Assembly: GCF_002161215.1 (NCBI RefSeq)
Contig: NZ_NFMB01000004.1
Location: 62,001-126,000, forward strand
Length of the DNA: 64,000 nucleotides
Direction of reading: 5' to 3'
DNA from: Flavonifractor sp. An10
GTDB taxonomy: Bacteria; Bacillota; Clostridia; Oscillospirales; Oscillospiraceae
Part shown: positions 1 to 64,000 of the stretch, in pieces
Position numbering within the stretch: the stretch's first letter is position 1
Layout: the number at the start of each line of letters is the position of its first letter
Program-made: the position numbers and the translations under genes
The notes under the pieces: generated by a model
Told to the model about the DNA's origin: nothing
Database searches by the model: none
Seen by the model: the letters and a program-made list of their open reading frames with translations, nothing else

Positions 1-863
1 CCAACCCGCCCCGGCTGCTGGCCGACCTGGCCATCCCCCGGGACATCGACCCGGCGGCGGGGGAGCTGCCCGGTATCACCCTCTATAACGTGGACGACCT
101 GGGGGTGGAGGTGGAGCGAGCCATCCCCCCCGAGGCGGAGGAGATTCTGGAGAAGCACCTGGGCCAGCTGGAGCAGTGGGAGAACTACCGGGCCTGCCTG
201 CCCGGGCTGGAGCGGGTGAAGCAGGCGGTGATCCGCCGGGTGCTGTCCACCGATCTGGACGGGCCGGAGGCCAGGGAGCTGGTGGAGCTGGCGGTGAGCC
301 GGGCGGTGGATCTCCTGTCCGGCGGATTGAAGGAGGGCTTTACCCCGGAGGAGCTGGAGAAGTGCGCCGACAAGATCGACCTGCACACCCCTGCCAAGCC
401 CCGGTGGAGCCGCCCGGCGGAGAGGCCCTTCCGCTTTCCCCTGTTTATCGATCTGGCCGGACGGCGGGCGGTGATCATCGGCGGCGGGGCGGTGGCCTGC
501 CGCCGGGCGGAGGTGCTCAAAGGCTTCGGGGCGGAGGTCATCCTGATCGCCCCCCGCTGCAAGCGGCAGGTGGAGGGCATAGACTGGCAGCAGCGGCCCT
601 ACGCCCCCGGCGACGTGGCCGGGGCGGCTGTCGCCGTGGCCGCCACCGACGACCGGGCCGTCAACCGGGCGGTGGGGGAGGAGGCCCGGGCCCTGGGCGT
701 CCCCGTCAGCGTGGCGGACTGCCCGGACGAGTGCACCTTCTTCTTCCCGGCCATCTGCACCGGGGAGCATCTGGTGGCCGGTGTGGCCGGCCGGGGCACC
801 GACCACGCCCTGACCGCCCGGGCCGCCAAGGCCATCCGGGCCACCCTGGAGGGATTGGAATGA
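1..863 (+). CDS. hemA: Glutamyl-tRNA reductase C-terminus fused to precorrin-2 dehydrogenase (5' partial)
   Basis: The gene enters from the left edge, so its start is outside the window; the frame is open from base 3. The first residues (DLAIPRDIDP..GELPG) match the end of the NADP-binding domain of glutamyl-tRNA reductase, followed by its helical dimerisation domain. After a short Pro/Arg linker comes a siroheme-synthase N-terminal domain with the Rossmann motif AVIIGGGAVACRRAEVL and the AATDDRAVN segment holding the expected catalytic Asp. The protein would therefore form glutamate-1-semialdehyde and also oxidise precorrin-2 to sirohydrochlorin. A HemA-CysG fusion heading a hemACD-BL cluster is known from Clostridium josui. 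The stop overlaps hemC by 4 bases (ATGA), which implies translational coupling. Confidence 0.9.
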   Translation, partial: NPPRLLADLAIPRDIDPAAGELPGITLYNVDDLGVEVERAIPPEAEEILEKHLGQLEQWENYRACLPGLERVKQAVIRRVLSTDLDGPEARELVELAVSRAVDLLSGGLKEGFTPEELEKCADKIDLHTPAKPRWSRPAERPFRFPLFIDLAGRRAVIIGGGAVACRRAEVLKGFGAEVILIAPRCKRQVEGIDWQQRPYAPGDVAGAAVAVAATDDRAVNRAVGEEARALGVPVSVADCPDECTFFFPAICTGEHLVAGVAGRGTDHALTARAAKAIRATLEGLE

Positions 864-1750
864 ATACAATTCGGATTGGAAGCCGGGAGAGTAAACTGGC
901 TGTTATCCAGTCGGAGCTGGTGATGGACGCCATCCGCGCCGCCCACCCGGGCCTCCGGCTGGAGCTGGTGACCATGAAGACCACCGGCGACAGGATTTTA
1001 GACCGCACCCTGGATCAGATCGGCGGCAAGGGCCTCTTTGTGAAGGAACTGGACACCGCCCTGCTGGACGGCCGGGTGGACTTCACCGTCCACAGCTGCA
1101 AGGATCTGCCCATGGACATCGACGAGCGCATCCCCCTGGCGGGCTTCACCCGCCGGGAGGATCCCCGGGATGTGCTGGTGCTGCCCCAGGGGGTAACGGA
1201 GCTGGATCGCTCCAGGCCCATCGGCTGCGCCTCCGCCCGGCGGACGGTGCAGCTGCGGGAGCTGTTCCCCGGCATGGCCATCGCCCCGGTGCGGGGCAAC
1301 GTGCTCACCCGCCTGCGCAAGCTGGACGAGGGACAGTACTCCGCTCTGGTGCTGGCCGCCGCGGGCCTGAAGCGACTGGGGCTGGAGGAACGCATCGCCC
1401 GGTACTTTACGGTGGATGAGCTGCTCCCCGCCGCCGGGCAGGGGATTCTGGCGGTGCAGGCCCGGGCGGGGGAGGATCTGTCCTGCCTGGACGGCGTTTT
1501 GGACGCCGACGGAACCGCCTGCGCCCTGGCCGAGCGGGCCTTTGTCCGCGCCTTGGACGGGGGCTGCTCCTCCCCCATCGCCGCCCACGCCGTGGTGGAG
1601 GGGGACACCATCACCATCGACGGCCTGTATGTGGACGGACAGGGCAGGGTGAGCCGGGACAGGCGCTCCGGCCCCCGGGAGCAGGGGGAGGAGCTGGCCC
1701 GCCGCCTGGCGGAGAGACTGAAAGGGGGATGCCTGTGCCCGGGAAAGTGA
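860..1750 (+). CDS. hemC: Hydroxymethylbilane synthase (porphobilinogen deaminase)
   Basis: The product (296 aa) polymerises four porphobilinogens into hydroxymethylbilane. The N-terminus MNTIRIGSRESKLA is the family signature. The catalytic Asp lies in VHSCKDLP (about residue 82), and the cysteine that carries the dipyrromethane cofactor is about Cys236 in ALDGGCSSPIAAHA. Length is normal. The ATG overlaps the hemA-cysG stop, and its own end overlaps the next start by 22 bases, so the genes are tightly coupled in one operon. The product feeds the HemD domain encoded next. Confidence 0.95.
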   Translation: MNTIRIGSRESKLAVIQSELVMDAIRAAHPGLRLELVTMKTTGDRILDRTLDQIGGKGLFVKELDTALLDGRVDFTVHSCKDLPMDIDERIPLAGFTRREDPRDVLVLPQGVTELDRSRPIGCASARRTVQLRELFPGMAIAPVRGNVLTRLRKLDEGQYSALVLAAAGLKRLGLEERIARYFTVDELLPAAGQGILAVQARAGEDLSCLDGVLDADGTACALAERAFVRALDGGCSSPIAAHAVVEGDTITIDGLYVDGQGRVSRDRRSGPREQGEELARRLAERLKGGCLCPGK

Positions 1751-3222
1751 TATTGGTGGGGGCGGGGCCGGGGGATCCCGGCCTGCTGACCCGCAGGGGG
1801 CTGGACGCCATCCGGAGCGCCGACGTGGTGGTGTACGACCGGCTGGTGAGCCCCGCCATCCTGGCCCTCATGCCGGAGGACGCGGAGCAGATCAACGTGG
1901 GCAAGGAGGCCGCCCGCCATCTGGTGCCCCAGGAGGGGATCAACCAGATCCTGCTGGACAAGGCCCTGGAGGGGAAGACGGTGGTGCGCCTCAAGGGGGG
2001 CGACCCCTTCCTGTTCGGACGGGGGGGCGAGGAGCTGGAGCTGCTGGCCCGGCACCACATCCCCTTTGAGGAGGTGCCCGGCATCACCTCCGCCATCGCC
2101 GCCCCCGCCTACGGGGGCATCCCGGTGACCCACCGGGACTGCTGCTCCTCCCTCCACATCGTCACCGGCCACCAGCGCTCGGGGAAGGAGCTGGACATCG
2201 ACTTTGAGGCCCTGGTGCGCACCGGCGGCACCCTGGTGTTCCTCATGGGTGTGTCCGCCCTGCCCGCCATCTGCCGGGGCCTGCTGGACGCGGGCATGGC
2301 CCCGGACACCCCCGCCGCCACGGTGGAGAGCGGCACCACCCCTGCCCAGCGCCGCACCAGCGCCACCCTGGCCGATCTGCCCCGGCGGGCGGCGGAGGTG
2401 GGGGTAAAGAGCCCCGCCGTCATCGTGGTGGGGCAGGTGTGCGCCCTGGCGGAGCAGTTCGACTGGTTTGACCGCCTGCCTTTGAAGGGGAAAACCGTGG
2501 TGGTCACCCGGCCGAAGGAGCGGGCGGGCACCCTGTCCGGCCGCCTGCGGGCCATGGGGGCGGACGTGTGGGAGTACCCCTGCATTGCCACCGTGCCGAT
2601 TGACCCCTGTCCCGGGCTGGAGGAGGCCATGGAGGGGCTGGGGGACTACCAGTGGCTGGCCCTCACCAGCCCCGTCGGGGTGGACGCCCTGTGGCGCTGG
2701 CTGGAGGAACATAACCTGGACGCCCGGACTCTGGGCGGGCTCAAGCTGGCCGCCATCGGGCCCGGAACAGCCAAGGCCCTGTCCGCCCACGGCCTGCGGG
2801 CGGACTACGTGCCGGCGGTGTACGACGCCGCCCACCTGGGAGAGGGCATCCCCGCCGCCGGGCGGGTGCTGATCCTCCGGGCCCAGGAGGGCTCCCCCGC
2901 CTTGACACAGGCCCTGGAGCGGCGTAACATAGGCTTTGACGACGTGGCCACCTACCGCACCGTCTACGACAATCCCCGCTCCGAAGAGCTGCGCGCCGTC
3001 GTGGAATCCGGCACGGTGGGCATCGTCACCTTCACCAGCGCCTCCACCGTCAGGGGCTTCGTGTCCACCGTGGGGGCGGACGCGGACTTCTCCCGCATGG
3101 TGGGAGCCTGCATCGGGGAGCAGACCGAGGCGGAGGCCAAAAGGTACGGCATCCCCGTCCAGGTGGCCCGCCAGGCCACCATGGACGCCCTGGTGGAGCT
3201 GATTGCAGACCTGCGGGATTGA
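1729..3222 (+). CDS. cobA-hemD: Uroporphyrinogen-III C-methyltransferase / uroporphyrinogen-III synthase fusion
   Basis: A two-domain protein of 497 aa. Residues about 1-245 are a SAM-dependent methyltransferase: GKVILVGAGPGDPGLLT at the start, VVRLKGGDPFLFGRGGEE, and PVTHRD further on, all CobA/SUMT hallmarks. Residues about 255-497 are a HemD uroporphyrinogen-III synthase domain beginning GKTVVVTRPKERAG. One chain thus cyclises hydroxymethylbilane and methylates the product to precorrin-2, the substrate of the dehydrogenase fused to HemA. The start follows an AAAGGGGG ribosome site inside the end of hemC. Confidence 0.95.
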   Translation: MPVPGKVILVGAGPGDPGLLTRRGLDAIRSADVVVYDRLVSPAILALMPEDAEQINVGKEAARHLVPQEGINQILLDKALEGKTVVRLKGGDPFLFGRGGEELELLARHHIPFEEVPGITSAIAAPAYGGIPVTHRDCCSSLHIVTGHQRSGKELDIDFEALVRTGGTLVFLMGVSALPAICRGLLDAGMAPDTPAATVESGTTPAQRRTSATLADLPRRAAEVGVKSPAVIVVGQVCALAEQFDWFDRLPLKGKTVVVTRPKERAGTLSGRLRAMGADVWEYPCIATVPIDPCPGLEEAMEGLGDYQWLALTSPVGVDALWRWLEEHNLDARTLGGLKLAAIGPGTAKALSAHGLRADYVPAVYDAAHLGEGIPAAGRVLILRAQEGSPALTQALERRNIGFDDVATYRTVYDNPRSEELRAVVESGTVGIVTFTSASTVRGFVSTVGADADFSRMVGACIGEQTEAEAKRYGIPVQVARQATMDALVELIADLRD

Positions 3223-3226
3223 GAAC

Positions 3227-3352
3227 GGCGGGGGCTTGCCCCCGTCCTACAACAGATCCCCGGTTATATAGGACGAAAAGAAACGTGGGGCAACGAGGGG
3301 AATCTTCCCCTGTTTGAGAACCACAAGCGTAGGGCGGGGGCTTGCCCCCGCC
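3227..3352. repeat. Two copies of a G-run palindrome in the hemD-hemB gap
   Basis: The 157-base gap before hemB holds two copies of the palindrome GGCGGGGGCTTGCCCCCG (3227-3244 and 3332-3352). A third copy lies at 54987-55007 in inverted form. Each can fold into a short, very GC-rich hairpin. No U-run follows, so these are repeats or processing hairpins rather than obvious terminators. Confidence 0.6.
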
Positions 3353-3379
3353 GCGTTTCATGAGAAAGGAAGCGTCAGC

Positions 3380-4363
3380 ATGGAACTGATCCAGCGTCCC
3401 CGCCGCCTGCGGGGAAACGAGGCGGTGCGCCGCCTGTGCCGGGAGACCCGGATGTCCCCCGACAGCCTGATCTACCCCATCTTTGTGGACGAGACCCTCA
3501 GCGGCAGGCGGCCCATCGAGGCCCTGCCCGGCCAGTACCACTACGGCATCGACGCGGTGGGGCAGGCGGTGGAGGAGTGCCTGGCCAACCGGGTGACCCA
3601 CTGCATCCTGTTCGGCCTGCCCCGCGAGAAGGACGCCTGCGGCTCCTCCGCCTGGGCCGAGCACGGCGTGGTGCAGGAGGCCATCCGGGCCATCAAGGCC
3701 AGATACCCCGACTTCTACGTGATCACCGACGTGTGCATGTGCGAGTACACCGACCACGGCCACTGCGGCATCCTGTCCGGACATGAGGTGGACAACGACA
3801 GCACCCTGGAGGTGCTGGCCAAAACCGCCCTGTCCCACGCCCAGGCGGGGGCGGACATGGTGGCCCCCTCCGACATGATGGACGGCCGGGTGGCCGCCAT
3901 CCGGGCCGCCCTGGACGAGCACGGCTTCCAGAACGTGCCCATTCTGGCCTACTCCGCCAAGTACGCCTCGGCGTTCTACGGCCCCTTCCGCGCGGCGGCG
4001 GGCTCCGCCCCCTCCTTCGGCGACCGGAAGGGCTATCAGATGGATCCCCACAACCGGAAGGAGGCCCTCAAGGAGTGCCAGCTGGACATCGCCGAGGGGG
4101 CGGACATTATCATGGTCAAGCCCGCCCTCAGCTACCTGGACGTGATCCGGGAGTGCGCCGATTCCTTCGACCTGCCCCTGTGCGCCTACTCCGTGTCCGG
4201 GGAGTACGCCATGATCAAGGCGGCCTCCGCCGCCGGACTCATCGACGAGTACAGGATCATGTGCGAGTCCGCCCTGTCCGTGTTCCGGGCGGGGGCCAAC
4301 ATGCTCATCACTTACTACGCCAAGGAACTCTCACAGGCCATCCGGAAGGGGGACATCGGCTGA
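3380..4363 (+). CDS. hemB: Delta-aminolevulinic acid dehydratase (porphobilinogen synthase)
   Basis: Condenses two 5-aminolevulinates to porphobilinogen. The 327-aa protein has the zinc-type cysteine cluster [13 protein letters not shown] (Cys119, 121, 129). The two active-site lysines are about Lys194 in [15 protein letters not shown] and Lys247 in [11 protein letters not shown]. The ATG at 3380 is chosen because GAAAGGA lies about 10 bases upstream and the family starts with this short lead ([11 protein letters not shown]). It follows hemD after a repeat-bearing gap and overlaps hemL (TGATGG), so hemB and hemL are coupled. Confidence 0.95.
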
Positions 4364-5643
4364 TGGACATCTCGGAACAGCTCTTTGAGCGGGCCAAAAA
4401 AGTCCTCCCCGGCGGGGTCAACTCCCCGGTCCGGGCCTACCGGGCGGTGGGCATGGCCCCCCGGTTCATCACCAGGGCCGACGGGGCCTATATCTGCGAC
4501 GAGGACGGGAAGAAGTACATCGACTACGTGTGCTCCTGGGGCCCCATGATCCTGGGCCACAACCACCCGGTGATCCGGGAGGCGGTGGAGAAGGCGGTGC
4601 AGGACGGCCTGTCCTTCGGCGCCCCTACCCGGCGGGAGGTGGACATCGCCGAGCTGATGGTGGAGCTGGTGCCCAATATTGAGATGGTGCGCATGGTCAA
4701 CTCGGGCACCGAGGCGGTCATGTCCGCCCTGCGGCTGGCCCGTGGGGCCACCGGGCGGGACAAGCTGATCAAATTCGAGGGCTGCTACCACGGCCACTCC
4801 GACTGTATGCTGGTCAACGCCGGCTCCTCCGCCCTGGCAGGGGGCCACCCCAGCAGCGCAGGCGTGCCGGTGGGGGCGGCCAAGGACACCCTCACCGCCC
4901 AGTTCAACGACCTGGACAGCGTGAAGGAGCTGCTGGAACAGAACCCCGGCCAGGTGGCCGCCGTCATTGTGGAGCCGGTGGCCGCCAACATGGGGGTGGT
5001 GAACCCCGCCCCCGGCTTCCTCCCCGGCCTGCGGCAGCTGTGCGACCAGCACGGCGCCCTGCTGATCTTTGACGAGGTGATCACCGGCTTCCGGCTGGCC
5101 CTGGGCGGCGCCCAGGCGTACTTCGGCGTGAAGGCCGATCTGGTCACCTTCGGCAAGATCATCGGCGGCGGCATGCCCGTGGGGGCCTACTGCGGCAGCC
5201 GGGCCCTGCTGGAGCAGGTGGCCCCCTGCGGCCCGGTGTACCAGGCGGGCACACTCAGCGGCAACCCGGTGGCCATGGCCGCCGGCCTGGCCCAGCTCAC
5301 CTACCTGAAGGAGCACCCGGAGATCTACACCGACCTGGCCGCCAAGGGGGAGAAGCTGGCCCGCGGCCTGCGCGCCGCGGCAGAGGAGGCCGGGGTGCCG
5401 GTGGCCATCAACCAGATCGGCTCCCTGCTGGCCCCCTTCTTCACCCCCACCGAGGTGACCACCTTCACCGACGCCAAGGGCAGCGATGTGGGCCGCTACG
5501 CCAGGTACTTCCAGGCCATGCTGGAGGGAGGCGTGGCCCTGGCCCCCGCCCAGTTCGAGGCCATGTTCGTCTCGGAGGCCCACGGGGACGCGGAGCTGGA
5601 CGCCACCCTGGCGGCCGCCCTGGCGGCCCTCCGGAGCCTGTAA
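4363..5643 (+). CDS. hemL: Glutamate-1-semialdehyde 2,1-aminomutase
   Basis: PLP enzyme (426 aa) that turns glutamate-1-semialdehyde, made by the HemA domain, into 5-aminolevulinate for HemB. The PLP lysine is about Lys265 in [16 protein letters not shown]. Other family motifs are the N-terminal [11 protein letters not shown], the [10 protein letters not shown] segment and the PLP-phosphate segment [14 protein letters not shown]. Its ATG shares one base with the hemB stop. It is the last gene of the tetrapyrrole operon and is followed within 20 bases by a strong terminator. Confidence 0.95.
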
Positions 5644-5660
5644 CCCTCTAACGTAGAAAG

Positions 5661-5692
5661 CAGCCCCCGTCCCGGTTCCGGGACGGGGGCTG
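5661..5692 (+). terminator. Hairpin ending the hem operon
   Basis: A near-perfect stem CAGCCCCCGTCCC / GGGACGGGGGCTG with a four-base loop lies between the ends of hemL and the convergent icd gene. A weak T-rich tail follows, so it may serve both strands. Confidence 0.8.
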
Positions 5693-5711
5693 CCTCATAC
5701 ATACTGCCTGC

Positions 5712-6926
5712 TTACAGGCGCTTCTCCAGATTGGCCTTGATGGCCCGGATGAACTCCAGGGAAGTGACGCCCCTGGCGGGGGTCTCCCCCTCCCACAGGC
5801 CCACCAGATCGCGGGTCATGGTGCCGCCCTCGATGGTGTCGATGGTGGCCTGCTCCAGCTTGTCGGCGAACTGGCCCAGCGCGGCGATGCCGTCCAGCTC
5901 CCCCCGCTTGCGCAGGGCGCCCGTCCAGGCGAAGAGGGTGGCCACCGGGTTGGTGGAGGTCTCCTCCCCCTTCAGGTATTTGTAGTAGTGGCGGGTGACG
6001 GTGCCGTGGGCGGCCTCGTACTCGTACTTGCCGTCGGGGCTCACCAGCACGGAGGTCATCATGGCCAGGGAGCCGAAGGCGGTGGACACCATGTCGCTCA
6101 TCACGTCGCCGTCGTAGTTCTTGCAGGCCCAGATGAAGCCCCCCTCGGAGCGGATGACCCGGGCCACCGCGTCGTCGATGAGGGTGTAGAAGTACTCGAT
6201 GCCCAGCTCGTCAAATCTGGCCTTGTACTCGGAGTCGAAAATCTCCTGGAAGATGTCCTTGAAGGTGTGGTCGTACTTCTTGGAGATGGTGTCCTTGGTG
6301 GCAAACCACAGATCCTGCCGGGTGTCGATGGCGTACTGGAAGCAGGAGCGGGCGAAGGAGGCGATGGAGCTGTCCTTGTTGTACTGGCCCTGGAGCACGC
6401 CGCCGCACTCAAAGTCATAGATGGTCTGGCGGAATTCCTCCTTCCCGTCGGCGCCGGTGAACACCAGCTCCGCCTTGCCCGGTGAGGGCACCCGGTACTC
6501 GGTGCACTTGTACACGTCGCCGTAGGCATGGCGGGCGATGGTGATGGGCTTCTTCCAGGTCTTGACCACCGGGGAGATGCCCCTGACCATGATGGGGGCG
6601 CGGAACACGGTGCCGTCCAGAATGGCGCGGATGGTGCCGTTGGGGGACTTCCACATCTCGGAGAGCTTGTACTCCTCCACCCGCTGGGCATTGGGGGTGA
6701 TGGTGGCGCACTTCACCGCCACGCCGTACTTCTTGGTGGCCTCGGCGGAGTCCACGGTCACCTGGTCGCGGGTTTTCTCCCGCTCGGGCAGGCCCAGGTC
6801 GTAATACTCGGTTTTCAGGTCGATATAGGGCAGGAGCAGCTCGTCCTTGATCTGCTTCCACAGCACGCGGGTCATCTCGTCCCCGTCCATCTCCACCAGC
6901 GGGGTGGTCATCTGAATCTTTTCCAT
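5712..6926 (-). CDS. icd: NADP-dependent isocitrate dehydrogenase, eukaryote-like subfamily
   Basis: Oxidative decarboxylation of isocitrate to 2-oxoglutarate, giving NADPH. The 404-aa product resembles the dimeric type-II enzyme found in eukaryotes and many anaerobes: [15 protein letters not shown] at the start, [18 protein letters not shown] for substrate contacts, and the [16 protein letters not shown] segment. ATG follows GAGGAGAC. It is monocistronic, convergent with hemL and divergent from the MATE gene, with its own strong promoter. Confidence 0.93.
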
Positions 6927-6967
6927 GGTCTCCTCCTCAGTCGTGATTGAAATTCCAGCTGAGCCAA

Positions 6968-6996
6968 ATTATACCCCGAACGCGGCAAAATGGCAA
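6968..6996 (-). promoter_or_regulatory. Sigma-A type promoter of icd
   Basis: Reading the minus strand, TTGCCA is followed 17 bases later by the consensus TATAAT, about 40 bases before the icd ribosome site. Confidence 0.75.
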
Positions 6997-7018
6997 GGGA
7001 TTGTGTGCGCTTTGCCAC

Positions 7019-7048
7019 TTGTCCGCCGCCTGGGATCTGGAGTATACT
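7019..7048 (+). promoter_or_regulatory. Probable promoter of the MATE transporter gene
   Basis: TTGTCC, an 18-base spacer, and TATACT stand 38 bases before the GTG start. It faces away from the icd promoter, making a compact divergent control region. Confidence 0.6.
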
Positions 7049-7086
7049 GAAAGGCAGTTTTTGTAAGGAAAAGAGAGGATTGCCCC

Positions 7087-8406
7087 GTGTTCAGCAAGCA
7101 GGCCCTGCGCAGGCTCATCATCCCCCTGATCATCGAACAGTTCCTGTCCGTCATGGTGGGCATGGCAGATATCATGATGGTCTCCGCCGCCGGGGAGACC
7201 GCCGTGTCCAGCGTGGCGCTGGTGGATCTCATCAACGTGCTCATCATCAACGTGTTCTCCGCCCTGGCTACCGGCGGCGCCGTGGTGTGCGCCCAGTCCA
7301 TCGGCGCCCAGGAGCTGGATCGGGCCAACCGGGCGGCCAACCAGCTCATGTACATCGTCACCGCCGCCGCCCTGGTGATCATGGCCCTGGTGCTGCTCCT
7401 CCACCGCTGGCTGCTGGGCCTGCTCTTCGGCCAGGTGGAGCCCGCCGTCATGGAGGGGGCGGTCACCTATTTCGTCATCTCCGCCTGGTCATACCCCTTC
7501 ATCGCCCTGTACAACGGCTGCGCCGCCCTGCTGCGGGCCATGGGCAACTCCCGGGCCTCCATGTATGTCTCCGCCCTGATGAACGTGCTCAACGTCATCG
7601 GAAACGCCGTGCTGGTCTACGGCTTCCACATGGGGGTGGCCGGCGTGGCCCTCCCGTCCCTCTTCTCCCGGGCCGTGGCGGCGGCGGTCATGCTGGCCCT
7701 CCTCCACAGCGGCCGGGGCCTGGTGCGCATCCACGGCCTGCTCCGCTTCCGGTTTGAGCCGCCCACCATGGCCAAGATCCTCCGCATCGGCATCCCCAAC
7801 GGCCTGGAGAACAGCTTCTTCCAGCTGGGCCGGGTGGTGCTGGTGAGCCTGATTTCCACCTTCGGCACCGCCCAGACCGCCGCCAACGCGGTGGCCAACA
7901 ACATCGACAACTTCGGCGTGATCCCCGGCCAGGCCATGGGGCTGGCCCTGATCACCGTGGTGGGCCAGTGCGTGGGGGCCCAGGAGTGGGAGCAGGTGCG
8001 CTTCTACACCAAGAAGCTGGTGAAGTTCACCTACCTGTGCACCTGGGGGCTCAACGCGGTGCTGCTGCTGGGCCTGCCGCTGATCCTCGGCCTGTACAGC
8101 CTGACGCCGGAGACCCACTGGTACGCCGCGGTGCTCATCTGGATCCACAACGGCTGCGCCATGCTGTTCTGGCCCCTGGCCTTCACCATGCCCAACGCCC
8201 TGCGGGCCGCCGGCGACGTGCGGGTGCCCATGGCCGTCTCCATCGTGTCCATGGTGACGGTGCGGGTGGGGGGCAGCTACCTGCTGGGCCTCCACTTCGG
8301 CCTGGGAGCCATCGGCGTGTGGATCGCCATGGTGGGGGACTGGATCGTTCGGGTGATCTGCTTTGTGCTCCGCGCCCGGAAGAAGCTGTGGCTGGAGCAC
8401 CCCTGA
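7087..8406 (+). CDS. MATE-family multidrug/cation efflux transporter
   Basis: A membrane protein of 439 aa with about 12 hydrophobic segments and the two-repeat MATE layout. Family-like segments are IIEQFLSVMVGMADIMMV near the N-terminus and, at the start of the second half, RIGIPNGLENSFFQLGRV. Such proteins use Na+ or H+ gradients to export organic cations or drugs; the substrate cannot be read from sequence. The GTG start is supported by AAGAGAGG upstream. A terminator follows, so it is probably a single-gene unit. Confidence 0.9.
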   Translation: MFSKQALRRLIIPLIIEQFLSVMVGMADIMMVSAAGETAVSSVALVDLINVLIINVFSALATGGAVVCAQSIGAQELDRANRAANQLMYIVTAAALVIMALVLLLHRWLLGLLFGQVEPAVMEGAVTYFVISAWSYPFIALYNGCAALLRAMGNSRASMYVSALMNVLNVIGNAVLVYGFHMGVAGVALPSLFSRAVAAAVMLALLHSGRGLVRIHGLLRFRFEPPTMAKILRIGIPNGLENSFFQLGRVVLVSLISTFGTAQTAANAVANNIDNFGVIPGQAMGLALITVVGQCVGAQEWEQVRFYTKKLVKFTYLCTWGLNAVLLLGLPLILGLYSLTPETHWYAAVLIWIHNGCAMLFWPLAFTMPNALRAAGDVRVPMAVSIVSMVTVRVGGSYLLGLHFGLGAIGVWIAMVGDWIVRVICFVLRARKKLWLEHP

Positions 8407-8420
8407 AATACGTCGCATAG

Positions 8421-8453
8421 AATGGGCGGGACCGAACCGGTTCCGCCCATTTT
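8421..8453 (+). terminator. Terminator after the MATE gene
   Basis: The stem AATGGGCGGgACCG / CGGTTCCGCCCATT is followed by TTTT. It occupies the apparent upstream extension of the lysozyme frame, which shows that the true lysozyme start lies downstream of it. Confidence 0.8.
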
Positions 8454-8475
8454 GTCTTGGAAAGGGTGCAGTATA

Positions 8476-9474
8476 TTGCGCAGATTTCTCACCGCCCTGC
8501 TCCTGTGCGCCGGGCTGCTGGCCACGGCCATGCCCGCCCTGGCCCTGGAGCCTTCCTCCCGCCCGCTGTACGCCGGCATGGACATCAGCGTCTACCAGGG
8601 GGAGGTGGACTTCAATGCCGCCCGGGACGACGGCATCGAGGTGGTCTATATCCGCGCCGGCTACGGCAGCGGAGGGGTGGATGCCTACCTCCAGTCCCAC
8701 TACCAGGGGGCCAGGGCGGCGGGCCTCCACATCGGCTTTTACCACTTCCTCTACGCCCGCACGGCGGCGGAGGCCCGGGCGGAGGCCCGCTTCTTCGCCG
8801 CCCAGCTCTCAGAGCTGACCTACGACTGCCGGCCGGTGCTGGACATCGAGGAGCTCTCCGGCCTCAGCAGCGCCCAGGCCAGCGCCATCGCCGCGGCCTT
8901 CCTGGAGGAGCTGGAGTCCCTCACCGGCCAGCCCCCCATGGTGTACACCAGCGCCTACGATGCCAGCCACATGCTGGACAGCTCGGTGGCCCGCTGGCCC
9001 CTGTGGGCGGCGGACTACGGGCCCTCCCAGCCCCATGTCACCGCCAACTGGACGTCCTGGGCCGGGTTCCAGTACACCGACCGGGGCACGGTCAGCGGCG
9101 TCAGCGGCTATGTGGATCGGGACTCCTTTACGGCGGAGATCTTCTTTTCAGAGGCGCCGGCGCCCGGGGCGGACACCTATACCGTCCGGCGGGGGGACAC
9201 CCTGTGGGGCATCGCCCGGCGGTACAGCACCACCGTCAGCGCCCTGGCCTCCCTCAACCACATCGCAAACCCCGATCTGATCTACCCCGGCCAGGTGCTC
9301 AATCTGCCCCGGGGCGCCGCCCCTTCGGCGGGCACCTACACCGTCCGGCAAGGGGACACCCTGTGGGGCATCGCCCGGCGGTACAATACCACCGTCAGCG
9401 CCCTGGCCTCCCTCAACCGCATCGCCAACCCCAATCTGATCTACCCCGGCCAGGTGCTGCGGCTGCCTGCATAA
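8476..9474 (+). CDS. Secreted GH25 lysozyme with two C-terminal LysM domains
   Basis: Predicted muramidase of 332 aa. The TTG at 8476 is taken as start because GGAAAGGG lies about 10 bases before it and it opens a typical signal peptide ([22 protein letters not shown]); longer readings run through the preceding terminator. The GH25 domain shows the substrate-site Asp in [11 protein letters not shown] and the catalytic acids in RPVLDIEEL. Two almost identical LysM modules ([16 protein letters not shown]) fill the last 100 residues and should anchor the enzyme to peptidoglycan. Their near identity at DNA level suggests recent internal duplication. Confidence 0.92.
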
Positions 9475-9478
9475 GGAA

Positions 9479-9513
9479 AGCGGGGGGACGGGATTTGCTC
9501 CCGTCCCCCCGCC
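9479..9513. terminator. Left copy of duplicated terminator, locus 1
   Basis: A stem GCGGGGGGACGGGA / TCCCGTCCCCCCGC between the convergent lysozyme and ABC-ATPase genes. A perfect second copy of the same 35 bases lies at 9729-9763, on the other side of a repeat element. Confidence 0.85.
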
Positions 9514-9728
9514 CAGGCTGTCGAAAAACCCTCCGTGAGGAAAGGCCTCGCAGAGTTCCTGCGGCCGCAGCCGCAGGAATCAAATCAAAATCCGTCATTT
9601 CCGGGGACATGCGCCTCGGAAATGACACTTCTCATGGCGGAAGGGGTGACTTTTTCGCAAGAAAACGAACCCCTTCCGCCATGTGGCCTTTCTCGAAAAA
9701 GCGGCAAAGCCGCTTTTTCGACACGCTG
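9514..9728. repeat. Terminator-associated repeat element, locus 1 (215 bp)
   Basis: The segment starts CAGGCTGTCGAAAAACCCTCC-like and ends CTTTTTCGACACGCTG, so the two ends form an imperfect inverted repeat (CAG..TGTCGAAAAA). The inside contains several strong palindromes: around GTTCCTGCGGC, around TCATTTCC/GGAAATGA, around CATGGCGGAAGGGG/CCCCTTCCGCCATG, and GAAAAAGCGGC/GCCGCTTTTTC. No coding potential is seen. It shares ends but little interior with the elements at 41078-41299 and 50146-50307. Confidence 0.8.
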
Positions 9729-9763
9729 AGCGGGGGGACGGGATTTGCTCCCGTCCCCCCGCC
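9729..9763. terminator. Right copy of duplicated terminator, locus 1
   Basis: Perfect 35-base copy of 9479-9513, immediately after the repeat element. It serves the ABC transporter operon reading leftwards. Confidence 0.85.
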
Positions 9764-9790
9764 GGGGGAAGGCCGGTTTTCTGCCTGTGT

Positions 9791-10597
9791 TCAGTCGTCG
9801 GAGAGCAGGATGCGGTCGTTGTCCAGCTCCTTGCCCGCGCCGGCCCGGAACCGCTCCAGCAGATCCTCCACCGTGAGGCCCTGCCGCTCCTGGCCCTGTA
9901 TGTCCAGCACGATGCGGCCGCCGTCCATCATGAAGGTGCGGGTGCCCAGCTCCAGGGCGTTTTTCATGTTGTGGGTGATCATCAGCGTGGTGATGTGGTG
10001 CTCCTCCACGATCTCCCGGGTGAGGGTGAGCACCTTTTCCGCCGTGGCGGGATCCAGGGCGGCGGTGTGCTCATCCAGCAGGAGCAGCTTGGGGGGCACC
10101 ATGGTGCACATCAGCAGGGTGAGGGCCTGCCGCTGGCCGCCGGAGAGCAGGCCCACCGGCTGGCGCATCCGATCCTCCAGGCCCATGTCCAGGCGGGAGA
10201 GCTGCTCCCGGAAGAATTCCTTGTCCGCCCTGGACACCCGGCTGAAAAAGGCCCGCTGGTGCTTGGCGGTGCGGAGATAGGCCAGGGCCAGGTTCTCCTC
10301 GATGGTCATGTGGGGGGCGGTGCCCCGCATGGGATCCTGGAACAGCCGGCCGATCTGCCGGCTGCGGCGGTAGGCGGGCAGGTAGGTGATGTCCCGGCCG
10401 TCCAGGGTGACGGAGCCCTCATCCACGTAGAAGTCGCCGGCCACCGCGTTGAACAGGGTGGACTTGCCCGCCCCGTTGGAGCCCACGATGGTGACGAAGT
10501 CCCCGTCGGCCAGGGTGACGCTCAGGCCATCCAGGGCCTTCTTCTCGTTGACCGTGCCGGGGTTGAAGGTCTTGGAGACGTGTTTCAGCTCCAGCAT
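9791..10597 (-). CDS. trpZ: ABC transporter ATP-binding protein (TrpXYZ/ABC.X4 family)
   Basis: ATPase subunit (268 aa) of an uptake system. Walker A is VGSNGAGKSTLFNA, the signature is LLSGGQRQALTLLM and Walker B is PKLLLLDEHTAALDP. It abuts the permease gene with no gap and belongs to the operon substrate-binding protein - permease - ATPase. In Firmicutes this family is annotated as a tryptophan/tyrosine importer; here a T-box leader upstream of the first gene supports an amino-acid substrate. The symbol follows that family and is tentative. Confidence 0.88.
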   Translation of the reverse strand: MLELKHVSKTFNPGTVNEKKALDGLSVTLADGDFVTIVGSNGAGKSTLFNAVAGDFYVDEGSVTLDGRDITYLPAYRRSRQIGRLFQDPMRGTAPHMTIEENLALAYLRTAKHQRAFFSRVSRADKEFFREQLSRLDMGLEDRMRQPVGLLSGGQRQALTLLMCTMVPPKLLLLDEHTAALDPATAEKVLTLTREIVEEHHITTLMITHNMKNALELGTRTFMMDGGRIVLDIQGQERQGLTVEDLLERFRAGAGKELDNDRILLSDD

Positions 10598-11512
10598 TTA
10601 CTTCTCCCCCTTTCTGGCCGCCAGGGCCTTCCGCTTCCTGGCCTGGAAGGCGGCCCAGCTCTTCAGGGTGGGGGCGGCGATGGCCAGGCCCACCACGATG
10701 GCGGTGACCAGCTTGAGGCAGTCGATGGGAACCACCTTGGTATAGAGCACGATGGCATAGATAAAGCGGTAGAGGATGCTGCCCACAATCACCGCGATGG
10801 CCCCCCGGAACATGGAGCCCCGGCCCACAATGGTCTCCCCGATGATCAGGCAGGCCAGGCCGATGACCACCACGCCGGTGCCCGCGTTGATGTCGGCGGT
10901 CTTCTGGGCCTGGCCCACCACCGCGCCGGACAGGCCGGTGAGGGCGTTGGCGATACACAGGCCGATGGTGATGGTGAAGGTGGGGTTGATGGAGGAGGCG
11001 CGCACCATGTCCCGGTTGTCGCCGGTGGCCCGGATGGACAGGCCCAGCCGGGTGCCCAGGAAGGCCACCAGCAGCACCCCGGCCAGCACCGTGATGCCGG
11101 CGGACAGGAGGATGGCGTTCCAGCTGCCGCCGATGCCGGTGTCCCGGAACAGGGTGAAGATGGTGTCCTGCCGCAGCAGGGACTGGTTGGCCTTCCACCC
11201 CATGGCCATCAGGTTGACGGTGTACAGCCCCGTGTTGGTGACGATGCCCGCCAGGATGGAGGGCACCCCCAGCTTGGTCTGGAGAAAGGCGGTGACGAAC
11301 CCGGCGCAGGCCCCGGCGGCCATGGCGGCGGGGATGGCCAGGAAGGGGTGCCCGGCGGCGGTGAGGCTCACCGACACCGCACAGCCCAGGATGAAGCAGC
11401 CGTCGGTGGTGAGATCGGCGATGTCCAGCACCCGGTAGCTGAGAAACAGGGCCATGGCCACCAGGGCGTACTGGAAGCCCAGCTCCAGGGCGGTCTGGGT
11501 CACAAAGAGCAT
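10598..11512 (-). CDS. trpY: ABC transporter permease (TrpXYZ/ABC.X4 family)
   Basis: Hydrophobic protein of 304 aa with about eight to ten membrane segments, of the branched-chain-amino-acid-type permease superfamily. It has the motif LSIRATGDNRDMVRASSINP near the middle, typical of this permease group. It carries the import channel for the substrate delivered by the lipoprotein encoded upstream. AAAGGAGCG precedes its ATG. A GC-rich hairpin separates it from the binding-protein gene. Confidence 0.88.
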   Translation of the reverse strand: MLFVTQTALELGFQYALVAMALFLSYRVLDIADLTTDGCFILGCAVSVSLTAAGHPFLAIPAAMAAGACAGFVTAFLQTKLGVPSILAGIVTNTGLYTVNLMAMGWKANQSLLRQDTIFTLFRDTGIGGSWNAILLSAGITVLAGVLLVAFLGTRLGLSIRATGDNRDMVRASSINPTFTITIGLCIANALTGLSGAVVGQAQKTADINAGTGVVVIGLACLIIGETIVGRGSMFRGAIAVIVGSILYRFIYAIVLYTKVVPIDCLKLVTAIVVGLAIAAPTLKSWAAFQARKRKALAARKGEK

Positions 11513-11536
11513 AGCGCTCGCGCTCCTTTCAGCAGG

Positions 11537-11568
11537 GCAAAGCCCCCGGTGCCGGCCGGGGGGCTTGC
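11537..11568 (-). terminator. Intercistronic hairpin between binding-protein and permease genes
   Basis: The minus strand can form GCAAGCCCCC / GGGGGCTTTGC with a GC-rich loop just after the binding-protein stop. No U-run follows. Such hairpins often stabilise the upstream message so that more binding protein than membrane parts is made; this role is inferred. Confidence 0.55.
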
Positions 11569-11586
11569 CTCTGGTTGGTTATAAAC

Positions 11587-12627
11587 TCACTCTTCGGTGG
11601 TGGTGACGGCGGCCACCTCGCCCATGGAGTCGAACACGGAGGTGTCGATGCCCAGGGCCTCGGCGGTCTCGGAGTTGACGGTGATGAGGCCGCCGGCCAC
11701 CTGGTAGTAGTCCTCCAGGCTGTCCATGCCCTCGGTCATGGCCCGGTAGGCCAGGTCGGCGGTCTGGGCGCCCAGGTCGGTGTAGTTGACGCCGCAGGTG
11801 GCGAAGGCGCCGTTGCGCACGAAGGAGTCGGCCCCGGTGTAGTGGGGAATGCCGGCGTTGATGAAGTCCTCGTAGATGGCCAGCTCAGCCGCCATGATGA
11901 TGTTGTCGGTGGGGGTAAAGACCGCGTCTACCCCGTCGGCGATCAGGGAGCTGGCGGCGGCGATAACCTCGTCATTGGTGTTGGCGGTGGCCTCGGTGTA
12001 GGCGATGCCCTTCTCGTCCAGATAGGCCTTGGCGTCGGCAATGGGCACCTCGGAGTTGGGCTCGGACAGGGAGTAGAGCAGGCCCACGCTCTGGAGCTCC
12101 GGGTTCTGGGCCAGCATCATGTCCAGAATCAGATTGGTGTCCAGGGCGTCGCTGGTGCCGGTGACGTAGTCGATGCCGGTGAGATCGGCCGTCTCGGGAT
12201 AGGAGATGGCGGCGAACACCACCGGGGTCTGGCTCTCCTCGGCGGAGACGGCGGCCACCTGGGCGGCGGTGGTGGCGATGGGGATGATGGCGTCCACCCC
12301 GTCGGCGATGGCCTGGTCGGCCAGCTGACGCAGCACGGTCTGGTCGCCCTGACCGGAGGTCACCTCGTACTGGATGGTGATGCCGTTCTCCGCGGCAATC
12401 TCGTCCAGCCGGGCGGCGATGGCGTCGGCGATCTCGTCCAGGGAGGCGTGATCCATCTGCTTGATGACGGCCACGGTGTAGGTATCCCCGGAGCCCCCGG
12501 TGGAGGCGCTGGTGTTGTCGGCCGCCGGAGTGTCGGCGGTGCCGGAGGTGCCGCCGGAGCAGGCGGTGAGGGACAGGGCCAGGGCGGCCGCGGCGGAGAG
12601 AGACAGGACTCGGTTCAGCTTTTTCAT
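11587..12627 (-). CDS. trpX: ABC transporter substrate-binding lipoprotein (TrpX/ABC.X4 family)
   Basis: 346 aa with a lipoprotein signal peptide ending in a lipobox (LTACSGG, Cys23), then a low-complexity Thr/Ser/Ala linker. The two-lobed periplasmic-binding fold is of the ABC.X4 type, including VAVIKQMDHASLDEIADAI and the hinge region PVVFAAISYPETADL. It is the first gene of the importer operon. Strong AGGAGGAACC ribosome site. Expression should be governed by the T-box leader directly upstream. Confidence 0.9.
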   Translation of the reverse strand: MKKLNRVLSLSAAAALALSLTACSGGTSGTADTPAADNTSASTGGSGDTYTVAVIKQMDHASLDEIADAIAARLDEIAAENGITIQYEVTSGQGDQTVLRQLADQAIADGVDAIIPIATTAAQVAAVSAEESQTPVVFAAISYPETADLTGIDYVTGTSDALDTNLILDMMLAQNPELQSVGLLYSLSEPNSEVPIADAKAYLDEKGIAYTEATANTNDEVIAAASSLIADGVDAVFTPTDNIIMAAELAIYEDFINAGIPHYTGADSFVRNGAFATCGVNYTDLGAQTADLAYRAMTEGMDSLEDYYQVAGGLITVNSETAEALGIDTSVFDSMGEVAAVTTTEE

Positions 12628-12677
12628 GTTTGGTTCCTCCTAAATATGAATTCCGGGAGGCAGATGGTGCAGAGTGT

Positions 12678-12925
12678 AAAAAAACGCTTCTGCCCCATTG
12701 CTGGGACAAAAGCGTTTCAAACACTTCTGCGATACCACCCAAATTGACGTTTGCACGTCCACTCGCTTCACGCACCATCATGCGTGCCCGATGGATAACG
12801 GGTGGGATCCCGTCGGCATCTACTAGGTTTCCCGTTCAAGCCGCCCTCGGAAGTCCATTCGCCGGTCTCCTCAGGCCCTGATCCCACCATCCAGGGCTCT
12901 CTTTGCATCGGAAGCGCCGGGTACT
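12678..12925 (-). promoter_or_regulatory. T-box riboswitch leader, probably tRNA-Trp specific
   Basis: On the minus strand the leader has the stem-I signature GCAAAGAGAGCCC.GGATGGTGGGA, a GACCGGCGAATGGACTTCCG segment where TGG can serve as the specifier codon, a CCTAGTAGATGCCGACGGGA block, the T-box itself (TTTGGGTGGTATCGCAG) and a terminator AAACGCTTTTG...CAGAAGCGTTTTTTT. Uncharged tRNA should favour the antiterminator and switch on the importer. The T-box call is firm; the tryptophan specifier is read by eye and fits the transporter family. Confidence 0.88.
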
Positions 12926-12967
12926 TCTCTTCCTCACAGGTTTGCTGTGGTTGACTTGTTATGGTGT

Positions 12968-12996
12968 ATTATATGCACCTGTTCAGACTTTGTCAA
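12968..12996 (-). promoter_or_regulatory. Consensus promoter of the T-box/ABC importer operon
   Basis: Minus strand: TTGACA, exactly 17 bases, TATAAT, a perfect sigma-A match. The -35 hexamer overlaps the last codons and stop of the upstream EamA gene. Confidence 0.9.
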
Positions 12997-13897
12997 CCCT
13001 TTTTTTCCGCAGGAAGGAGAATTTCGTCTCCGAGCACACCACCGCCAGGAAGATCAGGGCGAAGCCCACGAACATGAGGGGGGTGGGCCGCTCCCCGGCG
13101 AAGAGGATGGAGAAGAACACGCCGAAAGGGGCCTCCAGGGACAGGAGGACGGCTGCGGTGGCGGCGGGGGTGTACTTCTGCCCGATGTTCTGGAACAGCA
13201 GGGCGCCGCAGGAGGCGAAGATCACCAGATAGGCCAGGCCGAAGATCAGGCTCTGGTCAAACACGCCGGGGGTGAGGGCGGGGCGGGTGACCAGCACACC
13301 GATCCAGGAGAACAGGGCAAAGGAGGCGAACTGGAGGGTGGTGAGGATGAAGATGTCCCGGCCCTCAGAGTACTTGGCCACGGCCACAATGTGGGCGGCG
13401 AAGAAGAAGCCGCCGATGAGGGTGAGCACGTCGCCCATGTTGAAGGCGGAGGCGTTGCTGCCGGTCACGGATACCAGGGCGATGCCGGCGATGCACAGGA
13501 AGGCCGCCAGGATGTTGAACTTGTCGGGGCGGCGTCCGGCGATGGCCCAGTACAGGAAGGGGACGATGACGCAGTAGACGGCGGTGAAGAAGGCGTTCTT
13601 GCCGGAGGTGGTCTGCTCCAGCCCGAAGGTCTGGAAGGCATAGGCCACAAACAGGCAGAAGCCCATCACCGTGCCGCCGATCAGGTACTGCCTGTCCAGC
13701 ACCTTCCACCGCTTGATGAACACCACGGCCAGCACCAGGGCCGCGAAGGTAAAGCGGATGGCCAGCAGCCAGAAGGTGGGCAGCACGTCCACGCTGTTCT
13801 TCATCACCACGAAGGAGCTGCCCCAGATGATGGTGGCCAGGACGATCAGGGGGCTGGCGAAGCGGGCCAGGATGCTGGTTTCTTTGTGTTCGCTCAT
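12983..13897 (-). CDS. EamA/DMT-family transporter
   Basis: 304 aa with ten predicted membrane helices in two EamA repeats. Typical motifs are IIWGSSFVVMKNSVDVLP in helix 1, GLEQTTSGKNAFFTAVYCVIVP in the middle of repeat 1, and YTPAATAAVLLSLEAPFGVFFSILF near the end. Members export metabolites or amino acids; substrate unknown. The ATG follows AAAGGAGAGG. The 3' end overlaps the -35 box of the T-box operon promoter downstream, so the genes are packed although separately controlled. Confidence 0.9.
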   Translation of the reverse strand: MSEHKETSILARFASPLIVLATIIWGSSFVVMKNSVDVLPTFWLLAIRFTFAALVLAVVFIKRWKVLDRQYLIGGTVMGFCLFVAYAFQTFGLEQTTSGKNAFFTAVYCVIVPFLYWAIAGRRPDKFNILAAFLCIAGIALVSVTGSNASAFNMGDVLTLIGGFFFAAHIVAVAKYSEGRDIFILTTLQFASFALFSWIGVLVTRPALTPGVFDQSLIFGLAYLVIFASCGALLFQNIGQKYTPAATAAVLLSLEAPFGVFFSILFAGERPTPLMFVGFALIFLAVVCSETKFSFLRKKRVDKV

Positions 13898-13960
13898 GGT
13901 TGTACCTCTCCTTTGACTATGATAAAATCATGCTATCGCTTTCTCTGGAGGTTATCGCCT

Positions 13961-14587
13961 GTGGATCTGTTCGATTTTGACGGCACGCTGGTGGATTCCA
14001 ACGGCGTGTGGGTGGATGTGGACAACGGCTTTCTGGCCCGGCGGGGGCTCATCCCCACCCGGGAGTACAGCGATGCCGTGGGCCACTCCATCTTCCCTAT
14101 TGCCGCACAATATACCAAGGACTACTACCATCTGGACATGAGCCCGGAGGAGATCATGGCCGAGTGGCTGGACATGGCCCGGGACGCCTATGCCCATCAG
14201 GTGCCCCTCAAGCCGGGGGCCGGCGAGTTCCTGGCCCGCCGGGCGGGGGAGGGGGCGGACATGGCCCTGGTCACCGCCTGCGTGCCTGAGCTGTGCCGGG
14301 CCGCCCTGGCGCGCCACGGCCTGGAGCGGTACTTCTCCGCCGTGGTCTACGTTCAGGAGCTGGGGGTGGAGAAGCGGGATCCCCGGGCCTTCGCCCTGAC
14401 CCTGGAGCGGCTGGGGGTGCGGGCGTCGGACTGCACCCTCTACGAGGACTCCCCCGGGGCCTGCAAGGCCGCCCGGGACACGGGCATCGCCGTGGTGGGG
14501 GTGTACGACCCCTTCTACGCCATGTACGAGGCGGAGATGAGGCAGCTCTGCCGCCGGTATATCCGCAGCTTTACTGAGCTGTTGTAG
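13961..14587 (+). CDS. HAD-superfamily phosphatase (beta-phosphoglucomutase/PGP-like)
   Basis: 208 aa from a GTG preceded by CTGGAGG. Motif I is DFDGTLVDSNG at the very N-terminus, motif II is LVTACVPELC, and motifs III/IV are around EKRDPRAF and YEDSPGACKAARDTGI. A four-helix cap lies between. It would hydrolyse a small phosphorylated metabolite; the substrate is not evident. It is divergent from the EamA gene and monocistronic, followed by a repeat-rich gap. Confidence 0.85.
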   Translation: MDLFDFDGTLVDSNGVWVDVDNGFLARRGLIPTREYSDAVGHSIFPIAAQYTKDYYHLDMSPEEIMAEWLDMARDAYAHQVPLKPGAGEFLARRAGEGADMALVTACVPELCRAALARHGLERYFSAVVYVQELGVEKRDPRAFALTLERLGVRASDCTLYEDSPGACKAARDTGIAVVGVYDPFYAMYEAEMRQLCRRYIRSFTELL

Positions 14588-14641
14588 GGCCGGCGGGCGG
14601 TTTCTCTGCCTGTCCGGCTGGGTATATCGATTGCCAGACCC

Positions 14642-14741
14642 GTAGGGGCGGATATCATCCGCCCGTCTGACTCCGCAGCCGCTGGCCCCGTGGGGCGCGA
14701 CGACTCGGCGCGCCGTCCGTAGGGGCGACCTGTGGTCGCCC
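14642..14741. repeat. Repeat island: two GTAGGGGCG palindromes flanking a GGGGCGCGACGA motif
   Basis: This 257-base gap before pcrA holds two copies of the palindrome family GTAGGGGCG...CGCCC (14642-14664 and 14719-14741). Between them is one copy of a 25-base motif (14690-14714; core GGGGCGCGACGACTCGG). Motif copies recur at 20261-20285 and 57471-57495, and palindrome copies at 28201-28223, 28251-28273, 37662-37684, 37709-37731 and 57522-57547. Confidence 0.75.
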
Positions 14742-14844
14742 ACCATTCGCCGGGCACTCCCCGGGGACGCGCCCGCCGGGCCGCCGTTGGTGCCATGCCT
14801 CTGAAATATCATGGCGGTTGCGGCGGCTGGGAAGCGCCGGCGCC

Positions 14845-17298
14845 CTACAGCTTTTTCATGTACTGGGCGGCGGACTTGAGCATGAGCCGCTTGGTGCCCA
14901 CGGTGTCGAAGGCGATCTCCACCAGGGCATCGCCCCCCATGGGGGTCACCTTGGTGATGAGGCCCCTGCCGAAGGCCTTGTGCTGGACGCTGTCCCCGGC
15001 CCGGAAGGCGGGGGCGGCGGCTTTGGGGGCGCTGCCCGCCGCGGGGCTCTTCCAGTCGGGGGCGGGGGCGCCGGAGGAAGGGACGGCGGACTCGTGCCCC
15101 AGGGAGAAGCCCCGGTCGTAGGTGCGGCGCTGCCGGGCGGGGCGGGGGCGCTCCGCCTCCCGCTCCTGCCGCTCGGCGTAGGGCAGGCGGCCGGATTTCT
15201 CCACGTACTCCGCCGGGATCTCCCCCAAAAAGCGGGAGGGCCGGTTGGAGTTGGTGCGGCCGAAGAGCATCCGCTGGGAGGCGCAGGTCATGTACAGCTT
15301 CTCCTTGGCCCGCGTCATGGCCACGTAGCAGAGGCGGCGCTCCTCCTCCATCTCCTCGGCCTCCCCAATGGCGCGGATGCCGGGGAAGATGCCCTCCTCC
15401 ACGCCCACCACGAACACCACCGGAAACTCCAGGCCCTTGGCCGAGTGCATGGTCATCATGACCACGCAGTCCTCGTCGGGGTCGTGGGCGTCCAGGTCGG
15501 TGTACAGGGCGATCTCGTCCAGGAAGCCGGACAGGGTGGGCTCGTCCTCGGCGTTTTCCAGGTAGTTCTGGATGGAGGAGAGCAGCTCGTGGACGTTCTC
15601 CAGCCGGGTGCGGTCTTCCACGGTGTTCTTCTGCTCCAGCATGACGGCGTAGCCGGTGCGCTGCACCAGCTCCTCGTAAAAGTCGGGCAGGGGCAGCTCG
15701 CCGGACAGCTTCCGTAGCTCACCCATCAGCTCGGCGAACTGGCCCAGCTTTGGGGCGGCCTTCTGCAGCTCCGGCCAGTCCCGGGCGTGGCTCACCACGT
15801 CCCACAGGGAGCGGCCCTCCGCCTGGGCGATGGACTGGGCCCGCTCCACCGTGGTGGCGCCGATGCCCCGGGGCGGGTTGTTGATGATGCGGGACAGGCG
15901 CAGATCATCGCCCGGGTTGTTCACCGCGCACAGGTAGGCCAGCATGTCCTTGACCTCCGCCCGGTCGAAGAAGCGAATGCCCCCGATGATGCGGTAGGGG
16001 ATGCCGTTGCGTTTGAAGGCCTGCTCCATCTGGTTGGACTGGGCGTTCATGCGGTAGAGCACCGCGTGCTCCTTCCACTTCCGTCCGGCGGAGTAGTCCG
16101 CCAGGATCTGGGCGGCCACGTACTGGGCCTCGTCGTGCTCGTTCATGGCGGTGTAGCAGTGAACCTTGTCCCCCGCGTCGTGCTCCGTCCACAGCTCCTT
16201 GCCCTTGCGGCCCTCGTTGTTGCGGATCACCGCGTTGGAGGCCTCCAGGATGTTCCTGGTGGAGCGGTAGTTCTGCTCCAGCCGGATTACCCGGGCTCCC
16301 TTGTACTGGCTCTCGAAGGAGAGGATGTTCTCGATGGTGGCGCCGCGGAAGCGGTAGATGGACTGGTCGTCGTCCCCCACCACGCAGATGTTCTCGTACC
16401 CCCCCGCCAGGGTGGAGGCCAGCAGATACTGGAGATTGTTGGTGTCCTGGTACTCGTCAATGAGTACATAGCGGAATTTCCTCTGGTAATATTCCCGCAC
16501 GTCATCGGATTTCTGGAGCAGGCGCACCGTGTCCAGGATGATGTCGTCAAAGTCCAGGGCGTTGGCGTCCTTCAGGCGGCGCTCATACTCGGCATACACC
16601 TTGGCGATCTTCACCAGCCGGAAGTCCCCGGCCTTCTCGCACTCGGCCAGGTAGTCCGCCCCCAGCTTCATGGCGTCCTTGGCCCGGGAGATGTATCCCA
16701 GCACCGAGCGGGGGGAGAAGGTCTTTTCATCCAGGTTGAAGTCCTTCAGGATGTCCTTGATCACCCGCTCGGAGTCGGCGGTGTCGTAGATGGTGAAGGA
16801 GCTGGTGAAGCCCAGCCGGTCGATGTCCCGCCGCAGGATGCGCACGCAGGCGGAGTGGAAGGTGGAGGCCCAGATATCGCCCGCCGCCGGGCCCAGCATC
16901 CGCTCCAGCCGCTCCTTCAGCTCCCCGGCGGCCTTGTTGGTGAAGGTGATGGCGATGATAGACCAGGGCACCGCCGGCTCCACCTGGCAGAGCCGCTCCT
17001 GCTCCGCCTTTCGGGAGGGATCGGGGTTGCGGACGTACTCCTCCAGGAAGTCCAGCTCGGCGGGGGTGACCCAGGCGGGCACCTCGTCGCAGTCGGAGCC
17101 CCGGCCGTATTTTATCAGGTTGGCGATGCGGTGGATGAGCACGGTGGTCTTGCCGCTGCCCGCCCCCGCCAGGAGGAGCAGGGGCCCCTCGGTGGCCATG
17201 GCGGCCTTCCGCTGCTCAGGGTTCAGGTTCTGGAAGTCCAGCGCGATGGCGGCCCGCCGGGCCTTGCAAAAGCGCAGTTCCTCGTCTCGGTTCAGCAT
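14845..17298 (-). CDS. pcrA: ATP-dependent 3'-5' DNA helicase PcrA/UvrD
   Basis: Superfamily-1 helicase (817 aa) for repair and replication-restart functions. Motifs in order: Walker A LLLLAGAGSGKTT (about residues 41-52), IAITFTNKAAGELKER (Ia), VLIDEYQDTN (II), GDDDQSIYRFRGA (III), RLEQNYRSTRNIL (IV), TMHSAKGLEFPVVFVVG (V) and CYVAMTRAKEKLY (VI). A flexible tail ends in a Tudor-like domain (FRAGDSVQHKAFGRGLI). The start MLNRDEE follows AGGAGAA. It is about 70 residues longer than B. subtilis PcrA, mainly an N-terminal extension and an insertion after motif Ia. Confidence 0.93.
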   Translation of the reverse strand: MLNRDEELRFCKARRAAIALDFQNLNPEQRKAAMATEGPLLLLAGAGSGKTTVLIHRIANLIKYGRGSDCDEVPAWVTPAELDFLEEYVRNPDPSRKAEQERLCQVEPAVPWSIIAITFTNKAAGELKERLERMLGPAAGDIWASTFHSACVRILRRDIDRLGFTSSFTIYDTADSERVIKDILKDFNLDEKTFSPRSVLGYISRAKDAMKLGADYLAECEKAGDFRLVKIAKVYAEYERRLKDANALDFDDIILDTVRLLQKSDDVREYYQRKFRYVLIDEYQDTNNLQYLLASTLAGGYENICVVGDDDQSIYRFRGATIENILSFESQYKGARVIRLEQNYRSTRNILEASNAVIRNNEGRKGKELWTEHDAGDKVHCYTAMNEHDEAQYVAAQILADYSAGRKWKEHAVLYRMNAQSNQMEQAFKRNGIPYRIIGGIRFFDRAEVKDMLAYLCAVNNPGDDLRLSRIINNPPRGIGATTVERAQSIAQAEGRSLWDVVSHARDWPELQKAAPKLGQFAELMGELRKLSGELPLPDFYEELVQRTGYAVMLEQKNTVEDRTRLENVHELLSSIQNYLENAEDEPTLSGFLDEIALYTDLDAHDPDEDCVVMMTMHSAKGLEFPVVFVVGVEEGIFPGIRAIGEAEEMEEERRLCYVAMTRAKEKLYMTCASQRMLFGRTNSNRPSRFLGEIPAEYVEKSGRLPYAERQEREAERPRPARQRRTYDRGFSLGHESAVPSSGAPAPDWKSPAAGSAPKAAAPAFRAGDSVQHKAFGRGLITKVTPMGGDALVEIAFDTVGTKRLMLKSAAQYMKKL

Positions 17299-17316
17299 TG
17301 GGATTCTCCTCGGTAG

Positions 17317-17348
17317 GCGGGGCCGTCCAGTTTCTGGACGGCCCCCGC
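17317..17348. other. Strong hairpin in the pcrA leader
   Basis: GCGGGGCCGTCCAG / CTGGACGGCCCCCGC forms a long stem about 15 bases upstream of the pcrA start. The U-run (ATTTTT) is on the plus-strand side, where no plus gene precedes it. In the pcrA direction it is a 5'-UTR hairpin near the ribosome site and may modulate translation. Confidence 0.5.
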
Positions 17349-17466
17349 ATTTTTCTGCCTCTATTTTACCGAAAACCGGCGGCCAGGTCAACCTTCCGGA
17401 ATGGAATCTTTTCCATGCGAAAAGGGAATGCCTTACCGGCACCAACGTGCAAAACCCGGCAGGCTG

Positions 17467-17475
17467 TGCTATAAT
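17467..17475 (+). promoter_or_regulatory. Extended -10 promoter of the acetyltransferase gene
   Basis: TGCTATAAT, an extended -10 with a perfect hexamer, lies 35 bases before the start codon. The -35 is weak. Confidence 0.6.
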
Positions 17476-17510
17476 AAAACCTGCTGAATCAACCGGAAAG
17501 GAGAATTTCC

Positions 17511-18065
17511 GTGAACCGCTATGTATTCCGCTCCCCACGGCTGGGGTTCCTGGCGGCAAATCCCGCCCTGGCCGCCCCTGCCGCCGCCTTCTACCGCCGC
17601 AACCGGGACGCCTTCGCCCCCTTCGACCCGGTGTGGGACGAGGAGTTCTACACCGAGGAGGGACAGGCCCGGCGCCTGGCGGAGGAGCAGTCCTGGGCGG
17701 AGGCGGGCCGCTCCTTCCGCTTCCTGCTGGTGCAGCCCCGCCATCCGGGAAAAATCGTCGGCATGCTGGGCCTCAACGAGATCGTCCGGGGGGCCTTCCA
17801 GTCCTGCTTCATCTCCTACAAAATCGACCACACCCTGTGGGGCCGGGGCTGCGGCTCCGAGGCCATCGCCTACGGGGCGGAGTGGGCCTTCCGGGCCCTG
17901 GGGCTCCACCGGGTGGAGGCCAACATCATGCCACGCAACACCGCCTCCCGCCGGGCGGCGGCCAAGGCCGGGTTTGTGGAGGAGGGCCTGTCGCGGAAGT
18001 ACCTCAAAATCAACGGCGTGTGGGAGGATCATATCCACATGGTGCGGCTGAATGGGGAAAACTAG
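17511..18065 (+). CDS. GNAT N-acetyltransferase, RimJ/RimL-like
   Basis: 184 aa, GTG start after AAAGGAGAA. It has the single GNAT domain of the RimJ/RimL (ribosomal-protein alanine acetyltransferase) group: core strand GKIVGMLGLNEIVRG, acetyl-CoA loop LWGRGCGSEAIAYG, and VEANIMPRNTASRRAAAKAGF. Likely acetylates a protein N-terminus or a small amine. It is in its own transcription unit between divergent pcrA and the next small gene. Confidence 0.85.
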   Translation: MNRYVFRSPRLGFLAANPALAAPAAAFYRRNRDAFAPFDPVWDEEFYTEEGQARRLAEEQSWAEAGRSFRFLLVQPRHPGKIVGMLGLNEIVRGAFQSCFISYKIDHTLWGRGCGSEAIAYGAEWAFRALGLHRVEANIMPRNTASRRAAAKAGFVEEGLSRKYLKINGVWEDHIHMVRLNGEN

Positions 18066-18149
18066 TGGCGCTTTTACAGAATCTTTACACCGTTTTTCGC
18101 CTTCCTGTGCTATTCTGAGTCCAGAAACAGCGGGAAAGGGGAAATCCAC

Positions 18150-18683
18150 GTGAAGACCGGAAAACGGTGCTGGCTCCTGCTCCTCCCTCTGGCGGCCCTG
18201 CTGGCGGGGTTTTTGGCCTGGATGTACCACCCCCGCAGCCTGACCACTTCCCTCCGCGCCCTCGGCGGGGATATCCAGGTCATCATTTCCACCCATGAGA
18301 TCCGGGTGGAGGATCATGTGGCCTACCCGGACGGGAAGGGCTATCCGTTCATCGTCGAGGCCGGTACGGAGGAGTACGACGCCCTGCTGGAGCTGCTGGA
18401 GGGGTACTCCTGGCACGAGCAGATCAACACCCTGGGCGGGGATGAGACGATCAACGGCACGGGCCGGGGCGATCCGGAGGTGAATCTGGACATCACGATC
18501 TATTCCCTGGCGCCGAAGTCCGCACCGTCACAGGGCGATGTCAGCATCTACAATTACAAGGGGGCGCCCAATGCCAGGGTGGACGGAAACGTCTGCCAGC
18601 TCGGCTGGGGAGACGACAACGGGGAACTGCTGCTGGCGCTGGCGGAGCTGTTCGGGGTCACGAACCCGCAAGCCAGCCCTTGA
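18150..18683 (+). CDS. Membrane-anchored hypothetical protein
   Basis: 177 aa, GTG start after GGGAAAGGGGAAA. One N-terminal hydrophobic segment (WLLLLPLAALLAGFLAWMY) predicts an anchored outer-face protein. The rest is acidic and soluble, with no motif I recognise. Its last 26 bases overlap the end of spoIIR on the opposite strand, so the two genes converge tail to tail. A TTTACA...TATTCT promoter-like sequence lies upstream, but spacing is poor. Confidence 0.7.
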   Translation: MKTGKRCWLLLLPLAALLAGFLAWMYHPRSLTTSLRALGGDIQVIISTHEIRVEDHVAYPDGKGYPFIVEAGTEEYDALLELLEGYSWHEQINTLGGDETINGTGRGDPEVNLDITIYSLAPKSAPSQGDVSIYNYKGAPNARVDGNVCQLGWGDDNGELLLALAELFGVTNPQASP

Positions 18684-19296
18684 ACTCCTCCAGCAGCTCG
18701 ATGGCCCGGAATTTCACCACGTAGCCCTCGTCCTCGCCGGTGATCAGGGACACCTGTCCCTCCGTGAGCCCCGCATCGGCGGCGGCCTCCTCCACCGTCT
18801 CGGTGACCGAGCCCAGGCACAGGGGCGGGAACACCACGCACCACCAGTTCTGCCCCGCCCCCTCGCCGATCTCGATGCGCAGGGCGGTATACTGCCCGGC
18901 GGGGAGGGCGAAGTCGGTGTAGGTCTTGGTGGGGAACCAGTAGTTGTGCACCAGGGAGGCGGTCACCGGGTAGTCGCAGCCCGCAGCCCCCACCGCCTCC
19001 GCCCCGGCGGCGGCCAGGTCGTACAGGTGGGCGCGGAGGAGCTCCTCCGTCTCCTCCCGGGTGATGCCCGGGGTGAGGTAGGTCTCCGCCTCCGCCAGCA
19101 CCCGATCCCGCACCCGGAGCTTGAGGGCCTGATCCTCCGCCGAGTCGGAGTTGGCCAGCACGTGGAGGCGGATCACCTGGTCGGCCAGGGCGGCCTGGGC
19201 CCCGTCCAGCCGGGCCCCCAGCAGGGCGGCCAGAGCCACGCCGATGAGCAGCGCCAGCTCCCACCGGCGCAGGGTCTTGGAATGGGTTGTTTTCAC
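18658..19296 (-). CDS. spoIIR: Stage II sporulation protein R
   Basis: 212 aa. In spore formers SpoIIR is exported by the forespore and triggers SpoIIGA cleavage of pro-sigma-E in the mother cell. The N-terminal membrane segment ELALLIGVALAALLGA is followed by the family block IRLHVLANSDSAEDQALKLRVRD, then YPVTASLVHNYWFPTKTYTDFALPAG and NWWCVVFPPLCLG. The GTG start sits directly after the U-run of the ispE terminator, an unusual arrangement. Identification of SpoIIR is firm. Confidence 0.92.
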   Translation of the reverse strand: MKTTHSKTLRRWELALLIGVALAALLGARLDGAQAALADQVIRLHVLANSDSAEDQALKLRVRDRVLAEAETYLTPGITREETEELLRAHLYDLAAAGAEAVGAAGCDYPVTASLVHNYWFPTKTYTDFALPAGQYTALRIEIGEGAGQNWWCVVFPPLCLGSVTETVEEAAADAGLTEGQVSLITGEDEGYVVKFRAIELLEEFKGWLAGS

Positions 19297-19346
19297 AAAA
19301 AATCACCGTCCGCTATGTAGCTTGTGCCTACATTGTGGACGGTGAT
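19297..19346 (-). terminator. Terminator of ispE touching the spoIIR start
   Basis: Minus strand: ATCACCGTCC.ACAATGTAG...CTACAT.GCGGACGGTGAT followed by TTTTTT. The T-run ends at the spoIIR GTG, and the GGTGA at the end of the stem is the only ribosome-site-like sequence for spoIIR. Confidence 0.8.
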
Positions 19347-19354
19347 GTTCTGTT

Positions 19355-20227
19355 TTATACCAGTTTTTCCACCGGACGGGCCAGAAAGCAGGTGGGACAC
19401 AGCTGGGACAGGGCGGCCAGCGCCCGCCGGGCCGCCCCCTCGGAGTCGAACAGCCCGAATACGGCGGAGCCGGTGCCGCTCATGCAGGCGCCCAGGGCCC
19501 CCTGCTGGATCAGCTCGGTCTTGAGCCGCTGGATCTCAGCGGCCCGCCGGGGGGGCAGGGCGTCCTCAAACACGTTGTACATACGCCGGGCCACGCCGGC
19601 CAGATCCCCCGCCGCCAGGGCGGAGAGCAGCCCCGCCGTGTCCGGCCGGCGGCGGATGCGGACGCCGTCCAGCCGGGCGAAGAGCTCCGGCGTGGGCACC
19701 GAGAAGGCGGGCTTGCAGAGCACCACATGGCAGGAGGGCAGGGGGGGCAGGTCGGTGAGCACCTCGCCCCGGCCCTCGGCCAGGGCGGTGCCCCCCCGGA
19801 CGCAGTAGGGCACGTCGGAACCCACCTTTGTCCCAATCTCCTCCAGCCGCTCCGGCGGCAGATGGAGCCCGGCCAGATGGTTCAGCCCCCGGAGGACGGC
19901 GGCGGCGTCGGCGCTGCCCCCGGCCAGCCCGGCGCAGACGGGGATGGACTTGTCCAGGGTGATGGACAGCCCGCCCCAGTCCGCCCCGGTGTCCTCCGCC
20001 AGGCGGAGGGCCGCGGCGGCGGCCAGGTTGCGCCCGTCGGCGGGGAGGAAGCCCAGATTGCTGCGCATGGACAGGGGCTTGCCCGTGCCGGTCTCCAGCC
20101 GGAGCCGGTCGCACAGATCCACGGTCTGCATCACCATGCGCATCTCGTGGTACCCGTCAGGCCGCTTCTCCAGCACGTCCAGGGAGAGATTCAGTTTGGC
20201 GTAGGCCAGCACATCCAGCGCGGGCAT
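19355..20227 (-). CDS. ispE: 4-diphosphocytidyl-2-C-methyl-D-erythritol kinase
   Basis: GHMP kinase (290 aa) of the MEP isoprenoid pathway, phosphorylating CDP-ME. The N-terminus shows AYAKLNLSLDVLEKRPDGYHE with the substrate-binding Lys/His. The ATP-binding loop is PVCAGLAGGSADAAAVLRG and the third motif ACMSGTGSAVFGLF. The start at 20227 is set by AGGAGG seven bases upstream; a longer reading has no ribosome site. It lies upstream of spoIIR on the same strand but is separated by a terminator. Confidence 0.93.
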   Translation of the reverse strand: MPALDVLAYAKLNLSLDVLEKRPDGYHEMRMVMQTVDLCDRLRLETGTGKPLSMRSNLGFLPADGRNLAAAAALRLAEDTGADWGGLSITLDKSIPVCAGLAGGSADAAAVLRGLNHLAGLHLPPERLEEIGTKVGSDVPYCVRGGTALAEGRGEVLTDLPPLPSCHVVLCKPAFSVPTPELFARLDGVRIRRRPDTAGLLSALAAGDLAGVARRMYNVFEDALPPRRAAEIQRLKTELIQQGALGACMSGTGSAVFGLFDSEGAARRALAALSQLCPTCFLARPVEKLV

Positions 20228-20260
20228 GGCAGTCGCCTCCTGGTGCAATGATAAAATGAT

Positions 20261-20285
20261 GGCGCGCCGGGTCGTCGCGCCCCAC
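20261..20285 (-). repeat. Copy 2 of the 25-base GGGGCGCGACGA motif
   Basis: Inverted copy of the motif at 14690-14714, with one base changed (GACC for GACT). It sits in the 78-base gap between ispE and the DUF1015 gene. Confidence 0.75.
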
Positions 20286-20305
20286 GGATGGAGCCCCTTT
20301 CTCGA

Positions 20306-21586
20306 TTACCTGATTTTTCTGGCCTCCAGATAGAACCGCTTGTCGTGGGCCTCCCCCATGGAGAAGGTCTTGCGGGGGAGGACGCCGTCGTGGATCACGG
20401 TGGGGAAGAGCTGCTCCTTGCCCATGGCGGGCAGGAGGAAGGCGATGTTGCCCGGGTGGGCGGCCAGCTCCCGGGCCACGTCCGAGCCGTGGATGTAGTC
20501 GATGCGCCCGCCGTGGGCTTTCACATAGGCATCCAGCACGGGCTGGAGGGTGCCCACCTCCAGCTGGGCGTCAGGGCGGGGCACGGTGACGGCGCCCTTT
20601 TTGTCCTGGGCGTACCAGCGCAGCACATGGCCGTCCCCCTCGCCGGCATAGGCGCCGGGGCAGGCGTTCAGCAGCGCCTCCACCACCCCCTCCGGCTCCA
20701 CGCCGAACACCACCCGGTGGATGGGCTCAAACTCCAGGGAGGCGTCGTGGAGGTTCACCAGCTCGCACAGGGCGTACCGGGCGGGCAGAGCGTCCCAGTG
20801 CGACCGCGGGGTGAGCTTCTTCTGCCGCTCATAGCACTCCTTGGCGGTGGCCAGGGAGTGGTTGCCGTCCCCCACGGCGAAGAGGAGCACCGGCTTGTCC
20901 ACGGTGCCGTACTTGGCGTTGAAGGCGGCGGGGTCGGCCAGGGCCCGCAGGGCGGAGGCCGCCAGGGCCATGCTCTCCCCGTCCAGCTTCCAGCCGGCGA
21001 TGTGGCCGCCCCGCTCCATGAGGTCGAAGTCGTACACCTGCTCCATCCTGTCCTTCCGGGCGGAGAGAGGCTCGATCACCGTCTTCTCCGGATCGTCGGC
21101 CAGGAGCATGATGTGGGGCAGCTCCAGAGGGGCGTTCTTGCGCACCGCCACCCGGGGCGGGATGCGGGACATGACCGTGCCCTCGGTGGCGCGCACCAGG
21201 GAGGACGCGCCGGGCTCATAGTCGTACTGCTCCAGATCCACCATGCCCACCAGGCCCCGGCGCAGCCGCAGGTTGTCCAGCCGCCGCTCCACATAGATGA
21301 GGGAGGCGGGCAGGGTGCGGAACCGGTCTTCCCGCAGGTAGCGGGTCATGGTGTTGTTGATCTCCATGATGTCGGTCTCCACGTTGGGGCCGTCCAGGCA
21401 GCTCTCAGGCAGGATCAGCCGCAGGGTGGAGGGGGCGGAGCCCACATACTCCTCCACCCGCTGCCAGTACTCCGGCTGGGAGGTGTACTGGTCGCAGGCC
21501 ACCACCGACCACTTGGCATATTCGCAGTCCTGGGGCAGCAGGATGTCGGCCGGGCCGAAGGGCAGGCCGTCAAACAGGTTTGTCAT
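20306..21586 (-). CDS. DUF1015 family protein
   Basis: 426 aa, ATG after GGGGAGTGAG. It matches the DUF1015 family, which is widespread and of unproven function; segments such as FGPADILLPQDCEYAKWSVVACDQYTSQPEYW and FAVGDGNHSLATAKECYE are typical. The conserved GDGNHS element suggests a phosphate- or metal-binding active site, but this is inference. It starts 34 bases after thrH ends, so the two are probably co-transcribed. Confidence 0.8.
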   Translation of the reverse strand: MTNLFDGLPFGPADILLPQDCEYAKWSVVACDQYTSQPEYWQRVEEYVGSAPSTLRLILPESCLDGPNVETDIMEINNTMTRYLREDRFRTLPASLIYVERRLDNLRLRRGLVGMVDLEQYDYEPGASSLVRATEGTVMSRIPPRVAVRKNAPLELPHIMLLADDPEKTVIEPLSARKDRMEQVYDFDLMERGGHIAGWKLDGESMALAASALRALADPAAFNAKYGTVDKPVLLFAVGDGNHSLATAKECYERQKKLTPRSHWDALPARYALCELVNLHDASLEFEPIHRVVFGVEPEGVVEALLNACPGAYAGEGDGHVLRWYAQDKKGAVTVPRPDAQLEVGTLQPVLDAYVKAHGGRIDYIHGSDVARELAAHPGNIAFLLPAMGKEQLFPTVIHDGVLPRKTFSMGEAHDKRFYLEARKIR

Positions 21587-21620
21587 CGTTCTCACTCCCC
21601 GCTCTCGTTTTGAGAGCTCT

Positions 21621-22226
21621 CTATTGGGCCATGGCCCCCCGGATGGCCGCCAGCAGATCGTCAAACCGGTCGAAGGCGGGCAGCTCCGGGTGCTCGGCCT
21701 TGATGGCGTCGGTGCTGCGGAACAGGAAGCCGGCCTTGCTGGCCTGGATCATGCCCAGGTCGTTGTGGCTGTCCCCGGCGGCGATGGTCTGGAAGCCGGC
21801 GGACTGGAGGGCGCGCACCGTGGTCAGCTTGGACTGGGGGCAGCGCATGCGGTAGCCGGTGATGGCCCCGTCGGGCGCCACCTCCAGGGTGTTGCAGAAC
21901 AGGGTGGGCCAGTTGAGCTTGCGCATCAGGGGCTGGGCGAACTGCTCGAAGGTGTCGCTGAGGATGATCACCTGGGTCTCCTCCCGCAGCTTGTCCAGAA
22001 ACGCCCGGGCCCCGGGCAGGGGGTCGATTTTGGCGATGGTGGCCTGGATCTCCTTCAGCCCCAGATGGTGCTCCTTGAGGATGTCCAGGCGGTAGCGCAT
22101 GAGCTTGTCGTAGTCCGGCTCGTCCCGGGTGGTGCGCTTCAGCTCCGGGATGCCGCTGGCCTCGGCAAAGGCGATCCAGATCTCCGGAACCAGGACGCCC
22201 TCCATGTCCAGGCAGGTGATGTACAT
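21621..22226 (-). CDS. thrH: Bifunctional phosphoserine phosphatase/homoserine phosphotransferase
   Basis: HAD enzyme (201 aa) of the ThrH type. Motif I is CLDMEGVLVPEIW, in which the usual DxD(G)T becomes DMEGV, characteristic of ThrH. Motif II is VIILSDTF, and motif IV is AAGDSHNDLGMI. ThrH from Pseudomonas dephosphorylates phosphoserine and can transfer the phosphate to homoserine, so a role in Ser/Thr metabolism is likely. It is upstream of the DUF1015 gene in the same direction. Confidence 0.9.
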   Translation of the reverse strand: MYITCLDMEGVLVPEIWIAFAEASGIPELKRTTRDEPDYDKLMRYRLDILKEHHLGLKEIQATIAKIDPLPGARAFLDKLREETQVIILSDTFEQFAQPLMRKLNWPTLFCNTLEVAPDGAITGYRMRCPQSKLTTVRALQSAGFQTIAAGDSHNDLGMIQASKAGFLFRSTDAIKAEHPELPAFDRFDDLLAAIRGAMAQ

Positions 22227-22278
22227 ATCGGTTCCCCCTTTTCTGTTCTGTTGTGTATGTCGGTGCGCCCGGCGGGAA

Positions 22279-23466
22279 TTACCCCTCCCGGGCCTGCTTC
22301 TTGCGCAGGTTGGTCAGGAAGTTGTCCATGCGGGTCAGGGCCTCGGCGATGTCCTTCATGCTGGTGGCGTAGCAGCAGCGGACAAAGCCCTCGCCGCCGG
22401 CGCCGAAGGCGGAGCCGGAGATGACCGCCACCTTCTCCTCCATCAGGAAGCGCTCGCAGAAGTCGTCGGAGCTCAGGCCAGTGCCCCGGATGTCGGGGAA
22501 CACGTAGAAGGCGCCCTTGGGCTCAAAGCAGGGCAGGCCGATGCGGCGCAGACCCTCCACCAGATAGCGGCGGCGGCCGTCGTACTCGTCCCGCATCTTC
22601 TCGATGTCCCCGTCGCCGTTGCGCATGGCCTCGATGGCGGCGTACTGGCTGGTGGTGGGGGCGGACATGATGCCGAACTGGTGGAGCTTGAGCATCTGCT
22701 GGATCACCGGCGCGGGCCCGCAGACGTAGCCCATGCGCCAGCCGGTCATGGCGTGGCTCTTGGAGAAGCCGTTGACCACGATGGTGCGGTCGTACATCTC
22801 GGGCAGGTTGGCGATGGACACGTGCTTCCGGCCGTAGGTCAGCTCGGCATAGATCTCGTCGGAGAGCACCATGATGTTGGTGTCCTTCAGCACTTCGGCG
22901 ATGGCCTCCAGATCGGCCCGCTCCATGATGCCGCCGGTGGGGTTGGAGGGGAAGGGGAGCACCAGCACCTTGGTGCGGGGGGTGATGGCGGCGCGGAGCT
23001 GCTCGGGGGTGAGGCGGAACTCATTCTCCGCCTTCAGCTCCACGTACACCGGGACGCCGCCGGCCATGGAGGCCAGGGGCCCGTAGCACACGAAGGAGGG
23101 CACGGGGACGATCACCTCGTCGCCGGGGTTGAGCAGGCACCGCAGGGCCAGGTCGATGGCCTCGCTGCCGCCCACGGTGACCACGATCTGGTGGGCAAAG
23201 TCGTACTGCAGGCTGAAGCGGCGGTTTAAGTAGGCGGCGATCTCCCGGCGCAGCTCCGCCATGCCGGCGTTGCCGGTGTACTTGGTGAAGCCCTTCTCCA
23301 GGGAGTAGATGCCCGCGTCCCGGATGTGCCAGGGGGTGACGAAGTCGGGCTCGCCGATGCCGAGGGAGATGGCGTCCTTCATCTCCTCCAGAATGTCGAA
23401 AAAGCGCCGGATGCCCGAGGGCTTGACCTCCTGAATGCGCTTACTGAGGATCTCGTCGTAATTCAT
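22279..23466 (-). CDS. Class I/II pyridoxal-phosphate aminotransferase (AspC/AlaT-like)
   Basis: 395 aa. The PLP lysine is in VNGFSKSHAMTGWRMGYVCGP; other fold-type-I motifs are the N-terminal SLGIGEPDFVTP, YTGNAGMAELRREIA, and PSNPTGGIMERADLEAI. Start at 23466 is chosen because its ATG overlaps the lrp stop in ATGA form; a GTG four codons earlier is possible. Close coupling to an Lrp regulator suggests control by amino-acid supply. The exact donor/acceptor pair (aspartate, alanine or aromatic) cannot be read from sequence. Confidence 0.88.
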   Translation of the reverse strand: MNYDEILSKRIQEVKPSGIRRFFDILEEMKDAISLGIGEPDFVTPWHIRDAGIYSLEKGFTKYTGNAGMAELRREIAAYLNRRFSLQYDFAHQIVVTVGGSEAIDLALRCLLNPGDEVIVPVPSFVCYGPLASMAGGVPVYVELKAENEFRLTPEQLRAAITPRTKVLVLPFPSNPTGGIMERADLEAIAEVLKDTNIMVLSDEIYAELTYGRKHVSIANLPEMYDRTIVVNGFSKSHAMTGWRMGYVCGPAPVIQQMLKLHQFGIMSAPTTSQYAAIEAMRNGDGDIEKMRDEYDGRRRYLVEGLRRIGLPCFEPKGAFYVFPDIRGTGLSSDDFCERFLMEEKVAVISGSAFGAGGEGFVRCCYATSMKDIAEALTRMDNFLTNLRKKQAREG

Positions 23467-23942
23467 GAGAAAATCCACTCCCTCTCCTGCTTTTCCTGCT
23501 TTTCAAAGATCAGGTGCTTCTCCTTGTACTTGTGCAGGATGAAATGGGTGGCGGTGCCCGTCACGTCTTCCAGAGTGGACAGGCGCTCCCCCACAAACTG
23601 GGCCACCTCTTTCAGCGTGCGCCCGGAGATGATGACGGTGAGATCAAAGGCCCCGCTCATCAGATAGACGCTCTCCACCTCGTCGTACTGGTAGATGCGC
23701 TCGGCCACCCGGTCGAAGCCCTCCCCCCGCTGGGGGGTCACCTTGACCTCGATAAGGGCGGTGACCGCCTCCCGCTGGGTGCGGTCCCAGTCCACAATGG
23801 CCTGGTAGCCCAGGATAATCTTTTCGTCCTCATACCGCTTGATGGCGGCCTTCACATCCTCCACGGTCATATCGGTCATGGATGCAAGCTGTTCCGGCGT
23901 CAGGGTGCAGTCCTGTTCCAGGAGCTGAAGCAGCTTTGCCAT
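23463..23942 (-). CDS. Lrp/AsnC family transcriptional regulator
   Basis: 159 aa. An N-terminal winged-helix region (LLQLLEQDCTLTPEQLASMTDMTVEDVKAAIKRYEDEKII) precedes the AsnC/RAM ligand domain (TALIEVKVTPQRGEGFDRVAERI and VESVYLMSGAFDLTVIISG). It should sense an amino acid and control itself and the coupled aminotransferase. The ATG at 23942 follows AGGAGG; a longer upstream reading lacks a ribosome site. Confidence 0.9.
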   Translation of the reverse strand: MAKLLQLLEQDCTLTPEQLASMTDMTVEDVKAAIKRYEDEKIILGYQAIVDWDRTQREAVTALIEVKVTPQRGEGFDRVAERIYQYDEVESVYLMSGAFDLTVIISGRTLKEVAQFVGERLSTLEDVTGTATHFILHKYKEKHLIFEKQEKQEREWIFS

Positions 23943-23995
23943 AGCAATTCCTCCTATCTGCTGGCCCGCCATGGGGCGGACGGATATATTCTATT

Positions 23996-24024
23996 ATTAT
24001 AAACGCCCCCGCGAGGGATTACAA
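23996..24024 (-). promoter_or_regulatory. Promoter of the lrp-aminotransferase operon
   Basis: Minus strand: TTGTAA, 17 bases, TATAAT. AT-rich sequence (AATAGAATATAT) follows and may hold the Lrp site. Confidence 0.7.
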
Positions 24025-24104
24025 GGCCCTGCGGACGCATCCGTACAGTTTTCCTTTCCGCCTGCGGAAAGGCATAAAATTTCTCTGGTTTGACCAAATT
24101 TCTG

Positions 24105-24133
24105 TGGCATTCTGCCGCCCGGCATGGTATGAT
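24105..24133 (+). promoter_or_regulatory. Possible promoter of the V-ATPase operon
   Basis: TGGCAT, 17 bases, TATGAT, 48 bases before the first gene. The -35 is weak. A TTGACC at 24090 is too distant, and a second TATGAT at 24137 has no -35. Confidence 0.35.
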
Positions 24134-24180
24134 AGATATGATATGCTGGCCCTGATTAGGGCCGAAGCGGAGGTGTTACC

Positions 24181-24507
24181 ATGGACTATGCCGAGATGGT
24201 CAGCCAGATCATGGCCGCCGAGCAGGGGGCGAAGGCCCTGGCCGACGAGGCCAGGGAGAAGCGCCAGCAGATGCAGGCCGGCCTGGAGAAGGAGGTCTCC
24301 GCCCTGCGGGAGGACTATATGGATCGAGCCAGCCACCGGCTGGAGGAGGTTCGGCAGACTGAGGATGCCGCCGCCCAGGAGGCTCTCACGCGCCTGGACG
24401 AGCGCCTGGATCGCACCATGAAGGCGGTGGAGGCGTCCTATGAGAAGAACAAGGAGCGCTGGGTGGACGCCCTGTTCTCCATGATTGTGGGCGTGGAGCC
24501 GTCATGA
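24181..24507 (+). CDS. V-type ATPase peripheral-stalk subunit (G/H-like)
   Basis: 108 aa, almost entirely charged alpha-helix with heptad character (EQGAKALADEAREKRQQMQAG onward), typical of the stalk subunit that pairs with subunit E. Sequence identity in this class is low, so the call rests on length, composition and its place as first gene of the V-ATPase operon. Its stop overlaps the subunit C start by 4 bases. Confidence 0.75.
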   Translation: MDYAEMVSQIMAAEQGAKALADEAREKRQQMQAGLEKEVSALREDYMDRASHRLEEVRQTEDAAAQEALTRLDERLDRTMKAVEASYEKNKERWVDALFSMIVGVEPS

Positions 24508-25559
24508 CCGCGGAGATGGCTTACGGCGCGCTGTCCGCCAAGGTGCGCGCCCTGTACGGAAAGCGGCTGCGCTCCGACGATTTCGCCCGGCTGGCCGCCC
24601 GGCGCAGCGAGGCGGAGATCCTGGACGAGCTGCGCCAGCACCCGGGCTGGAGCCGGGCCCTGGCCCTGGTGCCCCCGGGCGCCTGGGGATATGTGGGCCG
24701 GGTGGAGGTGGAGCGGGCCCTTCAGGAGGAGCTGCGGCTGGAGTATCAGAGTCTGGCCTACTACGTCCCCCGGGAGGACAAGCCCCTGATGCAGTTCCAG
24801 CTCCGGGCCGCCGAGCGGTCGGCCATTCTGTCCGCCCTGCGCCGGCTGAAGGCCGGCCTGTCCCCCCGGGAGGCCCCGCCGCCCCCCCGCATCGCCCTCC
24901 ACAGCAGGCTGGACGAGGCGGCCGCGGCCGCCTGCACCACCTACGACCAGCTGACGGAGGCCGCCAGGGACACCATCTACTATTCCGCCCTGCGGCAGCT
25001 GCGGCCGCCCCGGACGGACGAGCTGCCCGACTTCACCCGGGCCGACGCGGTTCTGCGGACGGCCTACTACGCCCATCTGCTGCGCATCGTCCGCTCCCAG
25101 TACCAGGGCCGCACCCAGAAGGTGCTGCTGCGGGCCATCGGGGAGCAGATCGACCTGCTGAACATCCTGCACATCCTCCGCCTCAAGACCTACTTCCCAC
25201 AGACCCCCCGGGAGGATTACGCCGGCGTGCTGTTCCCCTTCCAGTACCGGCTGACGATGGATTTCCTCCGCCGGCTGTGCGAGGCGCCGGGGGCGGAGGG
25301 CGCCTATGGGCTGCTGCGGGAGTCCCCCTACGGGGACTGCTTCGACGAGACGGCGGTGGACGCGGTGGAGGAGTACTACCAGCGGGCGGTCTTCCGCTTC
25401 AACAAGCGGCAGCTCTCCGCCGTGCCCCCCTCCATCTACACCGCCATCGCCTACCTGGAGCTCAAGGAGCTGGAGCTGGGGGTGCTGGTCAACGTGATCG
25501 AGTCGGTGAAGTACGGCGTGCCCTATCACGCGGAATTTGCCAATCTGGTGGGCGGTTAG
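24504..25559 (+). CDS. ntpC: V-type ATPase subunit C (subunit d)
   Basis: 351 aa. The V-ATPase C/d subunit sits as a funnel between the central stalk and the membrane rotor. The family appears as three similar helical repeats; here LRSDDFARLAARRSEAEILDEL, DLLNILHILRLKTYF and AIAYLELKELELGVLVNVIESVKYGV are characteristic. Overlap with the preceding gene and 41-base spacing to subunit I indicate one operon. Confidence 0.88.
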   Translation: MTAEMAYGALSAKVRALYGKRLRSDDFARLAARRSEAEILDELRQHPGWSRALALVPPGAWGYVGRVEVERALQEELRLEYQSLAYYVPREDKPLMQFQLRAAERSAILSALRRLKAGLSPREAPPPPRIALHSRLDEAAAAACTTYDQLTEAARDTIYYSALRQLRPPRTDELPDFTRADAVLRTAYYAHLLRIVRSQYQGRTQKVLLRAIGEQIDLLNILHILRLKTYFPQTPREDYAGVLFPFQYRLTMDFLRRLCEAPGAEGAYGLLRESPYGDCFDETAVDAVEEYYQRAVFRFNKRQLSAVPPSIYTAIAYLELKELELGVLVNVIESVKYGVPYHAEFANLVGG

Positions 25560-25600
25560 CGCCTGTATTCCATAGAATCTGAAAGGAAGGAGATACCGCG

Positions 25601-27553
25601 ATGTCCGTTGTCCCGATGAAGCTGCTCACCATTGCCGGGCCCCTGGATCGGTTTGACGATGTGGTGCGCACCTGCGTCATCGACCAGGAGTTCCATCCGG
25701 AGAATGCGCTCCAGCTCATGCGCGGGGTGGGCGGCCTGCGCCCGCTGGAGTTGGAGAACCCCTACGCCGCCCTGCTCCGCCGCTCCATAGAGGTGGCCGA
25801 CGAGGCGGGGATTCCCCTGGACTACGCCCCCTTTGATCCCACGGCCTCTCTGGAGGAGATGGCCGGCTACTTTGACAGCCTGGCCGACCAGGCCTCCGCC
25901 CTCCACAGGAAGCAGGAGGAGCTGGAGCACCAGCTGGACGAGGCCCGCAGCATGGTGGATCAGCTGCAGAACCTGCGGGGCCTCGACGTGAAGCTGGACG
26001 AGCTGTGGGGCCTGGATCACGCCCGGTTCCGCTACGGCTATCTGCCCCGGGAGACCTATGACGGCTTCCGGGACGCCCTGGACGCGGAGGAGGATCTCTT
26101 CTTCGTGCCCACCACCGTGGGCCGCCGGCGGGTGTACGGGGTGTACTTCACCACCAAGGAGTCCCACCACAAGGTGGACTCCCTCATGAACTCCCTCCAC
26201 TTCACCCGCATCCACCTGGAGGAGCCCCCCCACGGCACGGTGGACGCGGCCACGGCGGAACTCAACGCCAGAACCGCGGACATCCGGAAGGCGGTGGAGG
26301 CGGTGGGGACAGAGCTGCAGGAGCTGCGCGACCGGGAGAAGGAGCACATCCTGTCCAGCTATTCCTGCCTGCGCTACCACAGTGCCTGCTGTGAGCTGCG
26401 CCAGTACGCCTGCCGCAGCCGCAACACCTTCTACCTCACCGGCTGGGTGCCGGCGGCATCTGTGCGGGAGGTGGAGGGCAAGCTGGCCCAGTTCCCCGAA
26501 CTGTCCTGCGTGGCCGACGCCGCCGACGACGTGGAGCACGCCAAGCCCCCCACCAAGCTGAAAAACTCCTTCCTGGGCCGGGTGTTCCAGCCCTTCCTGG
26601 AGATGTACGGCCTGCCCGCCTATAACGAGAAGGATCCCTCCCTGTTCATGGCGCTCACCTACTGCCTCTTCTTCGGCATCATGTTCGGCGATCTGGGGCA
26701 GGGCCTGTGCCTGGCCCTCATCGGCTTTGTGCTGGCCAAGTGGAAGCACATGTGGCTGGGCGGCATCATCACCTGCTGCGGCCTGTCCGGCGCCCTGTTC
26801 GGCTGCGTCTACGGCTCGGTGTTCGGCTTTGAGGAGCTCATCCCCGGCTTCAAGATCATGGAGGAGACCACCTTCGCCGGCATGGGCACCGTCAGCAACG
26901 TGCTGCTCCTGCTGGTCATGTCCATCTGCCTGGGCGTGTTCATGCTGCTGCTGGTGATGGTGGTCAACATCCTCAACGGCGTGCGCCAGCGGAATTTTGA
27001 GAAGATCCTCTTCGGCCCCAACGGCGCGGCGGGCATCCTCTTCTACGGCGGGCTGATCCTGGCCGCCGTGGCCACCGCGGCCTTCGGCGTCAACCTGTTT
27101 GTCCCGGCCTACGTGCTGCCGGTGCTGATCCTGCCGCTGGTGCTCATGCTCCTGCGGGAGCCCCTGTCCCACCTGCTCTCCGGCGATCCGGACTGGAAGA
27201 ACTTCTCGGTGGGGGAGGTGCTGGGCACCGGGTTCTTCGAGCTGTTCGAGACCCTGCTGAGCTACCTGACCAACACCCTGTCCTTCATGCGCGTGGGCGC
27301 CTACGCCATCACCCACGTGGGCCTGATGCTGGTGGTTCACATGCTGGCCGACCTGGCCGGCGGCGTGGGGGGCCCGGTGGGCATCCTCATCCTGGTGCTG
27401 GGCAACATCTTCGTCATGGGCTTTGAGGGCCTGCTGGTGGGCATTCAGGTGCTCCGTCTGGAGTTCTACGAGCTCTTCGGCCGCTTCTATGACGACGGCG
27501 GCGTCCCCTTTGTCCCGAAAAAAATCGATTACGCCGCCCGCATCAACGGGTGA
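25601..27553 (+). CDS. ntpI: V-type ATPase subunit I (subunit a, 116-kDa family)
   Basis: 650 aa. The N-terminal half is a cytoplasmic coiled-coil arm (for example SALHRKQEELEHQLDEARS) acting as stator. The C-terminal half has about seven to eight membrane helices, from PSLFMALTYCLFFGIMFGDLGQGL onward. The ion half-channel region SFMRVGAYAITHVGLMLVVH holds the essential Arg. It completes the ion path with the K ring. ATG follows GAAAGGAAGGAG. Confidence 0.93.
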   Translation: MSVVPMKLLTIAGPLDRFDDVVRTCVIDQEFHPENALQLMRGVGGLRPLELENPYAALLRRSIEVADEAGIPLDYAPFDPTASLEEMAGYFDSLADQASALHRKQEELEHQLDEARSMVDQLQNLRGLDVKLDELWGLDHARFRYGYLPRETYDGFRDALDAEEDLFFVPTTVGRRRVYGVYFTTKESHHKVDSLMNSLHFTRIHLEEPPHGTVDAATAELNARTADIRKAVEAVGTELQELRDREKEHILSSYSCLRYHSACCELRQYACRSRNTFYLTGWVPAASVREVEGKLAQFPELSCVADAADDVEHAKPPTKLKNSFLGRVFQPFLEMYGLPAYNEKDPSLFMALTYCLFFGIMFGDLGQGLCLALIGFVLAKWKHMWLGGIITCCGLSGALFGCVYGSVFGFEELIPGFKIMEETTFAGMGTVSNVLLLLVMSICLGVFMLLLVMVVNILNGVRQRNFEKILFGPNGAAGILFYGGLILAAVATAAFGVNLFVPAYVLPVLILPLVLMLLREPLSHLLSGDPDWKNFSVGEVLGTGFFELFETLLSYLTNTLSFMRVGAYAITHVGLMLVVHMLADLAGGVGGPVGILILVLGNIFVMGFEGLLVGIQVLRLEFYELFGRFYDDGGVPFVPKKIDYAARING

Positions 27554-27997
<444 letters not shown>

Positions 27998-28001
27998 GCA
28001 C

Positions 28002-28273
28002 TCTAGGGGGGACGCTGTCCCCCCTAGATACGCAAGCGGTTCCCAAGGAAACCGCTTGCGATACCCCCCTCACCCGCGCCCGCGCGGGTGGCCCTGGCCG
28101 CCGCGGCCAGGGGTATCGGTGTGCTGCGCAGGCGCATGTCCTGCTCCGCGCGGATTTCCATTTGCTTTCGCCCGCGGGGCGGGCGAAACTCTGCGAGGCC
28201 GGGCGATTGGAAATCGCCCCTACATGGGAGCAGCCGGTTGTGGACTGTGTGTAGGGGCGGCTATCAGCCGCCC
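28002..28273. repeat. Structured repeat island inside the V-ATPase operon
   Basis: The 323-base gap between subunits K and F carries, in order: CTAGGGGGGACGC..GTCCCCCCTAG (28002-28026); CGCAAGCGGTT / AACCGCTTGCG (28031-28060); GGCCCTGGCCGCC.GCGGCCAGGGG; and two GTAGGGGCG-type palindromes in opposite orientation (28201-28223 and 28251-28273). No gene is seen. All other spacings in this operon are below 45 bases, so this is an insertion of repeats that could also set the K-to-rest expression ratio. Confidence 0.8.
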
Positions 28274-28320
28274 GTCGGCGGGTGGCCTGCGCGGCCCCTA
28301 CGAACACGAGGAATCATGTT

Positions 28321-28629
28321 ATGAAATACTTTGTCATCACCGACAGCACGGATACCCAGGTGGGTCTGCGCCTGGCGGGCATCGAGGGCGTGGTGGTGCG
28401 GGAGGAGGCCCTGGCACGGGCCGCCATCCAGACCGCCGCCGCCGACCCGGACATCGCCGTGCTGCTCATTACCGAACATCTGGCCGACCAGTGCCGGGAT
28501 GTGATCGCCCCGCTCAAGCTCACCGCCCAGCGGCCCCTGGTGGTGGAGATCCCAGACCGGCACAGCACGGGCCGCGCCCCCGACTCCATCACCCGGTACA
28601 TCCGGGAGGCCATCGGGGTCAAGCTCTGA
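28321..28629 (+). CDS. ntpG: V-type ATPase subunit F (central stalk)
   Basis: 102 aa. The small Rossmann-like central stalk subunit that binds subunit D: MKYFVITDSTDTQVGLRLAGIEG, LLITEHLADQCRDVI and LVVEIPDRHS are typical, with IREAIGVKL at the end. Start at 28321 after CGAGGAA. The gene name follows the Enterococcus hirae scheme, where NtpG is subunit F. Confidence 0.9.
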   Translation: MKYFVITDSTDTQVGLRLAGIEGVVVREEALARAAIQTAAADPDIAVLLITEHLADQCRDVIAPLKLTAQRPLVVEIPDRHSTGRAPDSITRYIREAIGVKL

Positions 28630-28649
28630 TCCCGCGAGGAGGAACAAGT

Positions 28650-29275
28650 ATGCCTGATATCAACCAGAAGCTGGATCGCTTCACCGCCAAAATCCTGGCC
28701 GAGGCCGCCGCAGAGAGCCGGCGGGCCATGGAGGAGGTGCAGCGCCGCCGGGAGCAGCGCATCCAGGAGGCGGAGGACGAGGTGCTCAAGGAGGCCTATG
28801 ACTACATCCACACCGAGGTCTCCCGCATCCAGGCCGAGGCGGGCCGGGGCGTGTCCCGGCACATGCTGGACAACAAGCGCACCCTGTCCCTGCGCCGCAA
28901 GGAGATGGCCCAGGAGGTTTTTGCCCTGGTGCGGGCCAAAATCGCCGCCTTCACCCGCACCGACGCCTACACCCGGCGGATGGCCGCGCTGATGACGGAG
29001 GCGGCGGGGTACCTCGCCGGCGCCAAGGAGGTGCTGGTCACCCTGCGGGAGGAGGACATGGGCCTGCGCCAGATCCTGACCGACGCGGTTCCGCTGATGC
29101 ACCTGACCTTCCAGCCCGGCGACTTCCGCATGGGCGGGCTGGTGGCCGAGTCCCCGGATCTGGGCCTGCGGGTGGACGCCTCCTTTGACAGCGCCGCCGA
29201 GGAGCTGTCCGGCCACTTTGCCGAGCTCTTCGGCCTGTCTCTCTCTGATGAATCCGAAAGGACGGTACTTCCAGA

Positions 29276-29279
<4 letters not shown>
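28650..29279 (+). CDS. ntpE: V-type ATPase subunit E (peripheral stalk)
   Basis: 209 aa. A long charged N-terminal helix (AEAAAESRRAMEEVQRRREQRIQEAEDEV) leads to a globular C-terminal domain, ending LVAESPDLGLRVDASFDSAAEEL, which is the conserved cap binding the A3B3 head. GCGAGGAGG precedes the ATG. The last 4 bases overlap the A-subunit start. Confidence 0.88.
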
Positions 29280-31045
<1,766 letters not shown>

Positions 31046-31074
31046 CGCGGCACAGATTGAGGTGAATCACTGAC

Positions 31075-32478
31075 ATGAGACTGGAATACATCGGCCTGTC
31101 GGAGCTGTCCGGCTCCCTGATCGCCCTCCGGGGCGTCAAGGACGTGGCCTTTGACGAGATGGCGGAGATCACCCTGGAGAACGGGGAGCGCCGCTATGGG
31201 CGGGTGATCCTCATCGACGGAGACCGGGTGGTGCTCCAGGTGTTCGAGGGAACCCGGGGCATCTCCCTGGAGAACGCCTCCACCCACTTTGTGGGCAAGA
31301 GCATGGACATCGCCCTGTCCAGAGAGATGCTGGGCCGGGTGTTTGACGGGGCGGGCCGACCCATCGACGGCCTGGGGGAGATCTACCCCGAGGAGCGGCG
31401 GAACATCAACGGCTCCGCCATCAACCCCGTCTCCCGCAAGTACCCCCGCAGCTGCATCTACACCGGCATTTCCGCCATCGACGGCTGCGCCACCCTGATC
31501 CGGGGGCAGAAGCTGCCCATCTTCTCCGGCTCCGGCATGAAGCACAACGAGCTGGCCGCCCAAATCGTGCGGCAGGCCAGGGTGCCCAACCAGGACGGGG
31601 AGTTCGCCATCGTCTTCGCCGCCATGGGCGTGAAGAACGACACCGCCGAGTTCTTCCGCCGCTCCTTTGAGGAGGCCGGCGCCCTGAGCCGGGTGGTCAT
31701 GTTCCTCAACCTGGCCTCCGACCCCATCATCGAGCGCATCCTCACCCCCCGCTGCGCCCTGACGGCGGCGGAGTTCCTGGCCTTCGAGCACGGCTACCAC
31801 GTGCTGGTGGTGCTCACCGACATGACCTCCTACTGCGAGGCGCTGCGGGAGTTCTCCTCCTCCAAGGGGGAGATCCCCTCCCGGAAGGGCTTCCCCGCCT
31901 ATCTGTACTCCGACCTGGCCTCCCTGTACGAGCGGGCGGGCATGATCCACGGCAAGCCCGGCTCGGTGACCCAGGTGCCGGTGCTCACCATGCCCAACGA
32001 CGACATCACCCACCCCATCCCCGACCTGACCGGCTACATCACCGAGGGGCAGATCGTGCTCAACCGGGAGCTGGATCAGAAGGGCATCTATCCCCCCATC
32101 GCCATCCTCCCCTCCCTGTCCCGACTGATGAAGGACGGCGTGGGCAAGGGCTTCACCCGGGAGGATCACTACGACCTGTCCAACCAGCTGTTCGCCTCCT
32201 ACTCCAAGGTGCAGGACGCCCGCAGCCTGGCCAGCGTCATCGGCGAGGACGAGCTCAGCGAGCTGGACAAGCAGTACCTGGCCTTTGGCAGCGCCTTTGA
32301 GGAGAAATATATTAACCAGAATCTGACGGACAACCGCAGCATCCAGGACACCCTGGAGCTGGGGTGGAAGCTGCTCTCCATGCTGCCCAAGAGCGAGCTG
32401 GACCGCATCGACTCCAAGACCATCGAGGCCCACTACCGGGAGGACGCGTGGAAGGAGCTCTTCGCCCGCAAGCAGTGA
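31075..32478 (+). CDS. ntpB: V-type ATPase subunit B
   Basis: 467 aa. Non-catalytic head subunit: [37 protein letters not shown] in place of a P-loop, [22 protein letters not shown], and GYMYTDLA-like [14 protein letters not shown]. Length and motifs are standard. 29 bases separate it from subunit A. Confidence 0.96.
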
Positions 32479-32506
32479 GAGGGCCGTGGAAAGGAGCTGA
32501 ACCGCC

Positions 32507-33124
32507 GTGCCCAACAACCTTCTGCCCACCAAGGGCAACCTGATCGCCGCCAAGCACTCCCGCGGCCTGGCCCAGACCGGCTTTGAGCTGATGGATCGCA
32601 AGCGCAACATCCTCATCCGGGAGCTCATGGGCATGATGGACACCGCAAAGGAGCTCCAGGGGCAGATTGACACCGTCTTTACCGAAGCCTACGCCGCCCT
32701 CCAGGCGGCCAACATCCGCCTGGGCATCTGCGACCGCATCGCCGAGGCGGTGGAGGTGGACGACTCCCTGACCCTCCGGTACCGCTCGGTGATGGGGGTG
32801 GAGCTGCCCCGCATCCCCGGACAGTCCCCGCCCCCCCGGCCGGAGTACGGCCTGGGGGAGACCTGCTCGGAGCTGGACGAGTGCTATTTGAAGTTCCACA
32901 AGGTCAAGGAGCTCACCCGGCGGCTGGCGGAGGTGGAGACCTCCATCTACCGCCTGGCCGACGCCATCAAAAAGACCCAGAAGCGGGCCAATGCCCTGGA
33001 GAACATCGTCATACCCGGCCTGGACGAGACCATCCGCTTCATCACCGACGCCCTGGAGGAGAAGGAGCGGGAGGAGTTCGCCCGGCTGAAGGTCATCAAG
33101 CGGGTAACCACAAAAGGGAAGTGA
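32507..33124 (+). CDS. ntpD: V-type ATPase subunit D (central stalk)
   Basis: 205 aa, GTG start after GGAAAGGAGC. The long antiparallel coiled coil of the rotor shaft: LPTKGNLIAAKHSRGLAQTGFELMDRKRNIL at the N-terminus and AIKKTQKRANALENIVIPGLDETIRFI near the C-terminus. It is the last gene of the operon; its stop codon lies inside the terminator stem. Confidence 0.93.
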   Translation: MPNNLLPTKGNLIAAKHSRGLAQTGFELMDRKRNILIRELMGMMDTAKELQGQIDTVFTEAYAALQAANIRLGICDRIAEAVEVDDSLTLRYRSVMGVELPRIPGQSPPPRPEYGLGETCSELDECYLKFHKVKELTRRLAEVETSIYRLADAIKKTQKRANALENIVIPGLDETIRFITDALEEKEREEFARLKVIKRVTTKGK

Positions 33125-33145
33125 GACGGATTCGTCTCACTTCCC
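33116..33145. terminator. Bidirectional terminator shared by two convergent genes
   Basis: Perfect stem GGGAAGTGAGACG / CGTCTCACTTCCC, with TTTT after it on both strands. The stop codons of both the V-ATPase D gene and the convergent regulator gene lie within the stem. Confidence 0.85.
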
Positions 33146-33787
33146 TTTTCCTATGGGCCGGATGCTGGTCAGGATGGCCTCCAGCTCTGCGGGGGAGAGG
33201 CCGCCGCTGGCGGAGAGGGAGCAGCTGTACCCGTCCGCCGCCCACACGGCGGTGTAGATCATGCCGCCCTCCCCCCGGCACTGCACCGACCGGGTTCCCA
33301 CGGCACGGGTGGATATCTCCCCGTACTGGGTGTAGTCCCCGCTGATGTCCTCCGAACCGGGGGCCATGCGGTAGCAGAGGGTGTCCGTCCCGTCCGACCA
33401 GCGCAGCTCCGCCAGCTCCCCCGGGAGGCTCTGAGCCAGCAGGAGGCTGTACCCCTCCGGCAGGGCCGTGGGGATTGCCAAGGGCCAGGACAGGGCCTCC
33501 GCCAGGGCCTGGGGGCTGTCGTATTCCACCGAGCCATAGCCGCCCTGCACCACCGCCGGGGGCGTGGCCGTGACCGCGGGCTCCCCGTAGAACGGCTGGG
33601 CCACAACCAGCACCACACAGCAGGCCACGGCGGCGCAGGCCGCCAGGATCCGCCGCCGCGCTGCCGGAATCACGGGCCTCCGTTCTGCCCGGCGGGCCAC
33701 CGCCTCCAGCACCCGCTCCTCCAGCTCCGGCGTCACCACCACGGCGTCCATGAGACGCCGGTAGGCGCTTCTATTCCTCAAAGTCAT
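33137..33787 (-). CDS. Membrane-anchored regulator with DUF4367-like outer domain (putative anti-sigma)
   Basis: 216 aa. Short cytoplasmic N-terminus (about 45 residues), one membrane segment (ILAACAAVACCVVLVVAQPF), then an outer domain with the block PTALPEGYSLLLAQSLPGELAEL. It overlaps the ECF sigma gene by 17 bases, the usual layout for a sigma and its membrane-bound anti-sigma. The outer domain is clearly similar to the C-terminal half of the divergent secreted protein at 34482-35354. A classical zinc anti-sigma motif (HxxxCxxC) is absent, so the anti-sigma role is inferred. Confidence 0.75.
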   Translation of the reverse strand: MTLRNRSAYRRLMDAVVVTPELEERVLEAVARRAERRPVIPAARRRILAACAAVACCVVLVVAQPFYGEPAVTATPPAVVQGGYGSVEYDSPQALAEALSWPLAIPTALPEGYSLLLAQSLPGELAELRWSDGTDTLCYRMAPGSEDISGDYTQYGEISTRAVGTRSVQCRGEGGMIYTAVWAADGYSCSLSASGGLSPAELEAILTSIRPIGKGK

Positions 33788-34337
33788 ACCCCTCCTTCAG
33801 CACGGCCCGCAGCTTTTCCCGGCCCCGGGCCAGCAGGGAGCGGACGGTGGACTCCCTCGCCCCCAGAATCCGGGCGATCTCCACGGTGGTGTAGCCCTCG
33901 TAATAGTACAGGTGGATCACGCCCCGGTAGCGGGCCGGCAGGGCCCCCACCGCGTCCCACACCGCCGACAGCTCCGGCTCCGGCGCCCGGCCGGGCAGCA
34001 GGTCGCTCAGCTCCTCCTGGGGGTGCCGCTTCCAGTAGCTCAGCCGGTTTTTGCACAGGTTGGCCGCCACCCGCAGCAGCCAGGCCCTCTCGTGCTCCTC
34101 GCCGGAAAAGGGCGGGGCCTTCTGGAGATACTGGAGCAGGGTGTCCTGAAGCACGTCCTCCGCCTCCGGGCGCTGGTGGAGGTAGGAGCAGGCCAGGCGG
34201 AGCACCGCGTCCCCGTGCCGCCGCAGGGCCCGGGCCGCATCGGGGATCAGAGGGGCCTCCCCCTCCTCCGGCCCGCCGGCCAGCAGCGCCCGCAGCCGGG
34301 CCAGCAGGCCGGGCCGGGGCCGCAGTATGCCTTCCAT
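33771..34337 (-). CDS. ECF-type RNA polymerase sigma factor
   Basis: 188 aa from an ATG preceded by AGGGAGTGAGGGA. Region 2 includes LACSYLHQRPEAEDVLQDTLLQYLQ and WLLRVAANLCKNRLSYWK. Region 4 is GALPARYRGVIHLYYYEGYTTVEIARILGARESTVRSLLARGREKL. It probably responds to an envelope signal through the overlapping membrane regulator and may drive the divergent secreted-protein gene. Confidence 0.9.
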   Translation of the reverse strand: MEGILRPRPGLLARLRALLAGGPEEGEAPLIPDAARALRRHGDAVLRLACSYLHQRPEAEDVLQDTLLQYLQKAPPFSGEEHERAWLLRVAANLCKNRLSYWKRHPQEELSDLLPGRAPEPELSAVWDAVGALPARYRGVIHLYYYEGYTTVEIARILGARESTVRSLLARGREKLRAVLKEGYDFEE

Positions 34338-34377
34338 TCCCTCACTCCCTTCACCTGGAATACAAACGGCGGGCCTG

Positions 34378-34415
34378 ATCCGCTGCAAAAATTTTTTTCT
34401 TTTTTTGCAGCGGAT
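34378..34415. promoter_or_regulatory. Large inverted repeat in the divergent ECF control region
   Basis: ATCCGCTGCAAAAA, an 8-10 base T-rich centre, and TTTTTGCAGCGGAT form a near-perfect palindrome midway between the divergent sigma and secreted-protein genes. Outside it, ATACAAACGG on the left and ATACACAAACAGG read from the right extend the symmetry. It may be a shared operator or hold paired ECF promoters. Confidence 0.55.
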
Positions 34416-34481
34416 ACCCCGTCCTGTTTGTGTATGGGGCAGAGCGGGCCGCGAGCCTGCCAAACGGAAAGGATGATTCTG

Positions 34482-35354
34482 ATGAAGAAACTGCACAGCC
34501 GTGGGCTGGCCCTGCTCACCGCCGCCGCCCTGTCCCTGTCCGCCCTGGGCACCGCCGCCGGAGCCGCGGGGGAGGGAGCCCTGCCCCTCACCGTCAACGG
34601 CGCGGCGACCGGCATCACCGTCACGGAGGAGGACGGCGGCTATATCGTCCCCCTCCGGGCCCTGGCGGAGTATCTGAGCTATACCGTGGCATGGCACGGG
34701 GAGGACAGCACCGTCACCCTGAACAGCGGCTCCATGCACGCCACGGTGACCTTGGGGGTGAACCGCTACCAGGCCGTCACCAGCCTGGAGGGCATGGTGG
34801 GCATGACGGCCCCCTTCTCCCTGGCCGCCGCCCCCTACGCCGTGGACGGCACCACCTATGTGCCCCTGGAGCTCTTTGTGGTGCTCATGGGCAACCCGGC
34901 GGACGCGGTTACCGCCAATGACGGCACGGTGGAGCTGACGGCGGAGGCCGCGGGCAGCGGCGCCCAGCTCCCCAGCCCCTGGGAAGAGTACGGCTCCCTC
35001 TCCGGGCTGGAGCAGGCCGCCGGGTTCCCCGTGCCCCTGCCCGTCCTTCCGGAGGGTTATGAGGCCGTCCTGTATCAGGCCATCCCCGGCCAGCTGGCGG
35101 AGGTGCGCTTCTCCGGCGGCGGGGACACCCTGATCTACCGGGCGGGCCCCGGCATGGAGGATATGAGCGGGGATTACAACGTCTATCCCGCCGTACAGAC
35201 GGTGGAGGAGGGCGGCGTATCCGTCACCTGTAAGGGGGACGGGGACACCGTGTCCCTGGCCCTGTGGAGCCGGGACGGATACAGCTTCTCCCTCGCCTCG
35301 GAGCGGGGGCTGGATATGGCCGCCGTGAGGGCCGCCGTCTCCGGCACGCTGTAA
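34482..35354 (+). CDS. Secreted protein: copper-amine-oxidase-like N-domain plus DUF4367-like domain
   Basis: 290 aa. The ATG at 34482 is chosen because GGAAAGG is 9 bases before it; an ATG at 34473 touches that site. Signal peptide KKLHSRGLALLTAAALSLSALGTAAGA is followed by a CuAO-N1-like module (LTVNGAATGITVTEEDGGYIVPLRALAEYL), common in Clostridia surface proteins. The C-terminal domain (VLPEGYEAVLYQAIPGQLAEVRF, then MSGDYNVYP) mirrors the outer domain of the adjacent regulator (LPEGYSLLLAQSLPGELAELRW, then ISGDYTQYG). Confidence 0.8.
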   Translation: MKKLHSRGLALLTAAALSLSALGTAAGAAGEGALPLTVNGAATGITVTEEDGGYIVPLRALAEYLSYTVAWHGEDSTVTLNSGSMHATVTLGVNRYQAVTSLEGMVGMTAPFSLAAAPYAVDGTTYVPLELFVVLMGNPADAVTANDGTVELTAEAAGSGAQLPSPWEEYGSLSGLEQAAGFPVPLPVLPEGYEAVLYQAIPGQLAEVRFSGGGDTLIYRAGPGMEDMSGDYNVYPAVQTVEEGGVSVTCKGDGDTVSLALWSRDGYSFSLASERGLDMAAVRAAVSGTL

Positions 35355-35358
35355 GGCA

Positions 35359-35385
35359 AGGGGCCCGGCGCTCTGCCGGGCCCCT
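35359..35385. terminator. Terminator between convergent genes
   Basis: AGGGGCCCGGC / GCCGGGCCCCT stem between the secreted protein and the uracil-DNA glycosylase gene; the T-run is weak. Confidence 0.7.
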
Positions 35386-35390
35386 CTGGG

Positions 35391-35957
35391 TCAATAGGTA
35401 TGGGTGCAGGTCTCTTTGATCTTGGCCTGGAGGATCTTCAAATCCTCAAAGGTCTCCGGCCGCTTGCGGGGATCCCGCAGCAGGGCGGAGGGGTGGTACA
35501 TGGCCATCATCCACACCCCGGCCTTCTCCAGCCACTGGCCGTGCTCCCGGGTGATCTTGAAGTCCTCCCGGATCAGCTTCATGGCGGCGATGCGCCCCAG
35601 GCATACGATGATCTTGGGCCTGAGCAGGGCCACCTGGTTGCGCAGGTAGCCGATGCAGGCGTCCTGCTCGATGTTCAGCGGATCCCGGTTCTGGGGCGGG
35701 CGGCACTTGACCATGTTGCCGATGAACACCTTCTCCCGCTTCAGGTCGATCATGGCCAGCATGTCGTCCAGAAACTGGCCCGCCCGGCCCACGAAGGGGC
35801 GGCCGGTGAGATCCTCCTGCTCCCCGGGGCCCTCCCCGATGAACATGACCTCCGCGTCCCGGGGCCCCTCCCCGAACACCACGTTGTGCCGCGTCTCCGC
35901 CAGGCCGCACTTCTGGCAGCTCATACACGCCTCATAGAGGGCGTCCCAATCCATCAT
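35391..35957 (-). CDS. udg: Type-4 (family 4) uracil-DNA glycosylase, 4Fe-4S
   Basis: 188 aa. Removes uracil from DNA in base-excision repair. Catalytic motif 1 is FIGEGPGEQEDLTGRPFVGRAG and motif 3 MMAMYHPSALLRDP. Cysteines of the 4Fe-4S cluster are in CQKCGLAETR, in MVKCRPPQNRDP and in EQDACIGYLRNQ. Normal length for the family. ATG follows GAGGTGA. Monocistronic. Confidence 0.92.
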   Translation of the reverse strand: MMDWDALYEACMSCQKCGLAETRHNVVFGEGPRDAEVMFIGEGPGEQEDLTGRPFVGRAGQFLDDMLAMIDLKREKVFIGNMVKCRPPQNRDPLNIEQDACIGYLRNQVALLRPKIIVCLGRIAAMKLIREDFKITREHGQWLEKAGVWMMAMYHPSALLRDPRKRPETFEDLKILQAKIKETCTHTY

Positions 35958-36038
35958 ATGGTTTCACCTCAGTTGATTTGCTCATTTCTGACATTGTACC
36001 ACAGGATTGGCCGGGATACAACTTGTGAAAATTTGTGG

Positions 36039-36067
36039 TTGACATTTTTGCAGGAAGCGGTTATACT
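36039..36067 (+). promoter_or_regulatory. Promoter of the aspS-gatCAB operon
   Basis: TTGACA, 17 bases, TATACT, ahead of the T-box leader. Confidence 0.88.
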
Positions 36068-36079
36068 ACATGCAACAAA

Positions 36080-36332
36080 AGCGATGAGAACGACCGCCGC
36101 CTGTGAGGGCCGCCAGAGAATCCGGGTCACCGACTGAGAGCCCGGTTCGGCAGGATGGGATGGCGCAACACGTTTGAGCCGGCGCTCTGAGCCCTGATGT
36201 CAGGGGGTAGGGGCGCACGTCCGCCCGCGTTAGGGGCTGTGAGCGGCCGCGCCAAGGAGGGCGCGGCAATCACCGGGTGGTACCGCGGAGTTTTTCCGTC
36301 CCGAAGCTGCATGCAGCTTCGGGGCTTTTTTT
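36080..36332 (+). promoter_or_regulatory. T-box riboswitch leader of aspS-gatCAB
   Basis: The leader shows a loop-E/S-turn-like GATGAGAACGACC, the AGAG stem-I element (CCAGAGAATCCGGGTCACC), a possible AAC (Asn) specifier in GGCGCAACACG, the T-box GGGTGGTACCGCGG at 36275-36288, and a terminator CCCGAAGCTGC / GCAGCTTCGGGG with a seven-T tail. An Asn-specific T-box makes sense because the operon makes Asn-tRNA(Asn). In C. acetobutylicum the equivalent leader senses tRNA-Asn and tRNA-Glu. The specifier is read by eye. Confidence 0.88.
36207..36226 (+). repeat. GTAGGGGCG palindrome within the T-box leader
   Basis: GTAGGGGCGCACGTCCGCCC lies between stem I and the antiterminator. It resembles the dispersed GTAGGGGCG...CGCCC family of this genome, so a repeat may have entered the leader; chance similarity is possible. 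Confidence 0.45.
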
Positions 36333-36362
36333 ATTCTTTTTCATCGAAAGGTTGTGAACGGC

Positions 36363-37655
36363 ATGGAATTTCTGACCAGTCAAACGCGCGCGATGGAGGG
36401 GGCCCGGAATAACCAGGCCGTCACCCTTCACGGGGCGGTTCACGCCCTGCGGGATCTGGGCGGGGTCACCTTCCTGACCCTGCGCACCCGGGAGCGGCTG
36501 CTCCAGTGTGTGTGCACCGGGCGGGAGGCCCTGGACGGGGCCACCGAGGAGTGCACCGTCACCGCCACCGGCGTGCTGCGGGCCGAGTCCCGGGCTCCCG
36601 GCGGGGTGGAGCTGTCCGAGGCGAAAATCACGGTGCTCACCCGGCCCGCCGCGCCCCCGCCGGTGCCGCTGGCCAAGAAGAAGCTGGAGCTGAACCTGGA
36701 CACCGAGCTGTCCCTCCGGCCGGTGGTGCTCCGCTCTCCCAGGAGCGGGCGGTGTTCCGCATCCAGGCGGCTGTCTGCCGGGCCTTCCGGGAGTACCTGG
36801 ACGGGGAGGGCTTCACCGAGATCCACCCCAAGCTTGTCCACGCCGGGGCGGAGGGGCGCAAACATCTTCCGGCTGGACTACTTCGGCAAAAAGGCCTTCC
36901 TGGCCCAGTCCCCCCAGTTCTACAAGCAGACCATGGTGGGGGTGTTCGAGCGGGTGTACGAGGTGGCCCCGGTGTTCCGGGCGGAGAAGCACGCCACCCA
37001 GCGGCATCTCAACGAGTACACCTCCCTGGATTTCGAGATGGGCTATATCGACTCCTTTGCCGACGTGATGGAGGTGGAGCAGGGCTTCCTCCGGCACCTG
37101 ATGGAGCTGCTCCGCACCCGGTATTCCGCCGAGCTGACCCTGCTGGGGGTGGAACTGCCCGATGTGGCGCGTATTCCCGCCGTCCGCTTCGACGAGGTGA
37201 AGCGGCTGGCGGCGGAGAAGTACGGCTACGCCATCCGCGACCCCTACGATCTGGAGCCGGAGGAGGAGCACCACATCGGCCGGTACGCCAAGGAGGAGTG
37301 GGGCAGCGACTTCGTGTTCGTCACCCACTACCCCAGCAGGAAGCGGCCCTTCTACGCCATGGATGACCCGGCCGATCCCAGGTTCACCCTGTCCTTCGAT
37401 TTGCTGTTCCGGGGACTGGAGGTCACCACCGGCGGCCAGCGCATCCACGACTACGCCCAGCAGGTGGCCAAGATGGAGGCCCGGGGCATGGATCCGGCGG
37501 AATTCGAGAGCTATCTCATGATCCACAAGCACGGCATGCCCCCCCACGGCGGCCTGGGCATCGGCCTGGAGCGGCTGACCATGCAGCTGTGCGGCCTGGA
37601 CAACGTGCGCAAGGCGTGTTTGTTCCCGAGAGACCGCACCAGACTGGAGCCGTGA
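36363..37655 (+). CDS. aspS: Aspartyl-tRNA synthetase, archaeal-type non-discriminating, with internal frame disturbance
   Basis: 430 aa as read. The anticodon-binding OB fold (HGAVHALRDLGGVTFLTLRTR) and the class-II core are clear: FLAQSPQFYKQTM, VFRAEKHATQRHLNEYTSLDFEM (motif 2) and MPPHGGLGIGLERLTMQLCGL (motif 3). The archaeal-type AspRS followed by gatCAB charges both Asp- and Asn-tRNA. Between about residues 126 and 164 the frame reads Arg/Ser-rich noise, while the next frame gives the expected QERAVFRIQAAVCRAFREYL...FTEIHPKLVHAGAEG. A -1 deletion near 36740 and a -2 near 36856 explain this. A Thr usually found in EIHTPK also seems missing. Either damage or sequence error. Confidence 0.85.
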   Translation: MEFLTSQTRAMEGARNNQAVTLHGAVHALRDLGGVTFLTLRTRERLLQCVCTGREALDGATEECTVTATGVLRAESRAPGGVELSEAKITVLTRPAAPPPVPLAKKKLELNLDTELSLRPVVLRSPRSGRCSASRRLSAGPSGSTWTGRASPRSTPSLSTPGRRGANIFRLDYFGKKAFLAQSPQFYKQTMVGVFERVYEVAPVFRAEKHATQRHLNEYTSLDFEMGYIDSFADVMEVEQGFLRHLMELLRTRYSAELTLLGVELPDVARIPAVRFDEVKRLAAEKYGYAIRDPYDLEPEEEHHIGRYAKEEWGSDFVFVTHYPSRKRPFYAMDDPADPRFTLSFDLLFRGLEVTTGGQRIHDYAQQVAKMEARGMDPAEFESYLMIHKHGMPPHGGLGIGLERLTMQLCGLDNVRKACLFPRDRTRLEP

Positions 37656-37661
37656 GAGCGC

Positions 37662-37731
37662 GGGCGAACACAGTTCGCCCCTATGCCAACCGCCGGTGAG
37701 ACCCGGCAGTAGGGGCGGATAGTATCCGCCC
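37662..37731. repeat. Pair of GTAGGGGCG palindromes between aspS and gatC
   Basis: Two family members in opposite orientation: GGGCGAACACAGTTCGCCCC (37662-37681) and GTAGGGGCGGATAGTATCCG plus CCC (37709-37731). They fill the 135-base aspS-gatC gap. Confidence 0.75.
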
Positions 37732-37790
37732 GCAACGAGACCAGATTGCGTGGGGCCGGCGCCTATACCGGCCCGTGGAGGAATGACAAG

Positions 37791-38078
37791 ATGAAAATTA
37801 CCGAAGAACTGGTGGACTATGTGTCCGAGCTGTCCCGGCTGAAGCTGCCGGAGGGGGAGAAGGCCGCCATGGCGGCGGAGCTGGAGAAGATCGTGGACTA
37901 TATGGACGTGCTCAGCGGGCTGGACACCGCGGACGTGGAGCCGCTGAGCCACGTGTTCCCCGTGAAGAACGTGCTGCGGGCCGACGAGGTGCAGCCCTCC
38001 TGTGACCGGGAGGCCCTGCTCTCCGGGGCCCCGGCCTCCGACGGGGAGGCATTCTTGGTGCCCAGGGCTGTGGAGTGA
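37791..38078 (+). CDS. gatC: Asp/Glu-tRNA amidotransferase subunit C
   Basis: 95 aa. The small clamp subunit of GatCAB: MKITEELVDYVSELSRLKLPEGE, a helical middle (ELEKIVDYMDVLSGLDTADVEPLSHVFP) and a C-terminal VLRADEVQPS segment. ATG follows GGAGGA by nine bases. It holds GatA and GatB together. Confidence 0.92.
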   Translation: MKITEELVDYVSELSRLKLPEGEKAAMAAELEKIVDYMDVLSGLDTADVEPLSHVFPVKNVLRADEVQPSCDREALLSGAPASDGEAFLVPRAVE

Positions 38079-38088
38079 GGTGAGGACG

Positions 38089-39576
38089 ATGGAACTGCAT
38101 GAACTTTCTGCCCTGGAGCTGGGGGAACAGCTCCGCGCCGGGGCCGTGACCCAGGAGGAGGCCATCGCCGCCTCCGCCGCCCGGATCGCCGCCGCCCAGC
38201 CGGACAACAACGCCTTTGTCACCGTGACGGATGCCCCCGCCCCGGCCGCCGCCCTGGACGCATCCCCCCTGGCGGGGGTGCCCATGGCCTACAAGGATAA
38301 CATCTGCACCAGGGGGGTGAGCACCACCTGTGCCTCCAAAATCCTGGGGGACTTCGCCCCCTGCTACGACGCCACCGTGGCGGAGCGTCTGACCGCCGCC
38401 GGGGCGGTGTCCATGGGCAAGCTAAACATGGACGAGTTCGCCATGGGCTCCACCTCTGAGACCTCCTACTACGGCCCGGTGCGCAACCCCTGGGATCTGA
38501 CCCGGGCCCCCGGCGGCTCCTCCGGCGGGGCGGCCGCCGCCGTGGCGGCCGGGGAGGTGTGGTACGCCATCGGCTCCGACACCGGCGGCTCCATCCGGCA
38601 GCCCGCCGCCTACTGCGGCGTCACCGGCATGAAGCCCACCTACGGCACCGTGTCCCGGTACGGGCTGATCGCCTATGCCTCCTCCCTGGATCAGATGGGC
38701 CCCATCGCCCGCTCCGCCGCCGACTGCGCCGCGGTGCTGGATCTGATCCAGGGGAGAGACCCCCGGGACGGCACCAGCCTGGACGCCCCCGCCGGGCACC
38801 TGCTGTCCTCCCTCACCGGCGACGTGAGGGGCAAAAAGATCGGCCTGCCGGTGGACTGCTTCGGCGAGGGGCTGGAGCCCGAAGTCCGCGCCGCCGTCCT
38901 GTCCGCCGCCGACGTGCTCAGGGCCCGGGGGGCCGTGGTGGAGAAGTTCGCCCTCCCCGTCATGGAATACGTGGTGCCCGCCTACTATATCATCGCCTGC
39001 GCCGAGGCGTCCTCCAACCTGTCCCGGTTCGACGGGGTGAAGTACGGCTGGCGGGCCGAGGGCTACGAGGATCTGGGGGAGCTCTACCGCAAGACCCGTA
39101 CCGAGGGCTTCGGCGCCGAGGTGAAGCGCCGCATCCTGCTGGGCACCTTCGTGCTGTCCTCCGGCTACTACGACGCCTACTACAAAAAGGCCCTCCAGGT
39201 GAAGACGGTCATCAAGGGGGCCTTTGACGAGGCCTTCCAAAAGTACGACCTGCTGCTCACCCCGGTGTCCCCCACCACCGCCCCCAGGCTGGGGGAGAGC
39301 CTCAGCGACCCGCTGAAGATGTACCTCAGCGACATCTACACCGTCTCCGTCAACCTGGCGGGCCTGCCCGGGCTGTCCATGCCCTGCGGCTTCGATTCCA
39401 GCGGTCTGCCCATCGGGGCCCAGCTCATCGGCCCCGCCCTGGGGGATCTGGCGGTGCTGGACGCCGCCCACGCCTACCAGCAGGAGACCGACTGGCACCG
39501 AAGGGCCCCCTCATCCGGCCCTTCGGGCCACCTTCCCCCCTGTGGGGGGAAGGCCGCAAAGGAAGGGGTGATCTGA
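38089..39576 (+). CDS. gatA: Asp/Glu-tRNA amidotransferase subunit A with altered C-terminus
   Basis: 495 aa amidase that releases ammonia from glutamine. Ser-cisSer-Lys triad: the Lys in VPMAYKDNICTRG, the cis-Ser and nucleophile Ser in SDTGGSIRQPAAYCGVTG, with the Gly/Ser loop RAPGGSSGGAAAAVAAG. The normal family end (about TDWHRRAP plus a few residues) is replaced by an 18-residue Ser/Gly/Pro tail encoded by a palindromic repeat, so the stop is displaced to just before gatB. Start ATG at 38089 after GTGAGG. Confidence 0.93.
   Translation: MELHELSALELGEQLRAGAVTQEEAIAASAARIAAAQPDNNAFVTVTDAPAPAAALDASPLAGVPMAYKDNICTRGVSTTCASKILGDFAPCYDATVAERLTAAGAVSMGKLNMDEFAMGSTSETSYYGPVRNPWDLTRAPGGSSGGAAAAVAAGEVWYAIGSDTGGSIRQPAAYCGVTGMKPTYGTVSRYGLIAYASSLDQMGPIARSAADCAAVLDLIQGRDPRDGTSLDAPAGHLLSSLTGDVRGKKIGLPVDCFGEGLEPEVRAAVLSAADVLRARGAVVEKFALPVMEYVVPAYYIIACAEASSNLSRFDGVKYGWRAEGYEDLGELYRKTRTEGFGAEVKRRILLGTFVLSSGYYDAYYKKALQVKTVIKGAFDEAFQKYDLLLTPVSPTTAPRLGESLSDPLKMYLSDIYTVSVNLAGLPGLSMPCGFDSSGLPIGAQLIGPALGDLAVLDAAHAYQQETDWHRRAPSSGPSGHLPPCGGKAAKEGVI
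39509..39565. repeat. Palindromic repeat read as the 3' end of gatA
   Basis: Contains CCGGCCCTTCGGGCC and CCTTCCCCCC.TGGGGGGAAGG, two stacked hairpins. It resembles a CCCCTCATCCG...CCACCTTCCCCC...GGGGGAAGG repeat that I know from intergenic regions of gut Firmicutes. It supplies the unusual C-terminal codons of gatA. Confidence 0.65.
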
Positions 39577-40995
39577 ATGACCTGGGAGACCATCATCGGC
39601 CTGGAGACCCACGTGGAGCTGGCCACCAGGACGAAAATTTTCTGTTCCTGCACCACCGAGTTCGGCGGCGCGCCCAACACCCACTGCTGCCCGGTGTGTA
39701 CCGGCATGCCGGGCACCCTGCCGGTGCTCAACCGGCAGGTGGTGGAGCTGGCCGTCAAGGCGGGCCTGGCCCTGAACTGCGCCATCACCCGCTACAGCAA
39801 GTTTGACCGGAAGAACTACTTCTACCCCGACCTGCCCAAGGCGTACCAGATTTCCCAGCTCTACGCCCCCATCGCCCGCGACGGCGCGGTGGACATCGGG
39901 GAGGGCAAGACCATCCGTATCCACGAGATGCACATGGAGGAGGACGCGGGCAAGCTGGTTCACGACCCCTGGCTGGACCAGACCCGGGCGGACTACAACC
40001 GCTGCGGCGTGCCCCTCATCGAGATCGTCACCGAGCCCGACTTCCGCTCCGCCGACGAGGTGATCGCCTACCTGGAGAAGCTGAAGGAGACCCTCCAGTA
40101 CCTGGGCGTGTCCGACTGCAAGATGCAGGAGGGCTCCCTCCGGTGCGACGTGAACCTGTCGGTGCGGCCCATGGGCTCCCAGGAGCTGGGCACCCGCACC
40201 GAGATGAAGAACCTGAACTCCTTCAAGGCCATCTCCCGGGCCATCCAGTACGAGGCCCGGCGGCAGATCGAGCTCATCGAGGAGGGGAAGCGGGTGGTGC
40301 AGGAGACCCGGCGGTGGGACGAGAACAAGGACGCCACCTACGCCATGCGCTCCAAGGAGAACGCCCAGGACTACCGCTACTTCCCCGAGCCGGACATCCC
40401 GCCCCTGGAGCTGAGTGAGGAGTACCTGGAGCGTCTGAGGGCCGAACAGCCTGAGCTGGCAGAGGCCAAGCGGGTGCGGTATCAGGCGGACTGGGGCCTG
40501 CCCGTCTACGACACAGAGATGATCACCTCCCAGAAGGCCCTGGCCGACTTCTTCGAGGAGGTGGTGGCCCTGGGGGCGGCGCCCAAGCAGGCCGCCAACT
40601 GGATCATGGGGGAGGTGCTGGGGGCCCTCTCCGTCCACGGCCTGGAGGCCAGGGACATGAAGCTGACGCCCCCCACCCTGGCCCGGCTGATCCAGCTGGT
40701 GAAGGAGGGCAGGCTCAACCGCAACACCGCCGTCAAGGTGTTCGAGGCCATCTTCGAGACCGACGGCGACGTGGATACCTATGTAAAGGAGCACGGCCTG
40801 GAGCAGGTGTCCGACGCCGGATTGGTGACAAAGGTGGTGGACGAGGTTCTGGCCGCCAACGCCAAATCGGTGGCCGACTACCGAGCGGGCAAGGAGAAGG
40901 CCTTCGGCTTCCTGGTGGGCCAGGTCATGCGCCAGCTCAAGGGCCAGGCGTCCCCGGCGGTGGTGAACCAGGTGCTGCGGGAAAAATTGCAGTAG
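39577..40995 (+). CDS. gatB: Asp/Glu-tRNA amidotransferase subunit B
   Basis: 472 aa. Transfers ammonia to mischarged Asp-tRNA(Asn) or Glu-tRNA(Gln). N-terminus TWETIIGLETHVELATRTKIFC, the zinc-site cysteines in FCSCTTEF and HCCPVCTGMPG, then KFDRKNYFYPDLPKAYQISQ and the tail GatB/YqeY domain (RQLKGQASPAVVNQVLREKL). It begins immediately after the gatA stop and ends the operon. Confidence 0.96.
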   Translation: MTWETIIGLETHVELATRTKIFCSCTTEFGGAPNTHCCPVCTGMPGTLPVLNRQVVELAVKAGLALNCAITRYSKFDRKNYFYPDLPKAYQISQLYAPIARDGAVDIGEGKTIRIHEMHMEEDAGKLVHDPWLDQTRADYNRCGVPLIEIVTEPDFRSADEVIAYLEKLKETLQYLGVSDCKMQEGSLRCDVNLSVRPMGSQELGTRTEMKNLNSFKAISRAIQYEARRQIELIEEGKRVVQETRRWDENKDATYAMRSKENAQDYRYFPEPDIPPLELSEEYLERLRAEQPELAEAKRVRYQADWGLPVYDTEMITSQKALADFFEEVVALGAAPKQAANWIMGEVLGALSVHGLEARDMKLTPPTLARLIQLVKEGRLNRNTAVKVFEAIFETDGDVDTYVKEHGLEQVSDAGLVTKVVDEVLAANAKSVADYRAGKEKAFGFLVGQVMRQLKGQASPAVVNQVLREKLQ

Positions 40996-41044
40996 CCGCC
41001 GCCGGCTGCGCCCGTGGTTTCCCTGCGCAACAGGCAGTAGAAAC

Positions 41045-41077
41045 AGGCCGGGCTTCCCGATCGGGAAGCCCGGCCTG
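41045..41077. terminator. Left copy of duplicated terminator, locus 2
   Basis: AGGCCGGGCTTCCCGAT / CGGGAAGCCCGGCC stem after gatB. A perfect 33-base copy lies at 41300-41332 beyond the repeat. Confidence 0.85.
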
Positions 41078-41299
41078 AGGCTGCAGATAAACCCTCCAGC
41101 CGAAGGATTCGGAGGGAAGGATAGTGTGAAAGGCTGCCCCGCAGGGCGTTTCGGAGCGCAACCGCCGCAATGCGGCGGCGCTTGGCGCGGAGATGAACCG
41201 TCAGGGTTCCCTTTCGCATTGGATCAAATAACTTTTTGAAACTTTTTTGAAGTTTCAAAAAGTTCAGCAGCCTGTCGAAAAGACTTTTTCGACAGGCTG
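41078..41299. repeat. Terminator-associated repeat element, locus 2 (222 bp)
   Basis: Left end AGGCTGCAGATAAACCCTCC is a worn version of the family start; right end is CAGCCTGTCG..CTTTTTCGACAGGCTG. Inside are GGATTCGGAGGGAAGGATAG, GAACCGTCAGGGTTCCC and ACTTTTTGAAAC..GTTTCAAAAAGT, all shared with locus 3. Compared with locus 3 it has about 60 extra bases (around CCGCCGCAATGCGGCGG). Confidence 0.8.
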
Positions 41300-41332
41300 A
41301 GGCCGGGCTTCCCGATCGGGAAGCCCGGCCTG
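41300..41332. terminator. Right copy of duplicated terminator, locus 2
   Basis: Perfect repeat of 41045-41077, followed on the plus strand by GTTTTT; lies 13 bases from the end of the convergent metY gene. Confidence 0.85.
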
Positions 41333-41345
41333 TTTTTGGATCGGC

Positions 41346-42626
41346 TCACACCTGCTCCAGGGCCTGCTCCACATCCTCCAGGATATCGCTGACGTCCTCA
41401 ATGCCCACGGACAGGCGCACCAGGTCGGGGGAGACGCCGGCGGCGCGGAGCTCCTCGTCGGTCATCTGCCGGTGGGTGGTGGTGGCGGGGTGGAGCACGC
41501 AGGTCTTGGCGTCGGCCACGTGGGTGGCAATGGAGGCCAGGCGCAGCCCCGCCATAAACCTGGAGGCCCCCTCCCGGCCGCCCTTCACGCCGAAGGACAC
41601 CACGCCGCAGGTACCGTGGGGCAGGTACTTCCGGGCCCGCTCGTAGTAGGGATCCCCTTCCAGCCCAGGGTAGCGCACCCAGGCCACCTTGGGGTGGGTT
41701 TTCAGGAATTGGGCCACGGCCAGGGCGTTTTCACAGTGCTTTGCCATGCGCAGGGGGAGGGTCTCCAGCCCGATGTTCAGATAGTAGCAGTTCTGGGGGG
41801 AGGGGATGGCCCCCAGATCCCGCATGAGCTGGGCGGTGGCCTTGGTGATGTAGGCCCCCTCCAGGCCGAACTTCTCAGTGTAGGTGATGCCGTGGTAGCT
41901 CTCGTCCGGGGTGGTCAGGCCGGGGAACTTGCCGGCGTGGGCCGTCCAGTCAAATTTGCCGGAGTCCACGATGGCGCCGCCCACCGCGTTGGCGTGGCCG
42001 TCCATGTACTTGGTGGTGGAGTGGGTGACGATGTCCGCGCCCCACTCGAAGGGCCGGCAGTTCACCGGGGTGGCGAAGGTGTTGTCCACGATCAGGGGCA
42101 CGCCGTGGGCGTGGGCGGCCCTGGCGAACTTCTCGATGTCCAGCACGGTGAGGGCGGGGTTGGCGATGGTCTCCCCGAACACTGCCCGGGTCTCGGGCCG
42201 GAAGGCGGCCTCCAGCTCCGCCTCCGAGCAGTCGGGATCCACGAAGGTGAAGTCGATGCCCATCCGCTTCATGGTGACGGCGAACAGGTTGTAGGTGCCG
42301 CCGTAGATGGAGGAGGAGCATACCACGTGCTCCCCGCAGGAGACGATGTTGAAGATGGCAAAGAAGGAAGCCGCCTGCCCCGAGGAGGTGAGCATGGCCG
42401 CCGTACCCCCCTCCAGGGCGCAGATCTTAGCGGCCACGTGGTCGTTGGTGGGGTTCTGGAGGCGGGTGTAGAAGTAGCCGCTGGCCTCTAAATCGAAGAG
42501 CTTGCCCATCTCCTCGCCGGTGGCGTAGCGGAAGGTGGTGGACTGGACGATGGGGATGTTGCGGGGCTCCCCGCTGCCGGGGGTATAGCCGGCGTGGAGG
42601 CACTGGGTGCTGATGCGGTGGCTCAT
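41346..42626 (-). CDS. metY: O-acetylhomoserine aminocarboxypropyltransferase/cysteine synthase
   Basis: 426 aa Cys/Met-metabolism PLP enzyme. N-terminus STQCLHAGYTPGSGEPRNIPIVQSTTFRY, the PLP lysine in THSTTKYMDGHANAVGGAIVDSG, and ALEGGTAAMLTSSGQAA are typical of the MetY group, which forms homocysteine from O-acetylhomoserine and sulfide. Preceded by GAAAGGAAG. Single-gene unit with its own promoter. Confidence 0.9.
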   Translation of the reverse strand: MSHRISTQCLHAGYTPGSGEPRNIPIVQSTTFRYATGEEMGKLFDLEASGYFYTRLQNPTNDHVAAKICALEGGTAAMLTSSGQAASFFAIFNIVSCGEHVVCSSSIYGGTYNLFAVTMKRMGIDFTFVDPDCSEAELEAAFRPETRAVFGETIANPALTVLDIEKFARAAHAHGVPLIVDNTFATPVNCRPFEWGADIVTHSTTKYMDGHANAVGGAIVDSGKFDWTAHAGKFPGLTTPDESYHGITYTEKFGLEGAYITKATAQLMRDLGAIPSPQNCYYLNIGLETLPLRMAKHCENALAVAQFLKTHPKVAWVRYPGLEGDPYYERARKYLPHGTCGVVSFGVKGGREGASRFMAGLRLASIATHVADAKTCVLHPATTTHRQMTDEELRAAGVSPDLVRLSVGIEDVSDILEDVEQALEQV

Positions 42627-42661
42627 GGGCAGGACTTCCTTTCTCTTTGGGTATGCTCAAT

Positions 42662-42690
42662 ATCCTACATCCTCGCTATGGATGTGTCAA
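42662..42690 (-). promoter_or_regulatory. Promoter of metY with dyad in the spacer
   Basis: Minus strand: TTGACA, 17-base spacer, TAGGAT. The spacer is itself the dyad CATCC-N7-GGATG, a possible repressor site. The -35 box overlaps the end of the upstream gerM-like gene. Confidence 0.75.
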
Positions 42691-43574
42691 GGGGCCTGAT
42701 TCGGGGCGGCCAGGGACTGGTCGGGGGAGAGGGGTTGCCCCAGGGCGGCCCCCTCCACCAGCAGCTGCACCTGCTCCACCCCCTCCACCCCCGCCAGGGT
42801 GTTCACCAGGGCGTACACCGCCAGCCGGGCCTGGCCGCTGTCGGCGGGCAGGCCGTCCAGAAAGGCCTGGGACAGATCCACCGTGCACAGGCCGTCCTCC
42901 AGGGTCACGGAGCGCACCTCCGCCCCCTGGGGCAGGGCGGCCTTCAGCTCCTGGCCGGAGGGGCCGTCGGCCCAGCTGGTGAGCACGTCCTGGAGCAGGG
43001 TGTCCCCGGCGGCCAGCTCCCGGGTCTCGGCGGCCAGGCCGGTGCCGTCGGCGCGGGGATACCAGAAGGGGAGCGTGACCGAGGCGGGGGCATCTCTGCC
43101 GTCGGAGAGGAACAGCTCCTCCGGGGTCAGGGCCTGGACGGGGCGGTAGGGGATCTCCCGGCCCTCCACGGTGACGTACACCGCGTCCACCCCCTCCACC
43201 TGGCAGAGGGTGAGGGTGAGGCAGGCGTCCGCCACGGTGAGATTCACCCCTGACAGGCCGCCGTACTGCTCGGACAGATCCAGGTGGAGCACCCCATCCG
43301 CCAGCTCCCAGCCCAGCAGGCGCACCCCGTCGGGGAAGGGGGAGGTCAGGCCGGGGGAGTCCGGCCCGTCCAGCAGGGCGGCCACCAGATCGGGTATGGG
43401 CTCCTCCGGCGGGGCGGAGCCGTAGGGCTCGCTGGCCAGGGCCTGCTGGGCATAGCGATCCTCCAGCGCGGAGTAATACACCTGATAGCCGTCCTCCGCC
43501 TCCTCCGGCGGGGCGGAGCACCCCGCCGCCAGGAGCAGCAGCCCCGCCAGGGCCGCGATTCGGATGCGATTCAC
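42687..43574 (-). CDS. GerMN-domain lipoprotein
   Basis: 295 aa. Lipoprotein signal with lipobox LLAAGCS (Cys19). Two GerMN repeats follow: SPFPDGVRLLGWELADGVLHLDLSEQYGGLSG and ALPQGAEVRSVTLEDGLCTVDLSQAFLDGL. The family occurs in GerM of spore formers and in lipoproteins encoded beside two-component systems. GTG start overlaps the sensor-kinase stop (GTGA), so it is the last gene of the comEA-RR-HK-gerM unit. Confidence 0.85.
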   Translation of the reverse strand: MNRIRIAALAGLLLLAAGCSAPPEEAEDGYQVYYSALEDRYAQQALASEPYGSAPPEEPIPDLVAALLDGPDSPGLTSPFPDGVRLLGWELADGVLHLDLSEQYGGLSGVNLTVADACLTLTLCQVEGVDAVYVTVEGREIPYRPVQALTPEELFLSDGRDAPASVTLPFWYPRADGTGLAAETRELAAGDTLLQDVLTSWADGPSGQELKAALPQGAEVRSVTLEDGLCTVDLSQAFLDGLPADSGQARLAVYALVNTLAGVEGVEQVQLLVEGAALGQPLSPDQSLAAPNQAP

Positions 43575-45022
43575 CGCTGCGTCCCTCCCTTCTCCGCCAG
43601 ACGGGGGAAGACCACCTCAAAGCAGGTGCCCTCCGGCTCCCGCCGCCGGGCCGTCACCGTGCCGCCGTAGCGGCGCACCGTGTCCCACACGATGGACAGG
43701 CCCAGGCCGGTGCCGCCGGCGGCCCGGGAGCGGGCCTTGTCCACCCGGTAGAAGCGGTCGAAGATCTTGGGCAGATCCTCCTCCGGAATGCCCACGCCGG
43801 TGTCCTCCACCCGCAGGCGCACCTGGCGGGCGTCCCCCTGGAGGGTGACATAGACCTTTCCGCCGGGCAGGTTGTACTTCACCGCGTTCTCCATCAGGTT
43901 GAAGGCGATCTGGTACAGCTCGTCCTCCGTGGCCGCGATCAGGCAGCCGGGCTGGAGGCGCAGCTCCAGCTCCACCTCCACCGCCCGGGCCAGGGGGGTG
44001 AGCATGTGCTCCACCCGCTCCACCACCGCCCCCACGTCCACGGGGACGGCAGCCGCCGCCGGGGCGGTGTCCAGGCGGGTGAGGGTGAGCAGCTTCTCGG
44101 TGATGCGGGTGAGACGCTCGGCCTCGTCCCCGATGTCGGTGAGGAATTCCCGGGCGGTTTCGCTGTCCATGTGGTCGGCCTGGAGAATGGAGTCGGTGAG
44201 CAGCCGGATGGAGGCCAGGGGGGTCTTGAGCTCGTGGGAGGCGTCGGAGACAAAGCGGCGGCGCACCTCCTCGGTGGTCTGGAGGCGGCCGGTGAGCTCA
44301 TTGAACTCGTCGGCCAGGCGGCTGAGCTCATCCCCCCCGCCCATGGACACCCGGTGGCTGTACTCGCCCTCCCGCACGGTGCGGATGGCCCCCAGCAGCA
44401 GGGCGATGCGCCGGGTGAGGGCCTTGGCAAACACCACGCCCATCACCAGGGTCACCAGACAGATGACCAGGGAGATGAAGCGCAGGTTGGTCTGGATGCC
44501 CTGGAGCATGGCGCCCTGCTCGGCGTCGTACTCGTAGAGATACACCGCCCCCTGGGTCATGGAGCGGTAGGTGACCGGCACCGCCGCCCGGCTGTGGAAC
44601 ACGCCGTCGGCGTAGTCGGAGCGGAACACGTCGTTGCCCTGCAGGGCGGTGACCAGCTCCCAGAACAGGGCGTACTGGCCCGTGGTGTCGGTGCGGGCCG
44701 TCCCCTCCTGAAAATCGCAGAGCACCAGGCCGTTGGGATCGGTGACCACGATCCGCGTCACGCCCAGGGAGCCCAGCAGCAGCTCCACCGTCCGGGCGGC
44801 GCCCTCGGCGGTGAGGGCCTCCGGCCCGGTGGCCAGGGCGGAGGCCAGCACGGCGGCCTGGTTCTGCATGGAGGTCTCCTTGGAGCGGTAGGCCAGATCC
44901 TGGGACACCATCACCGGATAGGTGTTGAGCAGGATGAGCACCGCCGCCACGATGAGAATATAGGTCATGGCGAACTTGGTCTGGAGGGAGCGCCAAAAGG
45001 GCACCTTTTTGGATTGCGGCAA
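43571..45022 (-). CDS. Sensor histidine kinase (PhoR/WalK-like)
   Basis: 483 aa, TTG start after GGGGGTG. Two membrane helices (about residues 18-36 and 184-204) bracket an extracellular sensor domain. A HAMP domain follows, then H-box RRRFVSDASHELKTPLASIRL, N-box LYQIAFNLMENAVKYN, G1 VRVEDTGVGIPEEDLPKIFDRFYRVD and G2 GGTGLGLSIV. The cognate regulator is the next gene upstream. Signal unknown. Confidence 0.9.
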   Translation of the reverse strand: MPQSKKVPFWRSLQTKFAMTYILIVAAVLILLNTYPVMVSQDLAYRSKETSMQNQAAVLASALATGPEALTAEGAARTVELLLGSLGVTRIVVTDPNGLVLCDFQEGTARTDTTGQYALFWELVTALQGNDVFRSDYADGVFHSRAAVPVTYRSMTQGAVYLYEYDAEQGAMLQGIQTNLRFISLVICLVTLVMGVVFAKALTRRIALLLGAIRTVREGEYSHRVSMGGGDELSRLADEFNELTGRLQTTEEVRRRFVSDASHELKTPLASIRLLTDSILQADHMDSETAREFLTDIGDEAERLTRITEKLLTLTRLDTAPAAAAVPVDVGAVVERVEHMLTPLARAVEVELELRLQPGCLIAATEDELYQIAFNLMENAVKYNLPGGKVYVTLQGDARQVRLRVEDTGVGIPEEDLPKIFDRFYRVDKARSRAAGGTGLGLSIVWDTVRRYGGTVTARRREPEGTCFEVVFPRLAEKGGTQR

Positions 45023-45070
45023 GAAAACACCCCCTGGGGCAGTGAAGAGTGGACAGTGAACAGTGGGGGG

Positions 45071-45757
45071 TCAGTTTCCTTTCAGGTAGTAGCCCACGCC
45101 CCACTTGGTGAGGATATACTGGGGGTTGGCGGGATCCAGCTCCAGCTTCTCCCGCAGGCGGCGGATGTGCACGTCCACCGTGCGGTAGTCCCCGGCGTAC
45201 TCGTACCCCCACACCACGTTGAGCAGGTTCTCCCGGGAGTACACCCGGCCGGGGTTGCGCAGCAGCAGCTCTATCAGATCGAACTCCTTGGCGGTGAGCT
45301 CCACGCTCTGGCCGTCCTTCCACGCCGCCCGGGCGTCCGCGTCCAGAGTGATGTGGCCCATGGTCAGCTTGCCGCCGCCTCCCTTCTGCTGGGCGGCCAT
45401 GCCCGCCCGGCGGAGCAGGGCACGCACCCGGGCCTTCAGCTCCAGGATGTTAAAGGGCTTGGTGATATAGTCGTCCGCCCCGCACTCGAAGCCGATGATC
45501 TTGTCCGTGTCCTCGCTGCGGGCGGTGAGCATGATGACGGGCACGTTGGAGAACTCCCGGATGCGCATGCAGGCCTGCAGCCCGTCGATCTTGGGCATCA
45601 TCAGATCCAGGATGATCAGGTCGAAATTGCCGCTGCGGGCCAGCTCCACGGCCTCCTCGCCGTCATAGCCGGTCTCCACCTGGTAGCCCTCGCTCTCCAG
45701 ATTGAACTTAATGCCCTTGACCAGCACCTTTTCGTCGTCCACGACCAGTATTTTCAC
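45071..45757 (-). CDS. OmpR/PhoB-family response regulator
   Basis: 228 aa, GTG start after GGAGG. Receiver: acidic pair in ILVVDDEKVL, phospho-acceptor Asp in DLIILDLMMPKIDG, Lys in DDYITKPFN. Winged-helix effector: VELTAKEFDLIELLLRNPGRVYSRENLL and YRTVDVHIRRLREKL. Partner of the kinase encoded just downstream; the pair is of the WalRK/PhoPR type. Confidence 0.93.
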   Translation of the reverse strand: MKILVVDDEKVLVKGIKFNLESEGYQVETGYDGEEAVELARSGNFDLIILDLMMPKIDGLQACMRIREFSNVPVIMLTARSEDTDKIIGFECGADDYITKPFNILELKARVRALLRRAGMAAQQKGGGGKLTMGHITLDADARAAWKDGQSVELTAKEFDLIELLLRNPGRVYSRENLLNVVWGYEYAGDYRTVDVHIRRLREKLELDPANPQYILTKWGVGYYLKGN

Positions 45758-45767
45758 GGTTTGCCTC

Positions 45768-46157
45768 CTATTCCACGGTTACATAGTCGATCAGGCCCGC
45801 CAGGATCCCCTCGCCGATGCCGGGCACGTCGGTGAGCTGCTCCACCATGCGGAAGGGGCCGTTGGCCTGCCGGTAGGCGATGATGTCCGCCGCCCGGGTC
45901 TCCCCGATGCCGGGGAGGGTCATCAGGGTCTCGGCGTCGGCGGTGTTAATGTTCACCGGAGCGGCCGGGGCATCGCTCTCCGCCGCCTCCGGAGTGGGGG
46001 AGGGCAGGGCGATGGGGGTCTCCTGCACCAGGGTGCGCTCCACCTCCACCCGCACGGGCTGGGGGCTGGCCTGCCCCCGGAGGAACCAGCCCGCCGCAAA
46101 GGCGGCGGCCGCCACGGCCAGCACAATAGCCAGCCACTCCACTCTGGAAATCTTCAC
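45768..46157 (-). CDS. comEA: ComEA-like helix-hairpin-helix DNA-binding protein
   Basis: 129 aa, GTG start. One N-terminal membrane anchor (WLAIVLAVAAAAFAAGWFL), a Pro/Thr/Glu-rich linker, then tandem HhH motifs: NINTADAETLMTLPGIGETRAADIIAYRQANG and LTDVPGIGEGILAGL. ComEA proteins bind incoming DNA at the cell surface in competence. It lies 10 bases upstream of the response regulator and may share its transcript. Confidence 0.85.
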   Translation of the reverse strand: MKISRVEWLAIVLAVAAAAFAAGWFLRGQASPQPVRVEVERTLVQETPIALPSPTPEAAESDAPAAPVNINTADAETLMTLPGIGETRAADIIAYRQANGPFRMVEQLTDVPGIGEGILAGLIDYVTVE

Positions 46158-46178
46158 AATTCACCACCGCCTTTCCCG

Positions 46179-46207
46179 TTGCGTCCCGGGATCCGGTTTG
46201 CTATAAT
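46179..46207 (+). promoter_or_regulatory. Promoter of the D-Ala-D-Ala carboxypeptidase gene
   Basis: TTGCGT, 17 bases, TATAAT, about 70 bases before the start codon. Confidence 0.75.
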
Positions 46208-46275
46208 AGGAACAGACGCCGCGGCCCTGCCGCGGGCACTTTCTGACATTATATCATAGATCACGGGAGTTTCCT

Positions 46276-47691
46276 ATGAAAAAATCACGACTGCTTTCCG
46301 CCCTGCTGCTCCTGGCCCTGCTGGCCGGCCTGCTGACCACCGGGGCCTCCGCCGAGGAGGCCGCGGAGCCGGCCGACGGCGGCAGCGGCAGCGCCATCCT
46401 GGACGCCATGGACGTGGACGCCACCGCCGCCATCCTGGTGGATCCCGACTCGGGGGAGATCCTCTACGAGAAGAACGCCCATGAAAAGCGCTATCCCGCC
46501 TCCATCACCAAGGTGATGACCTGCCTGCTCACCCTGGAGGCGGTGGATCGGGGGGAGCTGAGCCTGGAGCGGGTGGTCACCGCCAGTGAGAACATCTACA
46601 CCGGCATCGGAGAGAACGCCTCCACCGCCGACATCAAGGTGGGGGAGCAGGTGCGCGTCATCGACCTGCTCTATGCCGCCCTGATCCCCTCGGCCAACGA
46701 GGCGTGCAACATCATGGCCGAGGCGGTGAGCGGCGACGTGGCCTCCTTTGTGGAGCTGATGAACCAGCGGGCTGGGGAGCTGGGCATGGAGGGCACCCAC
46801 TTCGCCAACGCCCACGGCTACCACGACGACAACCACTACACCACCGCCTACGACATCTATCTGATGTGCAGGGAGGCCATGACCCATGAGACCTTCCGCA
46901 CCATCGTGGGCTCCCTGAACTACACCATGCCCGCCACCAACATGCACGCCGAGCCCCGCATCGTCCGCTCCACCAACGCCCTGATCTCCAATTTCCGCAT
47001 CCTCGGCTATCTCTACGAGTACGCCACCGGCATCAAGACCGGCTCCACGCCGGAGGCGGGCTACTGCCTGGCCGCCTCCGCCACCAAGAACGACCGGAAC
47101 CTGATCTCCGTGGTGATGGGGTGCGAGCGGGTGCCCGGCTCCACCGGCAGCCAGGGCCACACCTATTTCAGCGAGACCATCCGCCTGTTTGACTGGGGCT
47201 TTGACAATTTCTCCACCCAGACCATGCTGGACAGCAGCAAGCGGGACATCCCGGAGGTGGAGGTGAGCCTGGGGAAGCAGCCCAGTGTCACCCTCATGCC
47301 GGAGGGGGAGATCTCCGCCCTGCTGCCCAACGACGTGTCGGAGGAGAACTTTACCTACCAGTACACCATCGACTCCCCCGTGGTGGAGGCCCCGGTGGAG
47401 GCCGGGCAGGAGCTGGGCCGCATCACCGTGTCCTTCAACGGGCAGGAGTACGGCATCCTCCCCCTGGTGGCCACCTCCTCGGTGGAGCGGGACAACTTCC
47501 TCTACTACCTGGATCGGGTGCAGAAGTTCTTTGACAACCTGCTGGTGCGCATCCTGCTGGTGGTCATTCTGGCGGTGCTGGTCATCCTCATCGTCCGCCA
47601 CATGCTCTGGGGCGGGCGGAAGGGCGGCCGCAGAAGCTACGCCTACAGCGGCCGGGGCCGCTATACCGGCAGCCGTCGCCGCCGCCGCTGA
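46276..47691 (+). CDS. dacF: D-alanyl-D-alanine carboxypeptidase (DacF/PBP5 family)
   Basis: 471 aa. Signal peptide (LLSALLLLALLAGLLTTGASA), then the peptidase S11 triad: SxxK at Ser76 in YPASITKVMT, SxN in LIPSANEAC, and KTG in TGIKTGSTPEAGYC. A beta-rich PBP5 C-terminal domain precedes a membrane anchor (ILLVVILAVLVILIVRHML), unusual in having a single-pass helix and a very basic Arg/Tyr tail. Trims peptidoglycan stem peptides; DacF-type enzymes act in spore cortex formation. Confidence 0.9.
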   Translation: MKKSRLLSALLLLALLAGLLTTGASAEEAAEPADGGSGSAILDAMDVDATAAILVDPDSGEILYEKNAHEKRYPASITKVMTCLLTLEAVDRGELSLERVVTASENIYTGIGENASTADIKVGEQVRVIDLLYAALIPSANEACNIMAEAVSGDVASFVELMNQRAGELGMEGTHFANAHGYHDDNHYTTAYDIYLMCREAMTHETFRTIVGSLNYTMPATNMHAEPRIVRSTNALISNFRILGYLYEYATGIKTGSTPEAGYCLAASATKNDRNLISVVMGCERVPGSTGSQGHTYFSETIRLFDWGFDNFSTQTMLDSSKRDIPEVEVSLGKQPSVTLMPEGEISALLPNDVSEENFTYQYTIDSPVVEAPVEAGQELGRITVSFNGQEYGILPLVATSSVERDNFLYYLDRVQKFFDNLLVRILLVVILAVLVILIVRHMLWGGRKGGRRSYAYSGRGRYTGSRRRRR

Positions 47692-47705
47692 GACAGCACT
47701 ACATA

Positions 47706-47744
47706 AAAGGGGCCCACCGCGCCGCAGGCGCGGAGGGCCCCTTT
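47706..47744. terminator. Terminator between dacF and the pentapeptide gene
   Basis: AAAGGGGCCC.CCGCGCC / GGCGCGGAGGGCCCCTTT stem; T-runs on both sides make it bidirectional. Confidence 0.85.
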
Positions 47745-47748
47745 GTGT

Positions 47749-48351
47749 CTACAGCAGCTCAATACCCAGCAGGGGCATCAGTTCCGCCGCCTGGGCGGGG
47801 TTGAGCTTCATCCCCCGCAGCTCCCGCAGGCTCTCGGACACGGTGAGACCGCCGATGGAGCAGTCGGAGAGATCCAGGCCGGACAGGCTGGTGCGGAAAA
47901 AATCCGCCCCCTGGAAGTCCACCCGGCGGGGGAGCAGGCCGGACACGTCCGCCTGGGCCAGCACCGCCCCGCCCAGGCGGCAGTCCTCCAGCCTGGTGTT
48001 CCGCCAGCGGGTCTGGCTGAAATTGGCGCAGCGGAAGGAGCTGTCCGTCAGCGTGCAGTCCCGCCAGCGGCTGCCGGTGAACTGCCCGCCGTCCCCCTTG
48101 CAGCCGTCCACCGACACCTGCCGCCACACGCTGCCCCCGAAGCGGCAGTTGGAGAAGTCGCAGCCCTGCCAGGCCGCCTGCTCGAACACCGCGCCGCTGA
48201 AATCGCAGTCCACGAACCGGCACTTGCGCAGCGTGCACCGCCGTAGCTCCAGCCCGGCGCAGTCCAGTCCGGTGAGCACCTCGCCGGACGCCTCCAGCGC
48301 CTCCAGCTCCCGCTCCTCCCGCAGAGCCAGGATGATTTCCGCCTCCAGCAT
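47749..48351 (-). CDS. Pentapeptide-repeat protein
   Basis: 200 aa with a right-handed quadrilateral beta-helix pattern: repeated A(D/N)LxX-like units such as CRFVDCDFSGAVFEQAAW, CDFSNCRFGGSVW, SSFRCANFSQTRW and VDFQGADFFRTSLSGLDLSD. Some relatives mimic DNA and shield gyrase, but most have no known role. Last residues are helical. It is preceded by a GGGGGCGGTGCC region and follows lrgB by 12 bases on the same strand, so it may be the third gene of that operon. Confidence 0.85.
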   Translation of the reverse strand: MLEAEIILALREERELEALEASGEVLTGLDCAGLELRRCTLRKCRFVDCDFSGAVFEQAAWQGCDFSNCRFGGSVWRQVSVDGCKGDGGQFTGSRWRDCTLTDSSFRCANFSQTRWRNTRLEDCRLGGAVLAQADVSGLLPRRVDFQGADFFRTSLSGLDLSDCSIGGLTVSESLRELRGMKLNPAQAAELMPLLGIELL

Positions 48352-48363
48352 GGCACCGCCCCC

Positions 48364-49044
48364 CTACATCAGAAGAAGGGAGAGCAGCACGGTGACGATG
48401 CCGCACACGCCGATGGCCAGGCCGCTCATGGCCCCCTCGGTCTCGCCCAGCTCCAGGGCCCGGGAGGTGCCCACCGCATGGGAGCAGGCACCGATGGCCA
48501 GCCCGGCGGCCAGGGGCTCCCTGACCCGGAACAGCCTGATGAGCAGCGGGGCGGTGATGGAGCCGAAGATGCCGGTGAGCACCACCGCCACCACGGTGAT
48601 GGAGCCGATGCCGCCGTGGGCCTCGGACACGCTGATGGCGATGGGGGTGGTGACCGACTTGGGCAGCAGGGAGGCGGTCATGGCCTCATCCAGGCCGAAC
48701 AGGCGGCAGAGCAGGAGGACGCTGCCCATGGATACCACGGAGCCCACCGTGCACCCCACCAGAATGGGCAGCCAGTTGCGCCGCAGCAGGGGGAGCTTGC
48801 CGTAGATTGCCACGGCCAGGCAGGCGGTGGCGGGGGAGAGGAACAGGCTGATGAATTCCGCGCCCTGGTCGTAGGCCTCATAGGGGATGCGGAAGAGGAG
48901 CAGCACACCAATGGTCAGCACCACCCCGATGAGCAGGGGATTGCAGACCACCAGGCCGGTCTTTTTCTGAATGCGCACCCCCACCCAGAAGGTAAAGATG
49001 CTCAGGGCGACGCCGAAGAAGGGGGAGTAGAACAGCTCAGACAC
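48364..49044 (-). CDS. lrgB: LrgB family protein
   Basis: 226 aa, about six membrane helices. Family motif LPKSVTTPIAISVSEAHGGIGSITVVAVVLTGIFG and ACSHAVGTSRALELGETEGAMSGLAIG. Works with LrgA in control of murein hydrolase activity or pyruvate/metabolite uptake, depending on organism. Overlaps lrgA by 8 bases. Confidence 0.92.
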   Translation of the reverse strand: MSELFYSPFFGVALSIFTFWVGVRIQKKTGLVVCNPLLIGVVLTIGVLLLFRIPYEAYDQGAEFISLFLSPATACLAVAIYGKLPLLRRNWLPILVGCTVGSVVSMGSVLLLCRLFGLDEAMTASLLPKSVTTPIAISVSEAHGGIGSITVVAVVLTGIFGSITAPLLIRLFRVREPLAAGLAIGACSHAVGTSRALELGETEGAMSGLAIGVCGIVTVLLSLLLM

Positions 49045-49402
49045 GGTTTTTCCTCCTCTCCAGCAGGCGCAGGGTGAGGCGGATGCTCCAGGCCGTGGCG
49101 GCGAAGGTGACCACCGTGGTCACCAGGCAGATGACCACCAGGGCGACGGCGGAGGAGCGCAGCAGGTCAAAGTAGTTCATGATGCTGACGCCGGCGGGCA
49201 GGAAAAAGAACGCCATATTGGCCAGCAGGAAATCGGCCTTCTCCTGGATGTGCTCCACCCTCAGCAGGCCGGAGGCCAGCAGGAGCAGCAGCAGGATCAT
49301 GCCGATGACGCTGGCCGGAAAGGGGAAGGGCAGCGCGGCCTCGATGAGCTGGCTGACCCAGCACACGGCGAAGACCACGCCGATCTGACAGATGATTTTC
49401 AT
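49037..49402 (-). CDS. lrgA: LrgA/CidA family holin-like protein
   Basis: 121 aa, four membrane helices. QLIEAALPFPFPASVIGMILLLLLL and the block KADFLLANMAFFFLPAGVSIMNYF are diagnostic of CidA/LrgA. ATG at 49402 follows AGGAGG; an upstream extension has no ribosome site. First gene of lrgAB. Confidence 0.92.
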   Translation of the reverse strand: MKIICQIGVVFAVCWVSQLIEAALPFPFPASVIGMILLLLLLASGLLRVEHIQEKADFLLANMAFFFLPAGVSIMNYFDLLRSSAVALVVICLVTTVVTFAATAWSIRLTLRLLERRKNRV

Positions 49403-49439
49403 GGGTGCGCCTCCTGGTTTGCAAGCAGATAACCCCAAA

Positions 49440-49469
49440 ATTGTACTCCTCCGGCCGTCCGCCTGTCAA
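49440..49469 (-). promoter_or_regulatory. Promoter of lrgAB
   Basis: Minus strand: TTGACA, 18 bases, TACAAT, about 38 bases before lrgA. Confidence 0.75.
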
Positions 49470-49650
49470 CCGCCGGCCGGACTCTTTCCCCTGTCGATCT
49501 CTCCAAAATTTGGCCCGGCGGCAGGCCGTTTTTCCGCAGGGGGAAAGGGGGCAGATGAACAGTTGATGAACAGATCCTTACGAAAGGCAGAAGATTCTGG
49601 AGAAAGCTGAAAGCCTTTCTTACAGAGCCGTGAAACCGCGCCAACTCCCC

Positions 49651-49679
49651 TTGCCCTGCCCGGAGATCCGTGTTATCTT
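49651..49679 (+). promoter_or_regulatory. Promoter of the small lipoprotein gene
   Basis: TTGCCC, 17 bases, TATCTT. The rest of the 308-base gap upstream shows only a GATGAACAG direct repeat (49553-49572) and no gene. Confidence 0.6.
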
Positions 49680-49710
49680 GTGTCCACCACTTGAAAAGGA
49701 GGCGTTTCTC

Positions 49711-50094
49711 ATGCAGCACCGCAAACTGTTTCTTGCCGCGGCGGGTGCGGCCCTGGCCATCGCCCTGACCGCCTGCTCCGGCACAGGCGCGCCCGCCGGC
49801 ACCCCTGCCGGCACGGCATCCGCACCCCAGGAATCCGCCGTGGTGGAGACCCAGACCCCCGCGCCGGAGGCGGAGAGCCACACCCTCCAGGCCACCCTCA
49901 ATTCTGTGGATACGGGCCTGGACTTCCTGGTGGCGGTGGACGAGAATGGAAATTACTGCCGCTTCAATCTGGGCGGCGTGGACGCCGACGGCCTGGAGCC
50001 CGGCGACAGCATCCAGATCACCTATACCGGGACGCTGTCTGACGGCGAGGGGGAGCCCACCGCCACCATCACCGCCCTGGAAAAGACATCCTGA
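49711..50094 (+). CDS. Small secreted lipoprotein, function unknown
   Basis: 127 aa, ATG after AAAAGGAGG. Lipobox ALTACSG (about Cys21), a Thr/Pro/Ala/Glu linker, and an 80-residue beta-rich domain (TLQATLNSVDTGLDFLVAVDENGNYCRFNLGG) resembling OB-like or DUF-type extracellular domains in Clostridia. I do not recognise a specific family. Followed by the locus-3 terminator duplication. Confidence 0.75.
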   Translation: MQHRKLFLAAAGAALAIALTACSGTGAPAGTPAGTASAPQESAVVETQTPAPEAESHTLQATLNSVDTGLDFLVAVDENGNYCRFNLGGVDADGLEPGDSIQITYTGTLSDGEGEPTATITALEKTS

Positions 50095-50112
50095 ACAGAT
50101 ACTGATGAAGCA

Positions 50113-50145
50113 AGACGGGGGCCGGCGCAGATGCGCCGGCCCCCG
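50113..50145. terminator. Left copy of duplicated terminator, locus 3
   Basis: CGGGGGCCGGCGCA / TGCGCCGGCCCCCG stem after the lipoprotein gene. A perfect 33-base copy is at 50308-50340. Confidence 0.85.
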
Positions 50146-50307
50146 CAGGCTGTCGATAAACCCTCCGGCCGAAGGATTCGGAGGGAAGGATAGTGTGAAA
50201 GGGAACCGTCAGGGTTCCCTTTCGCGTTGGATCAAACAACTTTTTGAAACTTTTTTGAAGTTTCAAAAAGTTCAGCAGCGTGTCGAAAAGACTTTTTCGA
50301 CACGCTG
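50146..50307. repeat. Terminator-associated repeat element, locus 3 (162 bp)
   Basis: Starts CAGGCTGTCGATAAACCCTC and ends CTTTTTCGACACGCTG. It contains GGAGGG.AAGGATAGTGTG, a GGGAACC..GGTTCCC hairpin and ACTTTTTGAAAC / GTTTCAAAAAGT. It is close to locus 2 along its whole length apart from the roughly 60-base segment missing here. Confidence 0.85.
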
Positions 50308-50340
50308 AGACGGGGGCCGGCGCAGATGCGCCGGCCCCCG
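50308..50340. terminator. Right copy of duplicated terminator, locus 3
   Basis: Perfect copy of 50113-50145, six bases from the end of spo0A on the opposite strand. Confidence 0.85.
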
Positions 50341-50345
50341 TCTGC

Positions 50346-51122
50346 CTATTTCTGCTTGCGCTGGAGCTGGAGCCCGTCGGCGATCATGGCGATGAACTCC
50401 GAATTGGTGGGCTTGCCCTTGGCGTTGCTCACCGTGTAGCCGAAGTATTTCTGCAGGGTCTCCAGATCGCCCCGATCCCAGGCCACCTCGATGGCGTGGC
50501 GGATGGCCCGCTCCACCCGGGAGGCGGTGGTGCCGAAGCGCTTGGCCACCTCGGGATAGAGCACCTTGGTCACCGCGTTGATCACATCCATGTCGGCCAC
50601 CGCGATGAGGATGGCCTCCCGCAGGTACTGGTAGCCCTTGATGTGGGCGGGCACGCCGATCTCGTGGATGATGGAGGTGACCTGGCTCTCCAGGCTCTCT
50701 CCCTCGACGCTGTCTTCCGGAGTGCCGCCGGACGGCTGGCTCCGGGCCGCCAGCTGCCGGACGCGCTCCACCACGGTGGGGATGCGGCAGGGCTTCATCA
50801 TATAGTAGTCCGCCCCGTGGGCGGCGGCCAGCTCCGCCACATTGCCCCGGGCGAAGCTGGAGAGCACCAGCAGGCGGGGCCGCTCCGGCAGGGCGGCCAG
50901 CTCGCCCAGCACCTCCAGCCCGTCCATGCTGGAGAGCACCAGATCCAGCACCACCACGTCGGGGCGCAGTTCCCCGGCCAGACGGACGGCCTCCTCGCCG
51001 TCGCCGGTCTCCGCGGCCACCTCCATGGAGACGTCCGCCGCCAGAGCCTCCACGATCAGGCGGCGGAACTCCTCGCCGGCGTCTGCCACCAAAATCCTCG
51101 TTTTGCTATCCAATGTTGACAC
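50346..51122 (-). CDS. spo0A: Sporulation master regulator Spo0A
   Basis: 258 aa from the GTG at 51122; a TTG at 51113 has better spacing to GGAAAGG and may be the true start. Receiver: phospho-acceptor Asp60 in [13 protein letters not shown] and Lys110 in YYMMKP. The acidic pair normally next to strand 1 (DD) is D-A here ([10 protein letters not shown]). The DNA-binding domain is a near-perfect Spo0A match: [23 protein letters not shown] and [18 protein letters not shown]. This firmly marks the organism as a spore former or derived from one. Confidence 0.95.
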
Positions 51123-51186
51123 CCTTTCCGGCAGGTCTCCCTGCCCTATGTTTGTGCCTGGCCAAGGCTCTTTACCGGTTGGCTAT

Positions 51187-51215
51187 AATTTACCATAATC
51201 AGACAGCAAACGCAA
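51187..51215 (-). promoter_or_regulatory. Possible promoter of spo0A
   Basis: Minus strand: TTGCGT, 17 bases, TAAATT. A GGCAGG..CCTGCC hairpin stands just before the ribosome site. The remainder of the 316-base gap up to the surface-protein gene shows only a GC hairpin GCCCCCGGGGC..GCCCCGGGGGC at 51379-51403, probably that gene's terminator. Confidence 0.45.
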
Positions 51216-51438
51216 GGGATTTGCTGGAAATTTGTGGATATAATCGCTCGACTTCGTTCGACCTTTTTCTCCGTCCCGCGACACCGCCGGCGGCCTTCCG
51301 CCCACGTTCGACCAGCACTCCGCCGGGATTTTGAAAATGCCCTTTGGGCCTAATGGCAGAAGACGGGAGATAAGGCGGCCCCCGGGGCGGATGCCCCGGG
51401 GGCGGCAGGTTGGGGAAATGCAAAGGGAGGGTGAGGGA

Positions 51439-52485
51439 TCAGGTGCCAGAAGAAATTCCAGCCCCACCATCCGGAATGTTGGTCAGCGTGTACACGTAGT
51501 CGCCGCCGGAGACTGTTCTCGAAAGGCTGCCGGCAGTGATGGTAAGATTGGCATCCGAGCAGGTGAACTCCAGATAGTAGGTTCCATCCTCATTCACTTT
51601 GGAGAGGGTGGAGGAGCCGAGGCTCGCGCCGGTCTCAGCATCCCATGCAGTCACACCACTGCTGAAGGTGACGGTGGGATTGGCTTCGAGACGTACACCG
51701 ATGATCAGCTTGTTGCTGCCGCTGTCCACATCCGCCAAATCTTCGCTGGCGATTGTGTATACGCCATTCTCGTCAGCCGTAAGTTCAGTCGCAGAAGCAT
51801 CGCCTGCCAGCATCCAAGTCACGCGCTCCAGGTGATAGTCATCGGGGATCTGTACCGTAAAGGTGACATCCTCCGTGTTGTCAAAGTAGCTGTTCTCACT
51901 GATGCCGATAATCACGTCCTCAGCATCCACGTCATCGTTGCCATTCATGACGAAACTGCCAGTCATGGCGGAATAGATGGCGCTCTGGGTCACGGTGATC
52001 GTGACATCGCTGCTGGCTGCTGCGGCAGAGAGGGTGTAGATCGTGCCGCCGCCGGTGCAGGTTCCCTCGTCAGATGTGTTTTTCCACGCAACCGACTGGA
52101 TGCTCATATCATCCGCGGGAGTAACAGTAAAGGCAACGGCGGTACCCTGTACCGCATAGCTGGGATCAAAGCCCTCCGCGGCTGCGCCATTGTCCTCAAC
52201 AGTGACCTGAACCAGGGCCTGGCGGGTCACAACAATGGTATAGGCCCGGCTGGAATAGTCATCGGCAGTCAGCAGGATAGTGATGGCAGCAGTGCCGGCA
52301 GTGGTCTCGAAACTCTCGCTGTAAGAACTGAGGCCGGAGACGGCGATGTCGGTGCCGCCGAGTATACCGAGGGCCGTCATGACCTGGGCCGCCTCAATAT
52401 TGGTGATTTCATCCGATTCGGTGAAATTACTGGAACTCGCAGCGCCAGCCAGAAGCATGCTGAGAGGCCGTCTGAGGTTTCTCAT
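51439..52485 (-). CDS. Collapsed S-layer-like surface protein (probable degenerate gene)
   Basis: 348 aa from ATG 52485, with a weak ribosome site. A shortened signal peptide (RNLRRPLSMLLAGAASSS) runs straight into half of an SLH-type module (NFTESDEITNIEAAQVMTALGILGG), then a cadherin-like stretch (SYSESFETTAGTAAITILL...SRAYTIVVTRQ) and further beta-rich domains. In intact relatives the signal peptide is longer, SLH repeats are complete and come in threes. GC is visibly lower than neighbours. It looks like a surface-protein gene shortened by internal deletions; expression is uncertain. Confidence 0.6.
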   Translation of the reverse strand: MRNLRRPLSMLLAGAASSSNFTESDEITNIEAAQVMTALGILGGTDIAVSGLSSYSESFETTAGTAAITILLTADDYSSRAYTIVVTRQALVQVTVEDNGAAAEGFDPSYAVQGTAVAFTVTPADDMSIQSVAWKNTSDEGTCTGGGTIYTLSAAAASSDVTITVTQSAIYSAMTGSFVMNGNDDVDAEDVIIGISENSYFDNTEDVTFTVQIPDDYHLERVTWMLAGDASATELTADENGVYTIASEDLADVDSGSNKLIIGVRLEANPTVTFSSGVTAWDAETGASLGSSTLSKVNEDGTYYLEFTCSDANLTITAGSLSRTVSGGDYVYTLTNIPDGGAGISSGT

Positions 52486-52521
52486 CTTGGATTTTCCGCC
52501 TTCTAAGATTTGAGGCTCAGA

Positions 52522-52558
52522 TTTCCCTATTCCACCAATATCCGGTGAAATAGGGAAA
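52522..52558. repeat. 37-base palindrome upstream of the surface gene
   Basis: TTTCCCTATT.CACC...GGTG.AATAGGGAAA, nearly perfect, within an AT-rich patch that holds nothing else recognisable. A second hairpin, GGCGCGCAGCG / CGCTGCGCGCC, is at 52692-52721. Confidence 0.6.
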
Positions 52559-52774
52559 CCAGAGGCGTATGACGAACCTTGTATCGACTCGAAAGTGAGG
52601 AAATCGTATGGTATATGACAGTTTTGAAGACGCTTGCAAGTCAAAAAGTGCCCTTGATAAACATTTAGTAGACCTGAGGCGGCAAAAGAAAGGGCGCGCA
52701 GCGGGAAGCCGCTGCGCGCCAATGGGTTGCGGGATTGAATTGGTAGACATCTGGTAGACTCGGACTCCGGTGGC

Positions 52775-54820
52775 TCACTCTGCGGCCTCGGTGAGGGCCA
52801 GGTGGAACCGCACGCCGGGGTCGCCGGCAAAGACCACCCAGCCCCCCTCGGGCAGAGTGGCGGAGGTGTCGCCCCAGGCCCAGGAGGCCGCCACGTTGGC
52901 CCCGTTGGCGTCGTAGACGGCGAAGCCGCCGTGCTCCGGCACCTGGACGGTCAGGGTCTTGCCCGCCGCGTCCGCGCCGATCTGATACCACCGGGCATAG
53001 CCGTCGGCCTGGATGGTGGAGTGGGAGGAGGGGCCGCCGTAGAGGGTCTCGATGGTGGTTCCGTCCACATAGAGGCCCCCCATGAGGGACAGGTACTCCA
53101 CCCCGTCCTGCTCGGTCATGGTGATGTTCTGCCAGTCCCGGCCGTACAGGCTGGGGATCTGGGCCGCGCCCTCGGCCCGGTTGGCGTCCACGATGCGGTC
53201 AAAGGCCATGTAGCCGGGCATGTTCACCGGGTCGGTGGCCAGGGCCGCCGCGGGGAGGGCCAGGGGGTAGTTGATGTTGGTGTACTTCATATTCAGGGCC
53301 AGGTAGAGCTTGCCGCTGCGGGCATCCCAGGCGGCCTGGGTTTCCGGGGAGACCGGGTTCTCCGGCAGCTTCACGTAGATGTAGGAGGAGCTGGGCTGCT
53401 CCCCCAGGCCGGGAATGGAGGAGTAGCCCTTCTGCCACAGGTAGACCTGGCCGTTGTCCTCCTCCACGAACTTGAGCATAACGATCTGGTTCTCGTCCCG
53501 GAAGGAGCCGTCGCTGTAGTAGTACAGGGGCGTGTTTCCGGTGGACAGGACGCCGTCGGCCGTCACGGTGACAATGGCCGCCGAGGAGGAATCCCCGTAT
53601 ATGCCGGCGTAGTCCATCAGCTCGGCGGGCATCTCCGCCCGCTCCGCGGCGGGGAGGGTGTGGGCGGTCTGATCCACTTCCACCCCCTGCTGAGCCAGGA
53701 CGGCGATGAGCATCTGGCCCGCCGCCATCTCGTTGTAGGTGCTGACGCCGCCGGAGGACAGCACCGCCGCCGCCAGGTTGTGCTCGGGGATCACCACCAG
53801 CCCGGCGTGGTAGACGATGGTGTCGCCCCCCTTGGCCGCGGCCTGGATATCGCTGTAGGCGAAGGGATACCAGTGGACGCTGTCCCAGCCCAGGCCGTAG
53901 CTCACCACGTCCTCGTCGTCCTCCGGCCACAGGCCCCGGGCGTACTCGTCGGCCAGGGCGGCGGTGCGGCTCTCCTGGTTGAGCACCGCGTCGGTGCACC
54001 ACACCTGCCCGCCGAAGGCGGCCAGGTCGGAGGCGGAGGCGTAGATGCCGCCGGTGCCGTGGATGCCCACCGTCTCGTTGGGCAGGGCCCGGGTGTCCTC
54101 AGCGGTGAGATAGGTTTTGGCCAGCAGGCTCTGGTCAAAGTCCTCGCCGGGGAACCAGGTGTTGTCCAGCCCGGCGGGCTCCAGAATGGCCTGGCGGACG
54201 TAGGCGTCAAAGTCCATGCCGCTGACCGCCTCCACCACCAGCTCCGCCAGGGTGAAGCCGTCGTTGCAGTAGACGCTGAAGGCGCCGGGGTCGGCCTTCA
54301 GGGTCTCACCAGAGAGCTCCTCCAGCAGGGTGTCCGCCGCCAGGGTGTCCGGATCGTTCAGCAGGAAGCCGTTGGCGGTGGTGGAGCCGGGCAGGCCGGA
54401 GGAGTGGTTGAGCAGCATCCGCACGGTGATATCGGTATAGCGCTCATCCGCCATGGTGAAATCGGGCAGATAGGCGGTCACCGGGGCATCCAGGTCGATT
54501 TTTCCCTCCTCCGCCAGGTTGAGCACGGCGGCGGCGGTGTATGCCTTGCTCACCGAGCCGATGCCGTAGAGCATATCGTCGGTGAGGGCCCGGTTCTCCG
54601 TCCGGGAGTAGTCCCCGGCGTGGCCGGTGAGGATAATCTCCCCGTCCTGCCAGACGGCGTACTGAATGCTCTGGGCCCCGCCGGTGGTCAGGGCGGCCTG
54701 GGCGGCGGTCTGAGCCGTCTCCTCCAGGGTGGCCGGGGCGGCCTCCGCCGCGCCGGCGCCGGGGATCACCAGGGGAAAGACCAGGGCCCCTGCCACGAGC
54801 AGGGAGCAAATTCGTTTCAT
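52775..54820 (-). CDS. Secreted serine beta-lactamase-like hydrolase
   Basis: 681 aa. ATG 54820 follows AAAGGAGG and opens a signal peptide (RICSLLVAGALVFPLVIPGAGA). The class-C beta-lactamase/PBP4* fold has SxxK in YGIGSVSKAYTAAAVL, the YxN motif in VYCNDGFTL, and HxG in IVYHAGLVVIPE. A long C-terminal region with two beta-rich domains follows. Likely a D-aminopeptidase, esterase or carboxypeptidase acting outside the cell; substrate unknown. Its promoter is listed separately. Confidence 0.88.
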   Translation of the reverse strand: MKRICSLLVAGALVFPLVIPGAGAAEAAPATLEETAQTAAQAALTTGGAQSIQYAVWQDGEIILTGHAGDYSRTENRALTDDMLYGIGSVSKAYTAAAVLNLAEEGKIDLDAPVTAYLPDFTMADERYTDITVRMLLNHSSGLPGSTTANGFLLNDPDTLAADTLLEELSGETLKADPGAFSVYCNDGFTLAELVVEAVSGMDFDAYVRQAILEPAGLDNTWFPGEDFDQSLLAKTYLTAEDTRALPNETVGIHGTGGIYASASDLAAFGGQVWCTDAVLNQESRTAALADEYARGLWPEDDEDVVSYGLGWDSVHWYPFAYSDIQAAAKGGDTIVYHAGLVVIPEHNLAAAVLSSGGVSTYNEMAAGQMLIAVLAQQGVEVDQTAHTLPAAERAEMPAELMDYAGIYGDSSSAAIVTVTADGVLSTGNTPLYYYSDGSFRDENQIVMLKFVEEDNGQVYLWQKGYSSIPGLGEQPSSSYIYVKLPENPVSPETQAAWDARSGKLYLALNMKYTNINYPLALPAAALATDPVNMPGYMAFDRIVDANRAEGAAQIPSLYGRDWQNITMTEQDGVEYLSLMGGLYVDGTTIETLYGGPSSHSTIQADGYARWYQIGADAAGKTLTVQVPEHGGFAVYDANGANVAASWAWGDTSATLPEGGWVVFAGDPGVRFHLALTEAAE

Positions 54821-54885
54821 ATCCAAATCCTCCTTTTTGACGGGGCAGCCCGGTTCGGCCGGGCCGCCCTGCGGTTCCAGGGAAC

Positions 54886-54914
54886 CATATACCCTCCACA
54901 CGGTGGAAGGTCAA
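54886..54914 (-). promoter_or_regulatory. Promoter of the serine hydrolase gene
   Basis: Minus strand: TTGACC, 17 bases, TATATG. The spacer contains the dyad CCACCGTGTGG. Confidence 0.65.
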
Positions 54915-54986
54915 GTAGACTTACGGTTGAACGCTGTGGATTTTGGGATTCTCCTCTCCTTCCCGATGATTTCCGACGGACGGCCC

Positions 54987-55007
54987 GGGCGGGGGCAAGC
55001 CCCCGCC
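54987..55007. repeat. Third copy of the G-run palindrome
   Basis: GGGCGGGGGCAAGCCCCCGCC, the inverted form of the repeat at 3332-3352. Confidence 0.6.
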
Positions 55008-55028
55008 GCAGGGTTCCGCCGGAAACAT

Positions 55029-55247
55029 AAAAGCGGTGTTGAGTGCATAGCTCAACACCGCCTGATTGTGCTCAATCAAAGCGAACACGCGACTCCGATT
55101 TCCTGCTGTTCAGACTTGCAATGGGCACACTCCAACAGTATAATGGGAGTACGGTGCGGTCAAAACCGTGGTGCTGAGTGGTGCGTCACTCATCATCGGA
55201 GCATGGCGGGCGGCCACCCGCCATGCTCTGCCGCTATTTATGTTTCC
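55029..55247 (-). ncRNA. Structured non-coding RNA candidate, about 215 nt
   Basis: Reading the minus strand, a promoter (TTGCAT, 17 bases, TAGAAT) at 55254-55282 precedes a stretch with no convincing frame. It ends in a clean terminator, GCGGTGTTGAG / CTCAACACCGC plus TTTT (55029-55061). Inside are stems AGCATGGCGGG / CCCGCCATGCT, GAGTG / CACTC, CGGT / ACCG, GATTG / CAATC, and an unpaired purine-rich region (AACAGCAGGAAATCGGAGTC). Size and layout suggest an independent structured RNA. It brings the raiA class to mind, but I cannot verify this without a covariance search. Confidence 0.6.
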
Positions 55248-55253
55248 ACGCCA

Positions 55254-55282
55254 ATTCTAACCGATAGCGGTGAAAAATGCAA
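55254..55282 (-). promoter_or_regulatory. Promoter of the ncRNA candidate
   Basis: Minus strand: TTGCAT, 17 bases, TAGAAT, well placed for a transcript starting near 55247. Confidence 0.65.
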
Positions 55283-55306
55283 GAGCCTTTCCCGGTGAAA
55301 CGGCCC

Positions 55307-55340
55307 CCGCCGGCGCACAGCGCCCGGCGGGGGCCGTTCT
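55307..55340 (-). terminator. Terminator after the feoB 3' part
   Basis: GGCCCCCGCCGG.CGC / GCG.CCGGCGGGGGCC stem, just beyond the feoB stop. Confidence 0.75.
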
Positions 55341-55355
55341 ATGTCTCCGGCAGGC

Positions 55356-56090
55356 TCAGGCCAGGCCCAGCAGGCGGGCGGTGGAGGCCGTCAGGAGGCA
55401 CAGGGCCATGCCCACCCCGGTGGGGAGGGCGATGGACAGGGCCGTCCACTTGATGCTCCTGGTCTCCCTGGCGATGGTAAGGCAGGTGGTGGAGCAGGGC
55501 CAGTGGGCCAGGGAGAACAGCATGGTGCACACCGCTGTCAGCCACGTCCAGCCGTGGTCTGCCAGCAGGGTTTTCAGCGCCGCCAGGTTCTCGTATTCCA
55601 CAAGGCTCCCCGTGGAGAGATAGGCCATGATGACGATGGGAAGTACGATCTCGTTTGCGGGGAAGCCCAGCAGGAAGGCCATGAGGATCACCCCGTCCAG
55701 GCCCAGCAGGCGGGCGAAGGGGTCTAAAAAGCCGGTGCACCAGTTGAGGATGCTGTCTCCCCCCACCTGCACGTTGGCGCACAGCCAGATCAGCAGGCCC
55801 GCCGGGGCGGCCACCGCCGCCGCCCGCCCCAGCACGAACAGGGTGCGGTCCAGCACTGAGCGCACCACCACCTGCCCCACCCGGGGCCTCCGGAAGGGGG
55901 GCAGCTCCAGAGTGAAGGAGGAGGGCACCCCCTTCAGCACCGTGGCGGACAGCAGGCGGGAGGTCCAGAAGGTGAGCAGGATGCCCAGCAGGATCACCCC
56001 GGTCAGCAGCAGGGCGGCCAGCAGGCCCCCCGCCAGTCCCCCCGCTGTGCCCGCGAAGAACATGGAGAGGATTGCAATGAGGGTGGGGAA
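55356..56090 (-). pseudogene. feoB: 3' part of feoB, cut off by the insertion
   Basis: About 244 residues of the C-terminal half of ferrous-iron transporter B. From the junction the frame reads FPTLIAILSMFFAGTAGGLAGG; then the Gate/FeoB_C block ELPPFRRPRVGQVVVRSVLDRT, LLGFPANEIVLPIVIMAYL and a membrane tail. An internal ATG at 56063 could allow partial translation, but without the G domain it cannot act as FeoB. Removing the 6.9-kb element would fuse it in frame to the part at 62994-64000. Confidence 0.9.
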
Positions 56091-56114
56091 TGGGCCGCCA
56101 ACGAAAGGGCAAAC

Positions 56115-57410
56115 TCACAGCCGGCAGAGAGCCAGGGTCAGCGTCTCCCCGTCCCACCGGCACCCCTGGAGCATGGCCCGGCACAGGGCCCGCTGCTCCT
56201 CCCGGTTCAGCGCCGCCCCCGCCAGGGCTTCGTATTTCCCGGGGAGCTGCTCCAGCACCCGGGAGAGCACCAGCGCGTCGGTATCCGCGCCGCTGAGGTT
56301 CTGGCAGGGGCAGGCCCCCGTCCCGCCCCGCAGCTTGGCCCGGCAGATGTAGTCGTAGGCACCATCTTTCCGGGCCTTGGGCAGCATGGGAGAGCCGCAC
56401 CGGGCGCAGAGCAGCAGGCCGGACAGCAGGGCTTTGGGGTTGTGCACCGCCGGGGCGCGGCCCGGATTCAGCAGGGCCTGGGCGGCGACCCACGTCTTCC
56501 CCGGCACCAGGGCCGGGTGCCTCCCCAGGGCCACGATCCACCTCTCCACCGGGTTGCGGGGGGAGCGGCCGCCGGTGTAGTCCCGCTTCTGGTAGGCCAG
56601 CAGGCCCCGGCGGGGGTCGCAGTCCGGCCGGCCGAAGCACAGATCGGCCCCCCGCTCCGCGAACCAGGCCCAGGCGTCGCCGTCGGCGGCGCAGTACACC
56701 GGGTTCTGCAAAATCTCCCGCAGGCCCGCCGGGGAGAAGGGCTTCCCCTGCCGGTTGACCACCCCCATGTCCCCCAGGGCGGCGGGCAGGCCGGTGAGGC
56801 CCTGCCGGGCCAGAAACAGGCGGAAGATCTCCCCCGCCGCCCTCCATTCGGCGGGCTCGGGGACAAGGCGGCAGGCGGTGCGGCAGCGGCCGTCCACGAT
56901 CACCTCCGCCGCCCGCTCGGCCCGGAAGCCGGTGGGGGGCACGCCCCCCAGCCACCGCCCCGTCCGGGCCAGCAGGCGCATGTTGTCCCGTACCCGCTGG
57001 GCGATGGTCTCCCGCTCCAGCTGGGCGAACACGCTGGCGATGTACATCATGGCCTTGCCCATGGGGGTGGATGTGTCGAACCTCTCCCGGATGCAGAGGA
57101 AGCCCACCCCCCAGCCCTCCAGCTTCCGGATCAGATCGGCGAAGTCCCCCACGCTGCGGCTCACCCGATCCAGGCGGTAGCACACCAGGGCCTCCGGCCG
57201 CTCCCGGCGGATGTCCTCCAGCATCCGGCGGAACTGGGGCCGCTGGAGATCCCTGCCGGAAAAGCCCTCGTCCTCGTAGACGGCGATCTCCTCCGGCCCC
57301 ACGTCCGGATACTGGGCCGCCAGACAGCGGCGGCACAGCTCCACCTGGTTTTCCACCGACTCCCCTCGGTCGGTGAGCACCGATTTGCGGCTGTAGATGG
57401 CAAAGCGCAC
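56115..57410 (-). CDS. Serine site-specific recombinase (resolvase/invertase N-domain, recombinase domain, zinc ribbon)
   Basis: 431 aa from GTG 57410 (start MRFAIYSRKS, family-typical). Nucleophile Ser7 in AIYSRKSVLTDRGESVENQ; catalytic arginines in YRLDRVSRSVGDF; helix E after MGKAMMYIASVFAQLERETIAQRVRDNM. A recombinase domain follows (GVVNRQGKPFSPAGLREILQNPVYC), then a zinc-ribbon with CARCGSPM and a second Cys pair near ACPCQN. It is shorter than most large serine integrases. Its stop lies 25 bases from the left junction, inside the arm, as in serine-integrase elements. Confidence 0.92.
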   Translation of the reverse strand: MRFAIYSRKSVLTDRGESVENQVELCRRCLAAQYPDVGPEEIAVYEDEGFSGRDLQRPQFRRMLEDIRRERPEALVCYRLDRVSRSVGDFADLIRKLEGWGVGFLCIRERFDTSTPMGKAMMYIASVFAQLERETIAQRVRDNMRLLARTGRWLGGVPPTGFRAERAAEVIVDGRCRTACRLVPEPAEWRAAGEIFRLFLARQGLTGLPAALGDMGVVNRQGKPFSPAGLREILQNPVYCAADGDAWAWFAERGADLCFGRPDCDPRRGLLAYQKRDYTGGRSPRNPVERWIVALGRHPALVPGKTWVAAQALLNPGRAPAVHNPKALLSGLLLCARCGSPMLPKARKDGAYDYICRAKLRGGTGACPCQNLSGADTDALVLSRVLEQLPGKYEALAGAALNREEQRALCRAMLQGCRWDGETLTLALCRL

Positions 57411-57470
57411 GGTTTCCACCCCCGGTTTCCATCTGTACGCGGCGAGGGATGGGAAGTTGCGGGAGTTGTG

Positions 57471-57547
57471 GGCGCGCCGAGTCGTCGCGCCCCACAGGCC
57501 GGGCCGCCGCGCCCTACGCGTGTAGGGGCGCACAGCGTGCGCTCGCC
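57471..57547. repeat. Repeat island inside the element
   Basis: A third copy of the 25-base motif (57471-57495, inverted) followed by a GTAGGGGCGCACAGCGTGCG palindrome (57522-57547). Same combination as at 14642-14741. Confidence 0.75.
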
Positions 57548-57574
57548 TCACAGGGGCAGGCGGAAAAATTTCTC

Positions 57575-57603
57575 TTGACAGGAGAGGTTTGTTCGGATAA
57601 ACT
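57575..57603 (+). promoter_or_regulatory. Promoter and operator of the blaI/blaR1-like pair
   Basis: TTGACA, 17 bases, TAAACT. The -10 overlaps the palindrome AAACTAGTTT, and GGTTTGTTC (57587-57595) is repeated inverted as GAACAAACC at 57625-57633. These fit an autoregulated BlaI-type operator. Confidence 0.75.
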
Positions 57604-57652
57604 AGTTTTACAGAAAGGTTTCTTTGAACAAACCAACCAGGAGGACGAGCCT

Positions 57653-58021
57653 ATGGAGGAGTATAAGCTGTTTGACGCGGAGTACCGGCTGATGGATCTG
57701 GTGTGGAGCCTGGAGCCGGTGAACTCCACCGCCCTGGCCAGGCGGTGCGAGGAGGCCTTCGGCTGGAAGAAGTCCACCGCCTTCAACCTGATCCGCAAGC
57801 TGGGGGAGCGGGGCTTCCTGCAAAACGACCACGCCACCGTCACCGCCCTGGTGAAGCGGGAGCAGGTGCGCCAGTACGAGAGCGCGGCGGTGGTGGAGCG
57901 GGGCTTCGGCGGCTCCCTGCCCGCCTTTGTGGCGGCCTTTTTGAAGGGCAACAAGCTGTCCCGGGAGGAGGCGGAGGAGCTGCGGCGGATGATCGACGAA
58001 AGCGGGGCGCGCCATGACTAA
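57653..58021 (+). CDS. BlaI/MecI-type winged-helix repressor
   Basis: 122 aa, ATG after AGGAGG. Winged helix LFDAEYRLMDLVWSLEPVNSTALARRCEEAFGWKKSTAFNLIRKLGERGFL with the recognition helix KKSTAFNLIRKL, and a C-terminal dimerisation helix. The partner gene overlaps by 8 bases. In the BlaI/BlaR1 scheme the sensor protease leads to cleavage of this repressor after ligand binding. Confidence 0.9.
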   Translation: MEEYKLFDAEYRLMDLVWSLEPVNSTALARRCEEAFGWKKSTAFNLIRKLGERGFLQNDHATVTALVKREQVRQYESAAVVERGFGGSLPAFVAAFLKGNKLSREEAEELRRMIDESGARHD

Positions 58022-61000
58022 TCTGTTCCTCATGTTCCTCCAGATGAGCCTGATGGCCGCCGGGGTGACGGTGATCGCCCTGCCCCTGCGGTGGCTGTTC
58101 CGGCGGCTCCGGCTGCCCGCCCTGGCCTGTGTGCTCCTGTGGCTGGTGGTGGCCCTGCGGATGGTGCTGCCGGTGGGGATGGTCACCTCCTCCTTCTCCC
58201 TGATGGGGTGGCTCACCCCGGCGGTGGAGGAGCGGGTGGACGCCCTGGCCCGGATGGAACCGGCGGCAGAGGTGCCGCCCGCCGCTGTCCCGGCGGCGGA
58301 GCCCGCCGCCACGGCCCCGGCGTCAGAGAGCGCCGCCCCTGACTTTGTCATCCCCGAGCCGGAGCCCGCCCCGGAAACGCAGACCGAGCCGGAAGGGCTG
58401 TCGCTCCCGGACATCCTGGCCCGGGTGTGGCTGGCCGGTGTGATCGCGGTGTGGGGCTATACCCTGTTCTCCTGGCTGAGAACCCGTGCCCTGCTGTCCA
58501 CCGCCGTGCGGAAGGGCTCCATCCGGGAGGGATGGTGGTGGGAGAGCGACCGGATCCCCACCGCCTTCGTGTTCGGCGTGATCCGCCCCAGGGTGTACGT
58601 CCCCGCCGGGCTGGAGGGGGAGAACCTACGGTGGGTGCGCATACACGAGGAGAGCCACATCGAGCTGGGCCACTCCCGGTGTAAGCTCATCTATTTTCTG
58701 ATCATGGGCGTCCACTGGTTCAACCCGGTTCTCTGGCTGTCCTGGGTTCTGCTGGTGCGGGATCTGGAGCTGGAATGTGACGAGAGAGTGCTGAAATCCT
58801 GCGGCAGCCCCAGGGAGTACTCCGCCGCCCTGCTGGCCCTGGCCTCCCCCCGTCGGGGGCCCCTGCTGCCCCCCGGCTTTGGGGAGACAGGGGTGAAGGA
58901 TCGGATCAAGCGGGCCCTGAAGTGGAAACCCGCCGCCCGGTGGGCCGCGGTGGTGGTGGCGGTGCTGGGGACGCTGCTGGTGTTTACCCTGGCCGCCGAC
59001 CCCACCTTCCCGGACACCGGCCTGGACGGCCAGTACCCCACCCTGCGGGTTCATCTGGACACGGACGACACGGAGGGGGAGACGGTGGTGGACATGGGCG
59101 CGCCGGAGGACGCCGACTGGCCGGAGACGCTGCCCGAGACGGCGTGCACCGCCGCCACACCCAGCCCCTGGGTGGATCTCTACCTGGACAACGGGCAGTT
59201 CCCCGACCAGTGGGTCATGACCGAGTACCTGGTGGAGGACGGCACAGCCGTCAATCCCCGGGAGGTGGAGCTGTCCACCCAGCGGGCGGAAAACGGCTTC
59301 CTCCTGCGGGTAGAACCCCGGGAGGACGCCCCCGGCACGGGCATGGAGACCCGGGTGTACGTGCTCTCCTGCACCTGGCAGGCGGGGCTCCGCACCCACG
59401 AGCTGGAGTACGCCTTCCGGCTCACCCTGCCCTCGGTGCCCCCCGGCCCCCTGACGGAGCCGGTGGTGGTGGCGGGTGACCAGCGGGTGGACTTCACCGG
59501 GGACGCCTCCGTGACGGCGGCCATGGGAGAGACCCTCACCATCATCCACCCGGACGAGCCGGGAAGCTATATGCTGTACTGCGGCGATCCGGCCGGGCCA
59601 AGCGGCAATACGGCGCAGCTCGGGGCCGGGATGTGGAACAGTTCCGGCTGGGATTCACTGACCCTCGGATACCTTGCGGATGGTATGATGCGGGCCGCCG
59701 AGCCCGGTGATCCCCCTGCACAGGAACAGCACTATACCCTGTCCTACACCTGGGAGGACGGAAGCCACGAGAACTATTACTTTACGGTTTATGCCTACCA
59801 GCCCAAGCCGGAGTGGGACGCGGAAAACCTGCGCATCCGCTTCCCCGGGGAGACAGAGTGGGTCAATCTGGACACCCTGATCCCCGTGCCCGCCGAGTGG
59901 GCCAACCAGGATCTGGCGGGCCGGAATGAGGCCACCGACCTGGTGGGCCTGCTGTCCGGCACCGGCGGGATGGTGGACGGTCTCAACGGCTGGTTTGTGT
60001 TCACCATCGGCCCGGCGGCGGGCAACGCGGACACCTACGTCTACCGCACTCACGACGGGGGCCGCACCTGGACGGAGACGGGGCGGCCCACCATGGCGTC
60101 GGAGACGGAAACGGTACACTGGTTTCCCTCCTGCGCCTGTTTTGTGACCGACGAGATCGGATTCCTCGGCTTCAGCCACTTCAACGGCGCCCCCGTGTTC
60201 CGCACCACCGACGGCGGCGAGACCTGGGAACGGATCACCCTCCCCCTGTCCGACGAGAGCTGGGAGCTGAGCAGGATGTACGCCAGCGGCTCCGGCGTGC
60301 TGGCGGTGATGACAAACTACCGGAGCGGCGAGCCGGAGAGCGCCGTCCTGTTCAGCCGGGACGCCGGGGAGACCTGGGAGACCCTGGAGCTGCCCCAGAC
60401 CCAGTATGACAGCCTGGGCGAGCTGACGGTGGACCCCGACCAGTGGCTCAGCGCCCCCGTGCGCCTGCTGGGGGCCCTGCCCGACGGAAGCGCGGCCCTC
60501 TACGGCCTGAACCCGGAGGAGACCGGCCTGGACGGCCTGCTGGTGGAGTGGAACGGCAGCCTGTCCTATTTCTCCAATTTGACCTACAACACCGGCCCGC
60601 AGATCATGCTTTCCGGCCTGTCCCTGGACGACTACGACGGGGACGGGGCGGAGGAGCTGGCCGCCGCCACCTGCACCGGCACGGGCACCGGCATGTCGTC
60701 CTGGCGGCTGGATCTCTTTGAATGGCAGAACACCGGCGCCCAGTGGCAGCCCGCCGGGGCCCGGCTGGCCGACTCCCTGACGGAGGAGGAGCTGGCGGCG
60801 CAGATCAACGCCGCCGTGGACAGCACCTACGACCCGGAGAACAGGAGCTATCTGCTCCAGACCGGCGTGGAGACCTGGACGGCGGATCTCTCCTCGGAGG
60901 ACGCCGACGCGCCCCTGGGCGGCCCGGTGGTGTGCGGCTCCTGGTTCCAGTACGAGCCGGAGGAGCAGCTGGCGGTCTATGCCCTGCTCTATCCCCAGGA

Positions 61001-61781
61001 CATGCCCATGACGGCGGTGGCAGCCTATGCCTCCCACGTGAACTATGAGGACGGCCTTCTGGAGCTGAACACCGCCACCGGCACCCTTATGCCGGATGGG
61101 GACTACCCGCTGACCTTGCAACCCCCCGAAGCGCCCGCAACGCCCATCTCAGACCCGGAGGCCATCCTTCCGGATGAGCTGCCCTGGCCGTCCTATGAGG
61201 TGGAGGGGGAGTTCTGGCCCGACAACTACAACTGGCACGAGGCCCCGGTGAAGCTCATCGGCCTCTCCAATGACCGCGACCGCACCGCCGCGGTGTTCGC
61301 CTTTGACGGGTACGAAACAGGACAGGAGGGCCTGATGCTGTGCGTGGGCGGGCATCTGGCCTACTTCCCGGAGCTGACGTACCAGGTTACCTCCCAAGTG
61401 CACCCGGCCAATCCGGTGTGGGGGGATTTTGACGGGGACGGGGCGGACGAGCTGGCCGTGATCCCCACGCCCGGCACGGGCACCGGCGTCCTCATGCAGG
61501 ATCTGTACGTATTTGAGTGGGACGGGGCGGAGCTCACCCTGGGCGGGGCCATCGACGCCTATGAGGTGGCAGACATGGATCTGGGCCTGCCCGCCAACCG
61601 GGGAGCGGAGAGCATCGTCCTCTTCGGGGCGGAGGGGGACGCCCTCCAGGTGAGCATCGGCGTGACCGACGGCAGCATCTTCAACTATGTGGGGGAGCTC
61701 ACCGGCCCGGTGCGCTATGACGAACGGGGCCTGACCCTCGACCCGGCGGCGCTGGCCTACACGGAGGACACCAGCTTCTAG
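58014..61781 (+). CDS. BlaR1-like M56 metalloprotease with very large extracellular sensor
   Basis: 1255 aa. N-terminal M56 part: membrane helices (residues about 10-25, 35-65, 135-155), zinc motif HEESH (211-215) in WVRIHEESHIELGH, third ligand in LELECDERVL, and a further helix at about 305-325. Instead of a penicillin-binding domain, about 930 extracellular residues follow: beta-sandwich modules, Asp-box propeller repeats (THDGGRTW, TTDGGETW, SRDAGETW at about 677, 729, 780), and two FG-GAP-like Ca-binding repeats (DDYDGDGAEEL, GDFDGDGADEL at about 872 and 1139). The ligand is unknown. Confidence 0.88.
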   Translation: MTNLFLMFLQMSLMAAGVTVIALPLRWLFRRLRLPALACVLLWLVVALRMVLPVGMVTSSFSLMGWLTPAVEERVDALARMEPAAEVPPAAVPAAEPAATAPASESAAPDFVIPEPEPAPETQTEPEGLSLPDILARVWLAGVIAVWGYTLFSWLRTRALLSTAVRKGSIREGWWWESDRIPTAFVFGVIRPRVYVPAGLEGENLRWVRIHEESHIELGHSRCKLIYFLIMGVHWFNPVLWLSWVLLVRDLELECDERVLKSCGSPREYSAALLALASPRRGPLLPPGFGETGVKDRIKRALKWKPAARWAAVVVAVLGTLLVFTLAADPTFPDTGLDGQYPTLRVHLDTDDTEGETVVDMGAPEDADWPETLPETACTAATPSPWVDLYLDNGQFPDQWVMTEYLVEDGTAVNPREVELSTQRAENGFLLRVEPREDAPGTGMETRVYVLSCTWQAGLRTHELEYAFRLTLPSVPPGPLTEPVVVAGDQRVDFTGDASVTAAMGETLTIIHPDEPGSYMLYCGDPAGPSGNTAQLGAGMWNSSGWDSLTLGYLADGMMRAAEPGDPPAQEQHYTLSYTWEDGSHENYYFTVYAYQPKPEWDAENLRIRFPGETEWVNLDTLIPVPAEWANQDLAGRNEATDLVGLLSGTGGMVDGLNGWFVFTIGPAAGNADTYVYRTHDGGRTWTETGRPTMASETETVHWFPSCACFVTDEIGFLGFSHFNGAPVFRTTDGGETWERITLPLSDESWELSRMYASGSGVLAVMTNYRSGEPESAVLFSRDAGETWETLELPQTQYDSLGELTVDPDQWLSAPVRLLGALPDGSAALYGLNPEETGLDGLLVEWNGSLSYFSNLTYNTGPQIMLSGLSLDDYDGDGAEELAAATCTGTGTGMSSWRLDLFEWQNTGAQWQPAGARLADSLTEEELAAQINAAVDSTYDPENRSYLLQTGVETWTADLSSEDADAPLGGPVVCGSWFQYEPEEQLAVYALLYPQDMPMTAVAAYASHVNYEDGLLELNTATGTLMPDGDYPLTLQPPEAPATPISDPEAILPDELPWPSYEVEGEFWPDNYNWHEAPVKLIGLSNDRDRTAAVFAFDGYETGQEGLMLCVGGHLAYFPELTYQVTSQVHPANPVWGDFDGDGADELAVIPTPGTGTGVLMQDLYVFEWDGAELTLGGAIDAYEVADMDLGLPANRGAESIVLFGAEGDALQVSIGVTDGSIFNYVGELTGPVRYDERGLTLDPAALAYTEDTSF

Positions 61782-61796
61782 CAGGCCCGCAGACGC

Positions 61797-61831
61797 AAAA
61801 GCACCGGGACGCGATGCGTCCCGGTGCTTTT
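61797..61831. terminator. Bidirectional terminator
   Basis: AAAAGCACCGGGACGC / GCGTCCCGGTGCTTTT between the BlaR1-like gene and the convergent TSCPD gene, whose stop codon overlaps it. Confidence 0.9.
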
Positions 61832-62081
61832 ACGCTTCCTTCTTATACTGCTTGAGGGCCTGGGCCAGCTGGTCGGGGCAGGAGGTGGGCTTGAAGCCGC
61901 ACCGGATGCCGTCCAGGCGGCGGATGGCCTCGTCCACGTTCATGCCCTCCACCAGGCGGGAAATGCCCTGGAGGTTGCCGCTGCACCCGCCCAGCACCTG
62001 GAAGGAACGGATCACGCCGTCCTCAACCTCAATCTGCATCTGCTGGGAGCACACGCCCCTGGGGCGGTAATTGATGGTCAT
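61830..62081 (-). CDS. TSCPD-domain protein, TIGR03905 family
   Basis: 83 aa. Cys-rich small protein with YRPRGVCSQQMQIEVEDGVI, VLGGCSGNLQGISRLVEGM and IRCGFKPTSCPDQLAQAL. The TSCPD block also occurs at the C-terminus of vitamin-B12-dependent ribonucleotide reductases; the stand-alone family has no proven function but the four Cys suggest metal or redox chemistry. AAAGGAG precedes the ATG. Divergent from the TetR gene. Confidence 0.88.
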   Translation of the reverse strand: MTINYRPRGVCSQQMQIEVEDGVIRSFQVLGGCSGNLQGISRLVEGMNVDEAIRRLDGIRCGFKPTSCPDQLAQALKQYKKEA

Positions 62082-62114
62082 GTCGGTTTCGCTCCTTTTC
62101 TGGTTTCGGGGGAT

Positions 62115-62167
62115 ATCATAACATATCTTTTCCAGGATTGCAATTCCTCTGCACGATGTGGTATAAT
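62115..62167. promoter_or_regulatory. Face-to-face divergent promoters sharing one -35 hexamer
   Basis: Rightward: TTGCAA (62138-62143), 18 bases, TATAAT (62162-62167) for the TetR gene. Leftward: the same palindromic TTGCAA, 17 bases, TATGAT (complement at 62115-62120) for the TSCPD gene. Polymerase could use only one at a time. Confidence 0.75.
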
Positions 62168-62212
62168 GTTCCCTAGCGGGTTTCTATGGAATCCCCGGAG
62201 GAGGTGAGGCGG

Positions 62213-62776
62213 ATGGCCCCCAGCACCAAGCTGGCTCTGGCGAACGCCCTGAAGGCGCAGCTGCAAAAAAAGTTCCTGGACGACATCACGGTCAAGGAGC
62301 TGGTGGAGGCCTGCGAGATCAACCGCCAGACCTTCTACTACCATTTTCAGGACATCTACGACCTGCTGCGCTGGCTCCTGGAGCACGAGACGGGGGAGGC
62401 CCTGGGCGGGGCGGAGGACTGGCAGGCGGCCCTGCTGGACGCCTTCCGCTACATCCGGGACAACCACATGGTGATCTATCACATCTACCGCTCCGCCGGC
62501 CGGGACAACCTGCTGGACTGCCCCTTTTACAGCCTGGCCCGGGCCATTGCCTCCGCCAGCCTGGAGCGGGAGGCCCGGGAGCTCCGCCTGCCGGAGGCGG
62601 ACGCCGACTTCCTCACCGACTTCTACATGTATGCCATCGCCGGGGTCATGATCGGCTGGTTCGCCGGCGACATGCGGGAGGAGCCGGAGGAGTTGGTGGG
62701 GCGGCTGTCCCGCCTGCTGGAGGGGGAGTTCCGCCGCTCGGCGGAGAAATTTGCCCCAGAGGAGACGGCTGTCTGA
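62213..62776 (+). CDS. TetR/AcrR-family regulator (DhaS-like C-terminal domain)
   Basis: 187 aa. ATG 62213 is set by AGGAGG upstream. HTH: STKLALANALKAQLQKKFLDDITVKELVEACEINRQTFYYHFQDIYDLLRWLLEHE, ending in the classic FYYHF. The C-terminal part (FYSLARAIASASLEREA and YMYAIAGVMIGWFAGDMREEPEEL) resembles the TetR_C_8/DhaS group. It may repress its own and the shared divergent promoter. A strong terminator follows. Confidence 0.88.
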   Translation: MAPSTKLALANALKAQLQKKFLDDITVKELVEACEINRQTFYYHFQDIYDLLRWLLEHETGEALGGAEDWQAALLDAFRYIRDNHMVIYHIYRSAGRDNLLDCPFYSLARAIASASLEREARELRLPEADADFLTDFYMYAIAGVMIGWFAGDMREEPEELVGRLSRLLEGEFRRSAEKFAPEETAV

Positions 62777-62792
62777 CCGCACAAAGCACCAG

Positions 62793-62826
62793 GGCCCCCG
62801 GCCCGCCGTTCGGCGGGCCGGGGGCC
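62793..62826 (+). terminator. Terminator of the TetR gene
   Basis: GGCCCCCGGCCCGCC / GGCGGGCCGGGGGCC with a four-base loop and TTTTT. Confidence 0.9.
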
Positions 62827-62873
62827 TTTTTGCGCCCTCCGGCGCATATCCTGTGGGGGAAGGAGGCGGTTCC

Positions 62874-62993
62874 GTGGGGAAAAACAGACCCCGGCGGGTG
62901 GTCGTGGAGCCGGCGGCGCCGGAGGATCCGGCGGCCCGGCTGGAGGTGCTGGAGGCCCTGCTGGCGGGGGTCAATTTGCCCTTCGGCCGGAGG
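62874..62993 (+). CDS. Short frame at the element's right end
   Basis: From GTG 62874, seven bases after a perfect AAGGAGG, about 40 codons (MGKNRPRRVVVEPAAPEDPA, then ARLEVLEALLAGVNLPFG) reach the right junction. In the integrated state the frame continues antisense into feoB; in a circular form it would continue into the left end. The strong ribosome site and basic-then-acidic helical make-up suggest a real small protein, perhaps a directionality factor, but nothing proves this. Confidence 0.4.
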
Positions 62994-64000
62994 GGGGAAA
63001 CGCCCGTTGCAGGGCACAAAGCTGTTGGTGAGAATGGCGATGAGCCGCTCCCGGGGGGAGTCGATGATGCGGCAGCCCACCACCCCGGCGGCGTTGCAGC
63101 CGAAGCCCATGGACATGGTCAGCGCCTGTTTGCCGCAGGCCCGGGCCTTCTGGAAGGCGTGATCCAGGACGAAGGCCACCCGGGGGAGGTAGCCCAGATC
63201 CTCCAGCAGGGTGAACAGGGGGAAGAAAATAGCCATGGGGGGCAGCATGACGGACACCACCCAGGCCAGCACCCGGTACACCCCGTCCACCAGGGCGCCG
63301 AGGAGCCAGGCGGGGGTGTTGAGCCAGGCTAACAGCTCTCCCAGCCGGTCTCCCGCCCAGAACAGGGCGGTGGAGAGAAGCCGGGAGGGCACATTGGCCC
63401 CCGCGATGGTGAGCCACAGCACCCCGGCCAGCAGCAGGAGCATCAGCGGCACGGCGGCAATGCGGCTGGTGAGCAGCCGCTCCGCCCGCCCCCGCAGCGC
63501 CCCGCCGGGGCCGTCACCACGCCGGCGGCCGCCTTCTCGGCGGCGGACACCAGGGCGGCGGCGCACGCCCCCAGCCTCCGGCTCCACCCCGCCCGGCGCA
63601 GCCCGTCCGGGCCTGTTCCACGGCCCGGGACAGGGCTCGTCCATGGGCTCCGGCAAAGCTGCGTCCCCCTCCAGCAGGCGCAGGGCCGCCTGCCGGGCGG
63701 GGAGCCGTCCCCCCAGCCGCCCCTCCAGCAGGGGCCGCAGGGAGGAGACGGCAAACTCCACCGCCGGCGGATAGCGCACCTCCATGGCCCGGGGCGGCTC
63801 CGGGGCGGAGACGGTCTCCTCCACCGCGTCCAGCAGCTCAGACAGGCCCTCCCCCCGCCCTGCCGAGGCACCCACCACGGGCACCCCCAGCCGGGCGGAC
63901 AGGGCCTCCAGATCCACCCGGATGCCCCGGCGCTCCGCCTCGTCCAGCAGGTTGAGGCACACCACCGTCCGGGGCATCAGCCCGATCACCTGGAGGGCCA
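62994..64000 (-). pseudogene. feoB: 5' part of feoB, cut off by the insertion (also runs off the window)
   Basis: Visible: end of the G domain (QVIGLMPRTVVCLNLLDEAERRGI, then VPVVGASAGRGEGLSELL), a linker, then membrane helices from LTSRIAAVPLMLLLLAGVLWL to FVLDHAFQKARACGKQALTMSMGFGCNAAGVVGCRI and the junction at ILTNSFVPCNGRFP. The next bases belong to the element. Between about 63500 and 63660 the frame reads Arg/Gly/Pro-rich, whereas another frame gives a plausible helix (RRLGACAAALVSAAEKAAAG), suggesting small compensating indels or sequence error. The true start lies beyond base 64000. Confidence 0.85.

Follow-up and report, generated by a model that had tools for sequence, protein, structure and literature searches.

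In Flavonifractor sp. An10, the gene of the ferrous-iron transporter FeoB lies in two pieces on either side of an element with a serine recombinase, which raises the question of whether this element is a removable part of a gene still in use or an ordinary mobile element that has merely disrupted it. The DNA analysed (hereafter the window) is a stretch of 64,000 nucleotides of contig NZ_NFMB01000004.1, and the features of the locus are collected in Table 1.

Precise interruption of feoB

The interruption of feoB proposed in a sequence-only reading was borne out, as both copies of GGGGAA were found and the flanks join in frame. These copies bound a repeat unit of 6,909 bp, and the crossover probably takes place at the TT of the core TTCCCC, judging by eye from the aligned junctions. 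The same reading predicted exact restoration of the gene on removal, and the joined flanks indeed give ...NSFVPCNGRFP/TLIAILSMFF, the conserved FeoB motif PCNGRFP-TLIA. Intact feoB was looked for in related genomes, and eight genes (seven from the same genus and one from the same family) read PCNGRFP-TLI across the insertion point. The attachment arms are conserved in three sister species, namely the window and two other Flavonifractor species, G005 and G014.

In the 5' part, the GTPase domain scores above the Pfam cut-off, and a feoA-like gene, recognised by eye from its translation, lies in front. The variable linker from the GTPase to the membrane part contains an indel-rich stretch in the window, with the frame still open. 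A possible second intact feoB was checked in the genome, which encodes two other long FeoB proteins; over the aligned stretch their identity to the 3' part is only 28% and 22%, which makes them paralogues instead of second copies. That the two halves function as a split protein with no excision is very unlikely: both frames are open and conserved, but the first start codon of the 3' frame comes eight codons in (ORF 55356-56063) with no ribosome site by eye, and a long unrelated tail is added to the 5' half.

Table 1. Features of the feoB element and its flanks (window coordinates)
Feature	Position	Strand	Basis or remark
feoB 3' part (FeoB_C, Gate)	55356..56084	-	profile match; from codon 469, G009 numbering
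Right-hand core copy GGGGAA (TTCCCC on the feoB strand), in attR	56085..56090	.	aligned junctions
attR element arm, GAAAGGGCAAAC on the + strand	56091..56114	.	aligned junctions
Large serine recombinase (LSR) without coiled coil	56115..57410	-	domain matches, relatives, model
Promoter of blaI-like gene, TTGACA-17-TAAACT	57575..57603	+	
Operator-like palindrome 1, GGTTTNTTNNNANAAAC	57586..57602	.	
Operator-like palindrome 2	57617..57634	.	
BlaI-like repressor, Penicillinase_R	57653..58021	+	profile match
M56/BlaR1-like membrane sensor with HEESH motif and a BNR match in its long C-terminal region	58014..61781	+	
TSCPD protein, TIGR03905	61830..62081	-	profile match
TetR-family regulator	62186..62776	+	profile match
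Short ORF with good ribosome site	62874..62993	+	conserved in G005 and G014
attL: element arm TTTGCCCTTCGG and left-hand core GGGGAA at 62994-62999	62960..62999	.	aligned junctions
feoB 5' part	62994..64000	-	extends past window end

A recombinase with a deleted coiled coil

The recombinase is a clear member of the large serine recombinases (LSRs), with its Resolvase, Recombinase and zinc-ribbon domains all above cut-off. Alignment with G005 places its start codon at the GTG at 57410, and 24 bases separate its stop codon from the right-hand core copy. R9, S11, R80 and R83 are invariant among 18 aligned sequences and are taken here to be the catalytic serine and arginines. The region of the coiled coil, inside the zinc-ribbon domain, comprises only 24-26 residues in the three Flavonifractor species vs 99-130 in 52 of 64 relatives, and the structure model of the window LSR shows no more than short helices at this place. 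The coiled coil is thus a deleted part, which gives no ground for exclusion from the family. In the part of the work on the Listeria LI integrase drawn on here, the enzyme on its own became able to carry out attL x attR recombination once the coiled-coil motif was deleted (PMC3783163). With its coiled coil lost, the window LSR can probably do without a directionality factor or with a reduced one. The recombinase gene shows an omega of 0.22 in the three sister species.

The frame of the short ORF at the left end continues into antisense feoB. By eye it resembles a protein termed KN, of which it is possibly a remnant, and the KN profile does not recognise it in the three species. KN co-occurs with an LSR at 26 distinct loci and is modelled as two helices; it has nothing above cut-off in Pfam or NCBIfam and no PHROGs match better than E 0.049, and it is a candidate recombination directionality factor of no known family.

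feoB as a target of mobile recombinases

Of the 79 named loci fetched with the window LSR, 61 have a feoB piece at most 6 kb away, and a single clade of 71 takes in all 65 feoB-linked recombinases. feoB is the usual target of this mobile LSR clade in Clostridia, to which the window LSR belongs by its tree placement and by insertion at PCNGRFP/TLIA. A second feoB site (site B), ~40 codons upstream, is used by other LSRs, nine of twelve of which were extracted.

Cargo differs among the elements of the clade, and in some members the recombinases are 98.5-98.8% identical while the host FeoB 3' parts are only 59-60% identical, so that sequence comparison clearly points to recent movement of some feoB-targeting elements. 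Many clade members are most plainly read as mobile elements disrupting feoB. The DNA of the left junction plus recombinase has no match in plasmids. The recombinase protein matches 1,035 phage records, all below 60% identity (best 39%, a Terrisporobacter phage), and occurs at seven loci in viral contigs, one of which (L188) has a feoB piece; viral contigs contain no empty-site pattern. Among the papers found in a search of mainly open-access literature, none appeared to describe an LSR element in feoB; one of them treats feo genes as island cargo (PMC6070778).

Probable common descent and selection on the interrupted gene

The window, G005 and G014 have the element, its cargo and its site in common, and they form one clade by rpoB and by feoB. 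A single 7.2-kb alignment of the window with G014 runs from upstream of feoB over the junction into the element. Separate recent acquisition by each of the three species, with selection predating the insertion, would agree with the mobility of the recombinase clade and with the TetR gene, by which the window is nearer G005 than G014. It is nevertheless very unlikely, as the three recombinases form one clade, the element genes differ between species about as much as rpoB or more, and recombinase, feoB and rpoB concur on the window and G014 as closest. These comparisons indicate that the element has diverged alongside its hosts.

Codon models were applied to both halves of feoB, and pairwise dN/dS was discarded owing to its distortion by high GC. 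For the 3' half, omega was 0.122 in the three species vs 0.113 in nine intact genes, and an omega of 1 was rejected (2dlnL 142). The 5' half gave 0.290 vs 0.137 in the intact genes, with an omega of 1 likewise rejected (2dlnL 104), and was more relaxed in the three species than in the intact genes (2dlnL 32). Omega was also raised on the branch leading to these species, at 0.351 for the 3' half, and rpoB itself gave 0.085 in them vs 0.031 in three relatives. Neither half contains a stop codon in the three species, a count that is indecisive for G014 alone, where the neutral minimum is 0 in 300 runs. On these models both halves were kept under purifying selection while interrupted, and their good order suggests that the element is excisable and the gene restorable.

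An ordinary small mobile element, for which feoB is a landing site merely disrupted and excision serves the element alone, remains a reading to be taken seriously, though a doubtful one. The movement of relatives, their varied cargo, the somewhat relaxed 5' half and the FeoB paralogues in the genome, which would make the loss tolerable, all favour it, whereas the halves stayed under selection after insertion and the recombinase of the three species has no coiled coil.

Sensor pair and proposed switch

The gene identities assigned from the translations (serine recombinase, BlaI-like, M56/BlaR1-like, TSCPD and TetR) hold by profile search, and no phage or conjugation genes were recognised in the element. 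As in the BlaI/BlaR1 sensor systems, a Penicillinase_R repressor lies beside an M56 membrane peptidase with HExxH. The M56 protein is called BlaR1-like and not BlaR1 because no penicillin-binding (beta-lactam-binding) sensor domain was reported by Pfam at E 0.001, and it further differs in the BNR match and weak repeat matches of its long C-terminal region and in its divergent orientation to a recombinase gene, with which the pair has the intergenic region in common. The operator-like pattern was found only at the blaI-like promoter and nowhere else in a genome-wide search; the region divergent to the blaI-like gene revealed no promoter for the recombinase.

We lean slightly towards a domesticated, excisable intervening element that would keep feoB off until removed, with excision, its trigger and its control by the sensor all predicted. 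An LSR would have placed a small feoB-specific element at a conserved codon pair in the ancestor of the three Flavonifractor species. In the integrated state FeoB is cut before its second gate, and the transporter should therefore be off. The LSR, probably unaided or with a reduced factor, would recombine the left and right junctions, giving back an exact feoB. Control by the BlaI/BlaR1-like pair most likely extends from its own promoter, via the common intergenic region, to the recombinase, so that the membrane sensor would trigger excision.

The relaxed 5' half, the indel-rich linker of the window and the raised omega on the branch of the three species count against this intervening-element reading, as do the lack of a detected recombinase promoter, the short ORF outside the KN profile and the FeoB paralogues. 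The earlier idea of a genetic switch is supported in part, by purifying selection, the open frames and the conservation of recombinase and arms in three species. A fuller version is speculative and rather improbable as a whole: a ligand-gated DNA switch in which a BlaR1-type peptidase senses an outside signal, the repressor leaves its operators, a factor-independent LSR excises the element and the ferrous-iron transporter is turned on. On this view the element would derive by domestication from the feoB-landing mobile LSR clade, with a transmembrane sensor peptidase in place of a developmental programme.

Relation to known intervening elements and significance

The SP-beta prophage in spsM is reportedly a case in which a split gene is rebuilt by an LSR, as proposed for the feoB element; SP-beta is a full active prophage, whereas no phage gene was recognised here. 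Comparison with skin in sigK, also drawn in the sequence-only reading, is apt for the possible mechanism. In the sections considered of the report on Clostridioides difficile, skin is likewise an LSR gene-splitting element of Clostridia, with attL/attR half sites with inverted arms, but its excision needs the directionality factor CD1234 and is tied to sporulation (PMC5025042), whereas the feoB element has an LSR without a coiled coil and a sensor pair aboard. The gin element in gerE of Bacillus cereus ATCC10987, as far as the part of its description used here goes, is likewise a non-phage, gene-splitting element with serine recombinases, a helper protein (GirX) and precise restoration (PMC5595907). 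It contains 31 genes and three recombinases in a sporulation gene, with timing demonstrated, whereas the feoB element has one recombinase and five genes in a metal transporter gene, and its excision is predicted. As in the skin/gin type, the gene is split in frame with a precise join, and its halves have stayed under purifying selection.

Intervening elements in the literature searched mainly concern sporulation genes, and here the gene is a metal transporter of gut Clostridia, in which feoB is a repeated target, at two neighbouring sites, of unrelated recombinases. The element of the three Flavonifractor species looks domesticated, with common descent, halves under selection and a recombinase changed in its direction-controlling part. 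Useful resources also emerge, namely an LSR naturally devoid of the coiled coil, the KN protein as a candidate directionality factor and numerous natural attB/attP pairs. The feoB element thereby opens the question of whether iron uptake may be controlled by DNA excision in gut commensals.

Split feoB and its element

That removal of the element would restore feoB exactly, as the sequence-only reading held, is borne out by comparison. On the minus strand the break in the gene falls after the proline codon that closes PCNGRFP and before the threonine codon that opens TLIA; the flanks, once joined, give back the PCNGRFP-TLIA motif, and eight intact genes run uninterrupted through the same point. 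The 3' part comprises FeoB_C and Gate, and the 5' part, preceded by a gene that by eye is feoA-like, contains the GTPase domain and extends beyond the window end. As for a second intact feoB that could make the join meaningless, the genome has one copy of this subfamily; two further long FeoB proteins, on contigs C15 and C9, share 28% and 22% identity with the 3' part over the aligned stretch. The cargo likewise proved to be as described, namely a serine recombinase, a BlaI-like repressor, an M56/BlaR1-like protein (1,255 aa), TSCPD and TetR. The feoB-splitting element is real, far beyond chance expectation.

Coordinates and cargo of the element and related loci
Feature	Source	Position	Strand	Remark
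GGGGAA core copies	window	56085-56090 and 62994-62999		6,909 bp apart
Recombinase/blaI intergenic insert	window	57440-57560
KN gene	L127	7131-7337	minus
KN gene	L120	975-1181	minus
KN gene	L133	1813-2019	minus
feoB in three pieces	G222	C1:1114180-1190094		3' end in L077
Lone feoB-clade recombinase	L180	3066-4238		not adjoining feoB
Site-B insertions	L076, L078, L080, L081, L082, L083, L085, L094, L095			other serine recombinase families
Cargo	L127			malate dehydrogenase + malic enzyme
Cargo	L133			type I restriction-modification
Cargo	L145			urea transporter
Cargo	L167			CoA transferase + sulfatase-domain protein
Cargo	L170			diaminopimelate-pathway enzymes

Recombinase, attachment sites and control region

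R9, S11, R80 and R83, which we take to be the catalytic residues of the serine recombinase, are invariant across 18 recombinase sequences, and the closest folds to the predicted structure (pLDDT 81, pTM 0.48) are Bxb1 and SPbeta-type integrase complexes. In that model the coiled-coil region holds just short helices; its length is 24-26 residues in the trio formed by the window and the sister Flavonifractor species G005 and G014, 99-130 in 52/64 relatives and at most 72 in 12/64. In PMC3783163, the Listeria LI integrase without its coiled coil recombined all four site pairs tested, the wild type being inactive on attL x attR; a loss of site selectivity is also reported there. By analogy with that loss, directionality of the window's enzyme may be loose in both senses. 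Inverted arms lie at the element ends in the trio (TTTGCCCTT ... AAGGGCAAA), with similar ones in relatives, and the junctions, aligned by eye, suggest crossover at TT.

The recombinase and blaI-like genes are divergently oriented, and no recombinase promoter was detected in the region between them. The blaI promoter contains two palindromic sites kept in the three species. The operator-like pattern derived from these sites has three matches in the window, where none are expected, and occurs genome-wide solely at the blaI promoter (at two sites, one of them matching on both strands), with two genome-wide matches for the reversed control pattern; since no mismatches were allowed, looser sites elsewhere would escape. 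We infer that the BlaI-like protein may repress the recombinase. In the window, the intergenic region exceeds that of G005 and G014 by ~100 bp and includes a GC-rich insert resembling an inverted repeat.

Age of the insertion and selection on feoB

G014 and G005 match the window element in gene content (five genes), gene order and insertion codon, with recombinase identities of 88% and 76% and 3' FeoB identities of 90% and 84%, respectively. Both rpoB and feoB place the trio as a single clade, and the window and G014 share a single 7.2-kb alignment that starts upstream of feoB, crosses the junction and continues into the element. In the order window, G014, G005, the neutral lengths per codon are 0.38, 0.51 and 1.63 in the recombinase, 0.34, 0.53 and 1.00 in rpoB, and 0.75, 0.79 and 1.52 in 3' feoB; TetR is discordant, the window being closer to G005. 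Most likely, the element was already present before the trio species diverged.

In branch models, the selection ratio omega of the 3' half was 0.122 in the trio versus 0.113 across nine relatives with an intact gene (2dlnL 0.1), and 0.351 on the trio's stem branch. The 5' half gave 0.290 versus 0.137 (2dlnL 32; branch 0.230), and rpoB 0.085 versus 0.031 in three relatives (2dlnL 21; branch 0.082). Relaxation in the 5' half is similar in size to the rpoB rise, and some of it may be feoB-specific. An omega of 1 was rejected in the trio for both halves (2dlnL 142 for 3', 104 for 5'). No stop codons were found in feoB of the window, G014 or G005, versus means of 6.6, 5.3 and 8.5 and minima over 300 runs of 1, 0 and 2 in a neutral simulation that ignores indels; the window's 5' half holds an indel-rich linker.

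Two insertion sites in feoB

The subfamily is present in 18/20 genomes of the genus, the G008 copy being truncated by a contig end. The search of related genomes for intact feoB succeeded: without G008, 10/17 are intact and 7/17 interrupted, at the window's site in G000, G005, G011 and G014 and at site B in G001, G010 and G015. Site B, ~40 codons upstream at TM(C/S)MGFGCN, is a separate break seen in 12 loci. Among its recombinases from nine loci, seven share 42-61% identity mutually and 20-27% with the window's; those of G010 and G015 are another type, 80% identical to each other. Both sites are occupied in the finished genome G222, leaving feoB as three in-frame pieces over ~76 kb, and apparently in L120, whose arrangement is similar. 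Among the matches listed, 114/230 family genomes carry the subfamily (hand count), 100 intact, 12 interrupted (contigs are short for G204 and perhaps for G121) and two dropped as contig-edge fragments (G217, G223); the table covers higher-scoring matches, and weak feoB pieces may be absent from these counts.

A search profile built on six feoB-linked recombinases gave 423 matches, of which the best 79, all named loci, were fetched, a sample hence skewed to close relatives. A feoB piece lies within 6 kb in 61/79; 11/79 have none despite at least 2.5 kb of DNA on each side, and 7/79 end too early. A quick tree, in which a dozen branches are long, covered 89 rows: the 79 loci plus seven viral loci, the window, G005 and G222. 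In it all 65 feoB-linked recombinases fell inside a single clade of 71 (SH-aLRT 100), the rest being five undecided rows and one away from feoB; labels change twice without undecided rows, and seven times in the group table counting undecided as a state. That lone recombinase, in L180, may have switched target. Hosts are mainly Oscillospiraceae, Lachnospiraceae and other Clostridia, the few odd phyla perhaps being misbinned metagenome bins. All 58 feoB 3' parts are free of stop codons where aligned, and in 55 of them the alignment begins at residue 1-2 and reaches at least 229 (exceptions L110, L167, L173).

Mobility shows in L115, L116 and L119, which have recombinases of 98.5-98.8% mutual identity and FeoB 3' parts of 59-60%; across 1,653 pairs, the correlation between recombinase and FeoB identity is 0.55. 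Outside the trio, nine elements lie complete within the fetched DNA, eight of 2.7-10.1 kb and L120 of ~10.8 kb, sizes that say nothing on the frequency of large elements since fetched flanks were limited to 10 kb; G222 (~35 kb) and G011 (>20 kb) are larger. Cargo is cassette-like and differs among elements of the clade: each of the five tabulated has a single gene, or a few, for metabolism or defence.

A profile seeded from five feoB-clade elements found KN, a protein of ~60-70 aa (MKKNRIxNIxIH...), in 26 distinct loci, all in the feoB clade (27 rows, since L087 and L110 are the same contig), and in 0/12 site-B loci and 0/18 sister-clade rows. It occurs in 8/9 complete elements outside the trio, missing from L170, where the coiled-coil region is likewise short. 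KN matched no known family in Pfam, NCBIfam or PHROGs and is predicted as two helices (pLDDT 87). At the corresponding element end the trio carries a short ORF, alike at start and finish, which the profile misses. From its size, position and company, our guess is that KN would be a directionality factor.

Significance

An LSR element inside a coding gene is an already known kind. In the literature searched, the closest published systems are gin in gerE of Bacillus cereus ATCC10987 (PMC5595907), skin in sigK of Clostridioides difficile (PMC5025042), SPbeta/spsM and yin/yabG, and no published LSR element in feoB came up. What sets this possible genetic switch apart is feoB as a double hot spot, the sensor-linked cargo, the coiled-coil loss and the selection result.
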